Source: Fontisphaera persica (lineage in GTDB: Bacteria; Verrucomicrobiota; Verrucomicrobiia; Limisphaerales; Fontisphaeraceae). From it: DNA of 64,000 nt. Below are positions 1 to 64,000 of the stretch, one piece after another. The stretch lies in NCBI RefSeq assembly GCF_024832785.1, contig NZ_CP116615.1, forward strand, positions 3,038,001-3,102,000. The letters run 5' to 3'. The position numbers and the translations under genes were made by a program. Each line of letters opens with the position of its first letter. The first letter of the stretch is position 1. The notes under the pieces are model-generated. The model worked only from the letters and a program-made list of their open reading frames with translations, had not been told where the DNA came from and did no database searches.

Positions 1-170
1 TTGCCGATGACAATTTTGTGGCGGCCGCGCCCCCGCGAAGGACCGGGCAGATTCTTGAAAACATGGGCGGCGGCGCGGCCCAGCTTGAGGGCGGTCTCCG
101 CGGTGACCGGCTCAATGTTGGCGATGCCGCGGACGCCGTCGGTGCCAAAAATGCGTTTGCCGTTGCTCAT
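1..170 (-). CDS. glmM: Phosphoglucosamine mutase, N-terminal part (cut by window edge)
   Basis: Only the first ~56 residues are visible; the gene runs off position 1. The start [15 protein letters not shown] contains the FGTDGVRG signature found at the N-terminus of GlmM, which converts glucosamine-6-phosphate to glucosamine-1-phosphate for peptidoglycan precursor synthesis. The catalytic phosphoserine loop lies beyond the window. The ATG at 170 follows the cdaR-like stop by 15 bp, so it is probably the last or a late gene of the folP-cdaA-cdaR run. The cdaA-cdaR-glmM order matches Firmicutes, where GlmM binds CdaA directly; the same interaction here is inference. Confidence 0.93.
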
Positions 171-185
171 AAAACCCAATTCCTT

Positions 186-596
186 TCATCGCACGCGCGC
201 CACATGCACTTCCGGCGGGTCCACGCGGGTGACCGCCACGCCGGGCGGATGGTGCACCATGACCTTCAGCGGCAGCGGCGGAGCGTCGCCCAGGTCCACC
301 AGATTGATATAAACCATGATGTCACCGCTGCGAAGTTTGTTCATGATTTCCACCGGGCCCTTGAGCGTGACGTCCACCGTGGCGGGCGTCACGCGAAAGG
401 CGCGTTCATCACCGGCGGATTTCATGACCGTAATGGAATGGCGGTAAAAGGTAACCTCGCCGGAGGCCACCACCGGCGGGCGTTCCAGGCGCCCCCCCTG
501 CTGCCAGGTGTTGACCACATGCCAGATCATGACCGCCAGCAGCAGCGAGCAGACCTTGGCCCAGAAATTATGAAAAATGAGCTTTTGCAGCGGCAT
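186..596 (-). CDS. YbbR-domain protein, CdaR-like, single-domain form
   Basis: A 136-residue protein with an N-terminal membrane segment (about residues 11-29) followed by one extracytoplasmic YbbR-like domain. YbbR proteins encoded next to diadenylate cyclase (CdaR) are membrane-bound regulators of CdaA in Firmicutes. It starts 4 bp after the cdaA stop and lies 15 bp before glmM, the canonical position for cdaR. It is short: Firmicute CdaR proteins carry three or four YbbR repeats, and here there is room for one. The family assignment rests on context plus the membrane-anchor and beta-rich pattern, so the regulatory role is inferred. Confidence 0.8.
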   Translation of the reverse strand: MPLQKLIFHNFWAKVCSLLLAVMIWHVVNTWQQGGRLERPPVVASGEVTFYRHSITVMKSAGDERAFRVTPATVDVTLKGPVEIMNKLRSGDIMVYINLVDLGDAPPLPLKVMVHHPPGVAVTRVDPPEVHVARVR

Positions 597-600
597 GGCC

Positions 601-1440
601 TTATTTCATCTCCGATTTGGCCGCCACCGGCGGGGCGGGCCGGAAGCGCTGGGGCAGATAATCCCGCACCCGCGCCAGCCAGCGGGGCGGCTTGGCCTTG
701 ACCAGCAGGTTGCTCAAAAAGGCGCGCAACTCCTCCAGGCTCAGACCGCGGGTCAACTGGCCGCGGTAGGCCACGGAAATGGCGCCGGTCTCCTCCGAGA
801 CCACCACCACAATGGCATCGGTTTCCTCGCTCAAACCAATGGCGGCGCGGTGCCGCGTCCCCAGGGAGGGACTCAACCCCTGCTGCTGCGTGAGGGGGAA
901 GATGCAGGCGGCGTACAGAATGCGATCCCCTTTCAAAATGACCCCGCCGTCGTGGATGGCGTTGTTGGGGAAAAAAATCGTCTCCAGCATTTCTGGGGTG
1001 GCCTCGCAATCCACGGTGATGCCGGACTCCACCGCATCGTGCAGGCCGATGGATTGCTCGATGGCCATGAGCGCGCCGATGCGCGCCTCCGACAGGCGCT
1101 CGCAGGTTTTGACAATGATTTCGATGTTCTCGCGCTGTTCATGGGCGGAGGCAAACAGGGAGGTGCTGCCCAGCTCGGCCAGGATGCGCCGCAATTCCGG
1201 CTGAAACAAAATCAGAATGGCCACCAGGAAAAAGGCGAAGAAGGTGGTCAGCAGCCAGCGCAACACCTTCAAATCGAGCACCACCGTGATAAAGGTCAGG
1301 GCCAGCAGCAACACCAGGAAACCCGTGAGCACCGGCGCCCCCTTGGTGCCCCGGATGAGCACAAAGCCGTAGTAAATCCCCACCGCGAGGATGAGGATTT
1401 CCAGCGCCGGCCGCCACAGTTGTAAGAGCCATTCCATCAT
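601..1440 (-). CDS. cdaA: Diadenylate cyclase (c-di-AMP synthase), CdaA type
   Basis: 279 residues. Three N-terminal membrane segments (about 12-28, 36-56, 60-78) precede a DisA_N catalytic domain. The two active-site signatures are present: DGG at 164-166 within AIHDGGV, and RHR at 196-198 within GTRHRAA. It makes cyclic di-AMP from two ATP at the inner face of the membrane. I chose the ATG at 1440 because it overlaps the folP stop as ATGA and gives the MMEWLLQLW start typical of CdaA; a longer reading to 1647 would run through folP. Membrane topology and motifs are complete, so it should be active. Translational coupling to folP is likely. Confidence 0.95.
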   Translation of the reverse strand: MMEWLLQLWRPALEILILAVGIYYGFVLIRGTKGAPVLTGFLVLLLALTFITVVLDLKVLRWLLTTFFAFFLVAILILFQPELRRILAELGSTSLFASAHEQRENIEIIVKTCERLSEARIGALMAIEQSIGLHDAVESGITVDCEATPEMLETIFFPNNAIHDGGVILKGDRILYAACIFPLTQQQGLSPSLGTRHRAAIGLSEETDAIVVVVSEETGAISVAYRGQLTRGLSLEELRAFLSNLLVKAKPPRWLARVRDYLPQRFRPAPPVAAKSEMK

Positions 1441-2279
1441 GCAAGCTGCCGGGCCATTAACGCCTCGGTCATGCGCACTGCATGGACCGTGGCCCGTACG
1501 TCGTGGGCGCGGATGATTTCCACTCCCTGCATAGCCGCCCAGCAGGCGCAGGCCAGACTGCCTGGCAGGCGCTCCGGCGGCTCCGCCCCCAACAATTTCC
1601 CGATAAAGGATTTCCGGGAAACACCCAACAATAATGGCCGCCCCCACCTTTTAAATTGGCGCAGCGCGGCGAGCAACTGCAAATTATGCTCCACCGTCTT
1701 GCCAAAGCCGATGCCCACGTCCAGCACCGTCTGCTCCGGCCGCACGCCGGCCTGCTGAAGACGCCCGAGCACGTCCTCGAAAAAGCGGCCCACCTCCGCC
1801 ACCACATCCTGATATTCGGGATGCTGTTGCATCGTGGCGGGGGTGCCCTGCATGTGCATGGCCACATAGCCCGCCCCGGTGGCCGCCGCCACCTCCCACA
1901 TCTCCGGTTCGGCGCGGTTGGCGGCAATGTCATTGATGATGCTGGCCCCGGCGCCAATGGCCGCCCGGGCCACCGCCGGCTTCACCGTGTCAATCGAAAG
2001 GGGGATTTTCACCCGGGCGGCCAGCGCCTCAATGACCGGCAACACCCGCCGCCGCTCCTCCTCCTCGGGCACCGGCTCGGCGCCGGGGCGGGTGGACTCG
2101 CCGCCGATGTCCAGGATATCCGCCCCTTCCGCCACCAGGTCGAGCGCGTGCCGCACCGCCGCCTCCACGCCAAAATAACGCCCGCCGTCATAAAAGGAAT
2201 CCGGTGTCACATTGACAATTCCCATGACCAGCATGGGCCGGGGAAACGTGATGGTGAATTGCCGGGCCGTCCATTGCAT
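1437..2279 (-). CDS. folP: Dihydropteroate synthase
   Basis: 280 residues, normal for the family. It condenses p-aminobenzoate with 6-hydroxymethyl-7,8-dihydropterin diphosphate in folate synthesis and is the sulfonamide target. Family signatures are clear: NVTPDSF at 23-29, GGESTRPG at 59-66, IDT at 96-98, GFGKT and SRKSF further on, forming the TIM-barrel active site. It begins 6 bp after nadE and its TGA overlaps the cdaA ATG. In Enterobacteria folP precedes glmM directly; here the c-di-AMP pair sits between them. Confidence 0.97.
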   Translation of the reverse strand: MQWTARQFTITFPRPMLVMGIVNVTPDSFYDGGRYFGVEAAVRHALDLVAEGADILDIGGESTRPGAEPVPEEEERRRVLPVIEALAARVKIPLSIDTVKPAVARAAIGAGASIINDIAANRAEPEMWEVAAATGAGYVAMHMQGTPATMQQHPEYQDVVAEVGRFFEDVLGRLQQAGVRPEQTVLDVGIGFGKTVEHNLQLLAALRQFKRWGRPLLLGVSRKSFIGKLLGAEPPERLPGSLACACWAAMQGVEIIRAHDVRATVHAVRMTEALMARQLA

Positions 2280-2285
2280 AGGCCA

Positions 2286-3923
2286 TCAAATCTCGCGAAA
2301 CCGCTGGGCGATGGGCAGGCGCCGGCCCATGCCAAAGGCCTTGCTGGTGACTTTCAAGCCGGGGGCGGCCTGCCGGCGTTTGTATTCGCTCAAATCAATC
2401 AGCCGCACCACCCGGCGGACGTCCGCCTCCGCAAAACCGGCCGCCAGAATCTCCGCCACCGTTTGCCCCTGCACCACGTACCGCTCCAGAATCTCGTCCA
2501 GCACCTCGTAAGGCGGCAGCGAGTCCTGGTCTTTCTGGTTGGGCCGCAGTTCGGCCGAAGGCGGCTTGGTGAGGGAGGCCTGCGGGATGATTTCGCGTTC
2601 CCGGTTGATCCAGCGCGCCAGGCGATACACCATCTGCTTGGGCACGTCACTGATGACCGCCAGCCCGCCGCACATGTCGCCATAAAGCGTGCAATAGCCC
2701 ACCGCGCTCTCGCTTTTGTTGCCGGTGGTCAGCAGCAGCTCGCCAAATTTGTTGGACAATGCCATCAAAATCACCCCGCGCAGGCGCGCCTGAATGTTTT
2801 CCTCCGTCACATCTTCCGGCCGTCCGGCAAAGAGCTCCCGCAACTGGCTTTTAACACTCTCGAAGGGCGGTTGAATGGGAATGACATGGTACTTGATGCC
2901 CAGATTTTCCGCCAGCGCGCGGGCGTCATCCAGACTGCCCTGGCTCGAAAACTGCGAAGGCAGCGACACGCCACGCACGTTTTCCCGCCCCAGGGCGGCC
3001 ACCGCCAGGCAGGCGGTGAGGGCCGAATCAATGCCGCCGCTCAACCCCAGCACGGCGGCCCGGAAACCGCATTTGTGCAAATAATCGCGCAAACCCAGCA
3101 CCAGCGCCTGATAAACCTGCTCCTCTTCGCAAGGCTCCTGGAAGGTGATGGGATTCGCCTGCTCCAGGTCCACCATGATAAAGTCCTCCGCAAAAGCCGC
3201 GCCGCGCGCCACCAACCGGCCGGCGGCATCGAAAGCCAGGCTTTGCCCGTCAAACACCAGCTCATCATTGCCGCCCACCAGATTGCAATAAACAATGGGC
3301 CGCCCGATGTGCGCCGCCATGCTCGAAACCATGTCCTGGCGGGTGCGCGTTTTGCCGAGGTGCCATGGCGAGGCGGAGCAATTCACCATCAAATCCGCCC
3401 CCGCCTGCGCCAAATCACGGCAGGGATTCCGCCGGTAACGGCGTTCGCGCCAGAAATCCTCGTCATTCCAGATGTCCTCGCAAATGGTCAGCCCCAATTT
3501 CCGCCCGCGAAATTCCACGGGGGAGTTGTCGGCCGCCGGCTCAAAATAACGGTCCTCGTCAAACACATCGTAAGTGGGCAGCAGCATCTTGTGGCGGATG
3601 GCCTGGATTTTGCCCTCACTCAACAAGGCCACCGAATTGGTGGCCTCGCGTCCCGGCCGGGTTTCGTGCCGGCCCACAAAGCCCACCACCAGGCCCGTGC
3701 GGCCGGTGACGGCGGCCAGTTCATTAAGGATGCGCAGGTTTTGCTCCACAAAGACCCGGCGCAGGAGCAAATCGCGCGGCGGATAACCGGTAATGGCCAG
3801 CTCTGGGGTGACCACCAAATCCGCCCCGGCCGCCACGCCGCGCTGGTAAGCTGCCAGAATGCGGTCGCGGTTGCCGGTCAGGTCCCCGATGAGGGTGTTG
3901 ATTTGCGCCAGCGCAATTTTCAT
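2286..3923 (-). CDS. nadE: Glutamine-dependent NAD+ synthetase
   Basis: 545 residues in two domains. The N-terminal nitrilase-like glutaminase domain (about 1-260) shows its Glu at residue 41 (TPELAITGY) and a catalytic Cys in VNCSASPW, and supplies ammonia. The C-terminal adenine-hydrolase-like synthetase domain (about 270-545) carries the SGGIDS pyrophosphate loop near residue 293. It converts deamido-NAD+ to NAD+. Length fits the two-domain class rather than the ammonia-only enzyme. It is 117 bp downstream of trpC and 6 bp upstream of folP. No Shine-Dalgarno is visible before the ATG at 3923. Confidence 0.97.
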   Translation of the reverse strand: MKIALAQINTLIGDLTGNRDRILAAYQRGVAAGADLVVTPELAITGYPPRDLLLRRVFVEQNLRILNELAAVTGRTGLVVGFVGRHETRPGREATNSVALLSEGKIQAIRHKMLLPTYDVFDEDRYFEPAADNSPVEFRGRKLGLTICEDIWNDEDFWRERRYRRNPCRDLAQAGADLMVNCSASPWHLGKTRTRQDMVSSMAAHIGRPIVYCNLVGGNDELVFDGQSLAFDAAGRLVARGAAFAEDFIMVDLEQANPITFQEPCEEEQVYQALVLGLRDYLHKCGFRAAVLGLSGGIDSALTACLAVAALGRENVRGVSLPSQFSSQGSLDDARALAENLGIKYHVIPIQPPFESVKSQLRELFAGRPEDVTEENIQARLRGVILMALSNKFGELLLTTGNKSESAVGYCTLYGDMCGGLAVISDVPKQMVYRLARWINREREIIPQASLTKPPSAELRPNQKDQDSLPPYEVLDEILERYVVQGQTVAEILAAGFAEADVRRVVRLIDLSEYKRRQAAPGLKVTSKAFGMGRRLPIAQRFREI

Positions 3924-4040
3924 AACGTGCTGCCAAGATACCGCAGGAGCGGGCGGCTGAACAATGAAAAGGAAATTGTCCCCCTCGCGGCCCGCCCTTC
4001 ACCGCCTCCGCCGTTCGCCAGCCCGCCCCGCTGGCCGACT

Positions 4041-4832
4041 TCAGCTTAATAACTCTGCCATCTTGGCCTCCAAGGAAGCGGAGCGCATGAGCGACTCGCC
4101 CACCAGGATGGCCCGCGCCCCGCAACGCGCAAGGCGCTCGACATCCGCACGGGCATGGATGCCGCTTTCGGCCACCAACAGGCAGGTGTGGTTCCCGAGT
4201 TGGGCAGCCAGGCGCTCGGTGGTGGCCAAATCCACCGTGAACGTGGTCAAATCCCGGTTGTTCACCCCAATCAAGGGCGCGCCCAGTGCAATGGCGCGTT
4301 GCAGCTCCGTTTCATCATGCACTTCCACCAACGCCGCCAGCCCCGCCCCGGTGGCCAGCTCGTGCAAATGACGCAGCCGCGCATCGTCCAGAATCGCCGC
4401 AATCAACAAAATCGCGTCCGCGCCCCATTCCACCGCCTCGACAATCTGGCGCTCGTCCAAAATGAAATCCTTGCGCAGCAGCGGCAGCGAAACGGCCGCC
4501 CGAATCTGGCGCAGATACTCGAGCCGCCCCTGAAAAAACCGCTCATCCGTGAGCACAGAAAGGCAATCCGCCCCGGCGGCTTCATAAGCGCGCGCAATTG
4601 CCACCGGATTAAAATCGGGGCGGATGACGCCAGCGGAGGGCGAGGCTTTTTTGACTTCGGCAATCAGAGCCATCCGGCGGCCTCCCCGCGGCCGTTGCAG
4701 GGCGCCCAGAAAGTTCCGCAGGCCACGGCGTGCCAGCCGGTCACGCAAATCTGCCACGGTGACCCGGCCGGCGGGCAGCGCCGCAATTTCCTGCTGTTTA
4801 TGCGCGACTATCGTATCGAGAATGTTGGCCAT
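4041..4832 (-). CDS. trpC: Indole-3-glycerol phosphate synthase
   Basis: 263 residues, TIM barrel. It closes the indole ring from carboxyphenylaminodeoxyribulose phosphate in tryptophan synthesis. The substrate-binding KKASPS (61-66), LLRKDF (catalytic Lys in the 119-123 region), NNRDL and AESGI signatures are all present. It stands apart from other trp genes and is placed between prfB (48 bp upstream) and nadE. Unusually for this window its ATG is preceded by a recognisable ribosome-binding site (GAGG about 8 bases upstream). Confidence 0.96.
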   Translation of the reverse strand: MANILDTIVAHKQQEIAALPAGRVTVADLRDRLARRGLRNFLGALQRPRGGRRMALIAEVKKASPSAGVIRPDFNPVAIARAYEAAGADCLSVLTDERFFQGRLEYLRQIRAAVSLPLLRKDFILDERQIVEAVEWGADAILLIAAILDDARLRHLHELATGAGLAALVEVHDETELQRAIALGAPLIGVNNRDLTTFTVDLATTERLAAQLGNHTCLLVAESGIHARADVERLARCGARAILVGESLMRSASLEAKMAELLS

Positions 4833-4880
4833 GATAATTACCTCGGCAGGGCGCTGGCAGCGAGGCGGGGGCTTTGCCGG

Positions 4881-6027
4881 TTAATCCTCGTCCTCATCCT
4901 TGATGCCTTGCATCCGCTTGGTGGGGCCGCCGGCGCGGAGCCAGGCGTTGACAAACAAATCCAAATCCCCGTCCATCACCCGCTGGGTGTCGCCGGTTTG
5001 CACCCCCGTGCGCAAATCCTTGACCATGCGGTACGGCTGAAACACATAACTGCGGATTTGATTGCCCCACGACACACTCCCCTTCTCGCCGTAAAACCGC
5101 TCCATCTCGGCCTTTTTCTGGTCTTCGCGCAAAGCGTACAACTTGGAAAGCAGCAACTTCATGGCGGCGGCGCGGTTCTGGGCCTGGGACCGCTGCGCCT
5201 GCGAGGCCGCCACCAAACCGGTGGGCAGGTGGGTGATGCGCACGGCCGTTTCCACCTTGTTCACGTTCTGGCCGCCCTTGCCGCCGGAGCGGTAGGTATC
5301 AATCTGCAATTCATTGGGCGGGATGACAATTTCCGTGTCATCCTCAATTTCCGCAATCACGTCCACGCTGGCAAAACTGGTATGCCGGCGTTTGTTGGCG
5401 TCGAAGGGCGAAATGCGCACCAGCCGGTGCACGCCGCGCTCGGCCTTGCAATAGCCGTAGGCATATTCGCCGCGCACCACCATCGTCACGTTTTTGAGGC
5501 CCGCGCCTTCGCCGGGCAGGATGTCGGTAATCTCCACCTCCCAGCCGCGGGATTCACACCAGCGCTGATACATGCGCAGGAGCATTTCCGCCCAGTCGCA
5601 CGCCTCCGTGCCGCCGGCGCCGGCGTTGATGGTGAGAATGCAGTTGTTGCGGTCATGCGGGCCGCTCAGGAAAAAGCGCAGCTCCAGCCGGTCAATTTCC
5701 TCCAGCAATTTCTGGGTGTCGCGGTCCAGCTCGGCGGCCACCCTGGCCTGGCTTTCGGGCGGCTCGGCCTCGGCCAGCTCGAGCATCACTTTCAAATCGG
5801 CGTGCTGGCGGGTAATGGTGTCCAGGGGTTCAAGCTTGCGCTTGATGTCGTTGGCCTCCTCAATGGTTTTCTGCGCCTGCTCGCGGTTGTTCCAAAAAGT
5901 TTCCGCGGCCATCAGGGTTTCCAGTTCCCCCAGCCGCTGCTGCAACTTGGGGAGGTCAAAGAAACCTCCGCAAATGCGCCAGTTTTTCTTCCGCCGTCTG
6001 CAACCGCTTTTCAATGACATCCAACAT
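4881..6027 (-). CDS. prfB: Peptide chain release factor 2, expressed by programmed +1 frameshift
   Basis: A 23-codon first frame starts at the ATG at 6027 (MLDVIEKRLQ) and ends at an in-frame UGA at 5958-5956; a +1 shift at CUU-UGA-C continues as DLPKLQQRL through to 4881, giving about 381 residues. The RF2-specific SPF tripeptide (RISPFDANK, for UAA/UGA reading) and the GGQ peptidyl-tRNA hydrolysis motif (SGGKGGQNVNK) are both present. RF2 recognises UGA, so low RF2 favours the shift and restores RF2: autoregulation known from E. coli. Annotation as one frame would wrongly extend the gene upstream into the antisense of the sugar porter. Confidence 0.96.
5955..5969 (-). promoter_or_regulatory. 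prfB programmed +1 frameshift site
   Basis: On the minus strand the site reads GGAGG-TTT-CTT-TGA-C. GGAGG (5969-5965) is a Shine-Dalgarno-like stimulator exactly three bases before the CUU slip codon, the same spacing as in E. coli prfB. The stop is UGA followed by C, a weak termination context. All known elements of RF2 autoregulation are therefore present. Confidence 0.93.
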
Positions 6028-6158
6028 AGCGCGCGGAGCATAGCCCTCCCCTCCGGCACCGACAAGGCAGAAAACCAACCGGCACCCGCTGCCGCCGGGC
6101 GTTCTGCCCGACCCCAAGCTTGCCTTTTTCGGTCATACCGGCTCCAATGCGCGCAACC

Positions 6159-7547
6159 ATGAAACTCAACCGTTACTTGTTTTTCAGCGCCCTGGTGGCC
6201 GCCCTGGGGGGATTGTTGTTTGGGTTTGATACCGCCGTTATTTCCGGCACCACCGACTGGTTGCGGGAGGGCTTCGTGGCCCAAATCACCACCGCCCTGG
6301 CACCGCACCTGACCTGGGTTTCCGCCGAGCGTCTGGGCAGTTTCATGCAGGGCTTCACCGTGGCCAGCGCGTTGCTGGGCACCATTGTGGGGGCGGTGGC
6401 GGTGGGCAAGCCGGCCGACCGCTACGGCCGCCGCGAAGTGCTGTTTGCGCTGGCAGTGCTGTTTCTCATCACCAGTGTTGGTTGCGCGCTGGCATGGAGC
6501 TGGGCGTCGTTTGTCATCTTCCGCTTCATTGGCGGCCTGGCGGTGGGCGGAGCCTCGGTGGTGTCGCCCATGTACATCGCTGAGATTTCGCCCGCCCGGT
6601 ACCGGGGCCGGCTGGTGGCGATCACCCAGTTCAACATCGTGCTGGGCATCCTGCTGGCCTACTTTTCCAATTATCTCATTGGCAGCCTCAACCTCGGCCC
6701 CGCCACCTGCCGGTGGATGTTTGGGGTGATGGCCCTGCCCTCGGCGGCGTTTTTTGCCCTGCTCTTTTTCACGCCGCAAAGCCCGCGCTGGCTGGTGGCC
6801 CAAAAACGCCCGGAGGAGGCGGTGGACGTGTTGGTGCGCTGCGGCGAAGAACCGGCGGCCGCCCAGGCGATGGTGCGGGAAATCCAGGAATCGCTGGCCT
6901 CCGGGAGCGAGCCTGCCGCCGAGCCTTTTTTCTGCCGGAAATACCTCAAGCCCATCCTGCTGGCCGTGGCCATCGCCATGTTCAACCAGCTTTCCGGCAT
7001 CAACGCGGTGATTTATTACACCATGCACATCTTCAAAATGGCGGGGTATGACAGCGTGGATGCCCTCTGGCAATCGGTCATCATCGGCTTCACCAACCTG
7101 GTGTTCACCATGGCAGCCATGACGGTGATTGACCGCTTTGGCCGCCGCAAACTCATGTTGGTGGGCTCCGTGGGCTACATCCTCAGCCTGCTGGTGGCCG
7201 CGTATTCCTTCTACTCCGGCACGGGTGGCAAGCTGCTGTTGGGCGCGCTGGTAGTGTTTATTGCCTCGCATGCCTTCGGGCAGGGCGCGGTCATTTGGGT
7301 GTTCATCAGCGAAATATTCCCCAACCGTGTCCGCGCCCGCGGCCAGGCCTTGGGGAGCTTCACCCATTGGATTATGGCCGCGCTCATCTCGTGGACGTTC
7401 CCCCTGATTGCCGATGTCTCCGGCGGGCATGCCTTCCTGTTTTACGCCCTGTGCATGGTGGGCCAGCTTTTGTGGGTCATCCTGGTAATGCCTGAAACCA
7501 AAGGCATCACACTGGAGGAAATCCAGCATCGCCTGGGCATCCATTGA
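6159..7547 (+). CDS. MFS sugar porter (XylE/GLUT-like sugar:H+ symporter)
   Basis: About 462 residues with twelve predicted membrane segments. Sugar-porter signatures are present: GFDTAVISG in helix 1, GRR after helix 2 (RYGRREVL) and its pseudo-repeat RFGRRKLM, PQSPRWL before the central loop, QQ-like FNQLSGINAVIYY in helix 7, and PETKGITLEEI at the C-terminus. It should import a pentose or hexose with protons across the inner membrane. Start chosen at MKLNRYLFF (6159); ATG 6147 or TTG 6120 would add 4 or 13 residues. It is alone on this strand, convergent with the tmRNA gene, and no sugar enzyme gene is adjacent, so the substrate is unknown. Confidence 0.92.
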   Translation: MKLNRYLFFSALVAALGGLLFGFDTAVISGTTDWLREGFVAQITTALAPHLTWVSAERLGSFMQGFTVASALLGTIVGAVAVGKPADRYGRREVLFALAVLFLITSVGCALAWSWASFVIFRFIGGLAVGGASVVSPMYIAEISPARYRGRLVAITQFNIVLGILLAYFSNYLIGSLNLGPATCRWMFGVMALPSAAFFALLFFTPQSPRWLVAQKRPEEAVDVLVRCGEEPAAAQAMVREIQESLASGSEPAAEPFFCRKYLKPILLAVAIAMFNQLSGINAVIYYTMHIFKMAGYDSVDALWQSVIIGFTNLVFTMAAMTVIDRFGRRKLMLVGSVGYILSLLVAAYSFYSGTGGKLLLGALVVFIASHAFGQGAVIWVFISEIFPNRVRARGQALGSFTHWIMAALISWTFPLIADVSGGHAFLFYALCMVGQLLWVILVMPETKGITLEEIQHRLGIH

Positions 7548-7550
7548 AAT

Positions 7551-7577
7551 AAAAAAGCCGGCTCCCCACAGCCGGCG
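7551..7577 (-). terminator. Rho-independent terminator of the tmRNA gene
   Basis: Read on the minus strand, a 7-bp perfect stem (GCCGGCT / AGCCGGC, 7576-7570 and 7563-7557) with a short loop is followed by six T residues (7556-7551). It lies just past the CCA end of the tmRNA. On the plus strand no T-run follows, so it serves the tmRNA rather than the sugar porter. Confidence 0.85.
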
Positions 7578-7589
7578 GCCCCACAAAAC

Positions 7590-7944
7590 TGGTGGAGGCG
7601 GCGGGAGTTGAACCCGCGTCCCTGACCGATTCCCCGGTCGTGACTACATGCTTAGCCGAAAGCGAGTGTCATCCGGCGGAGCAGCTTTCGGCGACACTCC
7701 ACCAGCCTAGCCGGCGGTAAGATTCTCGGGCAATGTCGCGCCAGCGCCGCCATCACCCCAGCCTGCTGTGGCGTCCCGCCGCCGTAGCAGGCGTCCAGCG
7801 GGGGACGTCGCGGCTCAATTAGGCCGCGAGGGCCAATTCTTCGTTGGCACTTATTAGTTTTGATCCGGTGATTAACGAGGCCAACGGATCGTCCTCGGCA
7901 TGCCACTTCCGGCGTCTCGACCAGGTCGAATCCAGTACGCCCCC
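7590..7944 (-). ncRNA. ssrA: Transfer-messenger RNA (tmRNA)
   Basis: One-piece tmRNA of about 355 nt that rescues stalled ribosomes and tags nascent proteins. The 5' end GGGGGCG (7944-7938) pairs with the 3' CGCCTCC next to an encoded ACCA end at 7590, forming the alanine-tRNA-like acceptor. The 3' part contains a T-arm with GGTTCAACTCC, and the 5' part has the TGGATTCGAC element of the D-like loop. The tag reading frame (7848-7819) is GCC AAC GAA GAA TTG GCC CTC GCG GCC TAA, giving ANEELALAA after the charged Ala, ending in the ClpXP-recognised ALAA. Downstream GC-rich stems fit pseudoknots. SmpB is not in the window. Confidence 0.97.
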
Positions 7945-7961
7945 GGTTAAGTTGCAAGATT

Positions 7962-7990
7962 AAGGTACCATTACTTCAGGGGCAGTTCAA
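7962..7990 (-). promoter_or_regulatory. Possible sigma-70-type promoter of tmRNA
   Basis: On the minus strand TTGAAC (7990-7985) and TACCTT (7967-7962) are separated by 17 bases, upstream of the tmRNA 5' end at 7944. The distance to the mature 5' end (17 bases) is longer than usual for a start site, which would fit a short precursor leader removed by RNase P. Assignment is by consensus only. Confidence 0.35.
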
Positions 7991-8060
7991 GTGCGCCGGG
8001 ATACCATCTTGAGCATCGCAGGGTTGCAATTTGAGCCATTTCGGCGGATGATATGGCCGT

Positions 8061-11000
8061 ATGATTTCACGCCGCGGGGCGCTGGTCCTTGGCGCCATTG
8101 TGTTGGCGGCGGTGTCGGCTGTTCGCTTTGCCCAATACCAGCCTGCGCCGCCTGATTCCCCGGTTTTCCTTGCAGCTCAGCCGTTCGCCAAAGCGCCCAC
8201 CTCTCCGGTGTTGGCGGCTGTCCCTGTTACCCCCCGCCTGTCTGCACCTGCCGCAGGGGAGGTGGATGAGCACGTGCACGCCGCTTCTCACGCCCCGACT
8301 GTGCCCGCCCCCCGCCGGCTGGGAGACGGCTGGGCCGTCGAGCCGCCCGAAACAATTCTGGCGGCCTTTCAACACTGGGTGGGGCGGTATGTCAGGGCCA
8401 GCGATGCGGAAAGGGAATCTATGCTTCCAGAGGGAGTGGCGCTGGCACGCGAGCGCCTGACGCTGATGACGGAATGGATTCAAAGCGACCCCGAGCGGGC
8501 CCTGGGGCGGGCGGTGCCCCCGTGGGTGCGTGAGGCCTTGCCGGCGGCCGTGCGGGAGCAGGTGGAACAATGGGTCAACAGCACTGCCCACTACGAAGTT
8601 TTGTGTGTGCTGCCCGCCGGCGCAAGCCAGCCGGGAGGCCTGGTGCGCACAGCCCAATGGGCAGACATGCGCTGCCGGGTTTATACGTTTGGGCGGGGTT
8701 TGGACTATGTGACACGCCCCCAGGTGCCGTTGCAAGGTGTCGTGGTGCCGCGGCCGCCCAATCAGGCGCTGGCGCATGAATCGGTGGCGTCCGCCACCCA
8801 CTTGATGGCCTTGGACCCCCAACCCGCGCGGTATTTGGACGCGCCCGAGTTGGAAGCCCACCTGGCCGCGGTAGGCCAAGACGCGCCCTGTCTGGTTTCC
8901 GGTCAATCGTGGACCGCTCAAGGCACCCCGGCAGCGTTGCAGCTTGGCGGCGAGGTACGCACTTTCGCCAGCCCGGCAATGGCCGCGCGCTGGTTGGAAG
9001 AGCAGCCTGCCCTGCAAAACCTTGATGACCCGCTACCGCCTGACAACTTGCCGATTGCCGCCTCTTCCTACACTGAGGGGCGCAAGCGATTCATCCTCTT
9101 CCGGGTGGACTTCCCGGACTACGCCGGCGAGGTCATGACCACCAATGAAGCCCTGACCTTGATGCGCGACCTCAGCCAGTGGATGGCGGAAGTCTCTCAA
9201 GGCAAGCTCACGCTTGCGCCCGTGGGCGAGGGCTCGGACATCACTCCCACCATGCGGCTGCCCAATGACGTGGAAAGCTATCAAAACATGGGCACCCTGT
9301 TGGGCGCCTGCCGCACCGCCGCCACGGCGCTGGGGTACGACATGAACAAGTATGATTTCTATTTTGTCTGCACTGCCGGCAAACCCACGGCGACCTTTGC
9401 CGGTTTGGGGTATGTGGGTGGGGTGGGTTTCTGGCTGGCCAATCGCTATTGGGACGTGCGCACGGGCGCGCATGAATTCGGCCATAACCTGGGGCTGGGC
9501 CATGCCAACTGGTGGAACACCAGCGGCGCCAGCATGTTGGGCACGGGCACCAGTGAGGAATACGGCGACCCCTTCGATACCATGGGCGGCAGCGGGGGCG
9601 GCGCGCGGCACTTCTCTTCGTTCAGCAAAAACAAACTGGGCTGGATTCCCGATGCCGACTGCCCCACGGTGAGCACCAGCGGTTTTTACCGGATTTACGC
9701 GCACGATGACCCCCGGGCCAGCGGCCTGCGCGGCCTGCGCTTCCGCCGGAGCAATGGCGATTACTGGATGGAATTCCGGCAGTTGTTCACGGGCAACCGC
9801 GCGTTGATGAACGGCCTGGCCTTCCGGTGGGTGGGCGGCAGCACCACTTTGCTGGATGCCACGCCCGGCTCCTCCGGCAACAAGGATGACCATCCGCTGG
9901 TCATCGGACGCACCTTTAGCGACAGCAAACTTGGCCTGCATGTGACGCCCATCGGCAAGGGCAACACCTATCCGCAGTCCCTGGACTTAATCATCCAGGT
10001 GGGCGCGTTCCCGAACAACCGCCGGCCCCAGACGCGCGTGACGGCCTCCGCCACGCAGGTGGCCGTCAACACCCCCGTGCAGTTCAGCGTCGCCGCCTCC
10101 GACCCGGATGGCGATGCGCTGGCGTATTACTGGGATTTTGGCAATGGCAACTACAGCGTGGAAAATCAGCCCACCGCGACGCAGTCCTTTTCCAGCGCCG
10201 GGGAATACGCCGTGCATTGCATCGTCAGCGACATGAAAGGCGGGGTGAGTGCCGGGGCGGTGGTGGTGCGGGTGGGCAGCCCCACGACGTTTCAAATCAC
10301 CGGCCGCGTGCTGACCACCAACGCCCAGCCAGTGCCGGGCATGTGGGTGCGGGTCAACGCCTCACGCTACGCCATCAGCCAGGACGACGGCTCCTTCCTC
10401 CTCACCCAGCTCGGCGCGGGCAGCCATTCCTTGGCCGTTTATGAGCCGTTTTACAATGAGCTGAACTTTGTGAATCCCTTCTTCAACAACCCCGTGACAG
10501 TGGGGCCAAGTTTTGCGGGGGCGGATTTTGTGCAATTTCCAGGCTCCCTGTTCATCACCACTCCCCTGGTGGCCCGGGAAAGCCGGTGGAAATACCTGGA
10601 TGACGGCTCGAATCAGGGCACCGCGTGGCGGCAGCCCGGTTTTAACGATGCCGCATGGGCCAGCGGCAACGGCCCGCTCGGCTACGGCCAGGGCGGCGAG
10701 CGGACCACGCTGAGTTATGGCGGGGTCAGTACCAACAAACACATCACCTACTACTTCCGCACCACCTTCACCAATCAAACCCCGCCCAGCGCCTTCAGCA
10801 ATCTGGTGCTGGAAGTCCTGCGCGATGATGGCGTCCTGGTCTGGCTCAACGGGCAGGAAATCTTCCGCGACAACCTGCCCACCGGCGCCGTCAGTTACAC
10901 CACCCGCGCTGTGGCGGCGGTGGAGCCGGATAATTATCTCCGGACAGAACTTTCGCCCACGGTGCTCCAGGTGGGCGTCAACACGCTGGCCGTGGAAATG

Positions 11001-14000
11001 CATCAGGTGGAGGCGACCAGCTCGGATTTGTATTTCGATCTCGCGCTCACCGGCATGAGCCGCACCAATGCGGCCAACCTGCAAATTTTCTACCTGGCCA
11101 GCCCCCGGCCCGGAGAGGTCTTCACCTACCCCACCAACATCAGCCTGAATGCCGTGGCCCAAAGCGATGCCACCGCCGTGACGCAGGTGCGAATCTACGC
11201 CAACGACCAGCTTTTAATTGCCGATTCCACCCCGCCTTATGCCGGGTTCTGGCCCCAGGCGCCGGTGGGTCAGCATCAACTTTATGCCGTCGCCACGCTG
11301 GCCAGCGGCCAGATGCTCACCATCGCCCCGGTGGCCATTACCGTGAAAATGCCGGAGCCGCCGCCCACGCCGGCGGTCACCAATCTGGTCATCGCTCCCG
11401 GCTCCCGCTGGCACTTCTTCACCGGCCCCACCGGCGCGCCACCCGCCTGGGCGGCGTTGGAGTTTGATGCCTCCAGTTGGAGCAATGGCCTGGCCGAACT
11501 GGGCTATGGGGAGAATGACGAAGCCACCCGATTAAGTTACGGCACCAACAGCAACAACAAATGGATTACCGCTTATTTCCGCCAAGCCTTTGTGGTGGCC
11601 GACCCCTACACCATCACCAACGCCGTGTTGCAATTAAAACGCGACGACGGCGCGGTGGTGTATCTCAACGGCCAGGAAATCCTGCGTGACCTTATGCCCT
11701 CCGGGCCGGTGGCTTTCGACACCCTCGCCACCATGGCCGCTGACGACGACGGCAAAACCTTTTTCAGCTTCTCCTTCTCGTCCCTGCCATTGCTGCCCGG
11801 CACCAACGTGCTGGCTGTGGAAGTGCATCAAAATGCGGTGACCAGTTCAGACCTGAGCTTCGACCTCGGACTCACCGTCTGGCTTTCCACCAATCGCCCG
11901 CGCGGAGTCTATTGGGTGACTCCCACCAACGGAGCCACCCTGCCGGCGGGCGCGGTGTCCCTGGCCGTTCAAGCCGTGGGCGGCGGTGGCTCCCCCTTCC
12001 AGCGCATCAGCTATTACGCCAACGGCCAGTTCCTGGGCGAAGTGCCCGCGCCTTTCCTCTTTACCTGGGCCAACCCGCCGGTGGAGCATGTGGAGTTATT
12101 GGCGGTGGCCACCGATGCCGCCGGCATGACCATCACCAGCGCGCCGGTACAGGTGACCTTCACCGCCCCCGCTCCTTTCCAAAGCTGGGTGGCGTGGGGC
12201 GAAGTGTGGAAATACTGGGATGACCGCCAGCCGCCGGCCGACACCTGGACCACCCTCACTTACGCCGACCACGCCTGGAAAGCGGGGGCCGCCCGGTTGG
12301 GCTACGGCGGGGACGGCGAGCGTACCGTGATTAATGACGGCGGCGACCCTGCTTTCCGCCATATCACCGCGTGGTTCCGCAAAACCTTCCAAGCCAGTCC
12401 TGCAGGACTGACCCAGCTTGAGCTGCGGCTCATTTGCGACGATGGCGCGGTGGTGTATCTGAACGGCCAGGAGGTTTTCCGGCACAACCTGCCCGCCGGC
12501 CCCATCAGTCACAACAGTCTGGCGTTAAACGCCGTGAGCGGGGCTGATGAAACCACGCCCGTTAGTGTGGCCCTGAGTCCCACGCTGCTGCGCTCCGGCA
12601 CCAACGTCCTGGCGGTGGAAGTGCACCAAAGCAGCATCACCAGCAGCGATTTGGGCTTCGATTTGGAGCTGGTGGGCCGCCGCATGGTGCCCGCCGCGCC
12701 TGCCGTCGCCTATATCACCTCGCCCCCGCAGGGAGCGCGGCTGGTGGCGCCGCCCGCCTTGACCTTGAATGCCTTCGCCATGGCTGATTCCCAAACGGCC
12801 AGGCAGGTCACCTATTTTATCAACGGCCAGCGCCACGGCGCCGCCCTGGTATATCCTTTTGCCTACCCCTGGCAGAATCCGCCCCCCGGTGAACATGCCC
12901 TCGTTGCGGTGGCAGAGTTTGAGGGCGGCCTGGCTGTGACCAGCGCACCGGTGACCATCACTGTTACGCCCCTGCCCCTGCCCGTGCAACCGGTGATGAC
13001 TACCTGGATTCCGGCCGGCGCCCACTGGCGCTACTGGGACAATGTGAGCGCCGTGCAGCCGGGCTGGAACCAGACCTCTTTTAATGATGCCACCTGGCCG
13101 CTGGGACAGGCGCGCTTTGGCTGGGGGTGGGATGGCGAACGCACCGAAATCACCTCCGGCCGCATCACCCATTATTTCCGGAACACCTTTGTGGTGACCA
13201 ATCCCGCCCTTTATACCGAGCTGGTCTTTCAACTCGTGCGCGACGATGGCGCGGTGGTGTACCTGAACGGGCGGGAAATCTTCCGCAGCAACATGCCGGA
13301 AGGTTCGGTGACCGCCAGTACCCTGGCCGCCACCACCGTCAACACGCCGGACGAAACCACCTACTTTGAATCCATCGTCCCGGCGTTGAGCGCCGGTTTG
13401 CTGGCCGGCACCAACGTGGTGGCCGTCGAGCTGCACCAGTCCAGCGCCACCAGCTCGGATGGCGGCTTCGATTTGCAGCTCACCGGCCGCGGCACCACCG
13501 AGCCGCGCCTGCTCCTCCTCCGCCCCGCCCCCGGCCAGCTCGTGGTGGTGGGAGAAGCCATGACCCTGCAGGCCGCCGCATGGACCGGCCTGGCTTCAGG
13601 CGGGGAAACCATTGAATTTTGGGTGGGCAACCAGAAAATTGGCGAAACCGCCCCCGGCGAAACGCAATGGATTTGGCCTAATCCCGCCCTGGGCAGTTAT
13701 CAAATCACGGCCCGGGTGCGCCTGGCCAATGGCACGGAGCTGGTTTCGGCGCCGGTCTCCGTTACCGTGCAATATCCGCCCTATCAGGCCACTTTAATCA
13801 CCACTGGCGCCGTGTGGCGCTACTGGGACCGCGGCTCGCTCCCCGCCACCAACTGGCAGCGCCGGGCCTACAGTGACGCCGCCTGGGGTTCCGGACCTGC
13901 GCGGCTGGGCTACGGCGATGACGGCGAAGTCACCACCCTGCAAACCGGCCCCAGCAACAACAAGTACCTCTCCTATTATTTCCGCCGCTGGTTCTCCGTG

Positions 14001-14525
14001 CCTTCCGGCGTGACCTTGACCAATCTGGTCTTCCGCCTTCTGCGCGATGACGGGGCGGTGGTTTATCTCAATGGCGGCGAAGTCTTCCGCAGCAACATGC
14101 CACAAGGCCCGGTGGGCTACGCCACCCTGGCGTCCAGCGCTGTTTCCGGCACGGACGAGCAAACTTATTTTGAGTTGAACGCGCCGGTGGCCGGGGTGTT
14201 GCCGGGTCTGAATTTGCTGGCGGTGGAAATCCATCAAAACTCGGCCACCAGCAGCGATTTGGCCTTTGACCTGGCCGTTGAAGGCCGGGGCTTCCAAGGT
14301 CCATCCCCGGCCACGCTGGCCCCGCCGCCAGAATACCAGGCCGGTCAGCTCCGGCTGCTCTGGCCCGCGCACATGCACGGGTGGGAGCTGTACGCCTCGC
14401 CCGCTCTCGGTCCCCAGGCCGACTGGCAGCCGGTCACCGAATCCCTGCTCCTGACCAACGGATTTTATCTCTTCCGCACCACGCCCACCGGCGCCAGCCG
14501 CTATTTCCGTCTGGAACAACGGTGA
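8061..14525 (+). CDS. Giant secreted M11-like metalloprotease with five tandem lectin-like/Ig-like modules
   Basis: 2154 residues. A signal peptide or signal anchor (about 1-22) leads to a long propeptide-like region, then a zincin catalytic domain with [11 protein letters not shown] at 471-481 (HExxHxxGxxH) and a Met-turn FDTMGG followed by KNKLGWI, the pattern of gametolysin-like (M11) peptidases. Next come a PKD domain (about 653-738) and a carboxypeptidase-regulatory-like beta-sandwich (about 744-795). Residues ~837-2080 hold five tandem modules, each with a W[KR]Y[WL]D...GYG...[16 protein letters not shown] core, linked by Ig-like segments between the modules. The last ~61 residues form a cap shared with two other exported proteins here. 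Substrate is unknown; a role in attacking extracellular protein or glycoprotein is inferred. Confidence 0.88.
10570..14300 (+). repeat. Five tandem ~800-bp coding repeats inside the metalloprotease gene
   Basis: Units begin near 10585, 11408, 12206, 13025 and 13813, a spacing of about 790-820 bp. The most conserved stretch encodes [13 protein letters not shown] and recurs near 10823, 11640, 12430, 13230 and 14044, followed each time by a V-A-V-E-[VIML]-H-Q-[NS] segment. Units 2-5 are closer to each other in this core than unit 1 (which has GVLVWLNGQ). The repeats are diverged at the DNA level and in frame, indicating old duplication rather than a mobile element. Confidence 0.85.
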
Positions 14526-14685
14526 GGCGGATTCGCTTTCCGCATGTCCTCCGGCCGGGCCGGAGGGCGGGAGCAAGGGGGAGGGTTTTGCCTGTGAGCC
14601 GGCAGCCTTCGCCGTGGCGTCTCGGCGGGGTGGGCGGCGGCTTTTTTCCCTTGTCGCTGCCGTGGCCTTGGCCCATCTTCTGAAC

Positions 14686-15702
14686 ATGGCCCAATCACGG
14701 GTGACCGATGTACTCAACAAACCGGACGCAGCCCTGGAGCTGACGCTGCGGCCCTCCTTGTTTTCCGAGTTCACCGGCCAGCCCAAAGTCAAGGAACGGC
14801 TGGAAATTGCCGTGGCCGCCGCCCGGCAGCGGGGCGAGGCGCTGGACCATTTGCTGCTCAACGGCCCGCCCGGCCTCGGCAAAACGACCCTCGCCAACAT
14901 TCTGGCGCGCGCCATGGGCGTCAACATCAAGTGCACCAGCGGCCCGACCATTGAAAAAGCGGGCGACCTGGCGGGGCTGCTCACCAATCTGGAGGAGCGG
15001 GACATTCTCTTCATTGACGAGATTCACCGCCTGCAAAAAACCATTGAGGAATACCTCTATCCGGCGATGGAGGATTTCAAGCTGGATATCATCATTGACC
15101 AGGGCCCCAACGCCCGCAGCGTGCGGCTGAATCTGCCCCGCTTTACCTTGATTGGCGCCACCACCCGCAGCGGCCTGCTGTCCTCCCCCCTGCTCACGCG
15201 CTTCCCCATGCGGGAGCGGCTGGATTACTATGACGCCGGGCAACTGCAACAGATTGTGCTGCGTTCGGCCCGCCTGCTGCAGGTGCCCATGGAGCCGGAA
15301 GGCGCCATGGAAATTGCCCGCCGCAGCCGCGGCACGCCGCGCATCGCCAACAACCTGCTGCGGCGCGTGCGTGATTACGCGCAGGTGCGCGGCGACGGCC
15401 GCATCACCGCCGCCGTGGCCGATCAGGCTCTGGCCATGCTGGAGATTGACGCCTACGGGCTGGATGAAATGGACAAGCGCATCCTCGAAACCATCATGGT
15501 CAAGTTTGGCGGCGGCCCGGTGGGCATCAACTCCCTCGCCGTGGCCGTGGGGGAAGAACCGGATACCCTCGAAGAAGTGTATGAGCCGTATTTGATCATG
15601 GAAGGTTATCTCCATCGCACCCCCCAGGGACGGGTCATTACCGAGCTGGCCATGAAACGACTCGGACTTAAGCCCGCCAGCCGGCAGGGCAGCCTGTTCT
15701 AA
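14686..15702 (+). CDS. ruvB: Holliday junction branch-migration ATPase RuvB
   Basis: 338 residues from [10 protein letters not shown], the normal RuvB length; an upstream in-frame extension to 14614 is rejected because it has no family similarity. AAA+ motifs are complete: Walker [10 protein letters not shown] (60-68), Walker [10 protein letters not shown], and the sensor stretch [17 protein letters not shown], followed by the winged-helix C-terminal domain ([25 protein letters not shown]). It drives branch migration with RuvA at recombination junctions. ruvA and ruvC are not adjacent. It is 160 bp after the protease gene and 29 bp before the histidine kinase. Confidence 0.97.
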
Positions 15703-15731
15703 GGGGGCTGCCTCAGGTTTACCGCTGCTGT

Positions 15732-18700
15732 ATGAGTGAGCCAGAGCCAGCCAACGCCGGCAATCAATACGCCGCTCAGCGGCTGACCCCCGCCATGTGC
15801 CAGGCCCTCCTGGAAAGTCTGGGCGACCGCCTGGTGCTGGTGGACCGTCATCTGCGAGTGCAATGGGGCAACGCCACCTTTGCCCGCCTGGCCGGCTTCT
15901 CCCCCGCCAGCCTGGAGGGACAATTCCTCGGCGACCTGCTCAAAGGCGAACACCTGGGGGCCTTGCGGGCGCTCATCCTGCAAGCCTTTGCCGGCCACCC
16001 GCAACGTTTGCCATATCTCTGCCTCGACTTTACCCACTCCCACGCCACGGGCTGGTTCACCATCCTCGTGCGGCCGGTGTCCTCCCCTGAAGGCGCGATT
16101 TCCGCGGTCCTGTTGCAACTGCGCGAGATGCCCATGGCCGAAGACACCACCGTCCTGCTGCGCGAAAATGGACCGCTTTATCCAGCCCCGCCCGCCAATG
16201 AACAGCCGGGCTGTCTCCATGAGCCTTTTCCGGGGTGTTTTTTACGCCCGGAAAACGTGGACCAACAACAGTTGCTGATGCTCCTGAACGCCGCCCGGGA
16301 AAGCATACTGCTGCTTGACCGCCAAGGCCGCGTCCTGATTGCCAACCGCACCACCGCCGAGCGGCTGGGGCTGGAAGTGAAGGATTTGGTGGGGCGCAGC
16401 ATAGCCGACTTTCTGCCCCCGGAAGTGGCCCGCCAGCGTTTCCAATGGGGCGAGCATGCCCTGCAAACCGGCACTTCGGTGTTCTTTGAAGACCAGCGCG
16501 CCGGACGCTGGCTGGAGCACCGCTTCACCCCCATCTTCGATGCGGACGGCAAACCCTGCTGCCTCGCCTGTTTCAGCCGGGACATCACCGAGCGCAAAAA
16601 GGCCGAGTCCGACCGCGACCAGTTGCTGGCGGAGCTGCTGGAGTTTCAGAGCCGGTTGCGGGCGGTGCTGGAAGGCGCCGGCGAAAGCATTCTGCTGCTC
16701 GATGCCGATGGGCGGGTGGTGCTGGCCAATCCCGCCGCCGCCATGCGCCTGGGGGACGCGCCCGGGGAATTGATTGGGCGCAGATTCTGGGACTTTTTGC
16801 CCACGGACATCCAAACGGAAACGCAAAGCTTTTTCCAACAGCTCGTGGCCCAGGGAGAGGCAACCACGGTCGAGGGAGAATTCGGCGGGCTATATTACGA
16901 AGCCTCGTTCTATCCCGTCCGCGGACCGGGGGAAAAGGTCCTGTACGTGGCGTTGTTTGGCCGCGATGTGACCCCCCGCAAGAAAATGGAGCTGCAGATT
17001 GAACACCAGCGCCGCCAGCTCCAAACCCTGTTGGACCACGCGCCCATCTTTCTCTGGGCGATGGACGCGGAGGGCATCATCCAGACCGCTGAAGGCTCGG
17101 TGTTGCTCTCGCTGGGGCTGCAACCTCGGCAGGTGGTGGGCGTCTCCATCTTCACCGTGGTGCAGGACCAGCCGGAATTTACCGCCGCCTGCCGGCGCGC
17201 GCTGCGGGGCGAACGAGTCTCGCTGCGGCACGAGTGGCATGGCCGGGTGTTTGACACCCGCATCCTGCCGCTCCCGCAAGACCGCGGCGGGGTGCAAAGC
17301 AGCGTGGGCATCATGCTGGATGTCACCGGCCGCGTGCAGGCCGAGCGGGCGCTGATGGAACGGCTGGAGTTTGAAAGCACCCTGCTCGCCATCTCCTCCC
17401 GGTTTGTCGGCCCGTGCCATCTGGACCAGGCCATCCAGCAATCGCTGGCGGACTTGGGCCGTTTTTGCCAGGCCAGCCGGGCTTACCTGTTTCGTTTCAG
17501 CGAGGACGGCAAGTTTATTTCCAACACCCACGAATGGTGCGCCGATGGCGTGCGCCCGGAAATCCAGAACCTGCAAAACCTCCCCCGGGAAAGAGTGCGC
17601 TGGAGCATGGACCTGTTGGAACGCCAGGGCGTTCTGCACATTCCCGATGTCTCCCGCCTGCCGCCCGAGGCCCGCCAGGAACAGGAAATTTTGCAGGCGC
17701 AAAGCATCACTTCCCTGTTGATGGTGGCCGTGCCAGTGCAGGGGCGTTTCAGCGGCTTTATTGGTTTCGATGATGTGACCGGCATGGTGCGCTGGGGGCC
17801 GCAACACGAGGGGGTGCTGCGCCTGTTCTCCGAGGTCCTGGCCAATGTCCTGGAACGCCATCTCGCCGAGGAGGCGCTGCGCACTTCGGAGAACTTCAAC
17901 CGGGCGATTGTGCAGGCCGCCGCCAGCGGCCTGGCGGTGTTTGACCGCCAACTGCGCTGCCGCTTGTGGAATCCCTATCTTGAGCGCATCACGGGCATTT
18001 CCTCGGCCCAGGCCATGGGACAATACCTGCAGGCCATGATTTGGCTGGCGGGCGACCAAACCCCCGAAGAACTCCTGCGCCGCGCCCTGGCCGGGGAAGT
18101 CCGCGAAGGCGCGGACGCAGCGTACCTGGTGCCCGCAACCGGCCGGCGCGGCTGGCACCAGGCCACCTACTCCCCCCTGCGCTCCGGCAGCGGGGAAATC
18201 ATTGGCGTGCTGTGCAGCGTGCTGGACATCACCCAGCGCAAACTGGCCGAAGAGGAATTGCGGCGGTCGGAGGAGCGTTTTTCGCGCGCCTTCCACCTCA
18301 GCCCGATTCTCATGCTGGTCAGCCGCTTGCGGGATGGGTTGATTGTCAATGCCAATGATTATTTCCTGCAATGCGTGGGGCTGAGCCGGGAGGAAGTCAT
18401 CGGCAAAACCACCCTCGAGTTGGGGCTGTATGAAAATGCCGAAGTGCGCCGCCAGCTCACCGAGCCCCTGCGCCGCGGCGAGACGGTGCGCAACCTGGAA
18501 GTTGGACTCCGCCTCAAACAGGGCCGCATGGACTGCCTGATTTCCGCCGCGGCCGTGGACATGGGCGGGGAGCCGCATATTTTGTCGCTCGCCCTGGACA
18601 TCACCGAGCGCAAGCGCGCCGAGCAGGCCATCCGCGAATCCCGCGAGCAGCTCCGCGCGCTGGCCGACCGGCTGGAAATGGTGCGCGAGGAGGAGCGCCG

Positions 18701-19355
18701 GCAAATTGCCCGCGAAATCCATGATGACCTGGGCCAGTGCCTCACCAGCCTCAAGCTGGACCTGGCCTGGGTGGCGCGCAATCTCCAGCGCGACCCGGCC
18801 GCCGTCGAGGCGCGCCTGGCCGACATGATGCAAGTCATGGACCAGACCATCCAATCGGTGCGCCGCATCTCCAGTGAATTGCGCCCGGGCGTGCTGGACG
18901 ATCTGGGATTGCCCGCCGCCATCGAATGGCAGGCGCAGGAGTTCGAGCGCCGCACCGGCATCCCCTGCCAGGTGCACTGCGACGAAGGGCTGGACCAACT
19001 GGAATCCCGCTGCGCCACGGCGTTGTTCCGCATCCTCCAGGAGTCCCTCACCAACATCATCCGCCATGCGCAGGCTTCGCGGGTGCGCGTGAGCCTGACG
19101 CAGGAAAATGACCACGTCATTCTGCGCGTGCGCGACAACGGCCGCGGCCTGCCGCCCAAACATTTGATGCGGACCGACGGGCTGGGGCTGCTCAGCATGC
19201 GCGAGCGCGCCGCCGCGCTGGGCGGCCGCTTTGCCATCGCCAGCCGGCGGGAGCGCGGCACCACCATTGTGGCCAGCATCCCGTTGCACGCCAAACCGCC
19301 CGAGTCACGCCCGCTGCCGGAGCCGCCGGCGCCCGAGGCCGCCGCTGAAGATTAG
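15732..19355 (+). CDS. Soluble multi-PAS/GAF sensor histidine kinase (NarL-partner, HisKA_3 type)
   Basis: 1207 residues with no convincing membrane segment, so probably cytoplasmic. Domains in order: PAS (about 13-130), PAS (178-290, ending SRDITERKKAE), PAS (300-420), PAS (425-545), GAF (545-710), PAS (715-840), PAS (843-965), then a HisKA_3 dimerisation domain with the phosphoacceptor in REIHDDLGQ (His near 996) and a HATPase_c domain ending with GLGLLSMRERAAALGG. This kinase class normally phosphorylates LuxR/NarL-type response regulators, but none is adjacent; the next gene, 7 bp downstream, is a XylR-type regulator lacking a receiver. Input signals cannot be told from sequence. Confidence 0.93.
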   Translation: MSEPEPANAGNQYAAQRLTPAMCQALLESLGDRLVLVDRHLRVQWGNATFARLAGFSPASLEGQFLGDLLKGEHLGALRALILQAFAGHPQRLPYLCLDFTHSHATGWFTILVRPVSSPEGAISAVLLQLREMPMAEDTTVLLRENGPLYPAPPANEQPGCLHEPFPGCFLRPENVDQQQLLMLLNAARESILLLDRQGRVLIANRTTAERLGLEVKDLVGRSIADFLPPEVARQRFQWGEHALQTGTSVFFEDQRAGRWLEHRFTPIFDADGKPCCLACFSRDITERKKAESDRDQLLAELLEFQSRLRAVLEGAGESILLLDADGRVVLANPAAAMRLGDAPGELIGRRFWDFLPTDIQTETQSFFQQLVAQGEATTVEGEFGGLYYEASFYPVRGPGEKVLYVALFGRDVTPRKKMELQIEHQRRQLQTLLDHAPIFLWAMDAEGIIQTAEGSVLLSLGLQPRQVVGVSIFTVVQDQPEFTAACRRALRGERVSLRHEWHGRVFDTRILPLPQDRGGVQSSVGIMLDVTGRVQAERALMERLEFESTLLAISSRFVGPCHLDQAIQQSLADLGRFCQASRAYLFRFSEDGKFISNTHEWCADGVRPEIQNLQNLPRERVRWSMDLLERQGVLHIPDVSRLPPEARQEQEILQAQSITSLLMVAVPVQGRFSGFIGFDDVTGMVRWGPQHEGVLRLFSEVLANVLERHLAEEALRTSENFNRAIVQAAASGLAVFDRQLRCRLWNPYLERITGISSAQAMGQYLQAMIWLAGDQTPEELLRRALAGEVREGADAAYLVPATGRRGWHQATYSPLRSGSGEIIGVLCSVLDITQRKLAEEELRRSEERFSRAFHLSPILMLVSRLRDGLIVNANDYFLQCVGLSREEVIGKTTLELGLYENAEVRRQLTEPLRRGETVRNLEVGLRLKQGRMDCLISAAAVDMGGEPHILSLALDITERKRAEQAIRESREQLRALADRLEMVREEERRQIAREIHDDLGQCLTSLKLDLAWVARNLQRDPAAVEARLADMMQVMDQTIQSVRRISSELRPGVLDDLGLPAAIEWQAQEFERRTGIPCQVHCDEGLDQLESRCATALFRILQESLTNIIRHAQASRVRVSLTQENDHVILRVRDNGRGLPPKHLMRTDGLGLLSMRERAAALGGRFAIASRRERGTTIVASIPLHAKPPESRPLPEPPAPEAAAED

Positions 19356-19362
19356 ACCGCGC

Positions 19363-20502
19363 ATGCACCGCCTCTACCGGGTTTTGCTGCTGATTGAGTC
19401 CTCCCGCGCCTCCGGGCGCAGCCTGTTGCGCGGCATTGCCGGCTTTGCCCGCCACCACGGCCGCTGGCTGTGCCACTGGGAAACCGGCGGGCTGGAAAAA
19501 GCCTGGCCGCATCTGCGCACCTTTCAGGCCGACGGCATCATCATGCGGGACGTGGACCGCGTGGAGGAAGCCATGGAATACCACGTGCCCCTGGTGGTGG
19601 TGGGGCACAGCCGCCATGAGGTGCCGGGCGTCGTCAATCTGGTTTCCAACTCGGAGACCATCGGTCGCCTGGGGGCGGAGCATCTGTTGAACTGCGGGCT
19701 GAAACACCTGGCCTTCTACGGCCTGTCGGGCGTGCCCTGGAGCGAGGAGCGCGCCGCCAGTTTCTCCGCCCGCGTGGCCGCCGCCGGGTTGGCCGCGCAC
19801 CATTATCAAACCCCGCCCGGCACTTCCGGCGAAGACGAGCGCCGGGGGCTGGCCGAGTGGCTGCTGCGCCTGCCGCATCCGGTGGGAATCATGGCCTGCA
19901 ATGACGACCACGGCCAGCAAGTCATCGAAGCCGCCAAACTGGCCGGCTTGCGCCTGCCGGATGAAGTGGCCGTGCTGGGGGTGGACAATGATGAGTTGGT
20001 GTGCGAGTTGAGCTCCCCGCCCATGTCCTCGGTGGCCGTCAATTTTGAGCGCGCCGGTTATGAGAGCGCGCAACTGCTCGACCGCCTGATGCGCGGCCAG
20101 CAGCCGTCCACCAACCGCATCGTGGCGCAGGCGGTGGGCGTCATCACCCGGCAGTCCACGGATATTCTGGCGGTGCAGGACCCCCGCCTGGCCGCGGCCC
20201 TGCGCTTCATCCGCACCCACGCGGACGCCCCGCTGACCGTCTCGGAGGTGGCCCGCGCCGCCGGCATGTCGCGCCGCGCGCTGGAAAAACAATTTCGCGC
20301 GCTGCTGGACCGTTCAATCCGCCGCGAGATTGCGCGGGTGCGCGTGGAGCGCATTTGCCGTTTGCTGGAGGAAACCAACCGCCCAATCAGTCACATTGCG
20401 GAGGCCATGGGCTTTCAGGGGCAGGAGCATTTTGCCCGGTATTTCCGCGCGGAAAAAGGCATGACGCCGCTGGCCTACCGGCGCAAGTTTGCCCGCTGGT
20501 AA
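19363..20502 (+). CDS. XylR-type transcriptional regulator (LacI-like sensor fused to AraC HTH)
   Basis: 379 residues. The N-terminal ~270 residues form a periplasmic-binding-protein fold of the LacI/GalR type (VLLLIESSRASGRSLLRGI, later GIMACNDDHGQQVIEAAKLAG and VLGVDNDE), the expected sugar-sensing half. The C-terminal ~100 residues are an AraC-type double helix-turn-helix (LTVSEVARAAGMSRRALEKQF and ISHIAEAMGFQGQEHFARYFRAEKGMTP). This is the E. coli XylR architecture, used widely in Verrucomicrobiota and Planctomycetota next to glycan genes. ATG 19363 is 7 bp after the kinase gene; the 3' end overlaps the convergent sulfatase by 28 bp. The ligand is unknown. Confidence 0.93.
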   Translation: MHRLYRVLLLIESSRASGRSLLRGIAGFARHHGRWLCHWETGGLEKAWPHLRTFQADGIIMRDVDRVEEAMEYHVPLVVVGHSRHEVPGVVNLVSNSETIGRLGAEHLLNCGLKHLAFYGLSGVPWSEERAASFSARVAAAGLAAHHYQTPPGTSGEDERRGLAEWLLRLPHPVGIMACNDDHGQQVIEAAKLAGLRLPDEVAVLGVDNDELVCELSSPPMSSVAVNFERAGYESAQLLDRLMRGQQPSTNRIVAQAVGVITRQSTDILAVQDPRLAAALRFIRTHADAPLTVSEVARAAGMSRRALEKQFRALLDRSIRREIARVRVERICRLLEETNRPISHIAEAMGFQGQEHFARYFRAEKGMTPLAYRRKFARW

Positions 20503-21935
20503 GGATTCGCGCCACCCCCCTCTCCGCCGCCCGCCGGCGTGGGGGCAGCGCCAAAGCGGTCTTTTTCCGGCGCATAATCGGGATTGGGCAGGGGCAATTG
20601 CGCGCCCACCTCCCGGCGCCAGGCCTCCAAGCGCGCCCGCAACCGGGCCGCCAGTTCGGGGCGGGCGGCGGCCAGATTCTGTTGTTCGCCCACATCGTTC
20701 TTCAGGTCATACAATTCCAGGCGGCGGTCCTCAAAAAACTCGACCAGCCGGAAATCCCCTTCGCGTATGGCGCTGTACGGCGTGGCGCCGCCGGGATGAT
20801 AATGCGGGTAATGCCAGAACAAAGCGGTGCGCTTCAAGCTGCCGCTGCCACGCAACAACGGCACCAGGCTCTCCCCATCCACCACCTGCCCCGGACGCAA
20901 TGGCGCCCCCGCGATTTCCAGAATCGTCGGATAAAAATCCATGCTGATGATGGGCGTGTCATTCACGCTGCCGGGCTTCGTCACCCCGGGCCACTTCACC
21001 ATGGCCATGACGCGCACGCCCCCTTCGTAAGCCGAGCCTTTGCCGTCGCGCAGGGGCGCATTATCCGTCACCGGTTTCAACCCGCCATTGTCCGAGGTGA
21101 AAAAGACAATCGTGCGCTGCTCCAGTTGTAATTCGGCCAGCTTGTGCAAAATCCGGCCCAGACTGTCATCCACGCTCTCCACCAGCGCGGCATAAGCCGC
21201 ATTGGTTTGCCGGGAGCCAGGGGGCACGCGCGCCTGGTACTTTGCCCGCACCTCTTCTTTGGCCTGAATGGGCGTGTGCACGGCGTAGTGCGGCAGGTAC
21301 AGGAAAAACGGCCGTTGCCGGTTGGCCTCGATAAACCGGCAGGCCTCCGCGGCTTCGCGGTCCGTCAAAAACTCACCCGGCGGGCCTTCAGGCAGAGTGG
21401 CGATTTTATAGGGGGCAAAATAACTGGGTGGCTGGCCGCGGTCCGTGCCCCCAAGGTTCAGGTCGAAGCCGTGCTTCTCCGGGTAATAATTCGTGCCGCC
21501 CAGATGCCACTTGCCGATGCTCGCGGTGGCGTAGCCCAGGGGTTTGAGCGCCTCGGCCAGGGTGATTTCCTCATGCGGCAAATACTTTTTCCAATCAGGC
21601 GGCTTAAGCCGGGCGTAGGGGCGCCGATGCCCGGCAATCCAATCGGTGAGATGCAACCGGGCCGGATATTTGCCGGTCAAAATGGCCGCGCGCGTGGGCG
21701 AACAGACCGTGCAGGCGGCATAGGCTTGCGTGAACCGCATGCCCTCCCGCGCCAGCCGGTCCATGTGCGGCGTCTGATAAAACCGGCTGCCATAACACCC
21801 GGCATCCGTCCACCCGAGGTCATCCACCAGAATAAAAATAAAATTGGGCGGCGCCGGCGCGGCCGGGTGGGCAGGGAAACACAAACCCAAGACCCCCGCC
21901 ATCAAGCCAAGGCATCCCAGGATGGCACGCTTCAT
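20475..21935 (-). CDS. Secreted sulfatase (arylsulfatase family)
   Basis: 486 residues from MKRAILGCLG with a signal peptide (about 1-24). The formylglycine motif C-S-P-T-R lies at 78-82 within VCSPTRAAILTGKYPARL, the signature of type I sulfatases whose Cys is oxidised after translation. Metal-binding LVDDLGW, GKWHLG and TSDNGG stretches are in place. It should remove sulfate esters from glycans in the periplasm or outside. No formylglycine-generating enzyme is in the window. An upstream in-frame extension to 22154 lacks similarity. It is convergent with, and overlaps by 28 bp, the XylR-type regulator, a possible functional partner. Confidence 0.94.
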   Translation of the reverse strand: MKRAILGCLGLMAGVLGLCFPAHPAAPAPPNFIFILVDDLGWTDAGCYGSRFYQTPHMDRLAREGMRFTQAYAACTVCSPTRAAILTGKYPARLHLTDWIAGHRRPYARLKPPDWKKYLPHEEITLAEALKPLGYATASIGKWHLGGTNYYPEKHGFDLNLGGTDRGQPPSYFAPYKIATLPEGPPGEFLTDREAAEACRFIEANRQRPFFLYLPHYAVHTPIQAKEEVRAKYQARVPPGSRQTNAAYAALVESVDDSLGRILHKLAELQLEQRTIVFFTSDNGGLKPVTDNAPLRDGKGSAYEGGVRVMAMVKWPGVTKPGSVNDTPIISMDFYPTILEIAGAPLRPGQVVDGESLVPLLRGSGSLKRTALFWHYPHYHPGGATPYSAIREGDFRLVEFFEDRRLELYDLKNDVGEQQNLAAARPELAARLRARLEAWRREVGAQLPLPNPDYAPEKDRFGAAPTPAGGGEGGGANPYQRANLRR

Positions 21936-22201
21936 AAGGTTGACCCCGGAAGTATGCGCCAATGGGCGATGGCCGCGACAAAAAAATCGGGAGGATTTGG
22001 CCAGGCAGATTATCTTCACCGTGGAGGTCCGGCATTCCCACCCACGCCGGCAAGGCCACGCCGCCGGGCGCGGTGTCCTTCCCTGATGGCGCGAAGCCGC
22101 CGGGGTCAAAGGCGTTGGATTCCCGGTTGACAAGCGGGGGATTATGGCAAACATTTATAAAGCAGCACAGGGCGCTGCCTTGGGCCGCAAAAGGGCGATG
22201 T

Positions 22202-22510
22202 ATGATCACAAACGACCGTTCATCGTACGGGCAACGGCCATCCCACGGATCGGCGGGGGGAAGCAGACCGCCTGCGCCGGAAGAAACACTCCGGCGCGAG
22301 GAAATCGTGGTGGAACGCAAGAAATTCATTTTCACGCTCAAGGAAAATCAGCGCGGAAGATTTTTGCGCATCACGGAGGACGTTAACGGGCGGCGCGACA
22401 ATATCATCGTCCCAGCGCCCGGTCTGGCGGAGTTCAGGCGCGTTTTGGAGGAGATGGCGAAGGCGGCGGAAGCGCCCAGCCCCTCCGGCCAGGCGCCCTC
22501 CCCGGAATGA
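22202..22510 (+). CDS. PUR-family DNA/RNA-binding protein (DUF3276)
   Basis: 102 residues. After a Pro/Gly-rich N-terminus (about 1-32), residues ~35-90 match the bacterial PUR (Pur-alpha-like, DUF3276) fold: ERKKFIFTLKENQRGRFLRITE...IIVPAPGLAEFRRVLEEM. Proteins of this type bind single-stranded nucleic acid and are typical of Bacteroidetes, spirochaetes and Verrucomicrobiota. The ATG at 22202 has a weak AGGG six bases upstream. It is convergent with rsfS. The cellular role in these bacteria is not established. Confidence 0.82.
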   Translation: MITNDRSSYGQRPSHGSAGGSRPPAPEETLRREEIVVERKKFIFTLKENQRGRFLRITEDVNGRRDNIIVPAPGLAEFRRVLEEMAKAAEAPSPSGQAPSPE

Positions 22511-22528
22511 CCCCCAGAAGCCGGGCGT

Positions 22529-22903
22529 TCAGCCGGCCACCGTCTTGACCTTGGCTTTGCGGCGCGGCCGCAGCCGGGGAGCATCCCCCCACAGCCCTTC
22601 CAAATCATACTTGGCGCGCACTTCCGCCCGCATGACATGGGCAATCACATCCACATAATCCAGCACCATCCAGTGCGTCGGCACCTGCCCGTCAATCGCC
22701 CGCGGACGCAACCCCGCGTTCTCCTCCAGTTTTTCGGTGATTTCGTCCGCAATCGCGCGCAAGTGCGGCTCGCTGGTGCCGGTGGCGATGACAAAAAAGT
22801 CCGTCACCGTGCTCAAGCCACGCACATCCAGCACCGTGATGTTCTCCGCCTTCTTGGCGTCGGCCAGTTCGCGGATGGTTACGGCAAGTTTTTTGGAATC
22901 CAT
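22529..22903 (-). CDS. rsfS: Ribosomal silencing factor RsfS
   Basis: 124 residues with the DUF143 pattern: ITVLDVRGLSTVTDFFVIATGTSEPHLRAIADEI and the closing THWMVLDYVDVIAHVM. RsfS binds ribosomal protein L14 and blocks subunit joining when nutrients are short. It follows nadD by 17 bp, the widely conserved nadD-rsfS pairing. The C-terminus has a short Lys/Arg tail. Confidence 0.95.
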   Translation of the reverse strand: MDSKKLAVTIRELADAKKAENITVLDVRGLSTVTDFFVIATGTSEPHLRAIADEITEKLEENAGLRPRAIDGQVPTHWMVLDYVDVIAHVMRAEVRAKYDLEGLWGDAPRLRPRRKAKVKTVAG

Positions 22904-22920
22904 GCTGCCTGGGTTTGAGG

Positions 22921-23502
22921 TTAAGGAGCGTGATAGATTTTTTCCCGCATTAAATCTTCCGCCACCGCGGCCGGGAGCAGTCCTTCAAGGGACAGCCCGG
23001 CCGCAGCGCGCTGCCGCACGAGGGAGGCGGAAACTCCCATGGCCGGCGCTTCGATGACCCGCCCCCGAAAGGGCGGCGATAGTGCAGGCGCCGGCTGGCC
23101 CGGCCGCGGGCAGACGGCAAATTGCACCCACTCGGCCAGCGTTTCCGCAGCATGCCATTGCGGCAGGGTACAGGCCTGGTCGGCGCCCAAAATCCAGAAC
23201 AGCTCTGCGCCGGGGTAACGCCGGCGAAACTCGGCCACCGTATCCACCGTGTAGGAAATGCCACCCCGACGGATTTCCACATCATCCACGACACAGCCGC
23301 TCCAGCCCGCCAGCGCCAGGCGCAGCCAGCGCAGGCGCAGCGCCGGAGGCGCCGGGGGCGAGTGGGGTTTGAAAGGCGACTGGCTGGCCGGGATGAAATA
23401 CAGGCGTTGCAATTCCAAGGCTTCCCAGGCCGCGCGCGCCATGCACAAATGACCATAGGTCACCGGATTAAACGAACCGCCAAAAAGTCCAATGCGTTCC
23501 AT
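22921..23502 (-). CDS. nadD: Nicotinate-nucleotide adenylyltransferase
   Basis: 193 residues, Rossmann-like nucleotidyltransferase. The ATP-binding GGSFNPVTYGHL stretch (8-19) has the GxFxPxxxGH pattern, slightly modified from the usual DP..H form; FIPASQSPFK and the C-terminal VSASLVRQR (the ISxTxIR equivalent) complete the fold. It adenylates nicotinate mononucleotide to deamido-NAD+, which the nadE product in this window then amidates. It is 133 bp downstream of cstA and 17 bp upstream of rsfS. Confidence 0.95.
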   Translation of the reverse strand: MERIGLFGGSFNPVTYGHLCMARAAWEALELQRLYFIPASQSPFKPHSPPAPPALRLRWLRLALAGWSGCVVDDVEIRRGGISYTVDTVAEFRRRYPGAELFWILGADQACTLPQWHAAETLAEWVQFAVCPRPGQPAPALSPPFRGRVIEAPAMGVSASLVRQRAAAGLSLEGLLPAAVAEDLMREKIYHAP

Positions 23503-23635
23503 GGCCTGTCAGGCGGCGGTGAACCCTCCGGAAAATGCGCTCATTCCTTGCATGATGACGCACAGAATGGTTGTGCTCCGGCTTTGGCCGGCAAGTCCTG
23601 GCCCGGGTGGGCAATCCAACGATTCATGCAGCGCT

Positions 23636-26089
23636 TCAACAACAACGATTGACTCCTCCACCATAACGCTTTTCCAGCATTTGCGCAACGATTTCCCCGC
23701 GGGAAGGCAGGGGAGGCCCCGGCTCCGGCGCCCCGGGCCTCACGGCGGCCGCCGGGGGGGCGGGGTGCAGGTGTCCGCACGCGCACAGCGCCTGTTGCTG
23801 CGCGCGCTCGCAGGCGGCCTGCCCGGAGACCTCTTTGGCCGCCAGCAACACCAGCGCCAGCCAGCCCCACCACCCGCGGGGCGAGCCTTCCACCACCGCG
23901 TACTCCGGCAGCCAGACCGGCTCGGTTTCTTTGAGCGTGGCGGGCTGCCGCTGCCGCAGCAGTTGCCACCACGTGCGCGCGCTCAACGTCACCATGGTGG
24001 CAATCAGCGCCAGAAACACCGCGGTCACCACGGCGTCCACCCGGTTGTTGAACCGGCTGCGCCGGGCATCCAGCACACGCTGCTCGAGCTGCGCCACCGC
24101 CGGGGCGTCGCCCCGCGCCCGGGCTGCGGCCAGCTCCTGTTGCAGTTTGGGCAGGGCCTGGTCCGCCGCCTGCGCCGCCGCCCAGAAACCCATGCGCGGA
24201 TGGGGATGAAACACCTTGATGGCCCCGGCACTGCACGTGACCGCCAGCAACCACACCAGGGGCACCGCCGTCACCAGCACCACCGCCAGCGAGCGCGGCA
24301 CTCCGGCCGCAGCGGCTTGCCGGCGCTGAAGCTGCATCTTCAGCAGAATCGTCGTGCCCAGGCACAACGCAATGGCCGCCAGCATCTGGTTGGCAATGCC
24401 AAAAATCGGCCAGAGCGCCTTCACGCCACCCTCCGCATCGCGCACCCCCTGAATCAGGAAAAATCCCCAGCCGGACACCATCAGCACGCTGGCCAGCAGG
24501 TTGGCGCCAAACCGGCGCGTTTCGCCCAGCGGGGCATGGAGACGCCCCAGAAAATCTTGCAACAAATAACGCCCCACACGTGTGCCGGCATCCAAGGTCG
24601 TCAGGATGAACAGCGCCTCAAACATGATGGCAAAGTGGTACCAGATATCCAGCCAGCGGCCATGCGTCAGCCGGGAAAAGATGTTGGCCATGCCCACGGC
24701 GAGGGTGGCCGCGCCGCCGGTGCGGCCATAAAGGGTTTTCTCGCCCACCTCCTCAGCCAGCGTGGTCATGGCTTGCGCATCCACCGTGACCGGCTGGGGC
24801 AGCCAGGCGCGGGAGGCCTCATTCCATTCATAACGATAAAAGCCGGACTGGCTGACTTTCTGGCGGATGTCCGCCGCGGGGTCCGCGCCCGCGCCCTTGA
24901 CATTCATGGCCAGGTAAACGCCGGGGTCCAGCGTGCAGGCGGCAATCATGGCCATGATGGCCACCAGCGACTCCAAACACATGGCTCCGTATCCCACCAT
25001 GCGGGCATAGCCTTCGCGGGTGATGATTTTGGGCGTAATGCCGCTGGAAATGAGCGCATGAAAACCGGAAATCGCCCCGCAGGCGATGGTGATGAAACAA
25101 AACGGAAACAACTTGCCCGGCACCACCAGCCCGCTGCCGTCCACGAATTTGCTGACCGCCGGCATCTGCATTTCCGGCAGCACCAGCAACACGCCCAGCG
25201 CCAGCAGAAAAATGGTGCCCAGTTTCATGAACGTGCTGAGATAATCCCGCGGCGCCAGGAGCAACCACACCGGCAACACACTGGCCATCAGGCCATACAC
25301 CAGAATGGCCCACGCCAGCGTCTCCGCATGGAGATGAAACACCTGGGACCAGACCGGGCTGGCATAAACCTTCTGCCCGCCCCACACGGCCAGCAACAAC
25401 AAAACCACGCCGATGGCCGACACTTCCAGCACCTTGCCCACCCGTAAAAACCGCAGATAACACCCCATCATCAGGGCGATGGGAATGGTGGCCCCCACCG
25501 TGAACACTCCCCACGGGCTTTCGGCCAGCGCATTCACCACCACCAGCGCCAGCACCGCCAGCAATATGGTCATGATGGCCAGAATCCCCACCATGCCCAC
25601 CGCCCCCGCCGTGGTGCCAATTTCCTCCCGCACCATTTGCGCCAGCGACTTGCCATCGCGCCGAATCGAGGCAAACAACGTCACAAAATCATGCACCGCG
25701 CCCCCGATGACCACCCCAATCAAAATCCACAACGTCCCCGGCAAATACCCAAATTGCGCCGCCAACACCGGCCCCACCAGCGGCCCCGGGCCGGAAATGG
25801 CGGCGAAGTGATGCCCAAAGACAATCCACTTGTTGGTCTTGACGTAGTCCTTGCCGTCCTCATGCACTTCGCAAGGCGTGGCGCGGCGGTCATTCAGAGC
25901 CAGCACCTTGGCCGCCAGCCATTTGGAATAAAAGCGGTAGCCAATGGCATAAGTGCACAGGGCCGCAATGAGCAGATACCCCGAATTGATGGGTTCCTTG
26001 CGGGCGGCGGCCAGCGTGGCGTAAGCTGCCGCCCCCAACACCGCCACGCCGCCCCAGATCAGCCAGCGCACCCAAGTTTTTCCGTTCAT
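23636..26089 (-). CDS. cstA: Carbon starvation protein CstA (peptide/pyruvate transporter family)
   Basis: 817 residues, many membrane segments. The CstA core is clear: GHHFAAISGPGPLVGPVLAAQFGYLPG near the N-terminus, HDFVTLFASIRRDGKSLAQM, then GANLLASVLMVSGWGF and GIANQMLAAIALCLGTT. CstA proteins take up peptides or pyruvate on carbon limitation. It is longer than the E. coli protein (about 700) because of an extracytoplasmic insertion in the middle, a charged coiled-coil-like stretch (KLQQELAAARARGDA) and a Cys-rich C-terminal tail ending NRCC. The usual small YbdD-like partner is not adjacent. It is divergent from the SCO gene with a 225-bp shared upstream region. Confidence 0.93.
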   Translation of the reverse strand: MNGKTWVRWLIWGGVAVLGAAAYATLAAARKEPINSGYLLIAALCTYAIGYRFYSKWLAAKVLALNDRRATPCEVHEDGKDYVKTNKWIVFGHHFAAISGPGPLVGPVLAAQFGYLPGTLWILIGVVIGGAVHDFVTLFASIRRDGKSLAQMVREEIGTTAGAVGMVGILAIMTILLAVLALVVVNALAESPWGVFTVGATIPIALMMGCYLRFLRVGKVLEVSAIGVVLLLLAVWGGQKVYASPVWSQVFHLHAETLAWAILVYGLMASVLPVWLLLAPRDYLSTFMKLGTIFLLALGVLLVLPEMQMPAVSKFVDGSGLVVPGKLFPFCFITIACGAISGFHALISSGITPKIITREGYARMVGYGAMCLESLVAIMAMIAACTLDPGVYLAMNVKGAGADPAADIRQKVSQSGFYRYEWNEASRAWLPQPVTVDAQAMTTLAEEVGEKTLYGRTGGAATLAVGMANIFSRLTHGRWLDIWYHFAIMFEALFILTTLDAGTRVGRYLLQDFLGRLHAPLGETRRFGANLLASVLMVSGWGFFLIQGVRDAEGGVKALWPIFGIANQMLAAIALCLGTTILLKMQLQRRQAAAAGVPRSLAVVLVTAVPLVWLLAVTCSAGAIKVFHPHPRMGFWAAAQAADQALPKLQQELAAARARGDAPAVAQLEQRVLDARRSRFNNRVDAVVTAVFLALIATMVTLSARTWWQLLRQRQPATLKETEPVWLPEYAVVEGSPRGWWGWLALVLLAAKEVSGQAACERAQQQALCACGHLHPAPPAAAVRPGAPEPGPPLPSRGEIVAQMLEKRYGGGVNRCC

Positions 26090-26314
26090 GGTGTGTGATG
26101 CCGGTTTGCTTTCAGTCCCCGCATCTTGGGGACATGCCGTGGAAAATTCAAAAGAAAACCAATCCGGAATTTATTGGCGATGGGGACGCAACCAGCAGCC
26201 AAAAGACCACGCCGATGCGGGCCCAAACGCGGGACGGGCCGGGCAAGCACGCCGCGCAACGCTTTCCTGTTTCCAGTTGCGCAAATGGGGCAGGCCCGCT
26301 TTATTGGCAGGGTC

Positions 26315-27052
26315 ATGCAAGTGGCAGGAAAAACAGCCACCCCCCCGCAGCGCACGCCTCGGGCGGGCGGAGGCACCTTGTATTTGGGGCTGACGCTGCT
26401 CGCCATCACGGTGGTGGCGGTCATATTACTTTGGTTTTTCCGCCAGCGCCTGCAGGAAGCCAGTGCTGCCCGCAACGCTCCCCTGCCCGTCCTTGGCCAA
26501 GTGCCGCCCTTTACTTTAACCAACCAGTTGGGACAGGTCGTTACCTTGAATGATTTGACCGGCAAGGTTTGGGTGGCCGATATCATCTTTACCCGCTGCG
26601 CCGGCCCCTGCCCCGTCATGACCTTGCAAATGAGCGAGCTGCAACCCCTCTGGGCAGCCGAACCCACCGTGAAACTCATCACCTTGACCACCGACCCCCT
26701 TTACGATACCCCCGAGGTGCTGCGGGCTTATGGGCAGAAGGTCAAGGCAGACCCCCAGCGCTGGTGGTTCCTCACCGGCGACAAGGCGGAAATTGCCCGC
26801 CTGGCGGTCCAAGGTTTGCGTTTGACCGCCGTGCCGGTGCCGGAAGCCGAACGCGCCAACCCTGCCGATTTGTTCATTCACAGCACGTTGTTTGTGGTGG
26901 TGGATAAACACGGCCGCCTGCGCGCGGTGGTGGAAACCCAGGAGGACGACGTGGAGGAGGGCGAAGCACCCCGGCAGGGCCGTTCGCGGTGGGAGCGCGA
27001 AGCCAAACCGCACCTGCAGGCTATCGTGCGCCGTTTGCTGGAGGAGCCTTGA
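26315..27052 (+). CDS. SCO1/SenC/PrrC family copper chaperone
   Basis: 245 residues: an N-terminal membrane anchor (about 22-42) and a periplasmic thioredoxin-fold domain. The copper-binding residues are present: C95 and C99 in TRCAGPCPVM and H189 in FIHSTLF. SCO proteins deliver copper or act as thiol reductants when the CuA centre of cytochrome c oxidase is built. I start at ATG 26315 (MQVAGKTATP), next to the anchor; upstream in-frame sequence to 26126 looks non-coding. Its stop overlaps the DUF420 start (TGATG), so the two are translated together. Cytochrome oxidase genes themselves are not in the window. Confidence 0.92.
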   Translation: MQVAGKTATPPQRTPRAGGGTLYLGLTLLAITVVAVILLWFFRQRLQEASAARNAPLPVLGQVPPFTLTNQLGQVVTLNDLTGKVWVADIIFTRCAGPCPVMTLQMSELQPLWAAEPTVKLITLTTDPLYDTPEVLRAYGQKVKADPQRWWFLTGDKAEIARLAVQGLRLTAVPVPEAERANPADLFIHSTLFVVVDKHGRLRAVVETQEDDVEEGEAPRQGRSRWEREAKPHLQAIVRRLLEEP

Positions 27053-27627
27053 TGCCGCTGACCTTGGAAATGCTGCCCACCCTCAACGCCTGCCTCAACA
27101 CGCTGGCCACGCTGTGTTTGCTGGCGGGCTATTGGGCCATCCGGCGGGGCCATCCCAAAGTTCACCGGGCGCTGATGGTCAGCGCGTTGGCCGCCTCCAC
27201 AGCTTTTTTGACGAGCTACTTGATTTACCATGCGCAGGCCGAGCGCACCGTGTTTCGGGAGCCGGCCTGGTTTCGCCCCATTTATTTGGTCATTTTGCTG
27301 ACGCACACCGTGCTGGCGGTGGTCATTGTTCCGCTGGTGCTCACCACCCTCTGGCGCGCCTGGAAGGAGCAATGGGATGCGCACCGGCGGCTGGCCCGGT
27401 GGACTCTGCCGCTGTGGCTTTACGTGTCGGTCACTGGCGTGTTGATTTACTACCTCCTCTACGTGAAATACCCGCAAACTCGCCCGGTGCCTCCCCCGCG
27501 CGGGGCAACGCTGCAATCATCTCCCGGACCTTACAGGGCGCGCTGCATGCCCCCGGCCGAGGCTGTTTCCATGGGCCGACCGTCCAATACATCGCGGACC
27601 AGCTTCAACAGGGCCGCGGTGGCATAA
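27052..27627 (+). CDS. DUF420 membrane protein (CtaM/YozB-like)
   Basis: 191 residues with four predicted membrane segments in the first 140. The pattern HPKVHRALMVSA, SYLIYHAQ and LLTHTVLAVVIVPLV with conserved His residues is that of DUF420 proteins, which are encoded with SCO and heme-copper oxidase genes; the Staphylococcus relative CtaM is needed for oxidase maturation. It overlaps the SCO stop by one base. The Pro/Arg-rich last ~50 residues lie opposite the end of the convergent histidine kinase (97-bp overlap) and are probably a dispensable tail. Confidence 0.83.
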   Translation: MPLTLEMLPTLNACLNTLATLCLLAGYWAIRRGHPKVHRALMVSALAASTAFLTSYLIYHAQAERTVFREPAWFRPIYLVILLTHTVLAVVIVPLVLTTLWRAWKEQWDAHRRLARWTLPLWLYVSVTGVLIYYLLYVKYPQTRPVPPPRGATLQSSPGPYRARCMPPAEAVSMGRPSNTSRTSFNRAAVA

Positions 27628-30569
27628 GGCTTGGCCAGAAAGCGGGTGCGCAAATCCTGGGAAGTCTCGGCCAGCGCGGCTTCAGCGCTGTAACCGCTCA
27701 TGTAAATAATTTTCAGTTCAGGATTTTTGGCGCGCAGCCGTCGTCCCAGCTCCAATCCGGTCATCCCTTGCGGCATGACCATGTCGGTAAGCAATAAATC
27801 AAATCGCCCTTGATATTCCTCCCACCGTTCCAGGGCCTCTGGCCCGGAGGCGGCCAGCACCACCTGATAACCACGGCGCTGCAACGCCGCTCCCACCAGC
27901 ATGCGCACCGGTGCCTCATCCTCCACCACGAGCAGCCGTTCGGTGCCGCCGGAAGGCGCTTCCTCGGTTTGAGCAGCCACCGGCGCCGGCCGCGCCGCAG
28001 GCTGGGCGGGCAGGAATATCCGAAATGTGGTACCCTTGCCGGCCTGGCTTTCCACCTCCACCCAGCCCTGATGCTGTTTAACGACGCCATAAACGGTGGC
28101 CAGCCCCAGGCCGGTGCCGCGGCCCGGTTCCTTGGTGGTGAAAAATGGCTCAAAAATGTGCCGCATCACTTCCGGAGTCATCCCGCAACCAGTATCCGTG
28201 ACCGTAAGGCAAACAAACTCTCCAGCGCGCCGCTCAGGATACGCCGACAAATCGCTTTGCGCGAATTCCACCGCGCTGGTGGCAAGGGTCAAGGTGCCTC
28301 CGTCGGGCATGGCATCACGAGCATTCACCGCCAGATTCACAATCACCTGGTCCAACATGCCCGGGTCAGCCAGCACCGCCGGCAATCCCGGCCCATAATG
28401 GAATTGCAGATGAATGTGTTCGCCAATGAGACGGCCCAAGATTTTGGTCAGATTGCTCACCAGCTCGTTAAGATTGATTTCCTGGGCCTGCATGGCCTGC
28501 TTGCGGCTGAAAAGGAGCAGCTTGCGCGTCAAGGCGCCCGCTCGATTCGCCGCTTCGGTAATCTGCTGGCACGCCTCGAGCAACTCCGGCCGATGCCCGA
28601 GGTCTTCCTCCAGAAAGCTGGCGTTGCCCTGGATGACCGTCAGGATGTTGTTGAAATCGTGCGCCACGCCGGCAGCCAACTGGCCAATGGCCTCCATCTT
28701 TTGCGCCTGGCGCAGTTGCGTTTCCAGCCGCTGCTGTTCCTCCTCGGCCCGTTTGCGGGCGGAGATGTCATAAATCGCTCCGTAAATGGCGTTGACCTGC
28801 CCAGCAGCATCCGGTTGATTCCTGGCAATATCCTGCACCCAGCAAACCGTGCCGTCGGCGCGCAGGATGCGATATTCCGATGCCGCCACGTACCCGGGCT
28901 GGCGCATTAATTTATGTCCCTCCTCCCGCACACGCGTGCGGTCTTCTGGATGAATCAAATCCCACCATAAACGGCGATGGGCATTAAAATCTGCCTCGGG
29001 GTAGCCCGTGATTTTTTCCACCTGCCCATGGAAAAAGACCGGTTTGAAGGTGGCCGGGTCCACCTGATAATAGATGCCGGCGGCGTTCTCCAAAAAATGG
29101 CGGTAGCGTGTCTCAAGCTGTGACACCTGGGCCATTTGTTCGCGGATAATTTTGGTTTGATGCCGTACCTGCCGCCGCAACAGGGCCACATAGCCCACGC
29201 CCAAAAGAATGCTCACTCCCAACAGGACCAGCGCCTTGGCTGCCCGTTGTAGCGTCCACCACGGGGGCGAGGCCACCACCACAATGTCCTCCAGCGCTCG
29301 CACCGCCAGAACCACGCTGCGCGGCTGGCGCTGCTCATCAGCGGTAATCCAGCACACGCCAGTCACACGCACCCGGCTGCCCGGCTTGAGATGTTCCAGA
29401 TTCTGGAGTTTCTTGTCCATCACAGCGTCCACCAATCCCTGGGAAGTGCGAATGGCCAGCCGGTCGCTATAGGCCAGGCGGGATATGTCGGCCAGTTCGC
29501 CCTCCAATTCCACCCGCTGGCCATCAAAGTCGCCTGTCATCAAATCTTTGAGCGTGGCGCGCACGGGCGCCGGCCAGGTGCCCGGCGGGCCATGGCGGAA
29601 TTGCGCATCCACCAATTCCGGCGAGTAATTCACAACCACCGGGAAGCCCACCACCTCCACCTGATTGCCCTCTTTCACCGCCTCGGAGGTGGCCGGCCGC
29701 ACGCGCACCCCGCCGCTCTTGTCCTGCACAAAAAAGGACCCATCAGCCAGCCGGAGTGTGACCACCCCCGCAACTTTTACCCGCTGCAGGGGGCCAAAAT
29801 CCGGGTTGAACCGCAGCAGGCCGGAAATGGGCTGCGCCGGCTGCGTGAAGGGATCCATCGTCTCCTGAATCAGCACCCTGACCTGGTTGAGGGACGGGAT
29901 GAACAATTGCATGCCGATGGCCTGGCGCCGATTGTTGAAAATCGTGCCGCAAGCGGCCTGGACACGCACCCGCGAATTGATTAATTGCTGGGGCAAATTT
30001 TGCACCAGATTCCGCGGAATTCGCGCATCGAAGTTGTAACCTCCTCCAGCCATTTTGAGACGCAGGTGGTATTCGTCTGTGTACACGGCACGAATCACAC
30101 CCTCCACCTCCACCCATTGACTGTCATAAGCCCCGCTGACCAATTGAAATAAAGGCACCACCACCGGGTTGGGCAGAGGTTGGATGCCCAAACGCTCCAC
30201 CCGCCGATACCCAATTATAGGCGCAAAATGTCCAGGCAAGGTAATGCCCTCCAATTCAACCCAGTCCCCCGCCATGGGGAGGAAATTGTTGCCAACATCC
30301 CCCACATAAATGCCGGCAGTTTCATCTTGAATAAAAAAGGACCGCCACGCCGGGTCCGCGTAAGTCACCACCCCCTGAACTCGAACCGGCAAGCCTCGCG
30401 CGGCCATCTCCAGCGGCAGCTTCCGAACTTGCTGGATGTTGGTGAGCAGTGTCGAGCTGCCGGGCACAGCCTCTTCGGCAGGGGCAGCCCCCGCAGTCCA
30501 GCCCGCGCAAGCGGCGAACCAGACCAGCAAGGCCATGCCCGTCCGAAATATGTTTCCGACACATTCCAC
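27531..30569 (-). CDS. Hybrid sensor histidine kinase with OB-fold-like extracytoplasmic sensor
   Basis: 1012 residues. A signal peptide (about 1-28) precedes ~400 exported residues made of repeated beta units of the form V-x-V-x-G-V-V-T...F-F-[IV]-Q-D-x-[TS]-[AG]-G-[IV]-x-V (at about 62-93 and 266-296, with related segments at ~150-210 and ~350-420), reminiscent of OB-fold domains. Then a membrane helix (about 440-462), a PAS domain (~490-600, ending [13 protein letters not shown]), HisKA with AHDFNNIL (~630), HATPase_c ([15 protein letters not shown]) and a C-terminal receiver (~880-1000) with phosphoacceptor Asp in [11 protein letters not shown]. No separate response regulator is adjacent. 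The ligand is unknown. Confidence 0.92.
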
Positions 30570-30790
30570 TTACCCTTAAAAACAGCATTTTACATGCCGT
30601 TTCCTGCTTTGTAGAGTTGACTGTCCGAATGTTCCCTGCCTTTGTGGATATTTCTCAACTTTGGCCAGACCTTGGGGGATGTGCAAGAAGGTTAAGGAAT
30701 CAAATGGGACGGGCTGGTCCCTGCTCCCACCTGCTCCATGGCGAAGGTAAGAACAACGGCTAGGGCCAGAAGTCCCTAGGCTGTTGGGAA

Positions 30791-32152
30791 TTATTCCGCT
30801 TCCAAGCCAAGGATGGCCGGGTCCCCGTGCAAAGCGAAATTGCCAGCACGGGTGATGCGCACCGGCAAAAGCTGGCCGATGTGCCGCTCTGACCCCTCAA
30901 AAATCACAATTTTATTGCACCGCGTCCGGCCCATGAGACGAGCCGGGTTGCGCTTGCTAGGGCCTTCCACCAGGATTTCCACGGTTTTGCCCACCATGGC
31001 CTGATAACGGCGGGCTGCCACCTCGTTGACCACTGCCATGAGACGTGCATGACGCTCTTCCTTAACTTCCTGTGGCAGTTGTCCTTCCATCATGGCGGCG
31101 GGTGTATCCCGGCGCGGGCTGTACTTGAACAAAAAGGCTTGGTCAAACTCTGCCTCGCGCACCAGCGAAAGCGTCTGCTCAAAATCTTCCTCCGTTTCGC
31201 CCGGAAAACCCGCAATCAAGTCTGTGGCAATGCCCATGCCGGGGTTGACCTGGCGCAGTTTCCGCACAATTTCCAAAAAACGCTCGCGGGTATAGCCGCG
31301 GTGCATCAACTTGAGCACGCGGTTGCTGCCGCTTTGGGCGGGGAGATGGGCACTTTCGGCCAGTTTGGGCAGGCGGGCGTAGGCCTCCACCAAATCGTCA
31401 CCGTAACCTTTAGGATGGGGGGCGGTGAACCGGAGGCGTTCCAGCCCTTCAATTTCATGCACCGCCTCCAAAAGTTGCACAAACGGCGACTTGCCGTCGC
31501 GCATGGGAATCATGCGGCGGCCATAACTGGTAACAATTTGCCCCAGCAGCGTGATTTCTTTTACCCCATGCTGCACCAGCTCGCGGCATTCGGCCACGAT
31601 GTCCTCCAGCGGGCGGCTGCGTTCCTGGCCGCGAGTGTAGGGGACGATGCAAAAAGTGCAGTACTGGTTGCACCCTTGCATGATGCTCACAAAGGCGGTG
31701 GGCGCCTTGGGGCCGCTGCCTGAGAGGAGATGCTCCCGAATCTTGCCCTCGCTGGCCGGCTCCTCGCCAATGTCCACAGCCTTGGCGCGCTGGCCATTGA
31801 GCAGCTCGTCCAGGTACTCGCCCGTCCGGTGAAACTTTTGCGTGCCCAGAATCAAATCCACATCCGGCAGGCGGTCCAGCAAAGCGGCGCCGCGGCTTTG
31901 CGCCATACAACCGAGAAATCCCACCACGACGCCCGGACGGCGGCGCTTTTGCTCGGCCACCAGCGAGCGCATTTTATTGAGCGCCTTTTGCTCGGCAAAA
32001 TCGCGCACGCTGCAAGTGTTCAGCAAAATGACGTCGGCCGTCTCCTCCGAAGGCGCCAGGGTATAGCCGCGGGCCACCAGTTGGGCCGCGACGGCTTCGG
32101 AGTCGCGGGCGTTCATCTGGCAGCCGTAGGTTTTAATATAAACGCTGGGCAT
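30791..32152 (-). CDS. miaB: tRNA-2-methylthio-N6-isopentenyladenosine synthase
   Basis: 453 residues from MPSVYIKTYGCQMN. The three N-terminal cysteines of the auxiliary 4Fe-4S cluster are C11, C47 and C82; the radical-SAM CxxxCxxC is C161-C165-C168 (CNQYCTFC); the C-terminus is a TRAM domain (VEGPSKRNPARLMGRTRCNKIVIFEG). It methylthiolates i6A37 in tRNAs reading UNN codons. The TTYGCQMN and Ser/Asn context fits MiaB better than MtaB. It begins 28 bp after typA in the same direction. An in-frame extension to 32197 is judged non-coding. Confidence 0.96.
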   Translation of the reverse strand: MPSVYIKTYGCQMNARDSEAVAAQLVARGYTLAPSEETADVILLNTCSVRDFAEQKALNKMRSLVAEQKRRRPGVVVGFLGCMAQSRGAALLDRLPDVDLILGTQKFHRTGEYLDELLNGQRAKAVDIGEEPASEGKIREHLLSGSGPKAPTAFVSIMQGCNQYCTFCIVPYTRGQERSRPLEDIVAECRELVQHGVKEITLLGQIVTSYGRRMIPMRDGKSPFVQLLEAVHEIEGLERLRFTAPHPKGYGDDLVEAYARLPKLAESAHLPAQSGSNRVLKLMHRGYTRERFLEIVRKLRQVNPGMGIATDLIAGFPGETEEDFEQTLSLVREAEFDQAFLFKYSPRRDTPAAMMEGQLPQEVKEERHARLMAVVNEVAARRYQAMVGKTVEILVEGPSKRNPARLMGRTRCNKIVIFEGSERHIGQLLPVRITRAGNFALHGDPAILGLEAE

Positions 32153-32180
32153 CTGCAGGCCTCGGCCATGGGCGCAGGGT

Positions 32181-34022
32181 TCAAGCCGCCGGCGCAATCA
32201 CGCGCACCCCGCCTTTCTGGGCGGCGCGCTTGCGTTTGGTTTCATCTAATTCCTTTTTGCGCAAACGCAAGCTTTTGGGCGTGGCTTCCACGTACTCGTC
32301 CGGCCCAATATATTCCAGGGCACGTTCCAGCGACATCTTCAAAGGCGGCTCCAATTGGATGCCTTTGCCTTCGCCCTGGGAGCGCATGTTGGTCAGGTGC
32401 TTGGTCTTGCAGGGATTGACCGGAATGTCGTTTTCCCGCGCATTCTCGCCCACAATCATGCCTTTGTACACGCGGTCCCCCGGCTCGATGAACAACCGGC
32501 CGCGCTCCTGGTTCATGTTCAGCGCGTACGCGGTGGCGATGCCGTCCTCGATGCTGACCAGCGAGCCGTTTTTGCGCGAGATGATTTCGCCGCGGAAAGG
32601 GCCGTACTCGTGAAACAGGTGGCTCATCACCCCCAGGCCGCGGGTCATGTTGACCAGGTCCGTCTCGAAGCCGATGAGGCCGCGCATGGGAATCAGCGCC
32701 TCGATGGTCACGTGCTCGCCGTGATGGTCCATGTGGGTGATTTCCGCCTTGCGGTTGGACAGGTTTTCCAGCACCGCCCCCATGTATTCCTTGGGGATTT
32801 CCAGGAACATCTTTTCAATCGGCTCCAGCAGGTTGCCCGCGGCGTCCTGGCGGAAGATGACTTCGGGCCGGGAAACCAGCACTTCGTAGCCCTCACGGCG
32901 CATCTGCTCGACGAGAATGGCGATTTGCATTTCGCCGCGGCCGCTGACGTTGAAAATATTGGGGGCGTCCGTGTCCTCCACTCGCAGGGAAACATTGGTG
33001 CGCAGCTCCTTGAGCAGGCGTTCCTTGAGATGGCGCGCGGTGACCAGGCTGCCCTCCGTGCCGGCCAGCGGGCCGTCATTCACGGCAAACTGCATTTGGA
33101 TGGTAGGCGGGTCAATCGGCACAAACGGCAGGGCGGGCCGCTCCTCGGAATCCGCAATGGTTTCGCCGATGAACACCTCTTCAAAGCCGGTCACGCCCAC
33201 AATGTCGCCGGCATGCGCCTCGGGCACTTCAATCCGCTTGAGGCCCTCGAAGTGGAAAATGGCGGTGATTTTGCCCGGCGTCTTCACGCCGTTGCCGTGC
33301 AGGCAAACCGCATTGTCGCCCACCTTGATTTTGCCGCTGTAAATCTTGCCAAAAGCAATGCGGCCCAGATAATCCGAGTAATCCAGGTTGGCCACCAGCA
33401 GTTGAAAACCCTCCCCTGCGCGGGCTCGCGGCGGCGGGATGTGCCGGACAATGGCCTCAAACAGCGGCCCCATGTGGTCGGTGGTGTCCTCCAGCTTTTC
33501 CCGGGCGTAACCGTCCTTGGCGCTGGCGTAAATTACCGGAAAATCCAGTTGCTCATCGGTGGCATGGAGCGACAGGAACAAATCAAACACCTGGTCCAGC
33601 ACGCGGTGGGGCTGGGCGTTCTCGCGGTCAATTTTGTTGATGACCACGATGGGTTTGGCGCCGGCTTCCAGCGCCTTGCGCAGCACAAAGCGCGTCTGCG
33701 CCTGGGGCCCCTCCGCCGCGTCCACCACCAGCAGCACGCCGTCAATCATGTTCATGATGCGCTCGACTTCACCGCCAAAGTCGGCGTGCCCCGGCGTGTC
33801 CACGATGTTGATGTGGTAGTCTTTGTATTTGAAGGCGGCGTTTTTGGCGCGGATGGTGATGCCCTTCTCGCGCTCCAAATCCATGGAATCCATGATGCGC
33901 TCCTCGGCCGCAATGGCCTGGTTGGCGCGGAAGGTGCCCGACTGTTTCAACAAGCAATCCACCAACGTGGTCTTGCCATGATCCACGTGGGCAATGATCG
34001 CGATATTGCGAATATGCTGCAT
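32181..34022 (-). CDS. typA: Ribosome-associated GTPase TypA/BipA
   Basis: 613 residues, full length. GTPase motifs: G1 AHVDHGKTT (11-19), G2/G3 ending [16 protein letters not shown]4 NKIDREN. Domains II, III and V and the BipA C-terminal domain follow. It acts in 50S subunit assembly and stress or cold adaptation, with a ribosome-binding mode like EF-G and LepA. The ATG at 34022 has no Shine-Dalgarno; the preceding bases are T/A rich. It is first of a likely typA-miaB unit. Confidence 0.97.
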
Positions 34023-34383
34023 AAAATTACTGACGGCGGCGGCTGAATGGCCGCCTGCCTAATATACACCGAAGGCCAGGGTTTGGCTGCCTCCGTGACG
34101 CCGCGGGATGCGCTGACCCCGGCGGGCAGCGTAGTGTGCCCTTTTTCCGCCAAACGTCAAGTGGCGGCAAAACACCATTCCCTGCCCCCCTCCACCAGGC
34201 CCCCGAAAAGAGCGGTTGCCGACGCTGTTCCTGGGGGACGGCCCGCCGCCGAACCTTGACGCCATGCAAGGCCCATTTTCATGAGCTTTTCGTGGAGAGA
34301 GGACCACGGGCATGCCTTCTCCCGCTGAACGAAGAACCCCTTGCCGGGAAGCTTGAGAGCCATGCCTCCGGAACCTGGCACCC
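34023..34383 (-). other. Gene-free interval upstream of typA
   Basis: 361 bp between the typA start and the end of the sigma-factor cassette, both on the minus strand. I see no supportable gene. A TATATT hexamer on the minus strand (34066-34061) could be a typA -10 box, 38 bases before the ATG, but no good -35 lies at the right distance. The rest is GC-rich and without clear hairpin plus T-run. Confidence 0.4.
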
Positions 34384-34842
34384 CTACCGTCCCGGAGCGT
34401 TTTCCGGTTTTTCCGGTTTATCCGGCTTCTCCAATTTGCGGAGGCGCTCCGCAAAGGCGCGGCGCTGGGCCGGAGTTAATTCCGCCTCAATGTTGCGATG
34501 CAACTGGCGCAACGCCTGCTGCAATTCCTGCCGCGTATTGGACTGGATGCGGGCCACTTCCTGCGTGAAAACCTGGAAGTGTTTTTCCAGCGCTTCCGCC
34601 TGCTCCGCCGTGGGCCGGATGGCGCGCAGGTAACTGGCCTTGCGGCTCTCTCCCCAGCGCCGCGTCAGATTATCTGTGCGCGCCGGTTTGTTGGTGGCGG
34701 CAGGCGTCAGGATTTCGGCGGAAGTCGCCGGCGTTTCCTGCCGGCTGACGCTACGCTGGCCAATTACCACCCCCGCGGCCATTCCCAGGCCAAAGAGGGC
34801 CACCAGGGCCAGGCCGGTTTTCCATGCCACCCAGTTCACCAT
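34384..34842 (-). CDS. Membrane-anchored Spy/CnrX-like periplasmic helical protein
   Basis: 152 residues. One N-terminal membrane segment (about 9-27, ALVALFGLGMAAGVVIG) is followed by a Thr/Pro linker and a long helical region with RPTAEQAEALEKHFQVFTQEV and AELTPAQRRAFAERLRKLE. The LTPxQRxxF pattern is that of periplasmic Spy/CnrX/ZraP-like chaperone-sensor proteins. It ends in a Lys/Pro-rich tail. It overlaps the preceding 93-residue membrane protein by 7 bp and is third in the cassette headed by an ECF sigma factor, suggesting an envelope-stress role. Assignment is by pattern only. Confidence 0.65.
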   Translation of the reverse strand: MVNWVAWKTGLALVALFGLGMAAGVVIGQRSVSRQETPATSAEILTPAATNKPARTDNLTRRWGESRKASYLRAIRPTAEQAEALEKHFQVFTQEVARIQSNTRQELQQALRQLHRNIEAELTPAQRRAFAERLRKLEKPDKPEKPENAPGR

Positions 34843-35117
34843 GTCAAAGCCTCCTCCATGACCACTTCGGTCAAATCAGGCTCCCACTCATTGACCGGCA
34901 GGATGAACCAGCACAGCAATACAATGAGCGTGGCCACCGGCAGGGCGCGCACGGACATCTGCCACCACAACTCCAAAGACACCGTGGGCGCGGCGGACAA
35001 GCGCGACAAGACGCGCGTATAAAAGCCCGGCGGCGGCTCGCCTGCGGGCCCGGGTGTGGGCCAGCGCCGCCGTGCGGCCGTGCTCAAATGTTGCCAGGGG
35101 GATTGGCCAGTTTTCAT
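34836..35117 (-). CDS. Small single-pass membrane protein, candidate anti-sigma factor
   Basis: 93 residues from the ATG at 35117, which overlaps the ECF sigma stop as ATGA. The first ~50 residues are soluble and basic, with PPPGFYTRVLSRL, a stretch seen in small anti-sigma-like proteins; one membrane helix (about 56-74, VRALPVATLIVLLCWFIL) follows and a short acidic tail ends outside. No HxxxCxxC zinc motif of ZAS anti-sigma factors is present. Position and topology argue for an anti-sigma factor; sequence alone does not prove it. Confidence 0.6.
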   Translation of the reverse strand: MKTGQSPWQHLSTAARRRWPTPGPAGEPPPGFYTRVLSRLSAAPTVSLELWWQMSVRALPVATLIVLLCWFILPVNEWEPDLTEVVMEEALTW

Positions 35118-35719
35118 AACTTTGACCCCATGCGTTGCATCCAAATCTTTAATTTACGCCGCGCCCGGAAAGCCCGCACGCGAATGGCCACGCTGGACCA
35201 CCCGGTCAACTGCTGCACCTCAGTGGCCGTCCGCCCTTCCAGGTCCAGCATCTCAATGACCACCCGCTCCTCCGGCGCGAGCCGGGAGAGGAGTTTCCGG
35301 GCCAGCTCCACCGTGCCCGCCTGCAGGTCGGCCAGCCGTTCGGGCGATTCCAAACTCTGCTCTAGCGCCTGCGCCTCTTCTTCGGTCAAATCGGCCAGGC
35401 GCAGCTCTTTATTGCGCACCTCGGCCCGCAAATAATCCAGGCATTGATTGGTGGCAATCCGTGCCAGCCAATGCCGCAGCGGAGCGCGCTCGCGCCAGGC
35501 GCCCAGTTTGTCAAAAAACTTGATGAATACTTCCTGCGCCACGTCCTCTTCCGCCGGCGGCGGAATGCGCCGCGCGCGGATGATGGCCATGACCGTGGGA
35601 TAAAGGGCCTGCATCAAGGCGCGCGCCGCCGACTCGTCGCGCCGGAGCAACCAGGCTTGCGCCCAGCGTTTAAGGTCGGCATCCGCAGCTTCGACTTGAG
35701 CCTCTGCATCCCAGGGCAC
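35114..35719 (-). CDS. ECF (sigma-70 family) RNA polymerase sigma factor
   Basis: 201 residues, apparent GTG start at 35719. Sigma region 2 (about 25-95) contains EEDVAQEVFIKFFDKLGAW and HWLARIATNQCLDYLR; region 4 (about 135-190) contains LAPEERVVIEMLDLEGRTATEVQQLTGWSSVAIRVRAFRARRKL. No long C-terminal extension. It is first in an overlapping cassette with the 93- and 152-residue membrane proteins and is divergent from the DUF4412-like gene across a 122-bp region, which may hold its own promoter. Confidence 0.93.
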   Translation of the reverse strand: MPWDAEAQVEAADADLKRWAQAWLLRRDESAARALMQALYPTVMAIIRARRIPPPAEEDVAQEVFIKFFDKLGAWRERAPLRHWLARIATNQCLDYLRAEVRNKELRLADLTEEEAQALEQSLESPERLADLQAGTVELARKLLSRLAPEERVVIEMLDLEGRTATEVQQLTGWSSVAIRVRAFRARRKLKIWMQRMGSKL

Positions 35720-35841
35720 CCGGTTAATTTAACGAAGGGGCAGGCGGGGGTGTTACTAAAAAATGAGCGCGCACCCTCCTCCAAAACGGCCCATTATTTG
35801 CTGGCTAAAAGACCAAAAGCGGCTATGTTTGGCCGACATTT

Positions 35842-36585
35842 ATGAAAAATCTATTCCGGCCAGCAGTCCTCCTGGTTGCCATCCTTGCCCTGCCCCTCAC
35901 GGGTTACCCGCAAATCGGCGGCCCGAATCCCGGTTCAGCCTTTGATGTGGCGTTCACCAAATTATTTGGGGACATCAAAGGTTTCAGTGCCAAGTCCGAC
36001 ATTGCGCTCAAAGAGGCCAAGGGCGTCACCACCCTCGCGGCCAACTTTGCCATGCTCGACGACAAAATCCGCATGGACATGGATTTGGGGCAAATCAAAG
36101 GGCCGGACGTCCCCCCCGACATGGCTGCCCAATTAAAAGGGATGGGGATGGACAAAATCTCCACCATCGTGGACACCAAAGCCAAACGTGTGCAGCTTAT
36201 CTACCCCACCGCCAAGGCCTACGCTGACATGCCCCTGCCCCAAGAACAGGCGGCAGCACTGGAAAAAGAGCCCAAAATGGAGCGCACCAAGCTGGGTGAA
36301 GAGAAGGTGGAAGGCCACGATTGCATCAAGTACCGCTACACCTTCGAGGATGACCAGGGCAAAAAGCGCGAGGCCCTCGTCTGGCAGGCCGCCAAGCTCA
36401 AAGACTTTCCCGTCAAAATCCAAACCACCGAGAAGGGCAACGAAATCACCATCCTCTACAAAGACATCAAACTGGACCGCCCGGCCGCCAGCCAATTCGC
36501 GGTGCCAGACGATTTCACCAAATACGCCGGCATGATGGAATTGATGCAGGGCGTGATGATGAAGCAGATGCAGGTGCCGCGGTAA
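35842..36585 (+). CDS. Exported DUF4412-like protein
   Basis: 247 residues with a signal peptide (about 1-22, MKNLFRPAVLLVAILALPLTG). The mature part is a beta-rich domain with lines such as KGFSAKSDIALKE, MDMDLGQIKG, KISTIVDTKAKRVQLIYPTAKAYADMPL and GHDCIKYRYTFED, resembling DUF4412 and LolA/LppX-like lipid-binding folds. The C-terminus is Met-rich (MMELMQGVMMKQMQ). It is divergent from the ECF sigma gene. Function unknown; a periplasmic lipid- or lipoprotein-handling role is a guess from the fold pattern. Confidence 0.7.
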   Translation: MKNLFRPAVLLVAILALPLTGYPQIGGPNPGSAFDVAFTKLFGDIKGFSAKSDIALKEAKGVTTLAANFAMLDDKIRMDMDLGQIKGPDVPPDMAAQLKGMGMDKISTIVDTKAKRVQLIYPTAKAYADMPLPQEQAAALEKEPKMERTKLGEEKVEGHDCIKYRYTFEDDQGKKREALVWQAAKLKDFPVKIQTTEKGNEITILYKDIKLDRPAASQFAVPDDFTKYAGMMELMQGVMMKQMQVPR

Positions 36586-36708
36586 ACCGCCGCCGCAGGC
36601 TGTCCTTGAGTTGTCAAGCGGCGGCCGCGTGGATATATTGGGGCACTTGAGGGCGGACATTGCCCGTTCAGAAGGCGCTCGCCTCGAGCCATTTACCTCT
36701 CTGCGGAC

Positions 36709-39441
36709 ATGGCACCCCCTCCTGATAACGTTGTGAAACCGGAACAAGCAAAGGATTCCCTGAACGCAGGCGTCCCCGGCATAAGCCGGGCCACGCGGGC
36801 GGCACTCAACGCCGCCATGGCCTGCTGCGAGAACTTGTTGGAAGTCTCTCTGGCGGAAGAGCCGCCGGAGGAGGCCGGCATGGTGATGAGCACCTTCATC
36901 GAGCGGCTCCGCAAAGCCGGCCTCGAAGTGCCGCACGTCGTGCGCACGCCTTACCTCAACACCATTCCCCCGGAGGAAGAACCCGATTATCCCGGCGACG
37001 CTGAGCTGGAGCGGCGCATCAAGAGCTACATCCGCTGGAATGCCATGGCCATGGTGGTCAATGCCAACAAGGATAATGATGGCATTGGCGGCCACATCTC
37101 CACCTACGCCTCCTGCGCCACCTTGTACGAGGTGGGCTTTAATCATTTCTTCCGGGGGGGTGATGGGGACCGTCCCGCCGACATGGTATTTTTCCAGGGC
37201 CATGCCGCGCCCGGCATCTATGCGCGGGCTTTTCTCGAAGGCCGGCTGACCGAGCAACACCTGCACCATTTCCGGCAGGAACTGGCTGAGGGCGGCGGTC
37301 TCTCCTCCTATCCCCACCCCTATCTCATGCCGGAGTTCTGGCAGTTTCCAACGGTGTCCATGGGATTGGGGCCGATTAATTCGATTTATCAGGCGCGCTT
37401 CAACCGTTATCTGAAAAACCGGGGTTTATTAAAGGGCGAGGAACCTAAAGTCTGGTGTTTCGTTGGCGACGGCGAATCAGATGAACCGGAAACGCTGGGC
37501 GCCATCACCCTCGCCTCCCGCGAAAACCTGGACAACCTCATCTGGGTGGTCAACTGCAACCTGCAACGCCTCGACGGCCCCGTCCGCGGCAACGGCAAAA
37601 TCATTCAGGAATTGGAAAGCGCCTTCCGCGGCGCCGGCTGGAATGTCATCAAGGTCATTTGGGGCAGCGATTGGGACAAGCTCCTCAAAGCCGACAAAAC
37701 CGGCCTGCTCAAACGGCGCATGGAGGAAACCATTGACGGCGAATCCCAAAAGTACTCCGTCGAACCCGGCAGTTACATCCGCAAGCATTTCTTTGGCAAA
37801 TACCCGCCCTTGCTCGAGCTGGTGAATCATCTGACGGATGACCAGTTGCGCAAGCTGATGCGCGGCGGCCATGACCGCAAAAAAGTATATGCCGCCTACC
37901 ATGCCGCCGTGAACCACAAGGGCCAGCCCACCGTCATCCTGGCGCAAACCGTCAAGGGCTACGGGCTGGGCGAGGCGGGTGAAGGCCGCAACATCTCCCA
38001 TCAACAAAAAAAGCTCAACGAAAAGGAGCTGCGCGAATTCCGCGCCCGCTTCGGCGTGCCCATCAGCGATGAGGAAATTGCCGAGGCGCCCTTCTACCGA
38101 CCGCCGCCGGACAGCCCGGAAACGAAGTATCTGCTGGAGCGCCGCAAGGCGCTGGGCGGTTTCCTGCCTGAGCGCAAGGTCAGAGCGGCGCCGCTGACCA
38201 CGCCCAAGCTCTCCGAGTTCAATGAATTTTTGAAAGGCTCCAGCACCCCGGCCTCGACGACGATGGCCTTTGTGCGGCTGCTGGTGGGACTGTTGCGCAA
38301 CAAGACCCTGGGCAAGCACATTGTCCCCATCATCCCCGATGAGGCGCGCACCTTCGGCATGGACCCGCTGTTCCGCGAGTTCGGCATTTATTCCTCCAAG
38401 GGCCAGCTTTACGAGCCGGTGGACCACAAGTCGCTCTCGTATTACAAGGAAGCGCGCGACGGCCAGATTCTGGAAGAAGGCATCACCGAGGCCGGCTCCA
38501 TGGCCTCGTTCATCGCTGCCGGCACGGCCTACGCCTCCCATGGCATCCCCATGGTGCCGTTTTACATTTATTATTCCATGTTCGGCTTCCAACGGGTGGG
38601 CGACCTCATGTGGCTGGCCGGCGACATTCGCGCCCGCGGTTTCCTGCTCGGCGCCACCTGCGGACGCACCACCCTCAACGGCGAGGGGCTGCAACATCAG
38701 GACGGCCACAGCCTGCTGCTGGCCAGCACCATCCCCACGCTGCTGACGTATGACCCGGCTTTCGCCTACGAAATTGCCGTCATTATCTCTGACGGCCTGC
38801 GCCGGATGTACCAGGAGGGGGAGGACATCTTCTATTACCTCACGCTCTATAATGAGAATTATCCCATGCCGCCCATGCCCGCCGGGGTGGAGGAAGGCAT
38901 CCTCAAGGGCTTGTACAAGTATAAACCCGCGCCCGAAGGCATGAAATACAAGGCCCAGATTCTGGGCAGCGGCACCCTGATTCACTCGGCGCTCAAAGCG
39001 CAAGAAATCCTGGCCGCCCGTTACGGGGTGGGGGCGGACGTCTGGAGCGCCACCAACTACAAAAAACTGCGCACCGATGCCTTGCAAGCGCGCCGCTGGA
39101 ACATGCTCCACCCGGAGGCACCCCCGCGCAAATCCTACCTCGAGACGCTCCTGGAAAAAGAAACCGGCCCCTTTGTGGCCGTCTCGGACCACATGAAGAG
39201 CGTGCCCGACCAGATTGCGCCGTGGGTGCCCGGCGGGTTGATGACCCTCGGTACCGACGGCTTCGGCCGCAGCGATACCCGGGCGCGTCTGCGCCGGTTT
39301 TTTGAAGTGGATGCCGAATGCACGGTGATTGCCACCCTGTATGCGCTGAGCCAGCAGGGCAAAATCAAGCCCTCGGTGGTCACGCAGGCCATCAAGGATT
39401 TGGGGGTGGACCCGGAGAAGGCGTTTCCGCAATGTCTGTAG
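36709..39441 (+). CDS. aceE: Pyruvate dehydrogenase E1 component, homodimeric type
   Basis: 910 residues, close to E. coli AceE (887). Thiamine-diphosphate-binding GDGESDEPE lies near 254-262 and ends in the usual NCNLQRLDGPVRGNG; the GGHISTYAS start of the active-site domain and the later EAGSMASFIAAGTAY and GRTTLNGEGLQHQDGHS stretches of AceE are present. It decarboxylates pyruvate and acetylates the lipoyl group of E2. No aceF, lpd or pdhR is adjacent, so it is a solitary gene here. No Shine-Dalgarno is seen before the ATG at 36709. A GC hairpin follows the stop. Confidence 0.96.
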   Translation: MAPPPDNVVKPEQAKDSLNAGVPGISRATRAALNAAMACCENLLEVSLAEEPPEEAGMVMSTFIERLRKAGLEVPHVVRTPYLNTIPPEEEPDYPGDAELERRIKSYIRWNAMAMVVNANKDNDGIGGHISTYASCATLYEVGFNHFFRGGDGDRPADMVFFQGHAAPGIYARAFLEGRLTEQHLHHFRQELAEGGGLSSYPHPYLMPEFWQFPTVSMGLGPINSIYQARFNRYLKNRGLLKGEEPKVWCFVGDGESDEPETLGAITLASRENLDNLIWVVNCNLQRLDGPVRGNGKIIQELESAFRGAGWNVIKVIWGSDWDKLLKADKTGLLKRRMEETIDGESQKYSVEPGSYIRKHFFGKYPPLLELVNHLTDDQLRKLMRGGHDRKKVYAAYHAAVNHKGQPTVILAQTVKGYGLGEAGEGRNISHQQKKLNEKELREFRARFGVPISDEEIAEAPFYRPPPDSPETKYLLERRKALGGFLPERKVRAAPLTTPKLSEFNEFLKGSSTPASTTMAFVRLLVGLLRNKTLGKHIVPIIPDEARTFGMDPLFREFGIYSSKGQLYEPVDHKSLSYYKEARDGQILEEGITEAGSMASFIAAGTAYASHGIPMVPFYIYYSMFGFQRVGDLMWLAGDIRARGFLLGATCGRTTLNGEGLQHQDGHSLLLASTIPTLLTYDPAFAYEIAVIISDGLRRMYQEGEDIFYYLTLYNENYPMPPMPAGVEEGILKGLYKYKPAPEGMKYKAQILGSGTLIHSALKAQEILAARYGVGADVWSATNYKKLRTDALQARRWNMLHPEAPPRKSYLETLLEKETGPFVAVSDHMKSVPDQIAPWVPGGLMTLGTDGFGRSDTRARLRRFFEVDAECTVIATLYALSQQGKIKPSVVTQAIKDLGVDPEKAFPQCL

Positions 39442-39444
39442 CCG

Positions 39445-39463
39445 CCGGGCCTTGCCGGCCCGG
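39445..39463. terminator. GC hairpin between convergent genes
   Basis: A perfect 7-bp stem CCGGGCC/GGCCCGG with a five-base loop lies between the aceE stop (39441) and the end of the convergent six-repeat gene (39490). There is no T-run on either strand, so it may be a weak bidirectional terminator or a 3'-end stabilising hairpin. Confidence 0.4.
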
Positions 39464-39489
39464 GGCCTGGCCAAGGTGACGGAGGCGCT

Positions 39490-42330
39490 TTAATCCACCT
39501 CGCCCACCCGATAGAACCGGCGCGGAGACAGCCGCGGGTCGGGCGTGGTGTAATGCATCAGGTTGTTGGTGGCGGTGATTAAATCCAGGCTTTGCCACGG
39601 GCCGGTCACCTCGTCCGCGTAGAGAATTTCATAGTTATACGCCGGAAAGGCCGGAAAACTCAGGCGCAAATGGCCGTTGGTCAGCAAGCTGGCGCCGCTG
39701 ATGGTCTGATTGGTGGAGAGGATTTTCAAAATGACATTGCCCTGCGCGCCATACTGGCCCTCCACCGAAATGTTGTAGGTGGTGTTGGAGGTCACGCTGA
39801 GGATTATACGGCTGTAACGGGCGCCGTCCTTGGCAAAATCATTTTGGGCCAGGAGGTTGGCGACGTTAAAATTGACCCCCCGGAAAATGGCCAGCACGGT
39901 GTCTATGCTGCTGCCCTCCGTGGTGAAGATGACGCGTCCATTGAACGGCGCCGTCCAGCTCCACCAAATGGAGCCGCCCCCCACGATGTTGGGGTTGGAG
40001 TACTCACCAGTTTCGCGCGTGGCATTGACGGTGGAGCCGGTCACCATCGCGGGAAAACCGGCGATGGCCACGCGGTTGGAAAACATGTCATTGGGCGGGG
40101 TGGTGAGCTGTTCAAGCTGCAGCCGGACCACCCCAAAATCCAGGGAAGGCGGATCGCCGAACAAAGCCGTGTCCACCGCAATGTAATAGGTGCGGCCGCC
40201 GACGGCATTAAAGGTGACCGCGCTGTTGGGGGCAAAAAACGTGTCATCGTTGTTGGTGGCCACCACCGCTAAATTATTCAGCGCCGTGCCGGTGTACACC
40301 GCCAGCACCGTATCGAGGGGGCCGCCGTAGTTGTCCGGATGCAAGGATAGACTGTCGAAAGTGTTGATGGTGGTGGCGCCATTGCCGGGCGCGGTCCACC
40401 GCCACCACAAGGAGCGTCCGCCCGCCACTCCGGCGTGATTTGGCTCGCCCGCTTCCCTGGTGGCAATCAGGTTGGTGGCCGTGGCGGTGGCCACGGAGCC
40501 GCTCAGCGGAGCGGCGCCGGCCCAGGCGTCATTGGGCAGGGCGGGCATGGGTTGGAAATGCAAATTCACCACAGCCTCGCCATACTCGGTGGCCGCCACG
40601 CCGGTAACCTGGATTTTATATTCACGCCCCGGCACGGTGGGGAAGTTGACGCGGCTGCGGAAATCATTGGTGCCATAAACATTCCACGCCACCAATTGGT
40701 AATCCGTAAAGTCGGCATTATTGCCCGTCCACACGCCGAGCAGGGTGACGAAGCTGCTGTCGGCCGTGTCAATGGTCACCAGACCGTTGGTGGGTGCCAC
40801 CCAGCCCCACCAGAGGGTGCGCAAATCACGCTCGGCGTTCGGGGGCAGTGGCTCGCGGTTCTCGGCGCTGGCGCGGCCATTGTAGCTGTAACTGGTCGCC
40901 TGATTTCCGCTGAGCATTACCCGACTGGCCACCAGGTTATTGTCGGGCACAATGCTCAGCTTGATGAACCCGTAATTTTCCGCATTCACGTCATAAGCGC
41001 CGTCCACAAAGATGTAATAAATCTGATTGGTCTGGGCATTGGCCAGCGGCACCAGGCTGGTGGTGTCCATGGCGGAAGCTCCGTTGTCATCGCTGGTATC
41101 CGGCGCAACTGCCCAGCTCAGGCCGGCAATGGTGGGGGGATTTTGCGCATTGGTCAGCACGCCCAGAAAGGTGTTGAACATGCTGCCGTAGGTGGTGATG
41201 AGGTAGTTGCCGTTGACGGGGGGTGACCACTTCCACCACACCGTGCGGCGCGGGAAGAACCGGGTGTTGAACGGGTCATCCTGCGTGGCATTGATTTTGG
41301 TGGATTCGCCGGATTCTTCCGTGGCCAAACCATTCATGCCGGTGGCGGTCACTACCGCGCCCGTCAATAGCAGGGCCTGGCTCAAGTGGTCGTTGTGGGG
41401 CTGGATGCGCAGGGTGATTTCCCCACTCTGGGTGTTGGTCACGCCACCGTCCACCCATTGCGCTCCGTCCACCGCAATGCGGTACACCTCGGTGGTGCTC
41501 GTCACCGTGAAGGCAATTAAATTGCCAAAGCGGTCAATGGACATGTCGCCGCCCCAATAGACTTCAGTATCAGAAGCCACCTTGACCAGATTGGTGATTT
41601 CCGGCCCCGTGGACCGGTACAAGGACAGGACCGTCTGGCAACTGCTCGGATAAGTGCTCACCAGATAATTGCCGGGCGCCGGCGGCGTCCACTCCCACCA
41701 CAGGGATTTGCCCGGAGGATTGGTGCCGCGGAAAATGGAGCCGGTGGCATGGGTGTGCTCGTAAGGCTCCTTGCCGGCCTTGCCGTTGTAGGAAATCTGT
41801 TCCACCAACGCGCCGCTTACCAGACGCCGGTCGGCAAACGAATCGTTATTGGGCACAATCACCAGCCGCACCACCCCTGCCGGGCTGCCCGCCACGCCGT
41901 CCACCGCGATTTTGTAGGCCACACTGGCGCTGGCATTGGTCAGGGCAATTAAATCCCCCCCCGCCGGCCCCCATGGGTCCACGCCGTCATTGTCCACCGC
42001 CACCTGAGTCAAGGCGCTCACACTATTGCCGGTGAATACACCCAGGACGGTGTCGAAAGAGCTGCCAAAGGTCGAGATGAGGTAATTGCCATTGGCGGGG
42101 GGGGTCCACTCAAACCAAATGGTTTCACGATTCGCGCTGGGGAGCAAGGGCGGCTCCCCCGTCTCGAAAGTGGCCCCCACATTGTCCGTGGTTACCACCA
42201 CATAGTTGGTGCGCGGCAGAATCAATCGTTGTTGAAACAGGTCATGGGCCGGGGCGGCCATCCCCTGAATAAGGGAAACCATAAAAAAGAAAATCCACCA
42301 CCCGGCAGGGCTATGCTTTTGTGCCATCAT
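39490..42330 (-). CDS. Secreted protein with six WxW beta-sandwich repeats and shared C-terminal cap
   Basis: 946 residues. A signal peptide (about 1-25, ending GMAAPAHD) is followed by six repeats of about 130-150 residues. Each has the pattern G-E-x(n)-[STR]-[LIV]-W-[WF]-x-W-x-x-P-x-N-G-x(4)-T-x-x-S-x(3)-T-x-L-x-[VI]-[FYW]-[TR], e.g. TIWFEWTPPANGNYLIST and SIWWSWTAPFNGRVIFTT, and then a V-A-x-N/D-N-D segment. This resembles bacterial pre-peptidase C-terminal-like sandwiches. No enzymatic domain is visible. The last ~61 residues (ending RRFYRVGEVD) form the same type of cap as in the 2154-residue protease. A cell-surface binding or adhesion role is inferred. Confidence 0.82.
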   Translation of the reverse strand: MMAQKHSPAGWWIFFFMVSLIQGMAAPAHDLFQQRLILPRTNYVVVTTDNVGATFETGEPPLLPSANRETIWFEWTPPANGNYLISTFGSSFDTVLGVFTGNSVSALTQVAVDNDGVDPWGPAGGDLIALTNASASVAYKIAVDGVAGSPAGVVRLVIVPNNDSFADRRLVSGALVEQISYNGKAGKEPYEHTHATGSIFRGTNPPGKSLWWEWTPPAPGNYLVSTYPSSCQTVLSLYRSTGPEITNLVKVASDTEVYWGGDMSIDRFGNLIAFTVTSTTEVYRIAVDGAQWVDGGVTNTQSGEITLRIQPHNDHLSQALLLTGAVVTATGMNGLATEESGESTKINATQDDPFNTRFFPRRTVWWKWSPPVNGNYLITTYGSMFNTFLGVLTNAQNPPTIAGLSWAVAPDTSDDNGASAMDTTSLVPLANAQTNQIYYIFVDGAYDVNAENYGFIKLSIVPDNNLVASRVMLSGNQATSYSYNGRASAENREPLPPNAERDLRTLWWGWVAPTNGLVTIDTADSSFVTLLGVWTGNNADFTDYQLVAWNVYGTNDFRSRVNFPTVPGREYKIQVTGVAATEYGEAVVNLHFQPMPALPNDAWAGAAPLSGSVATATATNLIATREAGEPNHAGVAGGRSLWWRWTAPGNGATTINTFDSLSLHPDNYGGPLDTVLAVYTGTALNNLAVVATNNDDTFFAPNSAVTFNAVGGRTYYIAVDTALFGDPPSLDFGVVRLQLEQLTTPPNDMFSNRVAIAGFPAMVTGSTVNATRETGEYSNPNIVGGGSIWWSWTAPFNGRVIFTTEGSSIDTVLAIFRGVNFNVANLLAQNDFAKDGARYSRIILSVTSNTTYNISVEGQYGAQGNVILKILSTNQTISGASLLTNGHLRLSFPAFPAYNYEILYADEVTGPWQSLDLITATNNLMHYTTPDPRLSPRRFYRVGEVD

Positions 42331-42498
42331 GCTGGCTCACAGCATGGCAAAAAAACATTAAAATTCAAACTTTTACTGCCCGCCCGCCTTTTTCGCGCCA
42401 CCTTTCCGATTGTTACGCAAGGCGGCGTTGCCTTGCTCCACAGCCCGGGGCCAGAGTTTAGACTTGGAATGGCGGCGCGGGAGCGATACCACAAGGCC

Positions 42499-43782
42499 AT
42501 GCAAACCATGACTTCCCGCGAGCGTGTGCGCACCGCTCTAAATCATCGCGCCCCGGACCGCGTGCCTTTGGACCTGGGCAGCACATGGGTTACCGGCATT
42601 CACGCCAGCACCTACAGCCAACTGCGCCGGGCGCTTGGCCTGCCACCCAAGCGCGTCAAAGTGGATGAACCTTACCAAATGCTGGCCGAGGTGGAGCCGG
42701 AAGTGGCGGATTTGTTGGGGGTGGACACCGTCACCATCAAACTGCCCACCACCATTTTTGGCTTCCGCAATCAAAATTGGAAACCCCTGACCCTGTTTGA
42801 TGGCACCGAAGTGCTGGTCAGCGAATGCTTCAACATCACCGTGGATGAGCAGGGCGACTGGTTGATGTATCCCCAGGGCGATTTGCGCGCGCCCCCCTGC
42901 GCCCGCATGCCCAAGGGCGGCGACTTCTTTGATGCCATTGTGCGGCAGGCACCCGATGCCGAGGAACACCTGGACCCGCGCGAATTTGCCGAGCAACAGG
43001 TAAGCCGCCACACCGAGGAAGACCTGGCCTTCCTGCAGCGGGTGACCGATGACCTTTACCGCAACACCGACAAATCACTGGTGGGCTGCTGGGGTCAGGG
43101 CGGATTTGGGGACATTGCGCTGGTGCCGGGACTGCATGTGGCGCATCCCAAAGGCATACGGGACCCCCAGCGCTGGTATGAAATGCTCGTCGAGCGGCCG
43201 GATTACATCCGCGAGATTTTTGAGATTCAATTCGAGATGGTGTTTGAAAACCTCAAGCTGTACCGGCAGGCGGTGGGCGACAAGATTGATGTGCTGGTCA
43301 TCAGCGGCACAGATTTTGGTTCGCAGCGTGGTCCGTTCATTGCTCCGCGGATGTACCGCGAGCTGTTCAAACCCTTCCATAAACGGCTCAACGACTGGGT
43401 GCACCAACACACCCCCTGGAAGACTTTTTATCATTCGTGCGGCTCCATTGCCGCCTTTTTGGATGACTTTATTGACGCCGGCGTGGACATCATCAATCCC
43501 GTGCAATGCTCGGCAGCCGGCATGGAGCCGGAAACCTTGAAGCGCCAGTACGGCGACCGCCTGGTCTTTTGGGGCGGGGGCGTGAACACGCAACAAACTC
43601 TTCCCTTTGGCACGCCCGACAAAGTGCGGCAGGAAGTGGCCGAGCGCATCCGGATTTTCAACCAAAACGGCGGCTTCGTGTTCAACACCATTCACAACAT
43701 CCAGGCCCACACCCCCGTGGAGAATGTGCTGGCCATGTACGAAACCGTGCTGGGGCGCAGCTTGCCGAGGGCGCACGTTTGA
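42499..43782 (+). CDS. Uroporphyrinogen decarboxylase-family (URO-D) methyltransferase-like protein
   Basis: About 427 residues from MQTMTSRERVRTALNHRAPDRVPLDLG, the typical opening of URO-D superfamily proteins outside heme synthesis, such as MtaA/MtbA-type corrinoid methyltransferases. Late signatures include FIAPRMYRELFKPFHKRL, KTFYHSCGSIAAFLDDFIDAGVDIINPVQ (Zn-ligand-like HSCGS) and NPVQCSAAGMEPE. The conserved uroporphyrinogen-binding RxxP motif of HemE is not seen. A methyl-transfer or demethylation role is likely but the substrate is unknown. In-frame ATGs at 42469 and 42508 are alternative starts. cinA follows after 17 bp. Confidence 0.85.
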   Translation: MQTMTSRERVRTALNHRAPDRVPLDLGSTWVTGIHASTYSQLRRALGLPPKRVKVDEPYQMLAEVEPEVADLLGVDTVTIKLPTTIFGFRNQNWKPLTLFDGTEVLVSECFNITVDEQGDWLMYPQGDLRAPPCARMPKGGDFFDAIVRQAPDAEEHLDPREFAEQQVSRHTEEDLAFLQRVTDDLYRNTDKSLVGCWGQGGFGDIALVPGLHVAHPKGIRDPQRWYEMLVERPDYIREIFEIQFEMVFENLKLYRQAVGDKIDVLVISGTDFGSQRGPFIAPRMYRELFKPFHKRLNDWVHQHTPWKTFYHSCGSIAAFLDDFIDAGVDIINPVQCSAAGMEPETLKRQYGDRLVFWGGGVNTQQTLPFGTPDKVRQEVAERIRIFNQNGGFVFNTIHNIQAHTPVENVLAMYETVLGRSLPRAHV

Positions 43783-43799
43783 GGCTACATTGCCGCCGC

Positions 43800-45089
43800 A
43801 TGACGGCGCGCGTGGAAATCATCAACACCGGCTCCGAGCTGCTGCTGGGGCGGGTGCTCAATACTCATCAACTCTGGCTCTGCCGGCAACTGACCGACGC
43901 CGGTTTCGCCGTGACCCGGCAGGTGACCGTGCCGGACACCGGGCCGGAAATCGCCGCGGCGGTGCGTGAATCTCTTGGCCGGGCGGAGGTGGTCATCACC
44001 ACCGGCGGACTGGGGCCGACCTCCGATGATTTGACCCGCGAGGAGGTGGCCAAACTTCTGGGCCGCGCCCTGCGGGAAGACGCCGGGGTGTTGCAACATA
44101 TTGCCGGCTATTTTGAGCGGCGCAAACGGGTGCAACCGGCCAGCACCAAAGTGCAGGCCCTGGTGCCGGAGGGGGCCACCGTTTTCATGAACCAGTTTGG
44201 CACCGCGCCGGGCTTGTGGATGGAAGTGCCCGCCGGCCAGTTTCGCGCCGCCGGCGGCGCGGTGCTGGTGATGCTGCCGGGGCCGCCGCGCGAGTTGCAT
44301 CCCATGTTTCGGGAGCAGGTGTTGCCCCGCTTGCGCCAGCATTTTGCCGGCTTGGAGGATTACGCGGTGGTGACGCTGCGCTCCAGCGGGCTGGGCGAAT
44401 CACGGGTGGAGGAAATCATCTCCCCGCCGCTGCAGGAGCTGCTGCAACAAGGGCTGGAGTTGGGCTTCTGCGCCCGCCCCGCCGAGGTGGATGTGCGCCT
44501 CTCGGCGCGCGGGCCGCAGGCCGCCGCGCGGGTCCGCCAGGCCCGCCAGGTGGTGGAGCGGCTCATCGGGCCTTTTATTTATGGCGAAGGGGAGGAGCGC
44601 CTCGAAGAAGTGGTGGCGCGGCGGTTGTTGGAAAATAAGACGCGGCTGGCGCTGGCGGAGTCCTGCACCGGGGGATTTCTCGCCCACCGGCTGACCAATG
44701 TGCCGGGCATTTCACAAGCCTTGTGGGGCGGCGTGGTGGCTTACGCCAATGAAGCCAAAAGTCTATGGCTGGACGTGCCCCCGGCGCTGTTGGCGGAACA
44801 TGGCGCCGTGAGCGCGCCCGTGGCGGAGGCAATGGCGCGGGGAGCGCTCCAACGAGCGAATGCCGAGGTGGCCATCGCCATCACCGGCATCGCCGGGCCG
44901 GGCGGCGGCACACCGGAGAAACCAGTGGGCACGGTGTTCATCGCGCTGGCGTGGCGGGAGGGCATCCACGTGCAACCCCACCTCAACGCCATGGACCGCG
45001 AGACGTTCAAATATGTCACGACGCAGCAGGCGCTGGATTTGCTGCGGCGATGGCTGAACGGCCTGCCCCTGGAACAGGGGCGGCCATAA
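43800..45089 (+). CDS. cinA: CinA: MoaB-like domain fused to nicotinamide-nucleotide amidase
   Basis: 429 residues. N-terminal MoeA/MoaB-like (COG1058) domain begins VEIINTGSELLLGRVLNTHQ and contains TTGGLGPTSDDLTRE; the C-terminal PncC domain carries LALAESCTGGFLAHRLTNVPG and ITGIAGPGGGTPEKPVGTVFIA. It hydrolyses NMN (and ADP-ribose in some family members) for pyridine nucleotide recycling and is historically named competence-induced. The ATG at 43800 is chosen because similarity starts there. Its stop shares bases with the ferredoxin terminator. Confidence 0.95.
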   Translation: MTARVEIINTGSELLLGRVLNTHQLWLCRQLTDAGFAVTRQVTVPDTGPEIAAAVRESLGRAEVVITTGGLGPTSDDLTREEVAKLLGRALREDAGVLQHIAGYFERRKRVQPASTKVQALVPEGATVFMNQFGTAPGLWMEVPAGQFRAAGGAVLVMLPGPPRELHPMFREQVLPRLRQHFAGLEDYAVVTLRSSGLGESRVEEIISPPLQELLQQGLELGFCARPAEVDVRLSARGPQAAARVRQARQVVERLIGPFIYGEGEERLEEVVARRLLENKTRLALAESCTGGFLAHRLTNVPGISQALWGGVVAYANEAKSLWLDVPPALLAEHGAVSAPVAEAMARGALQRANAEVAIAITGIAGPGGGTPEKPVGTVFIALAWREGIHVQPHLNAMDRETFKYVTTQQALDLLRRWLNGLPLEQGRP

Positions 45090-45118
45090 AAAAACCCGCA
45101 AGCGAGGGCGCTTGCGGG
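45088..45118 (-). terminator. Rho-independent terminator of the 4Fe-4S ferredoxin gene
   Basis: On the minus strand a 10-bp perfect stem (CCCGCAAGCG / CGCTTGCGGG, positions 45118-45109 and 45104-45095) with a four-base loop is followed by seven T residues (45094-45088). The T-tract overlaps the cinA stop codon on the other strand. It lies 25 bases beyond the ferredoxin stop. Confidence 0.9.
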
Positions 45119-45143
45119 GCCGAAAACAACACCCGAAGAAAGC

Positions 45144-45377
45144 TTACTCTCCATCACTGCCGATGGCTTCCACCGGGCAGTTGGCAATGGCCTCTTCGCA
45201 TTGCTTCACTTCCTCTTCGTTTTCCGGCTGTTTGAACACGTAAGAGAAGCCGCCTTCCTCGTTGCGCTTGAAATTATTGGGAGCGGTTTCGCGGCACAGG
45301 TCACAATCAATGCACTGATTGTCCACGTAATATTTGCCCGGCGCGTTGATCGGGTATTTGTTTGCTTTGTCAGCCAT
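45144..45377 (-). CDS. 4Fe-4S ferredoxin, single-cluster type
   Basis: 77 residues. Cluster ligands C22, C25 and C28 in CIDCDLCRETAP and C67 in ANCPVEAIG make one 4Fe-4S site; the second cluster half of bacterial 2x4Fe-4S ferredoxins is absent, apart from C60, which could form a disulfide with a lost ligand position as in Desulfovibrio/Thermotoga ferredoxins. Acidic protein (PENEEEVKQCEE). Start at ATG 45377. Monocistronic, with a strong terminator, divergent from the PQQ-propeller gene. Redox partner unknown. Confidence 0.93.
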   Translation of the reverse strand: MADKANKYPINAPGKYYVDNQCIDCDLCRETAPNNFKRNEEGGFSYVFKQPENEEEVKQCEEAIANCPVEAIGSDGE

Positions 45378-45534
45378 AAGATATTCCGTGTTAAAAGCGT
45401 TAACTAACACCCAAATCTTGCGGTTTCCCCCCGGCTTGGCAAGCTACTTTTGGCAAAAATTTGACGTTTTTTTGCCTTCCAAAAACCGCTGGCCGGCCGC
45501 GGGGCCAGAGGTTAAGTTGAACAGGCAACTTCCT

Positions 45535-48500
45535 ATGAGCAAACGAGCATTGGTGGCAGCGTGCCTTGGGGCGGTGGGAAGCCTCATGCTGGCGGGAGCA
45601 TTGGCTGCCGGGGCCGCGGAGGCCTCCGCCGCCGCGCGCCCGCTGGTGCTGAAGCGCGGATGGATGGCCCTTCCCGGAGACCGCGGCGCACAAACCGCCC
45701 TCCAGTTCTGCCGCGATACCGAATTGTTCTGTTACGTGCAACTCCCCACCGCCGCCGAGGTGGCCGCCGCCCGCCAAAACGCCGCCCGCGCGGGTTTGTA
45801 TGGCGTCCGCATTTTCATCGAGGAGGGGCCGTTCAGCCAATTGCACCTCGCCGACCATCTGGCGGATGTCACCCTGCCCATCGGCGCGGCCCTGCAAATG
45901 CCTGAAGCCGAGGCCCTGCGCGTCACCCGCCCGGGCGGTGAGGTCATCCTGGGCGCTAAAAAGCTGGTGAAACCGTTTCCGCCCGGCGTGGATGACTGGA
46001 CGCATCCCTATCATTTGCCGGACAACAATCCCGTTTCCCGCGACCAGGTGGCCCGCGGACCTTATTTAACCCAATTCCTGGCGGACCCGCGTTACGCCCC
46101 CCTGCCGCAGGTGGCGGTGGCCGCCGCCGGCCGCATTTTCAAGGCCTTTGGCCACATTGCCTTCAAGGAACGCGAGGAACCCTGGCTGAACACCCTGGCC
46201 GCCTTCAATGGTTACAACGGGACGTTGCTCTGGCGGCGCGAGATTGCCCCGGCCCTCATGGTGCACCGCAGCACGCTCATCGCCACCGCGGACCGCCTCT
46301 ACTTCGGGGATGACCGTTCCTGCAAAATCTTCGACGCCGCCACCGGCGAGCTGGAAGATGAAATTGCGCCGCCGGAAGACGTGGCCGGCGGCACCTTCTG
46401 GAAATGGATGGCGCTGGAGGAGGGGGTGCTGTATGCCATGATTGGCCCGCAGGAAAAACGCGACCCGGTCATCCGCGCCCGCAGCACCGGCCATGGCTGG
46501 CCCTGGAATCCGCTCTCCCCCGGCTTCAATCAGCCGGAAAACCCGTGGGGCTACGGCCACACGCTGCTGGCCCTAGACCCTCAGAGCAAGCGCATCCTGT
46601 GGCGGCACGTGGAAGAAAAACCGATGGACGGCCGGGCCATCTGCCTCAAGAACGGACGCCTGTTTTTATTTAGCCACGGCCAATATCTGGTGGCGCTGGA
46701 GGCGGCCACCGGCAAGGTCATCTGGCGCAAAACTCCCGAAAACGCGCCAGAGCTATTTCAGGCGCTTGGACCATACTTGGGGCGCCAGGACTGGCGCACC
46801 AACTGGCGCACCACGGCCCTGATGCGCGCCGGCGACCACGCCCTCTATTTTGCCGGCCCGGCCATGGCACGGTTGGCAGCGGTTTCCACCGATGACGGCC
46901 GGCTGCTCTGGACCCAACCTTACGATAATTATCAACTGGTGCTCTATGACAACGCCCTTTACGGCATCAGCGGTGAAATTGACAAGGAAATCAGCCGCAA
47001 GTTTGACCCGCTGACCGGCCGCGTGCTGGCGGAAATCGCCATCAACCGCCGGGCCTGCACCCGTCCCACCGCCACGCCCGATGCCATCTTTTTCCGGGCC
47101 GGTGAAGGCTCTGTGCGCCTGGACACCATGCAGGACCGCCCCCAGTTGGTCTCCCCCATGCGCCCCAACTGCCATGACGGCGTGACCGTGGCCCACGGAT
47201 TGCTCTACTGGTGGCCCTCGGTGTGCGATTGCAACCTGAGCCTCTACGGCATCACCTGCCTGGGACCGGCCGGCAATTTCGATTTCAACCAGCCCGCCCG
47301 CGAGAGTGAGCGCCTCCAGCGCTTGCGGGCGGCGGGCAATCCTCGGCCCCTCCTGGTCGGCAGCAATGACTGGCCGGTATTCCGCGCCAACGCCCAAGGC
47401 TCGGTGCGCACCTCCGCCGCCATTCAGGAAAAAGCGCGACTGCTCTGGGAATTTGCCCTCCCGCCGCAGGTCACCCCCACCGCGCCAACCGCCGTGGAAG
47501 ACTTTGTTTTTGTCGGGGGCTCCGATGGCATGGTGCGGGCCGTCCGCGCGGCCACGGGACAAAATGCCTGGACCGCCTTTACCGGTGGCGAGCTGCGCCT
47601 GCCGCCCACCCTGGCGGAGGGGCGGGCTCTGGCGGGCAGCGGCGATGGCTGGGTGTATTGCTGGCGCGCCCGCGATGGCGCCCTCCTTTGGAAATTCCGC
47701 GCCGCGCCCGTGGAGCGCCGCATTCCGGTGTATGGCCGGCTGCTCTCCACCTGGCCCGCCGCCAGCGGTGTGCTGGCGCAGGACGGGGTGGCGTACGTGG
47801 CCGCCGGACTGGCCAATTACGACGGCACGCATGTTTATGCCCTGAACGTGGCCGATGGCAGCCTGCGCTGGCAAAACAACACCTCCGGCCATTTGGACCG
47901 CGAAAGCCGCACCGGAGTGGGCGTGCAGGGGCATCTGCTGCTTCTGGGCCAGCGCCTCTATATGGCCGGAGGCAACGCCGTTTCCCCGGCCGTCTATGAT
48001 TTGGCCACCGGCCGCTGCCTCAATGAGGAGGACTTCACCCAAAAACAAAAACGCGGCAACCTCCTGGGCTCTTTCAGCCCGCGCGGCTGGGAACTTTACC
48101 TCGTGGGAAATGACGTGCGCGTTGCCGGCAAACCGTATTATGCGCATCCCCAATGGCCGGTGTTTGATGACTGGGTGTTGAAGAAGACGTTGTACGTCAC
48201 CGGGCAAGGGTGGGATCTCGCCTGGGCCAATAACAGCAAATTGATGTGCTTTGATGACCTGGGGCCAAACCGCCCCGCCTTTCAGCGCACCCACTGGGGC
48301 AATACTGAAATAAAACAACCCGCCCCGCGATGGAGTCATCCTACCCCCGATGGACGGGCCATTGCCGTAGGAGTCAATGCGGTGGTGGCCGCCACCGGTA
48401 GCGAGCTTTGCGCCTGGAGTTTGCAGGATGGCTCGCTGTTGTGGAAACATGCGCTCCCCGCCCCTGCCGTGCCATGGGGGCTGGCTATTACGCGCGACGG

Positions 48501-48549
48501 CCGCGTCCTGGTCACCCTCGAAAACGGCCGCCTGCTATGCTTCGGGTAA
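45535..48549 (+). CDS. Exported PQQ-type beta-propeller protein with decayed methyltransferase-like N-terminus
   Basis: 1004 residues. A signal peptide (about 1-28) leads to residues ~45-145, which resemble the end of a class I methyltransferase (ADVTLPIGAAL then EALRVTRPGGEVILG at 127-140), without a glycine-rich SAM-binding loop. The linker VDDWTHPYHLPDNNPVSRD (152-170) opens a PQQ/BamB-like propeller (about 170-1000) built of blades such as LLALDPQSKRILWRH, LVALEAATGKVIWRK and VYALNVADGSLRWQN. The DWTH-Y--P-NN linker is known from Planctomycetota and Verrucomicrobiota proteins. No PQQ-dehydrogenase catalytic residues are obvious. Location periplasmic or outer surface; role unknown. Confidence 0.82.
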   Translation: MSKRALVAACLGAVGSLMLAGALAAGAAEASAAARPLVLKRGWMALPGDRGAQTALQFCRDTELFCYVQLPTAAEVAAARQNAARAGLYGVRIFIEEGPFSQLHLADHLADVTLPIGAALQMPEAEALRVTRPGGEVILGAKKLVKPFPPGVDDWTHPYHLPDNNPVSRDQVARGPYLTQFLADPRYAPLPQVAVAAAGRIFKAFGHIAFKEREEPWLNTLAAFNGYNGTLLWRREIAPALMVHRSTLIATADRLYFGDDRSCKIFDAATGELEDEIAPPEDVAGGTFWKWMALEEGVLYAMIGPQEKRDPVIRARSTGHGWPWNPLSPGFNQPENPWGYGHTLLALDPQSKRILWRHVEEKPMDGRAICLKNGRLFLFSHGQYLVALEAATGKVIWRKTPENAPELFQALGPYLGRQDWRTNWRTTALMRAGDHALYFAGPAMARLAAVSTDDGRLLWTQPYDNYQLVLYDNALYGISGEIDKEISRKFDPLTGRVLAEIAINRRACTRPTATPDAIFFRAGEGSVRLDTMQDRPQLVSPMRPNCHDGVTVAHGLLYWWPSVCDCNLSLYGITCLGPAGNFDFNQPARESERLQRLRAAGNPRPLLVGSNDWPVFRANAQGSVRTSAAIQEKARLLWEFALPPQVTPTAPTAVEDFVFVGGSDGMVRAVRAATGQNAWTAFTGGELRLPPTLAEGRALAGSGDGWVYCWRARDGALLWKFRAAPVERRIPVYGRLLSTWPAASGVLAQDGVAYVAAGLANYDGTHVYALNVADGSLRWQNNTSGHLDRESRTGVGVQGHLLLLGQRLYMAGGNAVSPAVYDLATGRCLNEEDFTQKQKRGNLLGSFSPRGWELYLVGNDVRVAGKPYYAHPQWPVFDDWVLKKTLYVTGQGWDLAWANNSKLMCFDDLGPNRPAFQRTHWGNTEIKQPAPRWSHPTPDGRAIAVGVNAVVAATGSELCAWSLQDGSLLWKHALPAPAVPWGLAITRDGRVLVTLENGRLLCFG

Positions 48550-48660
48550 GTGGTGGGACAATCACCACGTCGCCCTGGACATTCCCCGGGTAAGGGGCAA
48601 TTCCACGGGAAATTTGCGCTGCCTCCCGGCCTTGCATTCAACCTCCACCGCAACCGTCCG

Positions 48661-50142
48661 CTACTCCAGCAGGGCCGGGACGGACGGTGGGCTTCGGCGG
48701 AAAGCTTGGTAATAACGCTCAAGGTATTCCCGCGCGGCTGCCTGGCTGGTGATGAGTAAATCCCAATCCATTTCCGGGCGCTCCAACGGTGGACGCGGCG
48801 GTAAAACCTTCCCTTCCAGCCGCCGCGACAAACGATGAAATTCGCGGCCCCACGCCTTGGTTTCACCCTGTGCTGTCATCAGGCCGGTCAGCTCGCTGAC
48901 GTCGGTGGCTTCGGGTTGGTCATAAAAACCCCAGTTCAGCCAGCCCGTCACATGGCCGGCGGTCACCTCCACCAACCGCCGGCACCAGCGGGCCTGTTGC
49001 TCCTCATCCGCTTGCGGATGCCGCCCGCCGTCAAAGCGGGGTTGGGCGCCGCCATACCATCCCATTTCGGCGATGACCACGGGCTTGCCCGCCCTGGCCA
49101 CTTCGCGCGCCAGGCACTCGGCATAAGCCAGATTGCGCCATTCCTCCTCGGCGGAGCGGTACTCGTAGGCCCCCTGGGCCAGTGGATAAAAGTGAAACTC
49201 CAGGAAATCCAGCATCGGCGCCTGCCGGGAGGGTTTGAAGGCGGAATAATGCCGCATGGTGGGCAAGACGGCCGGAATGGACCATTGAATCAAGCCCACC
49301 GTCACCAGCGCATTTGGGTCCACGCTTTTGATGGCGGCTACCTGTCGGCGCGTCCACTCGTCCGCCACGGACTCGCGGAAATGCTGGTAATCCAGCAACC
49401 AGGCGTTGCGCGGCTGGTCTTTGGCTTCCGGGGCGCGCAATCCATGGGCGAAAAAGTTCTCCGGCAGCCCCCACGCCTGGGCAGCCTGCGCCGGGGTGCC
49501 ATGACGCGCCGCCACCCAGCGGGCGTAGCGCTCCTTGAGCGCAGGCGAATCCCACGGCATTTCCGGCTCGTTCAGCAGGTCATAAGCGAAAAGGACGCCC
49601 CGCCCCTTGTAGCGTGCGGCCAACAACCGCCAGAAATCCTCCAGCGCCGCGAGCACCTCCTCGCTGGCCAGCCGGTCCCGCGCGGCCCAGGGCGGCAAGC
49701 CCTCCCAGTGGTCCGGGCCGGTGGGGTGCACGTAAATGCCAAACTCCTCCCCCAGCGCCAGGAGCTGGTCCAGGCGCTCCAGGCCTTCCGGCGAAAGTTT
49801 GCCCTTTTCCCAATAAAACGAGCCGTAGGTCAGGAAGACGCGCACGCAATTCACGCCATGCGCCTTCATGCGCGCGAAATCCTGCCGCGTGGCGGCGGCG
49901 TCAAATTTTTTCCATAGCTGCGGCGCCCAGCCGGTGCCGGGACGGTAGTAATTCACGCCGAAGGGCACGTAGGGCCGGCCCTCGGCGGTGACAAAGCCCC
50001 GGCCGTCGGGCGCGACGCGAACGGCCGGCAACGGCGCGGCGAGGGACGCCACCCCGCCCACGCCCAGCGCCAGGGTTAGCAGGACGGCGGCCTTGAGAAG
50101 AACGACCGCGGAATTACTCCACCGGGATTCTTTTGCTGACAC
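48661..50142 (-). CDS. Exported GH5-like glycoside hydrolase (cellulase/mannanase superfamily)
   Basis: About 493 residues from a GTG at 50142; this start gives a signal sequence (SAVVLLKAAVLLTLALGVGGVASLAAP) and overlaps the zinc-ribbon gene by 29 bp. The (beta/alpha)8 domain opens VPFGVNYYRPGTGWAP, with RMKAHGVNCVRVFL, the acid/base Glu in AYDLLNEPEMPW and the nucleophile Glu in KPVVIAEMGWYGG, both typical of clan GH-A. FLEFHFYP supplies the His-x-Tyr stretch. It probably hydrolyses a beta-linked polysaccharide; the substrate is not resolved. A long in-frame upstream extension to 50379 is rejected because it is antisense to nothing coding-like and lies over the zinc-ribbon gene. Confidence 0.85.
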   Translation of the reverse strand: MSAKESRWSNSAVVLLKAAVLLTLALGVGGVASLAAPLPAVRVAPDGRGFVTAEGRPYVPFGVNYYRPGTGWAPQLWKKFDAAATRQDFARMKAHGVNCVRVFLTYGSFYWEKGKLSPEGLERLDQLLALGEEFGIYVHPTGPDHWEGLPPWAARDRLASEEVLAALEDFWRLLAARYKGRGVLFAYDLLNEPEMPWDSPALKERYARWVAARHGTPAQAAQAWGLPENFFAHGLRAPEAKDQPRNAWLLDYQHFRESVADEWTRRQVAAIKSVDPNALVTVGLIQWSIPAVLPTMRHYSAFKPSRQAPMLDFLEFHFYPLAQGAYEYRSAEEEWRNLAYAECLAREVARAGKPVVIAEMGWYGGAQPRFDGGRHPQADEEQQARWCRRLVEVTAGHVTGWLNWGFYDQPEATDVSELTGLMTAQGETKAWGREFHRLSRRLEGKVLPPRPPLERPEMDWDLLITSQAAAREYLERYYQAFRRSPPSVPALLE

Positions 50143-50530
50143 GTTTTTTTCGGGCTTTTTTGGGGGGTGCTTCGCCCGCCGGCACGGCCGCCTCCGCCGG
50201 CGGTTCGGGAGGGGTTTCGTCAATGTACAAATAACGCCCGCAATTGGCGCAGAGTTGAATGTCATCCTGGCGGCGCAGGGTGGCCAGGATGCCGGTGGCC
50301 ACCACCATGTGGCAGCCGGCGCACACACCATTACGCACCGGCGCAATGCTCTTGCGCCCGCGCGCGCGCATCCGATCATGATGACCCAGGATATTGGGGA
50401 TCAATTTTTCCCGAATCAGGTTGATTTTGGCTTGGATTTCCGCCTTGCCCGTCCGGGCACGGTCCAATTGCTCTTCCAGTTGATGAAGTTCCAGCAGGTT
50501 CTGAATCGTCGCAATGACAACGTCATTCAT
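50114..50530 (-). CDS. C4-type zinc-ribbon protein with coiled coil (CdsZ/zf-RING_7-like)
   Basis: 138 residues. A helical coiled-coil-like start (residues 1-55, LLELHQLEEQLDRARTGKAEIQAKIN) is followed by a zinc ribbon with C70-x2-C73 and C94-x2-C97 (CAGC and CANC) and a Pro/Lys-rich tail ending RVSKRIPVE. The second half of the C4 zinc-ribbon (DUF164-like) family is recognisable; Chlamydia CdsZ and Helicobacter relatives are longer. Molecular role unclear. It is 54 bp downstream of the AraC-type regulator and overlaps the GH5-like gene. Confidence 0.8.
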   Translation of the reverse strand: MNDVVIATIQNLLELHQLEEQLDRARTGKAEIQAKINLIREKLIPNILGHHDRMRARGRKSIAPVRNGVCAGCHMVVATGILATLRRQDDIQLCANCGRYLYIDETPPEPPAEAAVPAGEAPPKKARKKRVSKRIPVE

Positions 50531-50584
50531 GAGTCCATAGTACTACTCCTGCCTCCCCCGGCCAGTCCATATAAAAAATGCCGC

Positions 50585-51520
50585 TCACCCTGCCGCCCGC
50601 AGGTGCTGCCGCCACTGGCGCGGACTGGCGCCAAAACGCTGGCGAAACTGGCGCGTGAAGTAATTGCTGTCGTTGAAGCCCGTGGCAAAGGCAATTTCCG
50701 TGATGTTCTGGCTGGAATGGCGCAGCAAATGCGCCGCGCGGTTGAGCCGCAGTTGCAGCAGATAGGCAATGGGCGTGCTGCCGGTGGCGGCATGAAACGC
50801 GCGCAGCAAACTGCGTTTGGACATGCGCGCAATCCGCGCCAGCGTGTCCAGATTCACCGGCTCATGGTAATGAGTCTCCAGATGCGTGATGGTCTCGGCA
50901 ATCCGCAGCAAAGCGCGCGCATCGGGATTCCAGGAGCGGCTGTAGCAGCGGGAAAGAAAACCGATGATTTGCATGAAGGCCGCGGTGGCCATGAAACCGA
51001 AACCCGGCGAGCGCTGGCGCAGCTCGTGGTCCAGCGCCTCCACCAGCTCCAGCACGTGCCGCAGTTCCTCCGGCTGGAGATGCAACCGGCTTTTGAATTC
51101 ATGCCGCCGCCGCCACGCCGGCTCCAGCGTGAACAGCGCATGGTACCCCGCCAGCGCCGGCAAGTCGGCCCAGTGCCATTGCAGTTTGTCCGCCTGATAC
51201 AGCAGATTCACCAGGCACAGCCGGCGCAGGCCGGCGTAGGTATGCGGCCGCCGGCCGCTAATGACAAATACGTCCCCCGCCGCCAGCGGATAAGCGCGCC
51301 CGCCCGTCACGTGCAAACCGCTTCCCCCGGTGATGATGACCAGCTCGCTGAACTCATGCGCGTGCATGGGAAAAGGCTCCTGCGGATTGCGCCGCTCCAC
51401 GGCAATGGGAAAACCATCCGCATGGAACCAGTCGCTGGTCTTGAGAACGCGGTGTGACACAACTGGCACTTTTGTGCTGGTTTTTGGCACCATTGTCAAG
51501 GCAGGCCGCCCGTCCGCCAT
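50585..51520 (-). CDS. AraC-family regulator, probably of rhamnose genes (RhaR/RhaS-like)
   Basis: 311 residues. The N-terminal cupin (about 40-150) has FPMHAHEFSELVIITGGSG and GDVFVISGRRPHTYAG, matching the RhaR/RhaS sensor pattern. The C-terminal double HTH (about 210-308) contains LDTLARIARMSKRSLLRAFHAATGSTPIAYLLQLRL and ITEIAFATGFNDSNYFTRQFRQRFGASPRQWR. It is divergent from rhaA with a 206-bp shared region, the arrangement expected for a regulator of that operon. A weak GGAAG precedes the ATG at 51520; ATG 51493 is an alternative. Rhamnose as inducer is inferred. Confidence 0.9.
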   Translation of the reverse strand: MADGRPALTMVPKTSTKVPVVSHRVLKTSDWFHADGFPIAVERRNPQEPFPMHAHEFSELVIITGGSGLHVTGGRAYPLAAGDVFVISGRRPHTYAGLRRLCLVNLLYQADKLQWHWADLPALAGYHALFTLEPAWRRRHEFKSRLHLQPEELRHVLELVEALDHELRQRSPGFGFMATAAFMQIIGFLSRCYSRSWNPDARALLRIAETITHLETHYHEPVNLDTLARIARMSKRSLLRAFHAATGSTPIAYLLQLRLNRAAHLLRHSSQNITEIAFATGFNDSNYFTRQFRQRFGASPRQWRQHLRAAG

Positions 51521-51726
51521 CTAGACTTCCGGCAACGCAGAAAAAAGAAACCCAATGAACCGGCACCGTCCGAACATTGAAAATCGAAGCTGCCGCAAAA
51601 GCGGTGGCGCCGGTGTTTGCGCCTTCCGCCCCCGTCGGCGGCGGGCGGCGGGCGGTTCTCGGCCTGTGGCTTTTAAGGATGAACTGGCGCCGGCCCGCTG
51701 GCGTTGAATGACTCCTGCTCCCGCTT

Positions 51727-53001
51727 ATGGCTGCGAAAACCAAGAAACTGGAAACGGCGTACCAACTGGCACGTGAACAATATGCCGCGCTGGGCGTGGA
51801 TACCGAGGCCGCCCTGCAACGGCTGGCCACCCTCTCCATCTCCCTGCATTGCTGGCAGGGGGATGATGTCGGGGGCTTTGAATCCGCCGGAGAAACCCTG
51901 GGCGGCGGACTGGCCGTCACCGGCAACTATCCCGGCAAGGCGCGTACCCCGCAGGAGTTGCGGCAGGACGCCGAAATGGTGTTTTCGCTCCTGCCGGGCC
52001 GGCATCGTTTCAACCTGCATGCTTCCTACGGGGAATTTCCTGCCGGCAAAAAGGTGGACCGCAACGAAATTGCGCCGCAACACTTCGCGGGCTGGATTGC
52101 GTGGGCCAAAGGTCTGGGCATCGGCCTGGACTTCAACCCCACCTGCTTCGGGCATCCCCTGGCCGCCAGCGGATTCACCCTGTCGCATCCCGACCCGGCC
52201 GTGCGTCAATTTTGGATTGAGCACTGCCAGCTCTGCCGGGAAATCGGGGCGGCCATGGGCCGCGCGTTGAAAACTCCGTGTGTCACCAATGTCTGGATTC
52301 CCGATGGGATGAAAGACCTTCCCGCTGACCGCAAGGGGCCGCGCGAGCGGCTGGCGGCGGCGCTGGATGCCATCTTCAAGAAACCGCTCAACCCGAAACA
52401 CAACCTCGATGCGGTGGAGGGCAAGCTCTTTGGCATCGGCGCGGAGAGTTACACGGTGGGCATGCACGAGTTCTATCTGGCTTACGCGGTGAAAAACAAA
52501 AAACTGCTGACGCTGGATTCCGGGCACTATCATCCCACCGAAAGCATGGCCGACAAAATCTCCTCGGTGATGCTGTTCGTGGACGAAATCCTGTTGCATG
52601 TCAGCCGCGGCGTGCGGTGGGACAGCGATCATGTGGTGATTTTGAATGATGAATTGCTGAGCATCGCGCAGGAGCTGGTGCGCGGCAATTTCCTCCATCG
52701 GGCGCATCTGGGTCTGGACTTTTTTGACGCGAGCATCAACCGCGTGGCCGCGTGGACGATGGGCGCGCGCAATTTCCTCCGCGCGCTGCTTTACGCCCTG
52801 CTGGAGCCGTACCAGACGTACCAGGAGCTGGAGCTGGCCGGCGATTACACCGCCCGCCTGGCGTTGATGGAAGAAGCCAAGACCCTGCCTTTCGGCGCGG
52901 TGTGGGATTACCATTGTCTCCGGCACAACGTGCCGGTGGGCGGCGAATGGCTGGCGGAAGTCAAGCGCTACGAGCGGGAAGTGCTCTCGCGGCGGCAATA
53001 A
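51727..53001 (+). CDS. rhaA: L-rhamnose isomerase
   Basis: 424 residues, normal length. The opening [16 protein letters not shown] is diagnostic; the metal-binding region [14 protein letters not shown], then [23 protein letters not shown] and WDSDHVVI all match the RhaA TIM barrel. It interconverts L-rhamnose and L-rhamnulose with Mn2+/Zn2+. First gene of rhaA-rhaT-GH78 and divergent from the AraC-type regulator. No Shine-Dalgarno before the ATG. Confidence 0.97.
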
Positions 53002-53037
53002 ATCTCCTCTCCCCTTTCAACCAAGCAGCACACAAGC

Positions 53038-54189
53038 ATGAATCTAGGGCCTTTTTTCGGGGTTTTCCTCCACTGGCTGGGCGGGCTGGCGTCCGGCAGT
53101 TTCTATGTTCCCTACAAAGCCGTGCGCCAATGGGCGTGGGAAACCTATTGGCTGGTGGGCGGTTTCTTTTCGTGGATTATCATGCCCTGGCTGCTGGCCA
53201 GCCTGATGACCGAAAACTTGTGGGGCGTGCTCCAGCAGCAGGACCTGAAGACCCTCTGGTGGACTTATTTCTTCGGCGCCCTCTGGGGCTTCGGCGGACT
53301 GACCTTTGGCCTGACGATGCGCTACCTCGGAATGTCTCTGGGCATGGGGGTGGCGCTGGGCTATTGTGCGGCCTTTGGCACGCTGGTGCCACCCCTGGCA
53401 AAATCCTTTTTTCCTGACATTCCCGTCGAGGCCAGTCTGGGTGAGATTGTGGGCACCACGCCCGGCAAGGTGACTCTGCTGGGCGTGGTGGTGTGCCTGG
53501 CGGGCATTGCCATTGCCGCGCTGGCCGGCCTCACCAAGGAACGCGAAATGCCCGAGGCGGAAAAGAAAAAGGCGATTGCCGAGTTTAGTTTCACCAAGGG
53601 CATTCTGGTGGCCACCTTTTCGGGCATCATGAGCGCCTGCTTCGCGTTTGCACTGACGGCCGGCAACCCCATCAATGAGGCTTCTTTGCAGGCCGGGACC
53701 AATAAAATCTGGACCGGCCTGCCCAAGCTGGTGGTGGTGTTGCTGGGCGGATTCACCACCAATTTCATCTGGTGCGTCATCCTGAACCTCAAAAACGGCA
53801 CCGGCTACCAGTACTTCAGCCGCTATTTGCGGCCGGAACACGCCAGGCCCACCGCGGCGAATGCGTCCACGCCCCCCGCCGAGGCCCTGCGCGTGCCGTG
53901 GCTGCGCAATTTCTGCTTCAGCGCCCTGGCCGGCACCACGTGGTACATGCAATTTTTCTTTTACACCATGGGCGAAACCCAGATGGGCAAGTTTGGCTTT
54001 GCCAGTTGGACCCTGCACATGGCAAGCATTATCATCTTCAGCACCATGTGGGGATGGATTCTGCACGAGTGGAAGGGCGCCAGCCGCAAGGCACATGTGT
54101 TGATTGGCGCGGGCATCGCCACGTTGATTTTGTCCACCATCATCATTGGCTACGGCACGTACCTAAAAACTCAAATGGGCGGAGGATGA
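53038..54189 (+). CDS. rhaT: L-rhamnose/proton symporter
   Basis: 383 residues with about ten membrane helices. The N-terminus LGPFFGVFLHWLGGLASGSFYVPYKAVRQWAWETYWLVGG and the mid-protein GLTMRYLGMSLGMGVALGYCAAFGTLVPP and FSGIMSACFAFALTAGNPI are RhaT signatures. It carries L-rhamnose (and lyxose/mannose weakly in E. coli) across the inner membrane with H+. It is longer than E. coli RhaT (344) through cytoplasmic loop insertions. 36 bp after rhaA, 133 bp before the rhamnosidase. Confidence 0.95.
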   Translation: MNLGPFFGVFLHWLGGLASGSFYVPYKAVRQWAWETYWLVGGFFSWIIMPWLLASLMTENLWGVLQQQDLKTLWWTYFFGALWGFGGLTFGLTMRYLGMSLGMGVALGYCAAFGTLVPPLAKSFFPDIPVEASLGEIVGTTPGKVTLLGVVVCLAGIAIAALAGLTKEREMPEAEKKKAIAEFSFTKGILVATFSGIMSACFAFALTAGNPINEASLQAGTNKIWTGLPKLVVVLLGGFTTNFIWCVILNLKNGTGYQYFSRYLRPEHARPTAANASTPPAEALRVPWLRNFCFSALAGTTWYMQFFFYTMGETQMGKFGFASWTLHMASIIIFSTMWGWILHEWKGASRKAHVLIGAGIATLILSTIIIGYGTYLKTQMGGG

Positions 54190-54322
54190 AAACGAATGGG
54201 CAGGCCTGGGAGCTGACACGCGGGAGAGACCGCTCCCCGTTGAATCGGCGATGGGCGGGAAAAGCCGTCCCCCGGCTTAATCCACGCTTGCAGTGCAACC
54301 TGACTTGTTACTGAATACTTTT

Positions 54323-57193
54323 ATGCGTACACGCATCCTGTTGACCCTGTTGGCCTCGGCATCCTGGCTGAGCGCGGCGCTGGTCCCCATCCACCTGCGC
54401 TGTGAATATCTGGAAAATCCCGTGGCGGTGGAGACCACCCTCCCCCGTTTGAGCTGGGAAGTCACTTCCGCCGCCCGCGGCCAGTCTCAGACCGCCTACC
54501 GCGTGCTGGTGGCCAGCTCGGCGCGCAAGCTGGCCCAGGACATCGGTGATTTGTGGGACAGCGGCAAGGTGGCCAGCGGGCGGACATCGCAAATCGAGTA
54601 TCGCGGCCAGGCCCTGCGCTCGCGTCAGGAGGCCTATTGGAAGGTGAAAGTGTGGGACAAAGACGACCAGCCCTCCGCCTGGAGCCAGCCGGCGCAATGG
54701 ACCATGGCCCTGCTCGAGCCGTCCGACTGGCAGGCGGAATGGATTACCTTCAACCAAAAAGCGCCCTTCCACACCAATCGAGCCGAGCTTTACCTGCCGC
54801 CTGCGCGTTATTACCGCCGCGAATTCGTGCCCGCCAAGCCTGTGCGCCGCGCCCTTTGGCGGGCCACGGCACTGGGCATCTATGAGCTGCAGGTCAACGG
54901 CCGCAAGGTGGGCGATGCTTATTTCACGCCGGGCTGGACCGATTACCGCCAGCGCGTGTACTACCAGACCTACGACGTCACGCATCTGCTCAAGCCCGGC
55001 CCCAACGCGCTGGGCGCCATCGTGGCCGAAGGCTGGTACTCCGGCTACCTGGCGTACGGTTTGCTCGTGGGCCTGGGCCCCCATAAAACCGGCCGCGACA
55101 TCTACGGGCGCACCCCGGCACTCATGGCCCAACTGGAATTGGAATACAGGGATGGCTCGCGTGAAATTGTGCCAACGGATGGCAGTTGGAAAACCACCAG
55201 CCTGGGGCCGGAACGTGAGGCGGACATCCTGATGGGCGAGGTGTATGACGCCCGCCTGGAAATGCCCGGATGGTCCCGTGCCGGTTTCGATGACCGGCAA
55301 TGGGAGCCGGTGCTGCCCGCCGCCATTTACAGCCATCAAATGGCGCCCTTTTTCGACAATGAAGGCCGCGTCCGGATGATGGACTTTGGTTTCATTCGCC
55401 CCGCCAAATTGGAGGCCTACCCCGCCCCGCCCGTGCGGGTGACCCAGGAAATCAAACCTCTCCGCATCACTTCGCCCACGAATAATGTTTATATCTTCAA
55501 CCTCGGCCAAAACTTTGCCGGCATCGTCCGGCTCAAAGTCAAAGGGCCGGCGGGCACGAAAATCACCCTGCGCTATGGAGAGATGCTCTATCCGGACGGC
55601 CGGTTGATGACCGAAAACTTGCGCAAAGCCCGCGCCACCGATACCTACATCCTCAAGGGCGACCCCAAGGGAGAGGTATGGTCACCCCGCTTCACCTTCC
55701 ACGGCTTTCAATATGTGGAAGTCACCGGCCTGCCCGGCAAGCCGGAGCCGGACACCATCACGGGCTTGGTGTTGCATTCGGATGTGCCGCTCAAGAGCAG
55801 TTTTCAATGCTCCGACCCGGTCATCAACCGTTTATTCCAGAACATCGTCTGGACGCAGCGCGCCAATTTCCTGGAGCTGCCCACCGACTGCCCCCAGCGC
55901 GACGAGCGCGAAGGCTGGATGGGCGATGCCCAAATCTACGCCCGCAGCGCCACCTACAACGCCGACGTGGCCGCCTTTTACTCCAAATGGCTGCGCGAAG
56001 TGGTGGAAGCCCAGTTCGATTACGGTCCCTACCCCGATTACTGCCCCTATCCCTTCATGGTGGGCCGCGGCGGCGTGGCCACCGGTTGGACGGACGCGGG
56101 GATTATTGTGCCCTACACCGTCTGGAAAGTGTACGGGGACACGCGCCTGATTGACCGGATGTGGCCTTCCATGACGCGCTTCATGCAGTGGCGCCGCAAG
56201 GTGGCCAAAGATTACCTCGGCATTGCCCATCCCGATGGCAATGGTTACGGTGACTGGCTCAATCTCAATGAACCCACCCCGCTGGATTATCTGGATACCA
56301 TCTATTTCGGCTACACCACCCGCCTGATGGCGGAAATGGCGGCCGCCCTGGGACGCAGCGAAGAAGCGGCCGACTACCAGGACCTGTTCCAAAAAATCCG
56401 CAAGGCCTTCACCACCAAGTACGTCAAGCCGGACGGCACCTTTACCGTGGACACCCAGACCGCTTATGCCACCGCCATTTATTCCGGGGTATTGCCCGAG
56501 GAGCTCCGTGAAAAAGCCGGGGCGCGGCTGGCGCAGAAAATCAAGGAGCGCGATCATCGCATGGCCACTGGTTTTCTGGGCACGCAACCGTTGCTGCCCG
56601 CCCTGACCGCCAGCGGCCACCATGACCTGGCAGTGCGTCTTTTCCAGAGCCGGCGGTTTCCGTCCTGGGGTTTTGAAGTGGAACAAGGCGCCACCACCAT
56701 CTGGGAACGCTGGGACAGTTACACGAAGGAATTTGGCTTCAACGGCGCCGCCGGCAATCAGAACGCTTCCATGAATTCCTTTGCCCATTATGCCTTTGGC
56801 GCCGTCTGTGAGTGGATGTTTGTCACTCTGGCCGGCGTGGATACGGCACGGGATGGTTTCCGCCAACTGGTGCTCAAACCGCATCCCCCCACCCCGGGCA
56901 GCAACCCGGAAAATCCTCCCATCTCCTGGGTCAAAGTTGCCTATGACTCCATCAATGGCCCCATTAAAGTCCATTGGCAACGAAACTCGGGGGTGTTTGA
57001 TTATGCCGTGACCCTCCCTGCCAATACCACGGCCACCCTCTATCTGCCAGCCAGCCGCTTGGAGGCAGTGTTTGAAGACGGCAAGCCGCTGGCCAAAGCG
57101 CGAGGCGTCAAGATTCTGGGGTTTGAAAACCAGCGGGCCATTCTGGAATTGGGCAGCGGCAGCTACCGTTTTACGTCCCTGGTGACGCCTTGA
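54323..57193 (+). CDS. Exported alpha-L-rhamnosidase, GH78
   Basis: 956 residues from MRTRILLTLLASASWLSA, a signal peptide. Typical GH78 order: an N-terminal Ig-like Bac_rhamnosid_N (RCEYLENPVAVETTLPRLSWEV), beta-sandwich carbohydrate-binding part (GIYELQVNGRKVGDAYFTPGWTDYRQRVYYQTYDVT), the (alpha/alpha)6 catalytic barrel with DCPQRDEREGWMGDAQ (general-acid region) and GATTIWERWDSY, and a C-terminal beta domain. It releases terminal L-rhamnose from pectin-like or algal glycans or glycosides outside the inner membrane, feeding RhaT and RhaA. The ATG lacks a Shine-Dalgarno (ACTTTT precedes it). Confidence 0.96.
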   Translation: MRTRILLTLLASASWLSAALVPIHLRCEYLENPVAVETTLPRLSWEVTSAARGQSQTAYRVLVASSARKLAQDIGDLWDSGKVASGRTSQIEYRGQALRSRQEAYWKVKVWDKDDQPSAWSQPAQWTMALLEPSDWQAEWITFNQKAPFHTNRAELYLPPARYYRREFVPAKPVRRALWRATALGIYELQVNGRKVGDAYFTPGWTDYRQRVYYQTYDVTHLLKPGPNALGAIVAEGWYSGYLAYGLLVGLGPHKTGRDIYGRTPALMAQLELEYRDGSREIVPTDGSWKTTSLGPEREADILMGEVYDARLEMPGWSRAGFDDRQWEPVLPAAIYSHQMAPFFDNEGRVRMMDFGFIRPAKLEAYPAPPVRVTQEIKPLRITSPTNNVYIFNLGQNFAGIVRLKVKGPAGTKITLRYGEMLYPDGRLMTENLRKARATDTYILKGDPKGEVWSPRFTFHGFQYVEVTGLPGKPEPDTITGLVLHSDVPLKSSFQCSDPVINRLFQNIVWTQRANFLELPTDCPQRDEREGWMGDAQIYARSATYNADVAAFYSKWLREVVEAQFDYGPYPDYCPYPFMVGRGGVATGWTDAGIIVPYTVWKVYGDTRLIDRMWPSMTRFMQWRRKVAKDYLGIAHPDGNGYGDWLNLNEPTPLDYLDTIYFGYTTRLMAEMAAALGRSEEAADYQDLFQKIRKAFTTKYVKPDGTFTVDTQTAYATAIYSGVLPEELREKAGARLAQKIKERDHRMATGFLGTQPLLPALTASGHHDLAVRLFQSRRFPSWGFEVEQGATTIWERWDSYTKEFGFNGAAGNQNASMNSFAHYAFGAVCEWMFVTLAGVDTARDGFRQLVLKPHPPTPGSNPENPPISWVKVAYDSINGPIKVHWQRNSGVFDYAVTLPANTTATLYLPASRLEAVFEDGKPLAKARGVKILGFENQRAILELGSGSYRFTSLVTP

Positions 57194-57822
57194 CGCGCGC
57201 CAATTTTCACAATAGCGCTCGGCACGTGGTTTGCTGCTAATGCAACCATGCGAATTGAGTTGCAATTGGTTGAGTTTGAGCGCGGCACCTGTGCCATCAT
57301 CCCGGTGGCAGCAGCGCCCACCAAACCGGCTTTGGTTAACCAATTGAATATCAGCCGGTTCGCCATTTCGCAAACTACCGGCATGCTGGAAAGCTCAAGG
57401 AAGCGTCCCTACAGCCGCTGCCTGACAGTCGAAGCACCAGTGTGCCAGAATGACACCCGCAAACCGCGTCAAAGGGAGCAAACCGTTACAAAAAGTGACC
57501 GGGCACAAACTGTTCCCATCGCTTTTGGTGAACCTGTGGCTTATACTGTGCCGCTGGTGTTTACCAATTAACCAGTGACCCGTGCTGGCGAACGGGCAAA
57601 AAGGATGGCCGCGAGGGATAAGCGCGGCGTGGCCGGGTAAAGGGATGAAGGCTCGTGCTTTCCGTGTTTTTTGGAGGATGCCGTCGCCGCAAACCAAGCT
57701 CTGATTGCGCGCCTTTTCCAAGTCTGGAGATTGGGGATTTGCCTCTTTAGCTCAAGCCTTGGCCCCGCGATGTCATTTGACATTGGGCATCCTTGCGCTA
57801 ATGGTCAAACAGGGAATTGATT
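57194..57822 (+). other. 629-bp interval without a supportable gene
   Basis: Between the GH78 stop and the 2Fe-2S ferredoxin. A 107-codon open frame at 57248-57571 (plus) has no recognisable family, a start with no ribosome-binding site and unbalanced composition; I do not call it. The base composition is visibly less GC-rich than the flanking genes around 57330-57560. No hairpin with T-run and no tRNA-like fold found by eye. The last ~50 bp hold the possible ferredoxin promoter. Confidence 0.5.
57777..57805 (+). promoter_or_regulatory. Possible promoter of the 2Fe-2S ferredoxin gene
   Basis: A perfect -35 TTGACA at 57777-57782 and a weak -10 (TAATGG at 57799 with 16-bp spacing, or AATGGT at 57800 with 17). 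The predicted start site would leave a leader of only about 10 bases before the ATG at 57823. Confidence 0.35.
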
Positions 57823-58110
57823 ATGCCTAAGATTACGATATTGCCCGCCAACGTATCGGCGGAAGTGGAAGCGGGAGAAAACTTGATTGAAGCTGGCGAG
57901 CAGGCCGGGGTGGAGATGGAGGCCGGGTGCTTTAATTGCAGTTGCGGCACCTGCGTCTGTGAGGTGGTCAGTGGCATGGAAAACATCACCGAACCCACGC
58001 CGGAAGAATTGGATGTTTTGGATGCCTGGAATCGGGACCCGGAAAAATACCGGTTGACCTGCTGCAACAAAATCCTGCGCGGCGAGGTGGTGCTGCGGCA
58101 GATTCATTAA
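57823..58110 (+). CDS. 2Fe-2S ferredoxin with extra cysteines
   Basis: 95 residues, beta-grasp fold. The cluster ligands are C36, C41 and C44 (C-x4-C-x2-C in CFNCSCGTC) and C80 or C81 (LTCCNK), a spacing like adrenodoxin/Isc-type ferredoxins. Three additional Cys (C39, C46 and the other of C80/81) are unusual. Start at ATG 57823. Followed after 116 bp by the YbjN-like gene; no reductase is adjacent, so its electron partner is unknown. Confidence 0.9.
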   Translation: MPKITILPANVSAEVEAGENLIEAGEQAGVEMEAGCFNCSCGTCVCEVVSGMENITEPTPEELDVLDAWNRDPEKYRLTCCNKILRGEVVLRQIH

Positions 58111-58226
58111 AGCCTGTTTTTCGCGGTTGACCGTTTTGGGGCAAAGGGGCAAGCTATGGCCAGCAAGCAGTAGCACTTTGCGGCCGGTCAAATTATTTCA
58201 ACCACAAACCCCAACCCCTCCTGCAT

Positions 58227-58667
58227 ATGTTAATTGGCTCCAAAACCGGCGACCCCCGGGTGGCCAAACTCCTGGACATTCTCGAACTCAAATATCGTGT
58301 GGATGCCGAAGGTGATTTCCAAGTCAGCTTCCAGTTTGAAAACAACCGCCATCAAACGGTTTTTATCCGCTCGGCCACCACCCACCTAGGGCCACTGGAA
58401 ATTCGGGAAATTTTCAGTGTGGGCTACGAAAGCGAAGGCCCGCTGCCGGGGGATGTCGCCAACGCGCTGCTGGTGCACAATGCCCACGTGAAACTGGGTG
58501 CCTGGAGCTTGTTGCGCTCCAGCAACTCCAATCACTGCTACGCCGCTTTTACCGCCCAAATTGCCGCAGACACCGACCCGACTTCTTTGTTGACCACCAT
58601 CAGCGCGGTGGTGGAAACCGCGGACAAAGCCGAGTCGCTGTTGAACGACGGCGAGGATAAGTTTTAA
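58227..58667 (+). CDS. YbjN-like / secretion-chaperone-like protein
   Basis: 146 residues, acidic, no signal or membrane segment. Predicted alpha-beta sandwich: KLLDILELKYRVDAEGDFQVSFQFENNRHQTVFIRS, then REIFSVGY, NALLVHNAHVKLGAWSLL and a helical end TTISAVVETADKAESLL. This is the layout of YbjN and type III chaperone-like domains, which share a fold. Function unknown. Convergent with the SGNH hydrolase, with only 20 bp between stops. Confidence 0.6.
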   Translation: MLIGSKTGDPRVAKLLDILELKYRVDAEGDFQVSFQFENNRHQTVFIRSATTHLGPLEIREIFSVGYESEGPLPGDVANALLVHNAHVKLGAWSLLRSSNSNHCYAAFTAQIAADTDPTSLLTTISAVVETADKAESLLNDGEDKF

Positions 58668-58687
58668 GCTTCCGCAGCGGGCGCCTT

Positions 58688-59812
58688 TTATTGTGAGCCG
58701 GGACGCGCCGGAGGCGGGGCGATTTGCGGCAGGATGAGGCCTGCCAGCGCTTCCCCAATCAAGTTGTGGGCTTTTTCCGTCAGATGCCACTGCCCGTGGG
58801 CGCGAAAAATCACTGAGCAGTCAGGCAAGTTTCCAAAAAGGTTGGTGCTCCACAACACCGAATCGGCCGAGGCCACGGCCACTTCGCGCAAGGCCGGCGG
58901 CAGGGACGGCTCAAAGGAGGCCGGTCCTGTGCGGTTGGGAATCTCCACCACAATGAGTTTTATACCGTGGCTGCGGCAGGTTTGGCCCATGCGCTGCAAC
59001 AAGGCTGCCGTTAACTTTTCCTGGTACTGCCGGGCGGCGGCCCATTGATTGGTCATGCCCACGGTGTATTCCACGGGCGCGGCCTCGGCCGCCTGCTGCG
59101 AGAGGCGGTTTTTCATGAACACCCAAATGTTGTTCATCACCAGGCTGTACAGGTAGGAATGCTGGCTGAGCCAGCGCGTCACGGGAAAGTTTTGGAAAGG
59201 CCGCAGCACCCGCACCCCGGGGATATGCGCCATTTTATTGGTGACCAACTGGCCATCTTGCAGGCCAAAAAGGCCGCATTTGGCGTTGTCGTCCAAATCG
59301 TTGGCATAGAACCCCAACACCACATAGTCGGGGCGGTACTTCAAACCTTCCTGCTCCAGAAAAATGAGCTGTTCCGCGGTGCCAAAACCTGAAATGCCGG
59401 CATTAAAAACCTCCAGCGGAAGGCGGCGTGCGGCAGCCGCCTGCTCCAGGACTTGCGCATAGGTGTCGGACTGGCCGCACTCAAAACCCTGGGTGTGCGA
59501 ATCCCCCAGGCATAGCACCCGCCGCACCCCCGGTCCTTTGTCGTAGGCATAGTCATGGGTGTCACGGAATCCCTGCGCGTTGATTTGGAAGCGCCATGAG
59601 CCATCCACGCTGCGGTGGTAAAAAGTCGTGTTGGGCCGCAGGCGGCGCAAGGTGAAAGGCCCATATTGAGCCTCTTCGTGAAAGCGGGGAAACAGGACAA
59701 TTTTTTCCCGGAATACCAGCCGCACAAACAGCTCGCCCGCCCCCAAAAAGAGGGCTAGAAACAAAACAACGCCCATCAGCCGGGCCAGGCGGCGTTTGCC
59801 GGTTTTAGTCAT
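58688..59812 (-). CDS. Membrane-anchored SGNH/GDSL-family hydrolase
   Basis: 374 residues. N-terminal membrane segment (about 9-27), then the block I motif LGDSHTQGFE with nucleophile S105, block II/III FNAGISGFGTAEQ and YANDLDDNA, and the terminal His in GQWHLTEKAHNLIGE. It is probably an esterase or acetyl-transfer-related enzyme acting on glycans or cell-envelope components. Start ATG 59812; a longer frame to 59905 lacks similarity. Upstream neighbour on the same strand is the giant CotH protein, 121 bp away. Confidence 0.85.
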   Translation of the reverse strand: MTKTGKRRLARLMGVVLFLALFLGAGELFVRLVFREKIVLFPRFHEEAQYGPFTLRRLRPNTTFYHRSVDGSWRFQINAQGFRDTHDYAYDKGPGVRRVLCLGDSHTQGFECGQSDTYAQVLEQAAAARRLPLEVFNAGISGFGTAEQLIFLEQEGLKYRPDYVVLGFYANDLDDNAKCGLFGLQDGQLVTNKMAHIPGVRVLRPFQNFPVTRWLSQHSYLYSLVMNNIWVFMKNRLSQQAAEAAPVEYTVGMTNQWAAARQYQEKLTAALLQRMGQTCRSHGIKLIVVEIPNRTGPASFEPSLPPALREVAVASADSVLWSTNLFGNLPDCSVIFRAHGQWHLTEKAHNLIGEALAGLILPQIAPPPARPGSQ

Positions 59813-59933
59813 GGCATTTGCGTTGAACAACACGCCCGACACATACTTGTGCCCGGCCTGCGATTCAGCGGGGGGTTTGTTAACAAGCGCGTTGGGCAAT
59901 GTCAACGCATGAAGCCCCTGAGCTGTTTTACGT

Positions 59934-62900
59934 TCAAGGCGTCGGCCGCCAGGCCTTGATGCGGTAGTAGATTTGCGGGGTGGTGCGAGCCGTTGGGTCT
60001 ATGAGAAGAACGGTATTGGTGGCGCTCTGCGCGGGCAGATTGGTCCAAACTGTCCACGGTCCCGGCCCCAGCGGAGAAAGATACTCCACCACATAGGCAA
60101 TTTCCGGCTGGGCAGTAAAACGCAAAACAGCGCCTTGAGTCGAATCCATGGCAAATCCTTCCACCTTGAGGACACTGCGCGCATCCAGGGGATGTGTGCC
60201 GCTAAGGTATTCCTCGTAGTTGGTGCGGCCATCACCGTCCGGGTCATCATCCCGCCCTTGCCCTGGCCCGCTGCCCAAGCCATAACGAGCTTCCCAGTCG
60301 TCGGGCAGGCTGTCCCCGTCCCCATCCGGCCTCCCCACAGTGATTACTGCCACCGCTGTGGTGGCAGCGCCGTAGGCATTGGTAATGACCAGGTAATAAC
60401 CGCCGTCATTGATGCCAGCCTGAAGGTTGGTGAGAGTCAGGCTGTTGGTGCGCGCCCACGGGATGGGTTCGCCTAAAACATTATACCACTGAAATCCCAG
60501 TGGCGCCGTGCCGGCCACGCCCGCCGTGAGGGTGACATTGGTGCCGGCCGGCGCGGTGCGGCTGGCCGGTTGATTGGTGATTAACGGCCAGGAAAGCACG
60601 GTCACGTTGCAAAAGAGGCTGGCGCCGGAGCCGGCCAGATTGGTGGCGATGATGCGGTAGATGCCCGCATTGGTGATTTGAATGTTGGGCACAAGGAAGA
60701 CCGGATTGGTAACTTCGCTCACCCGGTTTTCCAAAATCACCGGCACGCGCTGGAATTGATAATAGAACGGCGGCGGATAACCGGAAAACACCGGCGCAAA
60801 CACAATATCCACACCCGCCGTGACGGTGAGCGTGGCAGGGATGCCCTGCACCGTGGTCACCCGCCGCATAGGTTGCACCCAGGCGGCCGCACTCAGGCGT
60901 GTCCCCACCATATCGGTCACCCGGACACGATAAGCCCCTTCGTGCGCAATTTGCACATTGGTCAGCGATAACGTCGCGCTCGTCGCGCCGGGGATGTCCA
61001 CGCCATCTTTTTGCCATTGATAGGCCAGCGGCCAGGGACTGCTGGCGGTGACACTTAAAGTCACGTTGCCGCCCACCAGGACATTCGTGCCCAGCGGCGG
61101 CTGGACAATGGCAGGCAGGGATAACACCGCCAGTGCGGCGGCCTCACTGACGGCCACTCCATAAGCATTGGCCGCGCCCACCGAATAGTTGCCCTGCTGC
61201 GCCAAGGTCACGTTGGTCAGCGTCAGAATGCCGGTGGTGTTGGTGGCAATCAGGGTGCCTTTATGACGCCAGTAGTAGATGATCGGGCCATCGCCGGACG
61301 CGGCGACGGCAAAGGTCACAGTGGCTTCCTCCACCACCGTCTGGCTCTGCGGTTGCTGTGTGAACACGGGCGCCGCTCCGGCCACCCCGCCACCGGCAAC
61401 AGCCGGCCATGCCGCCCGCCAGTGGGCGGGATCGTTGGCATACGCGCGCAAATCCATGCGCTGCAGCGACGCGCCAAAACCATCGGCACCGCCGGGCCAG
61501 GGAGCATTATCACGATAGCTCACCTGTTCCAACATCACCTCGCCCCAAAAGCCCGTGGCAAATTCCACCGGCGCCTTAAGTTCCACATCCTCCCCGGAAT
61601 TATCCAGTTTGCCCAAAAATGCGCCGTAAATGGGAATCTCCTGGTGCACTCCATATTTCTGGCGGAAGACGGCCAGCTCCTCCGGATTATTTTGGGGATT
61701 AAAATTGACGACCATCAACCGGCCGGTGGGAGGCAGCCAAAGATTGGTGGGGAAAACAAAATCCACCCCGCCGGAGATGCGCCACGTGTTGGTGGGCGAT
61801 GCCGGGTCAAACAAAGGCACGGCGTTGGTGGTGAGGTTGGCCAGCACCAGGTACTCCTCGCGGCTGTTGTCATTCGTGCCGATGTCCGGCGGCCGGTACA
61901 TGATTTCCGCAATGACCACCGGCCCCACAGCCGGGCCGGCATTCGCCTCTCCGAGAGTTGGCCGCGCCTGGCGCACAAAGTGCTCCGCCCCGGTACTGGT
62001 CACGTGCCGCCCCACGGTGACGCCTGCCTCAGTGCCGCGGAAGTTGAACCCGTGAAAATAGCCGGTGAGCCGGCCCTGGGCATCCGCGGCAAACAGCGCC
62101 ACTTCACCGCCACTGCCACTCCACGTCAGATTGCCGGCCGCGGCCAGAAACTCGCCCTCGTTCAACACAAAATAACCACCGGCGGGGATGACTGTGCCCG
62201 GCGGAAATTGGTATTTGAACGGCTGGCCCAAATCATCCGTCAACCACCAACCACTGATATCTGCGGGCGTGGCGCCCACGTTCGCCAGTTCCACCGCGCG
62301 CACCTGCCCTGCGGCAGGATGGGCCAGCACTTCATTCACCACTACCGCCGGGAACAAGGGTGGCGCCACATTGGCGCTGCACGGGTTCCCGTTAAAGGCG
62401 CCACTGGCCCGCCAGTTGGCGTGGTTATCCCACAAGGAAGCAGGCGCGTTTTCGTCCACCACCACCAGCGAGAAACCATAACCATCAGTGATGGGATACC
62501 AGCCGTCCCCATAAGCAAAGCGCAGGAGGGTGCGGCCCGCCGCGTCCACCAGATGGAGCGTCTCGCCTGCGTTGCTGAGCTGGCCGACATACACTCCGGC
62601 CACGGGCAGGTTGGTGCCGTAGCGGAGGGCGAAAGCGGCCCGGTCCCTGACAATGACTACCCGTTCACCCGGCGCCAGGGTGCCGTCCGCAAACTGGAAG
62701 GTAATACCTTCAATGAAGCGTACGCCCGCCAGTGCCACCGTTTGCGTGCCCACATTGCGCAGCTCCACGTATTCAAACAAGTCTTTGTCCGCGAAGCCGG
62801 CGGCCAGCTCCGCCGCCGTGGGCGGGGCGGGATGGTACATCAGCTCTGTAACGCGCAAAGCAGGCAGCTCCGGGGTAAGGAAGTCTGCCTCCAACAGCGC

Positions 62901-64000
62901 GCTCCACGTGTTATTGACCAGGGCGCGGGCCTTGACCCGGACACTGCCGGTCAGCGGAATGGGGCCGCTGTACGCCAACGCTGTCGGCGCCACCGCGCCG
63001 CCCACCAGGCGCGGGTCGCTGCCGTCCAGGGTGTAATACACCGCCCCGCTGGGATTGTTCAGGCTGATGGCCAGCGGGAAGCCGTTGGTCACATAACCTC
63101 CATGCCGGTTAAAGCTGGGCGCATTGACCGAGGGATACAAACCATCGGCGCGGAGCTGCGCCAACACCGTCTCCGCCCGGGTGGGGAAGATGTTGGCCGG
63201 CACCGCATTGACGGCGCTGACCCACTCGGTTTCCCCGTAGGGCGGCTCACGCGGCGCGGCATCTCCCCACCGCGCCGAGTAGGCGCGAATGGCCTTGGTG
63301 ATTTGATTGGCCTTCTTCCACCAGCGATTCGTGCAGGCGGAAAATGTGAGCGCGCCGCCGTTGAAGAAATGCTTCTGCACATGGTCGGCAAAGCGCAACC
63401 GGTATTCCGGATTGTTCATCAAATCCTCGTGCAGGTACTGCGGATTGGAATAAGTGAAGTTGCCCACATTGGAGCCGCTGATGCCACTCCATGGCCCCGT
63501 GCGGTCCACCTGCCAGCTCGGCGCGCCCAGGGTGTGCTCGCAGTCGCTGTTGAAGAAAATCCAGCCCCTTTCGGGGTTGTTCCGGTTCCGCATGGCAAAC
63601 CAGTTATTGGGCCGGGTGTTGGAAAGGAAGGCGGACAACGTGGCGTCGCCATCGCCGGAGTAAAAAATGCCAATCATGTAATCAATCAGATTGTCCACAT
63701 CCAGCATCACCGGCAGCGCCGGGTCGCGCGTGCCATCCGGCTTGCGTCCCAGAATGCGGAAGTAATTGGAGTTGGAGGGATTCCCCGGCACCGAGCGCAC
63801 CATCACCCAGAGATTGCTCCAGGCGCTTATGTTGCCATCGGTCACCTCGGTCACAAAGTTGCCCACGTGATTGGCGCACTTGACCACATCGTAATCCTCC
63901 TTCCGGCCGCCCAGATAAATCTCGCCATAAGAAGCCTCGGGGCGTTCATCAGTCTCATACAGCCCCCAATACTGGCCGTTGAGATAAAGATGGTAATAGC
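59934..64000 (-). CDS. Giant exported CotH/lamin-tail/Ig-domain protein (5' end beyond window)
   Basis: About 1355 residues visible; the frame is open to 63998. It enters inside a CotH-kinase-like domain (LNGQYWGLYETDERP just before the visible Cys-rich part, then FSACTNRWWKKANQ), followed by a chitobiase-like beta domain (GAVYYTLDGSDPRL), three lamin-tail domains (LRVTELMYHPAPP...EYVELRNVG; VVVNEVLAHPAA; VVIAEIMYRPPD), four Ig-like domains (QPQSQTVVEEATVTFAVAASG, QPPLGTNVLVGGNVTLSVTASS and two more), a Ca-binding-like DGDGDSLPDDWE...DDDPDGDGRTNYEEYLSGTHP segment, and a C-terminal cap ending IYYRIKAWRPTP. Such proteins are typical of Verrucomicrobiota and are thought to be on the cell surface. 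Catalytic status of the CotH part cannot be judged. Confidence 0.88.
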   Translation of the reverse strand, partial: YYHLYLNGQYWGLYETDERPEASYGEIYLGGRKEDYDVVKCANHVGNFVTEVTDGNISAWSNLWVMVRSVPGNPSNSNYFRILGRKPDGTRDPALPVMLDVDNLIDYMIGIFYSGDGDATLSAFLSNTRPNNWFAMRNRNNPERGWIFFNSDCEHTLGAPSWQVDRTGPWSGISGSNVGNFTYSNPQYLHEDLMNNPEYRLRFADHVQKHFFNGGALTFSACTNRWWKKANQITKAIRAYSARWGDAAPREPPYGETEWVSAVNAVPANIFPTRAETVLAQLRADGLYPSVNAPSFNRHGGYVTNGFPLAISLNNPSGAVYYTLDGSDPRLVGGAVAPTALAYSGPIPLTGSVRVKARALVNNTWSALLEADFLTPELPALRVTELMYHPAPPTAAELAAGFADKDLFEYVELRNVGTQTVALAGVRFIEGITFQFADGTLAPGERVVIVRDRAAFALRYGTNLPVAGVYVGQLSNAGETLHLVDAAGRTLLRFAYGDGWYPITDGYGFSLVVVDENAPASLWDNHANWRASGAFNGNPCSANVAPPLFPAVVVNEVLAHPAAGQVRAVELANVGATPADISGWWLTDDLGQPFKYQFPPGTVIPAGGYFVLNEGEFLAAAGNLTWSGSGGEVALFAADAQGRLTGYFHGFNFRGTEAGVTVGRHVTSTGAEHFVRQARPTLGEANAGPAVGPVVIAEIMYRPPDIGTNDNSREEYLVLANLTTNAVPLFDPASPTNTWRISGGVDFVFPTNLWLPPTGRLMVVNFNPQNNPEELAVFRQKYGVHQEIPIYGAFLGKLDNSGEDVELKAPVEFATGFWGEVMLEQVSYRDNAPWPGGADGFGASLQRMDLRAYANDPAHWRAAWPAVAGGGVAGAAPVFTQQPQSQTVVEEATVTFAVAASGDGPIIYYWRHKGTLIATNTTGILTLTNVTLAQQGNYSVGAANAYGVAVSEAAALAVLSLPAIVQPPLGTNVLVGGNVTLSVTASSPWPLAYQWQKDGVDIPGATSATLSLTNVQIAHEGAYRVRVTDMVGTRLSAAAWVQPMRRVTTVQGIPATLTVTAGVDIVFAPVFSGYPPPFYYQFQRVPVILENRVSEVTNPVFLVPNIQITNAGIYRIIATNLAGSGASLFCNVTVLSWPLITNQPASRTAPAGTNVTLTAGVAGTAPLGFQWYNVLGEPIPWARTNSLTLTNLQAGINDGGYYLVITNAYGAATTAVAVITVGRPDGDGDSLPDDWEARYGLGSGPGQGRDDDPDGDGRTNYEEYLSGTHPLDARSVLKVEGFAMDSTQGAVLRFTAQPEIAYVVEYLSPLGPGPWTVWTNLPAQSATNTVLLIDPTARTTPQIYYRIKAWRPTP

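What the first reader, a model, noticed from the sequence alone, without database searches (positions are those of the whole stretch)
45535..46050. PQQ propeller fused to the remnant of a methyltransferase
Residues 45-145 look like the second half of a class I methyltransferase (EALRVTRPGGEVILG is the post-motif I 'LRPGG' strand) but lack the SAM-binding glycine loop; an export signal precedes it, so SAM would not be available. The DWTHPYHLPDNNPVSRD linker is known from planctomycetal and verrucomicrobial PQQ proteins that still carry a longer methyltransferase-like domain. This looks like a cytoplasmic fold that was exported and became structural.
Basis: partly seen in the sequence, partly recalled or inferred. 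Interest (0 to 1): 0.5.

Follow-up and report, generated by a model that had tools for sequence, protein, structure and literature searches.

The report
Exported propeller with SAM-less methyltransferase fold
A secreted bacterial protein built from two beta-propellers begins with a domain that has the fold of a cytoplasmic methyltransferase but has lost the parts that bind the methyl donor, and this disarmed form is kept in relatives from several phyla, which suggests that it now serves as a building block.

Summary
The ORF at 45535-48549 (1004 aa) has an export signal, a methyltransferase-derived domain (residues ~40-146) and two beta-propellers. The domain is not only the second half of a methyltransferase: profile alignment and predicted structure show strands b1 to b5, including the place of motif I. 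Its profile matches the genome's own class I methyltransferases (hhalign 97%, E 1e-10; Rossmann controls under 1%, column shuffles 0.1-0.3%); its model matches solved ones (VIA Z 15.4). The SAM determinants are gone: GxGxG in 0 of 76 relatives, b2 acid in 0 of 76, against 16 of 17 free-standing rows, the 17th probably a wrong-frame ORF. The disarmed form is one clade, mostly Planctomycetota and Verrucomicrobiota, under purifying selection (dN/dS about 0.15, one pair). Sister fusions, most with export-like signals, keep parts of the SAM site, so export alone does not explain the loss. Where propeller 1 was found, the domain precedes it. Best reading, inferred: a scaffold for propeller 1, where invariant polar residues and five cysteines cluster. 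The 'linker' DWTHPYHLPDNN opens propeller 1. Nothing shows PQQ use.

The parts
45535..45627 (+). export signal of the Sec type (residues 1-31; end by eye)
   Evidence: hydrophobic stretch after MSKR; residues 1-34 have pLDDT under 50; a hydrophobic stretch precedes the domain in 74 of 80 testable type A rows; dN 0.90 between window and L009 (31 codons), i.e. sequence not kept
45652..45972 (+). methyltransferase-derived Rossmann domain (residues 40-146), SAM determinants lost
   Evidence: hhalign 97% E 1e-10 with controls under 1%; model b1-aA-b2-aB-b3-b4-aD-b5, ten-residue means 92-98 over model residues 11-110; Foldseek and VIA matches
45670..45690 (+). position of motif I (residues 46-52, LPGDRGA): first glycine kept, the acid and the other two glycines replaced
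   Evidence: hhalign alignment; column counts
45739..45744 (+). end of strand b2 (Q69 L70): the acid that holds the SAM ribose in class I enzymes is absent; Q69 is kept in 73 of 76
   Evidence: the MAFFT alignment puts the acid at 70, the hhalign alignment at 69; no acid at either in 76 of 76
45919..45939 (+).
   Evidence: R129 in 75 of 76, P133 in 76 of 76
45991..47370 (+). beta-propeller 1 (residues 153-612), opening with DDWTHPYHLPDNNPVSRD; holds most invariant polar residues and C263, C508, C546, C564, C566
   Evidence: VIA match of residues 153-580 to Rv3035, Z 27.0, 336 aligned, rmsd 3.0; conservation
47371..48546 (+). beta-propeller 2 (residues 613-1004), opening with NDWPVFRANAQGS
   Evidence: Pfam PQQ_2 best stretch 636-830; VIA match of residues 607-1004 to YxaL, Z 29.2, 313 aligned, rmsd 3.2

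Best explanation
The protein is an exported two-propeller protein whose N-terminal domain descends from a class I SAM-dependent methyltransferase. SHOWN by computation: the fold (b1 to b5), the absence of GxGxG and of the b2 acid in all 76 aligned rows, one clade among the rows sampled, purifying selection, and a place before propeller 1. INFERRED: the domain no longer binds SAM or methylates; it acts as a folded brace or cap on propeller 1, and the working site (binding or catalysis, perhaps with a metal or disulfide at the invariant cysteines) lies in propeller 1. Also inferred: the methyltransferase was fused to propellers while its SAM site was still largely intact, and the site then eroded more than once, completely in this clade.
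For: Fold. Loss: motif I acid 0 of 76, GxGxG 0 of 76, b2 acid 0 of 76 in this clade, against 15, 16 and 16 of 17 free-standing rows. Intermediates: b2 acid 8 of 19 (type B) and 12 of 14 (type C), strict GxGxG 6 of 19 and 3 of 14. Tree rooted on free-standing enzymes: this clade 98/92 and 100/95 without the motif I columns. What stays invariant in the domain is fold-keeping (G42, R92, D111, P133, nearly R129), not SAM contacts. Selection: window against L009 dN 0.117, dS 0.779 over 115 codons. Place: the domain match precedes the propeller 1 match in 84 of 84 type A rows and in 30 of 30 other fusions in which BLAST found propeller 1, in both domain orders; the 84 rows are 82 genes, as the window (L001, L173) and one other gene (L010, L054) are in twice. 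Of 86 ORFs matching the query over 600 bits, the 2 without the domain are cut by a contig start (L115) and by a run of N (L104). Propeller 1 carries 48 polar or aromatic columns at least 97% identical in 462 positions, the domain 4 in 115. In the full-length model the domain and the junction have pLDDT about 93-97 and pTM is 0.90.
Against: No contact analysis: the tools gave no coordinates or PAE, so packing of the domain on propeller 1 is read from pLDDT, pTM and gene order only. Q69 (73 of 76), D49 (69 of 76, E in 6) and C52 (51 of 76) are fixed replacements inside the old SAM pocket, which fits a new ligand as well as a new structural need. The domain has the highest dN of the three folded regions (0.117 against 0.037 and 0.104), which fits loose constraint. 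Selection rests on one usable pair; in the second pair (L038) dS is 1.97, near saturation. 13 of 76 type A rows still have two of the three glycines. The order of branching is weak: trees have 116-125 columns, the A+B branch has 95/54, and type B is one group in 14% or 83% of bootstrap trees.
Confidence: 0.6

Rival explanations
1. The domain still binds a ligand, not SAM, in the old cofactor pocket and works as a sensor or regulatory module of the propeller protein.
For: Fixed substitutions at or beside old SAM-contact positions: Q69 in 73 of 76, D49 in 69 of 76, C52 in 51 of 76. Kept in rows from at least two well-sampled phyla.
Against: Only 4 polar columns of the domain are at least 97% conserved (R92, D111, E126, R129), and D111 and R129 are also usual in the free-standing rows (15 and 16 of 17). 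No pocket analysis was possible without coordinates.
Confidence: 0.2
2. The domain is a passive relic that has no role of its own and has merely not been lost.
For: Highest dN of the three folded regions and higher mean column entropy than propeller 1 (1.66 against 1.16; residues 836-1004 have 1.84).
Against: Present in 84 of the 86 ORFs over 600 bits, the other two being cut; dN/dS about 0.15; fixed substitutions. But these rows were found by similarity to the whole protein, and rows that match only after residue 45 were left out of the alignment, so domain-less relatives further away were not looked for.
Confidence: 0.15
3. A Rossmann-like domain of other origin that converged on methyltransferase-like motifs.
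For: The single-sequence match is weak (E 0.21).
Against: Profile match to methyltransferases 97%, to short-chain dehydrogenases 0.3%, to response regulators 0.8%; the 50 structural matches listed in each are methyltransferases by title or, as far as I recall, of that fold (SpnF, RdmB, YcgJ, YjhP, Rv2258c, MccD and a few entries titled by locus only); intermediates with motifs in related architectures.
Confidence: 0.03

Closest known systems
Class I SAM-dependent methyltransferases (Pfam Methyltransf_11 / Methyltransf_25)
   Same: b1-aA-b2-aB-b3-b4-aD-b5 order, RVLRPGG motif, profile and structure match
   Different: No motif I acid, no GxGxG, no b2 acid, only one short strand after b5 in the model, export signal, fused to propellers
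Methyltransferase-propeller fusions that keep SAM motifs in part or whole (types B and C here; e.g. L064, L013, L176, L049, L050)
   Same: Related domain before a related propeller 1 where that was found; export-like signal in 14 of 19 (B) and 10 of 11 testable (C)
   Different: Keep parts of GxGxG and the b2 acid; type C has the order propeller 2 - domain - propeller 1, i.e. permuted domain order
BamB / YxaL / Rv3035-type propellers (Pfam PQQ_2)
   Same: Fold of the propellers
   Different: NCBIfam BamB model 73.8 bits against a cut-off of 285.2; two propellers plus the extra domain
PQQ-dependent dehydrogenases
   Same: Weak similarity of propeller repeats
   Different: TIGR03075 32.3 bits against a cut-off of 480.05, TIGR03074 16.9 against 832.65

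Membership tests
Class I SAM-dependent methyltransferase | Rossmann-like core b1 to b5 with alternating helices | tested here: met
   Order of elements in the model, matches, profile match
Class I SAM-dependent methyltransferase | Motif I E/DxGxGxG | tested here: not met
   GxGxG 0 of 76, acid 0 of 76; two of three glycines in 13 of 76
Class I SAM-dependent methyltransferase | Acid at the end of b2 that holds the SAM ribose | tested here: not met
   0 of 76 at positions 69 and 70; 16 of 17 free-standing rows
Class I SAM-dependent methyltransferase | C-terminal b6/b7 pair of the sheet | tested here: inconclusive
   Only one short strand (142-145) after b5 in the models; by a motif script the distance from the RPGG proline to the propeller opening is 20 (median of 81 of 84 type A rows) against 38 (median of 14 type C rows); some of the script's B and C rows are misread
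Class I SAM-dependent methyltransferase | SAM binding and methyl transfer | not testable with these tools
   needs the protein
PQQ-dependent dehydrogenase | Score over the curated family cut-off | tested here: not met
   TIGR03075 32.3 of 480.05 bits, TIGR03074 16.9 of 832.65
PQQ-dependent dehydrogenase | PQQ made by the organism (PqqC, PqqE) | tested here: inconclusive
   PqqE best 79.4 of 381.35 bits; PqqC no match, but none of the 14 control genomes rang either
BamB | Score over the curated family cut-off | tested here: not met
   TIGR03300 73.8 of 285.2 bits
Type A methyltransferase-derived domain + two propellers (defined here) | Signal, SAM-less domain, propeller 1, propeller 2 in this order | tested here: met
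   MT-P1-P2 in 83 of 84 rows and MT-P1 in 1; hydrophobic stretch in 74 of 80 testable rows

The most novel reading that the evidence does not exclude
Planctomycetota and Verrucomicrobiota carry a whole extracytoplasmic class I methyltransferase world: exported propeller fusions and neighbouring lipoprotein methyltransferases with intact SAM motifs, of which the window's protein is the fully disarmed, perhaps regulatory partner. If the intact ones work, SAM or a SAM-like donor must reach the outside of the cytoplasmic membrane in these cells.
Probability: 0.08. Interest if true: 0.8.

Novelty: new variant of a known kind. Interest (0 to 1): 0.42.

Why it matters
It is a clear case of a cofactor enzyme domain turned into a non-SAM module outside the cytoplasm, with intermediate stages still present in relatives (more, fewer and no SAM determinants in related architectures). 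That makes the order of events testable. The export-like signals of sister domains and of lipoprotein-like neighbours with intact SAM motifs raise the question whether SAM is available outside the cytoplasm in these bacteria. It also warns that annotation as 'PQQ' or 'BamB' says little about what this family does.

Tried and rejected
Rejected: that only the second half of a methyltransferase remains (searches show b1-aA-b2 as well). Rejected: 'linker' (it opens propeller 1). Rejected: kinship to the two other Rossmann-like families tried as controls; other families were not tried. A PQQ enzyme is not supported; PQQ synthesis in the genome stayed inconclusive. Plasmid relatives: no match at E 1e-30. 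Window neighbours (CinA-like, ferredoxin-like, glycoside hydrolase-like; names from reading the translations, recalled) lie on both strands and gave no operon. In relatives the gene is often followed by a CxC protein, an FtsX permease and an ABC ATPase (18 of 82 loci for the CxC protein, many loci cut short), which I could not turn into a function. Ten literature searches were answered: seven listed no paper; the other three I saw as search listings with the starts of abstracts only, and none of those is about this domain. No paper was opened. The library is open-access papers only, so this does not show that the fusion is undescribed.

Limits of the counts. One search used 15 of 21 methyltransferase loci, 6 of 12 dehydrogenase loci and 10 of 20 response-regulator loci (those whose central ORF fitted a typed motif); one of the 15 (L119) looks like a wrong-frame ORF, and the type C alignment held one wrongly cut row (L018); both were left in. 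That filter chose methyltransferases by a glycine motif, so the motif count of the 8 own-genome rows among the 17 free-standing rows is biased upward; the 9 others came in through the type A profile and all 9 have GxGxG, but four more partial matches (L197-L200) were left out. A1 holds the window and 75 of 76 relatives (L089 left out for an insert); A2 holds 59 of those 76 rows. Tree 1 uses 29 of 84 type A rows; L002 (same gene as L008), L179, L187 and L197-L200 were left out; tree 2 leaves out L119, L124, L186, L191 (long branches) and L172 (not in A1). Type labels rest on BLAST order where found; L093 (contig cut) and L190 (no propeller found by BLAST) were placed by eye and by the tree. Many loci from the genome search are short, so a missing propeller 2 there means little. 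The glycine state changes at least 7 times (all three) or 12 times (two or more) on tree 2; direction is inferred from the outgroup.

Full report
What is there. The ORF at 45535-48549 on the plus strand codes for 1004 residues. Pfam at E <= 1 finds only propeller families in the whole protein (PQQ_2, 120.2 bits) and, in residues 25-172 given alone, a weak Methyltransf_11 match (E 0.21). Relatives: one scan of the species genomes returned 80 loci (the cap; 96 were confirmed), most of them matching from within the first 45 residues to residue 1004, best segments 42-65% identical. Of the 78 type A rows from that scan, 47 are labelled Planctomycetota, 19 Verrucomicrobiota, 2 each Armatimonadota and Bacteroidota, 1 each Lentisphaerota, Kiritimatiellota, Latescibacterota, Sumerlaeota and Acidobacteriota, and 3 have no label. 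Most records are metagenome bins, so rare labels may be binning errors.

The N-terminal domain. In the alignment of 78 N-terminal stretches the region after the signal is sharply conserved; in A1 (76 rows) mean column identity is 59%. Profile-profile comparison gives 97.0% and E 1e-10 against own-genome class I methyltransferases, 96.5% against five stand-alone methyltransferases that neighbour the gene in relatives, 99.3% and 99.6% against the sister fusions B and C, and 0.3%, 0.8% and 0.1-0.3% for short-chain dehydrogenases, response regulators and five column shuffles. The match starts at domain column 11, so it includes strand b1 and the motif I loop. The AlphaFold model of residues 32-175 (only type A rows in its alignment, so that intact relatives could not steer it) has b1 10-14, aA 19-30, b2 32-39, aB 42-54, b3 62-66, b4 79-82, aD 86-90 and 93-99, b5 100-108 and a short last strand 111-114; ten-residue means of pLDDT are 92-98 for residues 11-110. 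Foldseek finds 445 PDB chains at E <= 0.001, best 3dlc (E 1.3e-8); the rows listed are methyltransferases by title or, as I recall, of that fold, such as SpnF. VIA gives Z 15.4 over 114 residues at 1.9 A for 2o57, and Z >= 8 for 907 of 1000 chains.

Loss of the SAM site. Counts at aligned positions, type A / B / C / free-standing: motif I acid 0 of 76 / 0 of 19 / 1 of 14 / 15 of 17; full GxGxG 0 of 76 / 6 of 19 / 3 of 14 / 16 of 17; two or more of the three glycines 13 of 76 / 11 of 19 / 11 of 14 / 16 of 17; b2 acid 0 of 76 / 8 of 19 / 12 of 14 / 16 of 17; acid after b3 16 of 76 / 9 of 19 / 6 of 14 / 13 of 17. The one free-standing row without motifs (L119) is probably a wrong-frame ORF. So the motif I acid was already rare in B and C, and the loss in A is the end of a gradient rather than a single step. 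Type A has fixed replacements instead: D at 49 (69 of 76; E 6), C at 52 (51 of 76), Q at 69 (73 of 76). D111, R129 and P133, which belong to the fold, are kept (76, 75 and 76 of 76). That SAM contacts lie at these positions is established knowledge of the family, recalled.

History. Type A forms one clade among the sampled rows (98/92; 100/95 when motif I columns are left out). Type C is one group (96/76; 97/94). Type B is not one group in the first tree (14% of bootstrap trees) and is in the second (88/77, 83%). Rooted on free-standing enzymes, C lies outside A plus B with 95/54. The glycine state changes at least 7 times (all three glycines) or 12 times (two or more) on the second tree. The simplest reading is fusion with a working or nearly working site followed by repeated loss; the trees have few columns and the root depends on the outgroup.

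Architecture. The domain match precedes the propeller 1 match in 84 of 84 type A rows (MT-P1-P2 in 83, MT-P1 in 1; 82 genes, as two are in twice) and in all 30 other rows in which BLAST found propeller 1 (15 MT-P1, 9 P2-MT-P1, 6 MT-P1-P2); in 29 of these 30 propeller 1 starts at most 87 residues after the domain match, in L185 178. Five further rows are P2-MT with no propeller 1 found, and 14 show no propeller (9 free-standing enzymes of the trees, L190, and L197-L200). Type C thus has the same parts in permuted order, and MT plus propeller 1 is the constant unit. Of 86 ORFs that match the query over 600 bits, two lack the domain: L115 starts at the contig end, and in L104 a run of N stands where the 5' part should be. 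Propeller 1 matches Rv3035 (Z 27.0, residues 153-580) and propeller 2 matches YxaL (Z 29.2) and BamB (Z about 25). The full-length model has pLDDT 90.4 and pTM 0.90.

Selection. Window against the same-genus relative L009: domain dN 0.117, dS 0.779 (115 codons); propeller 1 0.037, 0.818; propeller 2 0.104, 1.050; signal 0.896, 2.085 (31 codons). Against L038 dS is 1.3-2.0 and too near saturation to use: domain dN 0.485, dS 1.965. So the domain is under purifying selection, much less than propeller 1 and somewhat less than propeller 2. Columns at least 97% identical with polar or aromatic residues number 4 in the domain, 48 in propeller 1 and 17 in residues 613-835; C263, C508, C546, C564 and C566 are the same in 59 of 59. 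This points to propeller 1 as the working part.

Export. By a simple hydropathy rule a hydrophobic stretch precedes the domain in 74 of 80 testable type A rows and 14 of 19 type B rows, and propeller 2 in 10 of 11 testable type C rows; some failures still look like signals by eye (L064). So most fusions with partly or wholly intact SAM motifs look exported as well. Of 9 free-standing rows tested by the same rule 5 pass and 4 (L192, L195, L196, L201) do not; the five are the stand-alone methyltransferases 38-250 bases downstream of type A genes (L059, L063, L071, L076, L110), which keep motif I and the b2 acid and start with a lipobox-like signal by eye.

Verdict. The stretch is a methyltransferase-derived domain without SAM determinants, conserved and probably structural. 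Its origin is close to certain (about 0.95); its present role as brace of propeller 1 is the best reading (0.6) but untested.

Noticed in passing
L059:5502-6260, L063:3384-4136, L071:8178-8900, L076:8020-8784, L110:8322-9218: Stand-alone methyltransferases directly downstream of type A genes with SAM motifs intact and lipoprotein-type signals (lipobox such as LLLCGAGC, by eye): predicted exported methyltransferases.
   Followed up: partly
L106:7987-10988, L049:8357-11156, L055:8364-11403, L090:8011-11172: Recurrent order type A gene - CxC-containing membrane-anchored protein without a Pfam match over cut-off (18 of 82 loci) - FtsX permease - ABC ATPase. The window's genome has a relative of the c11 protein (L040:2940-4079, another CxC protein beside FtsX) elsewhere (C1:4499566-4500594, 36% identity).
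   Followed up: partly
L049, L050, L115, L116, L176: Permuted domain order: propeller 2 - methyltransferase domain - propeller 1, against methyltransferase domain - propeller 1 - propeller 2 in the window's family.
   Followed up: partly
window 46321-47232: Five cysteines of propeller 1 (C263, C508, C546, and C564-D-C566) are the same in 59 of 59 rows; sister fusions have a similar C...CxC pattern by eye. Possible metal site or disulfides.
   Followed up: no
G000:C1:2737089-2739431: The window's genome also has a type C fusion (L002/L008) whose motif I region reads YLGLADPD, without the second and third glycine.
   Followed up: partly
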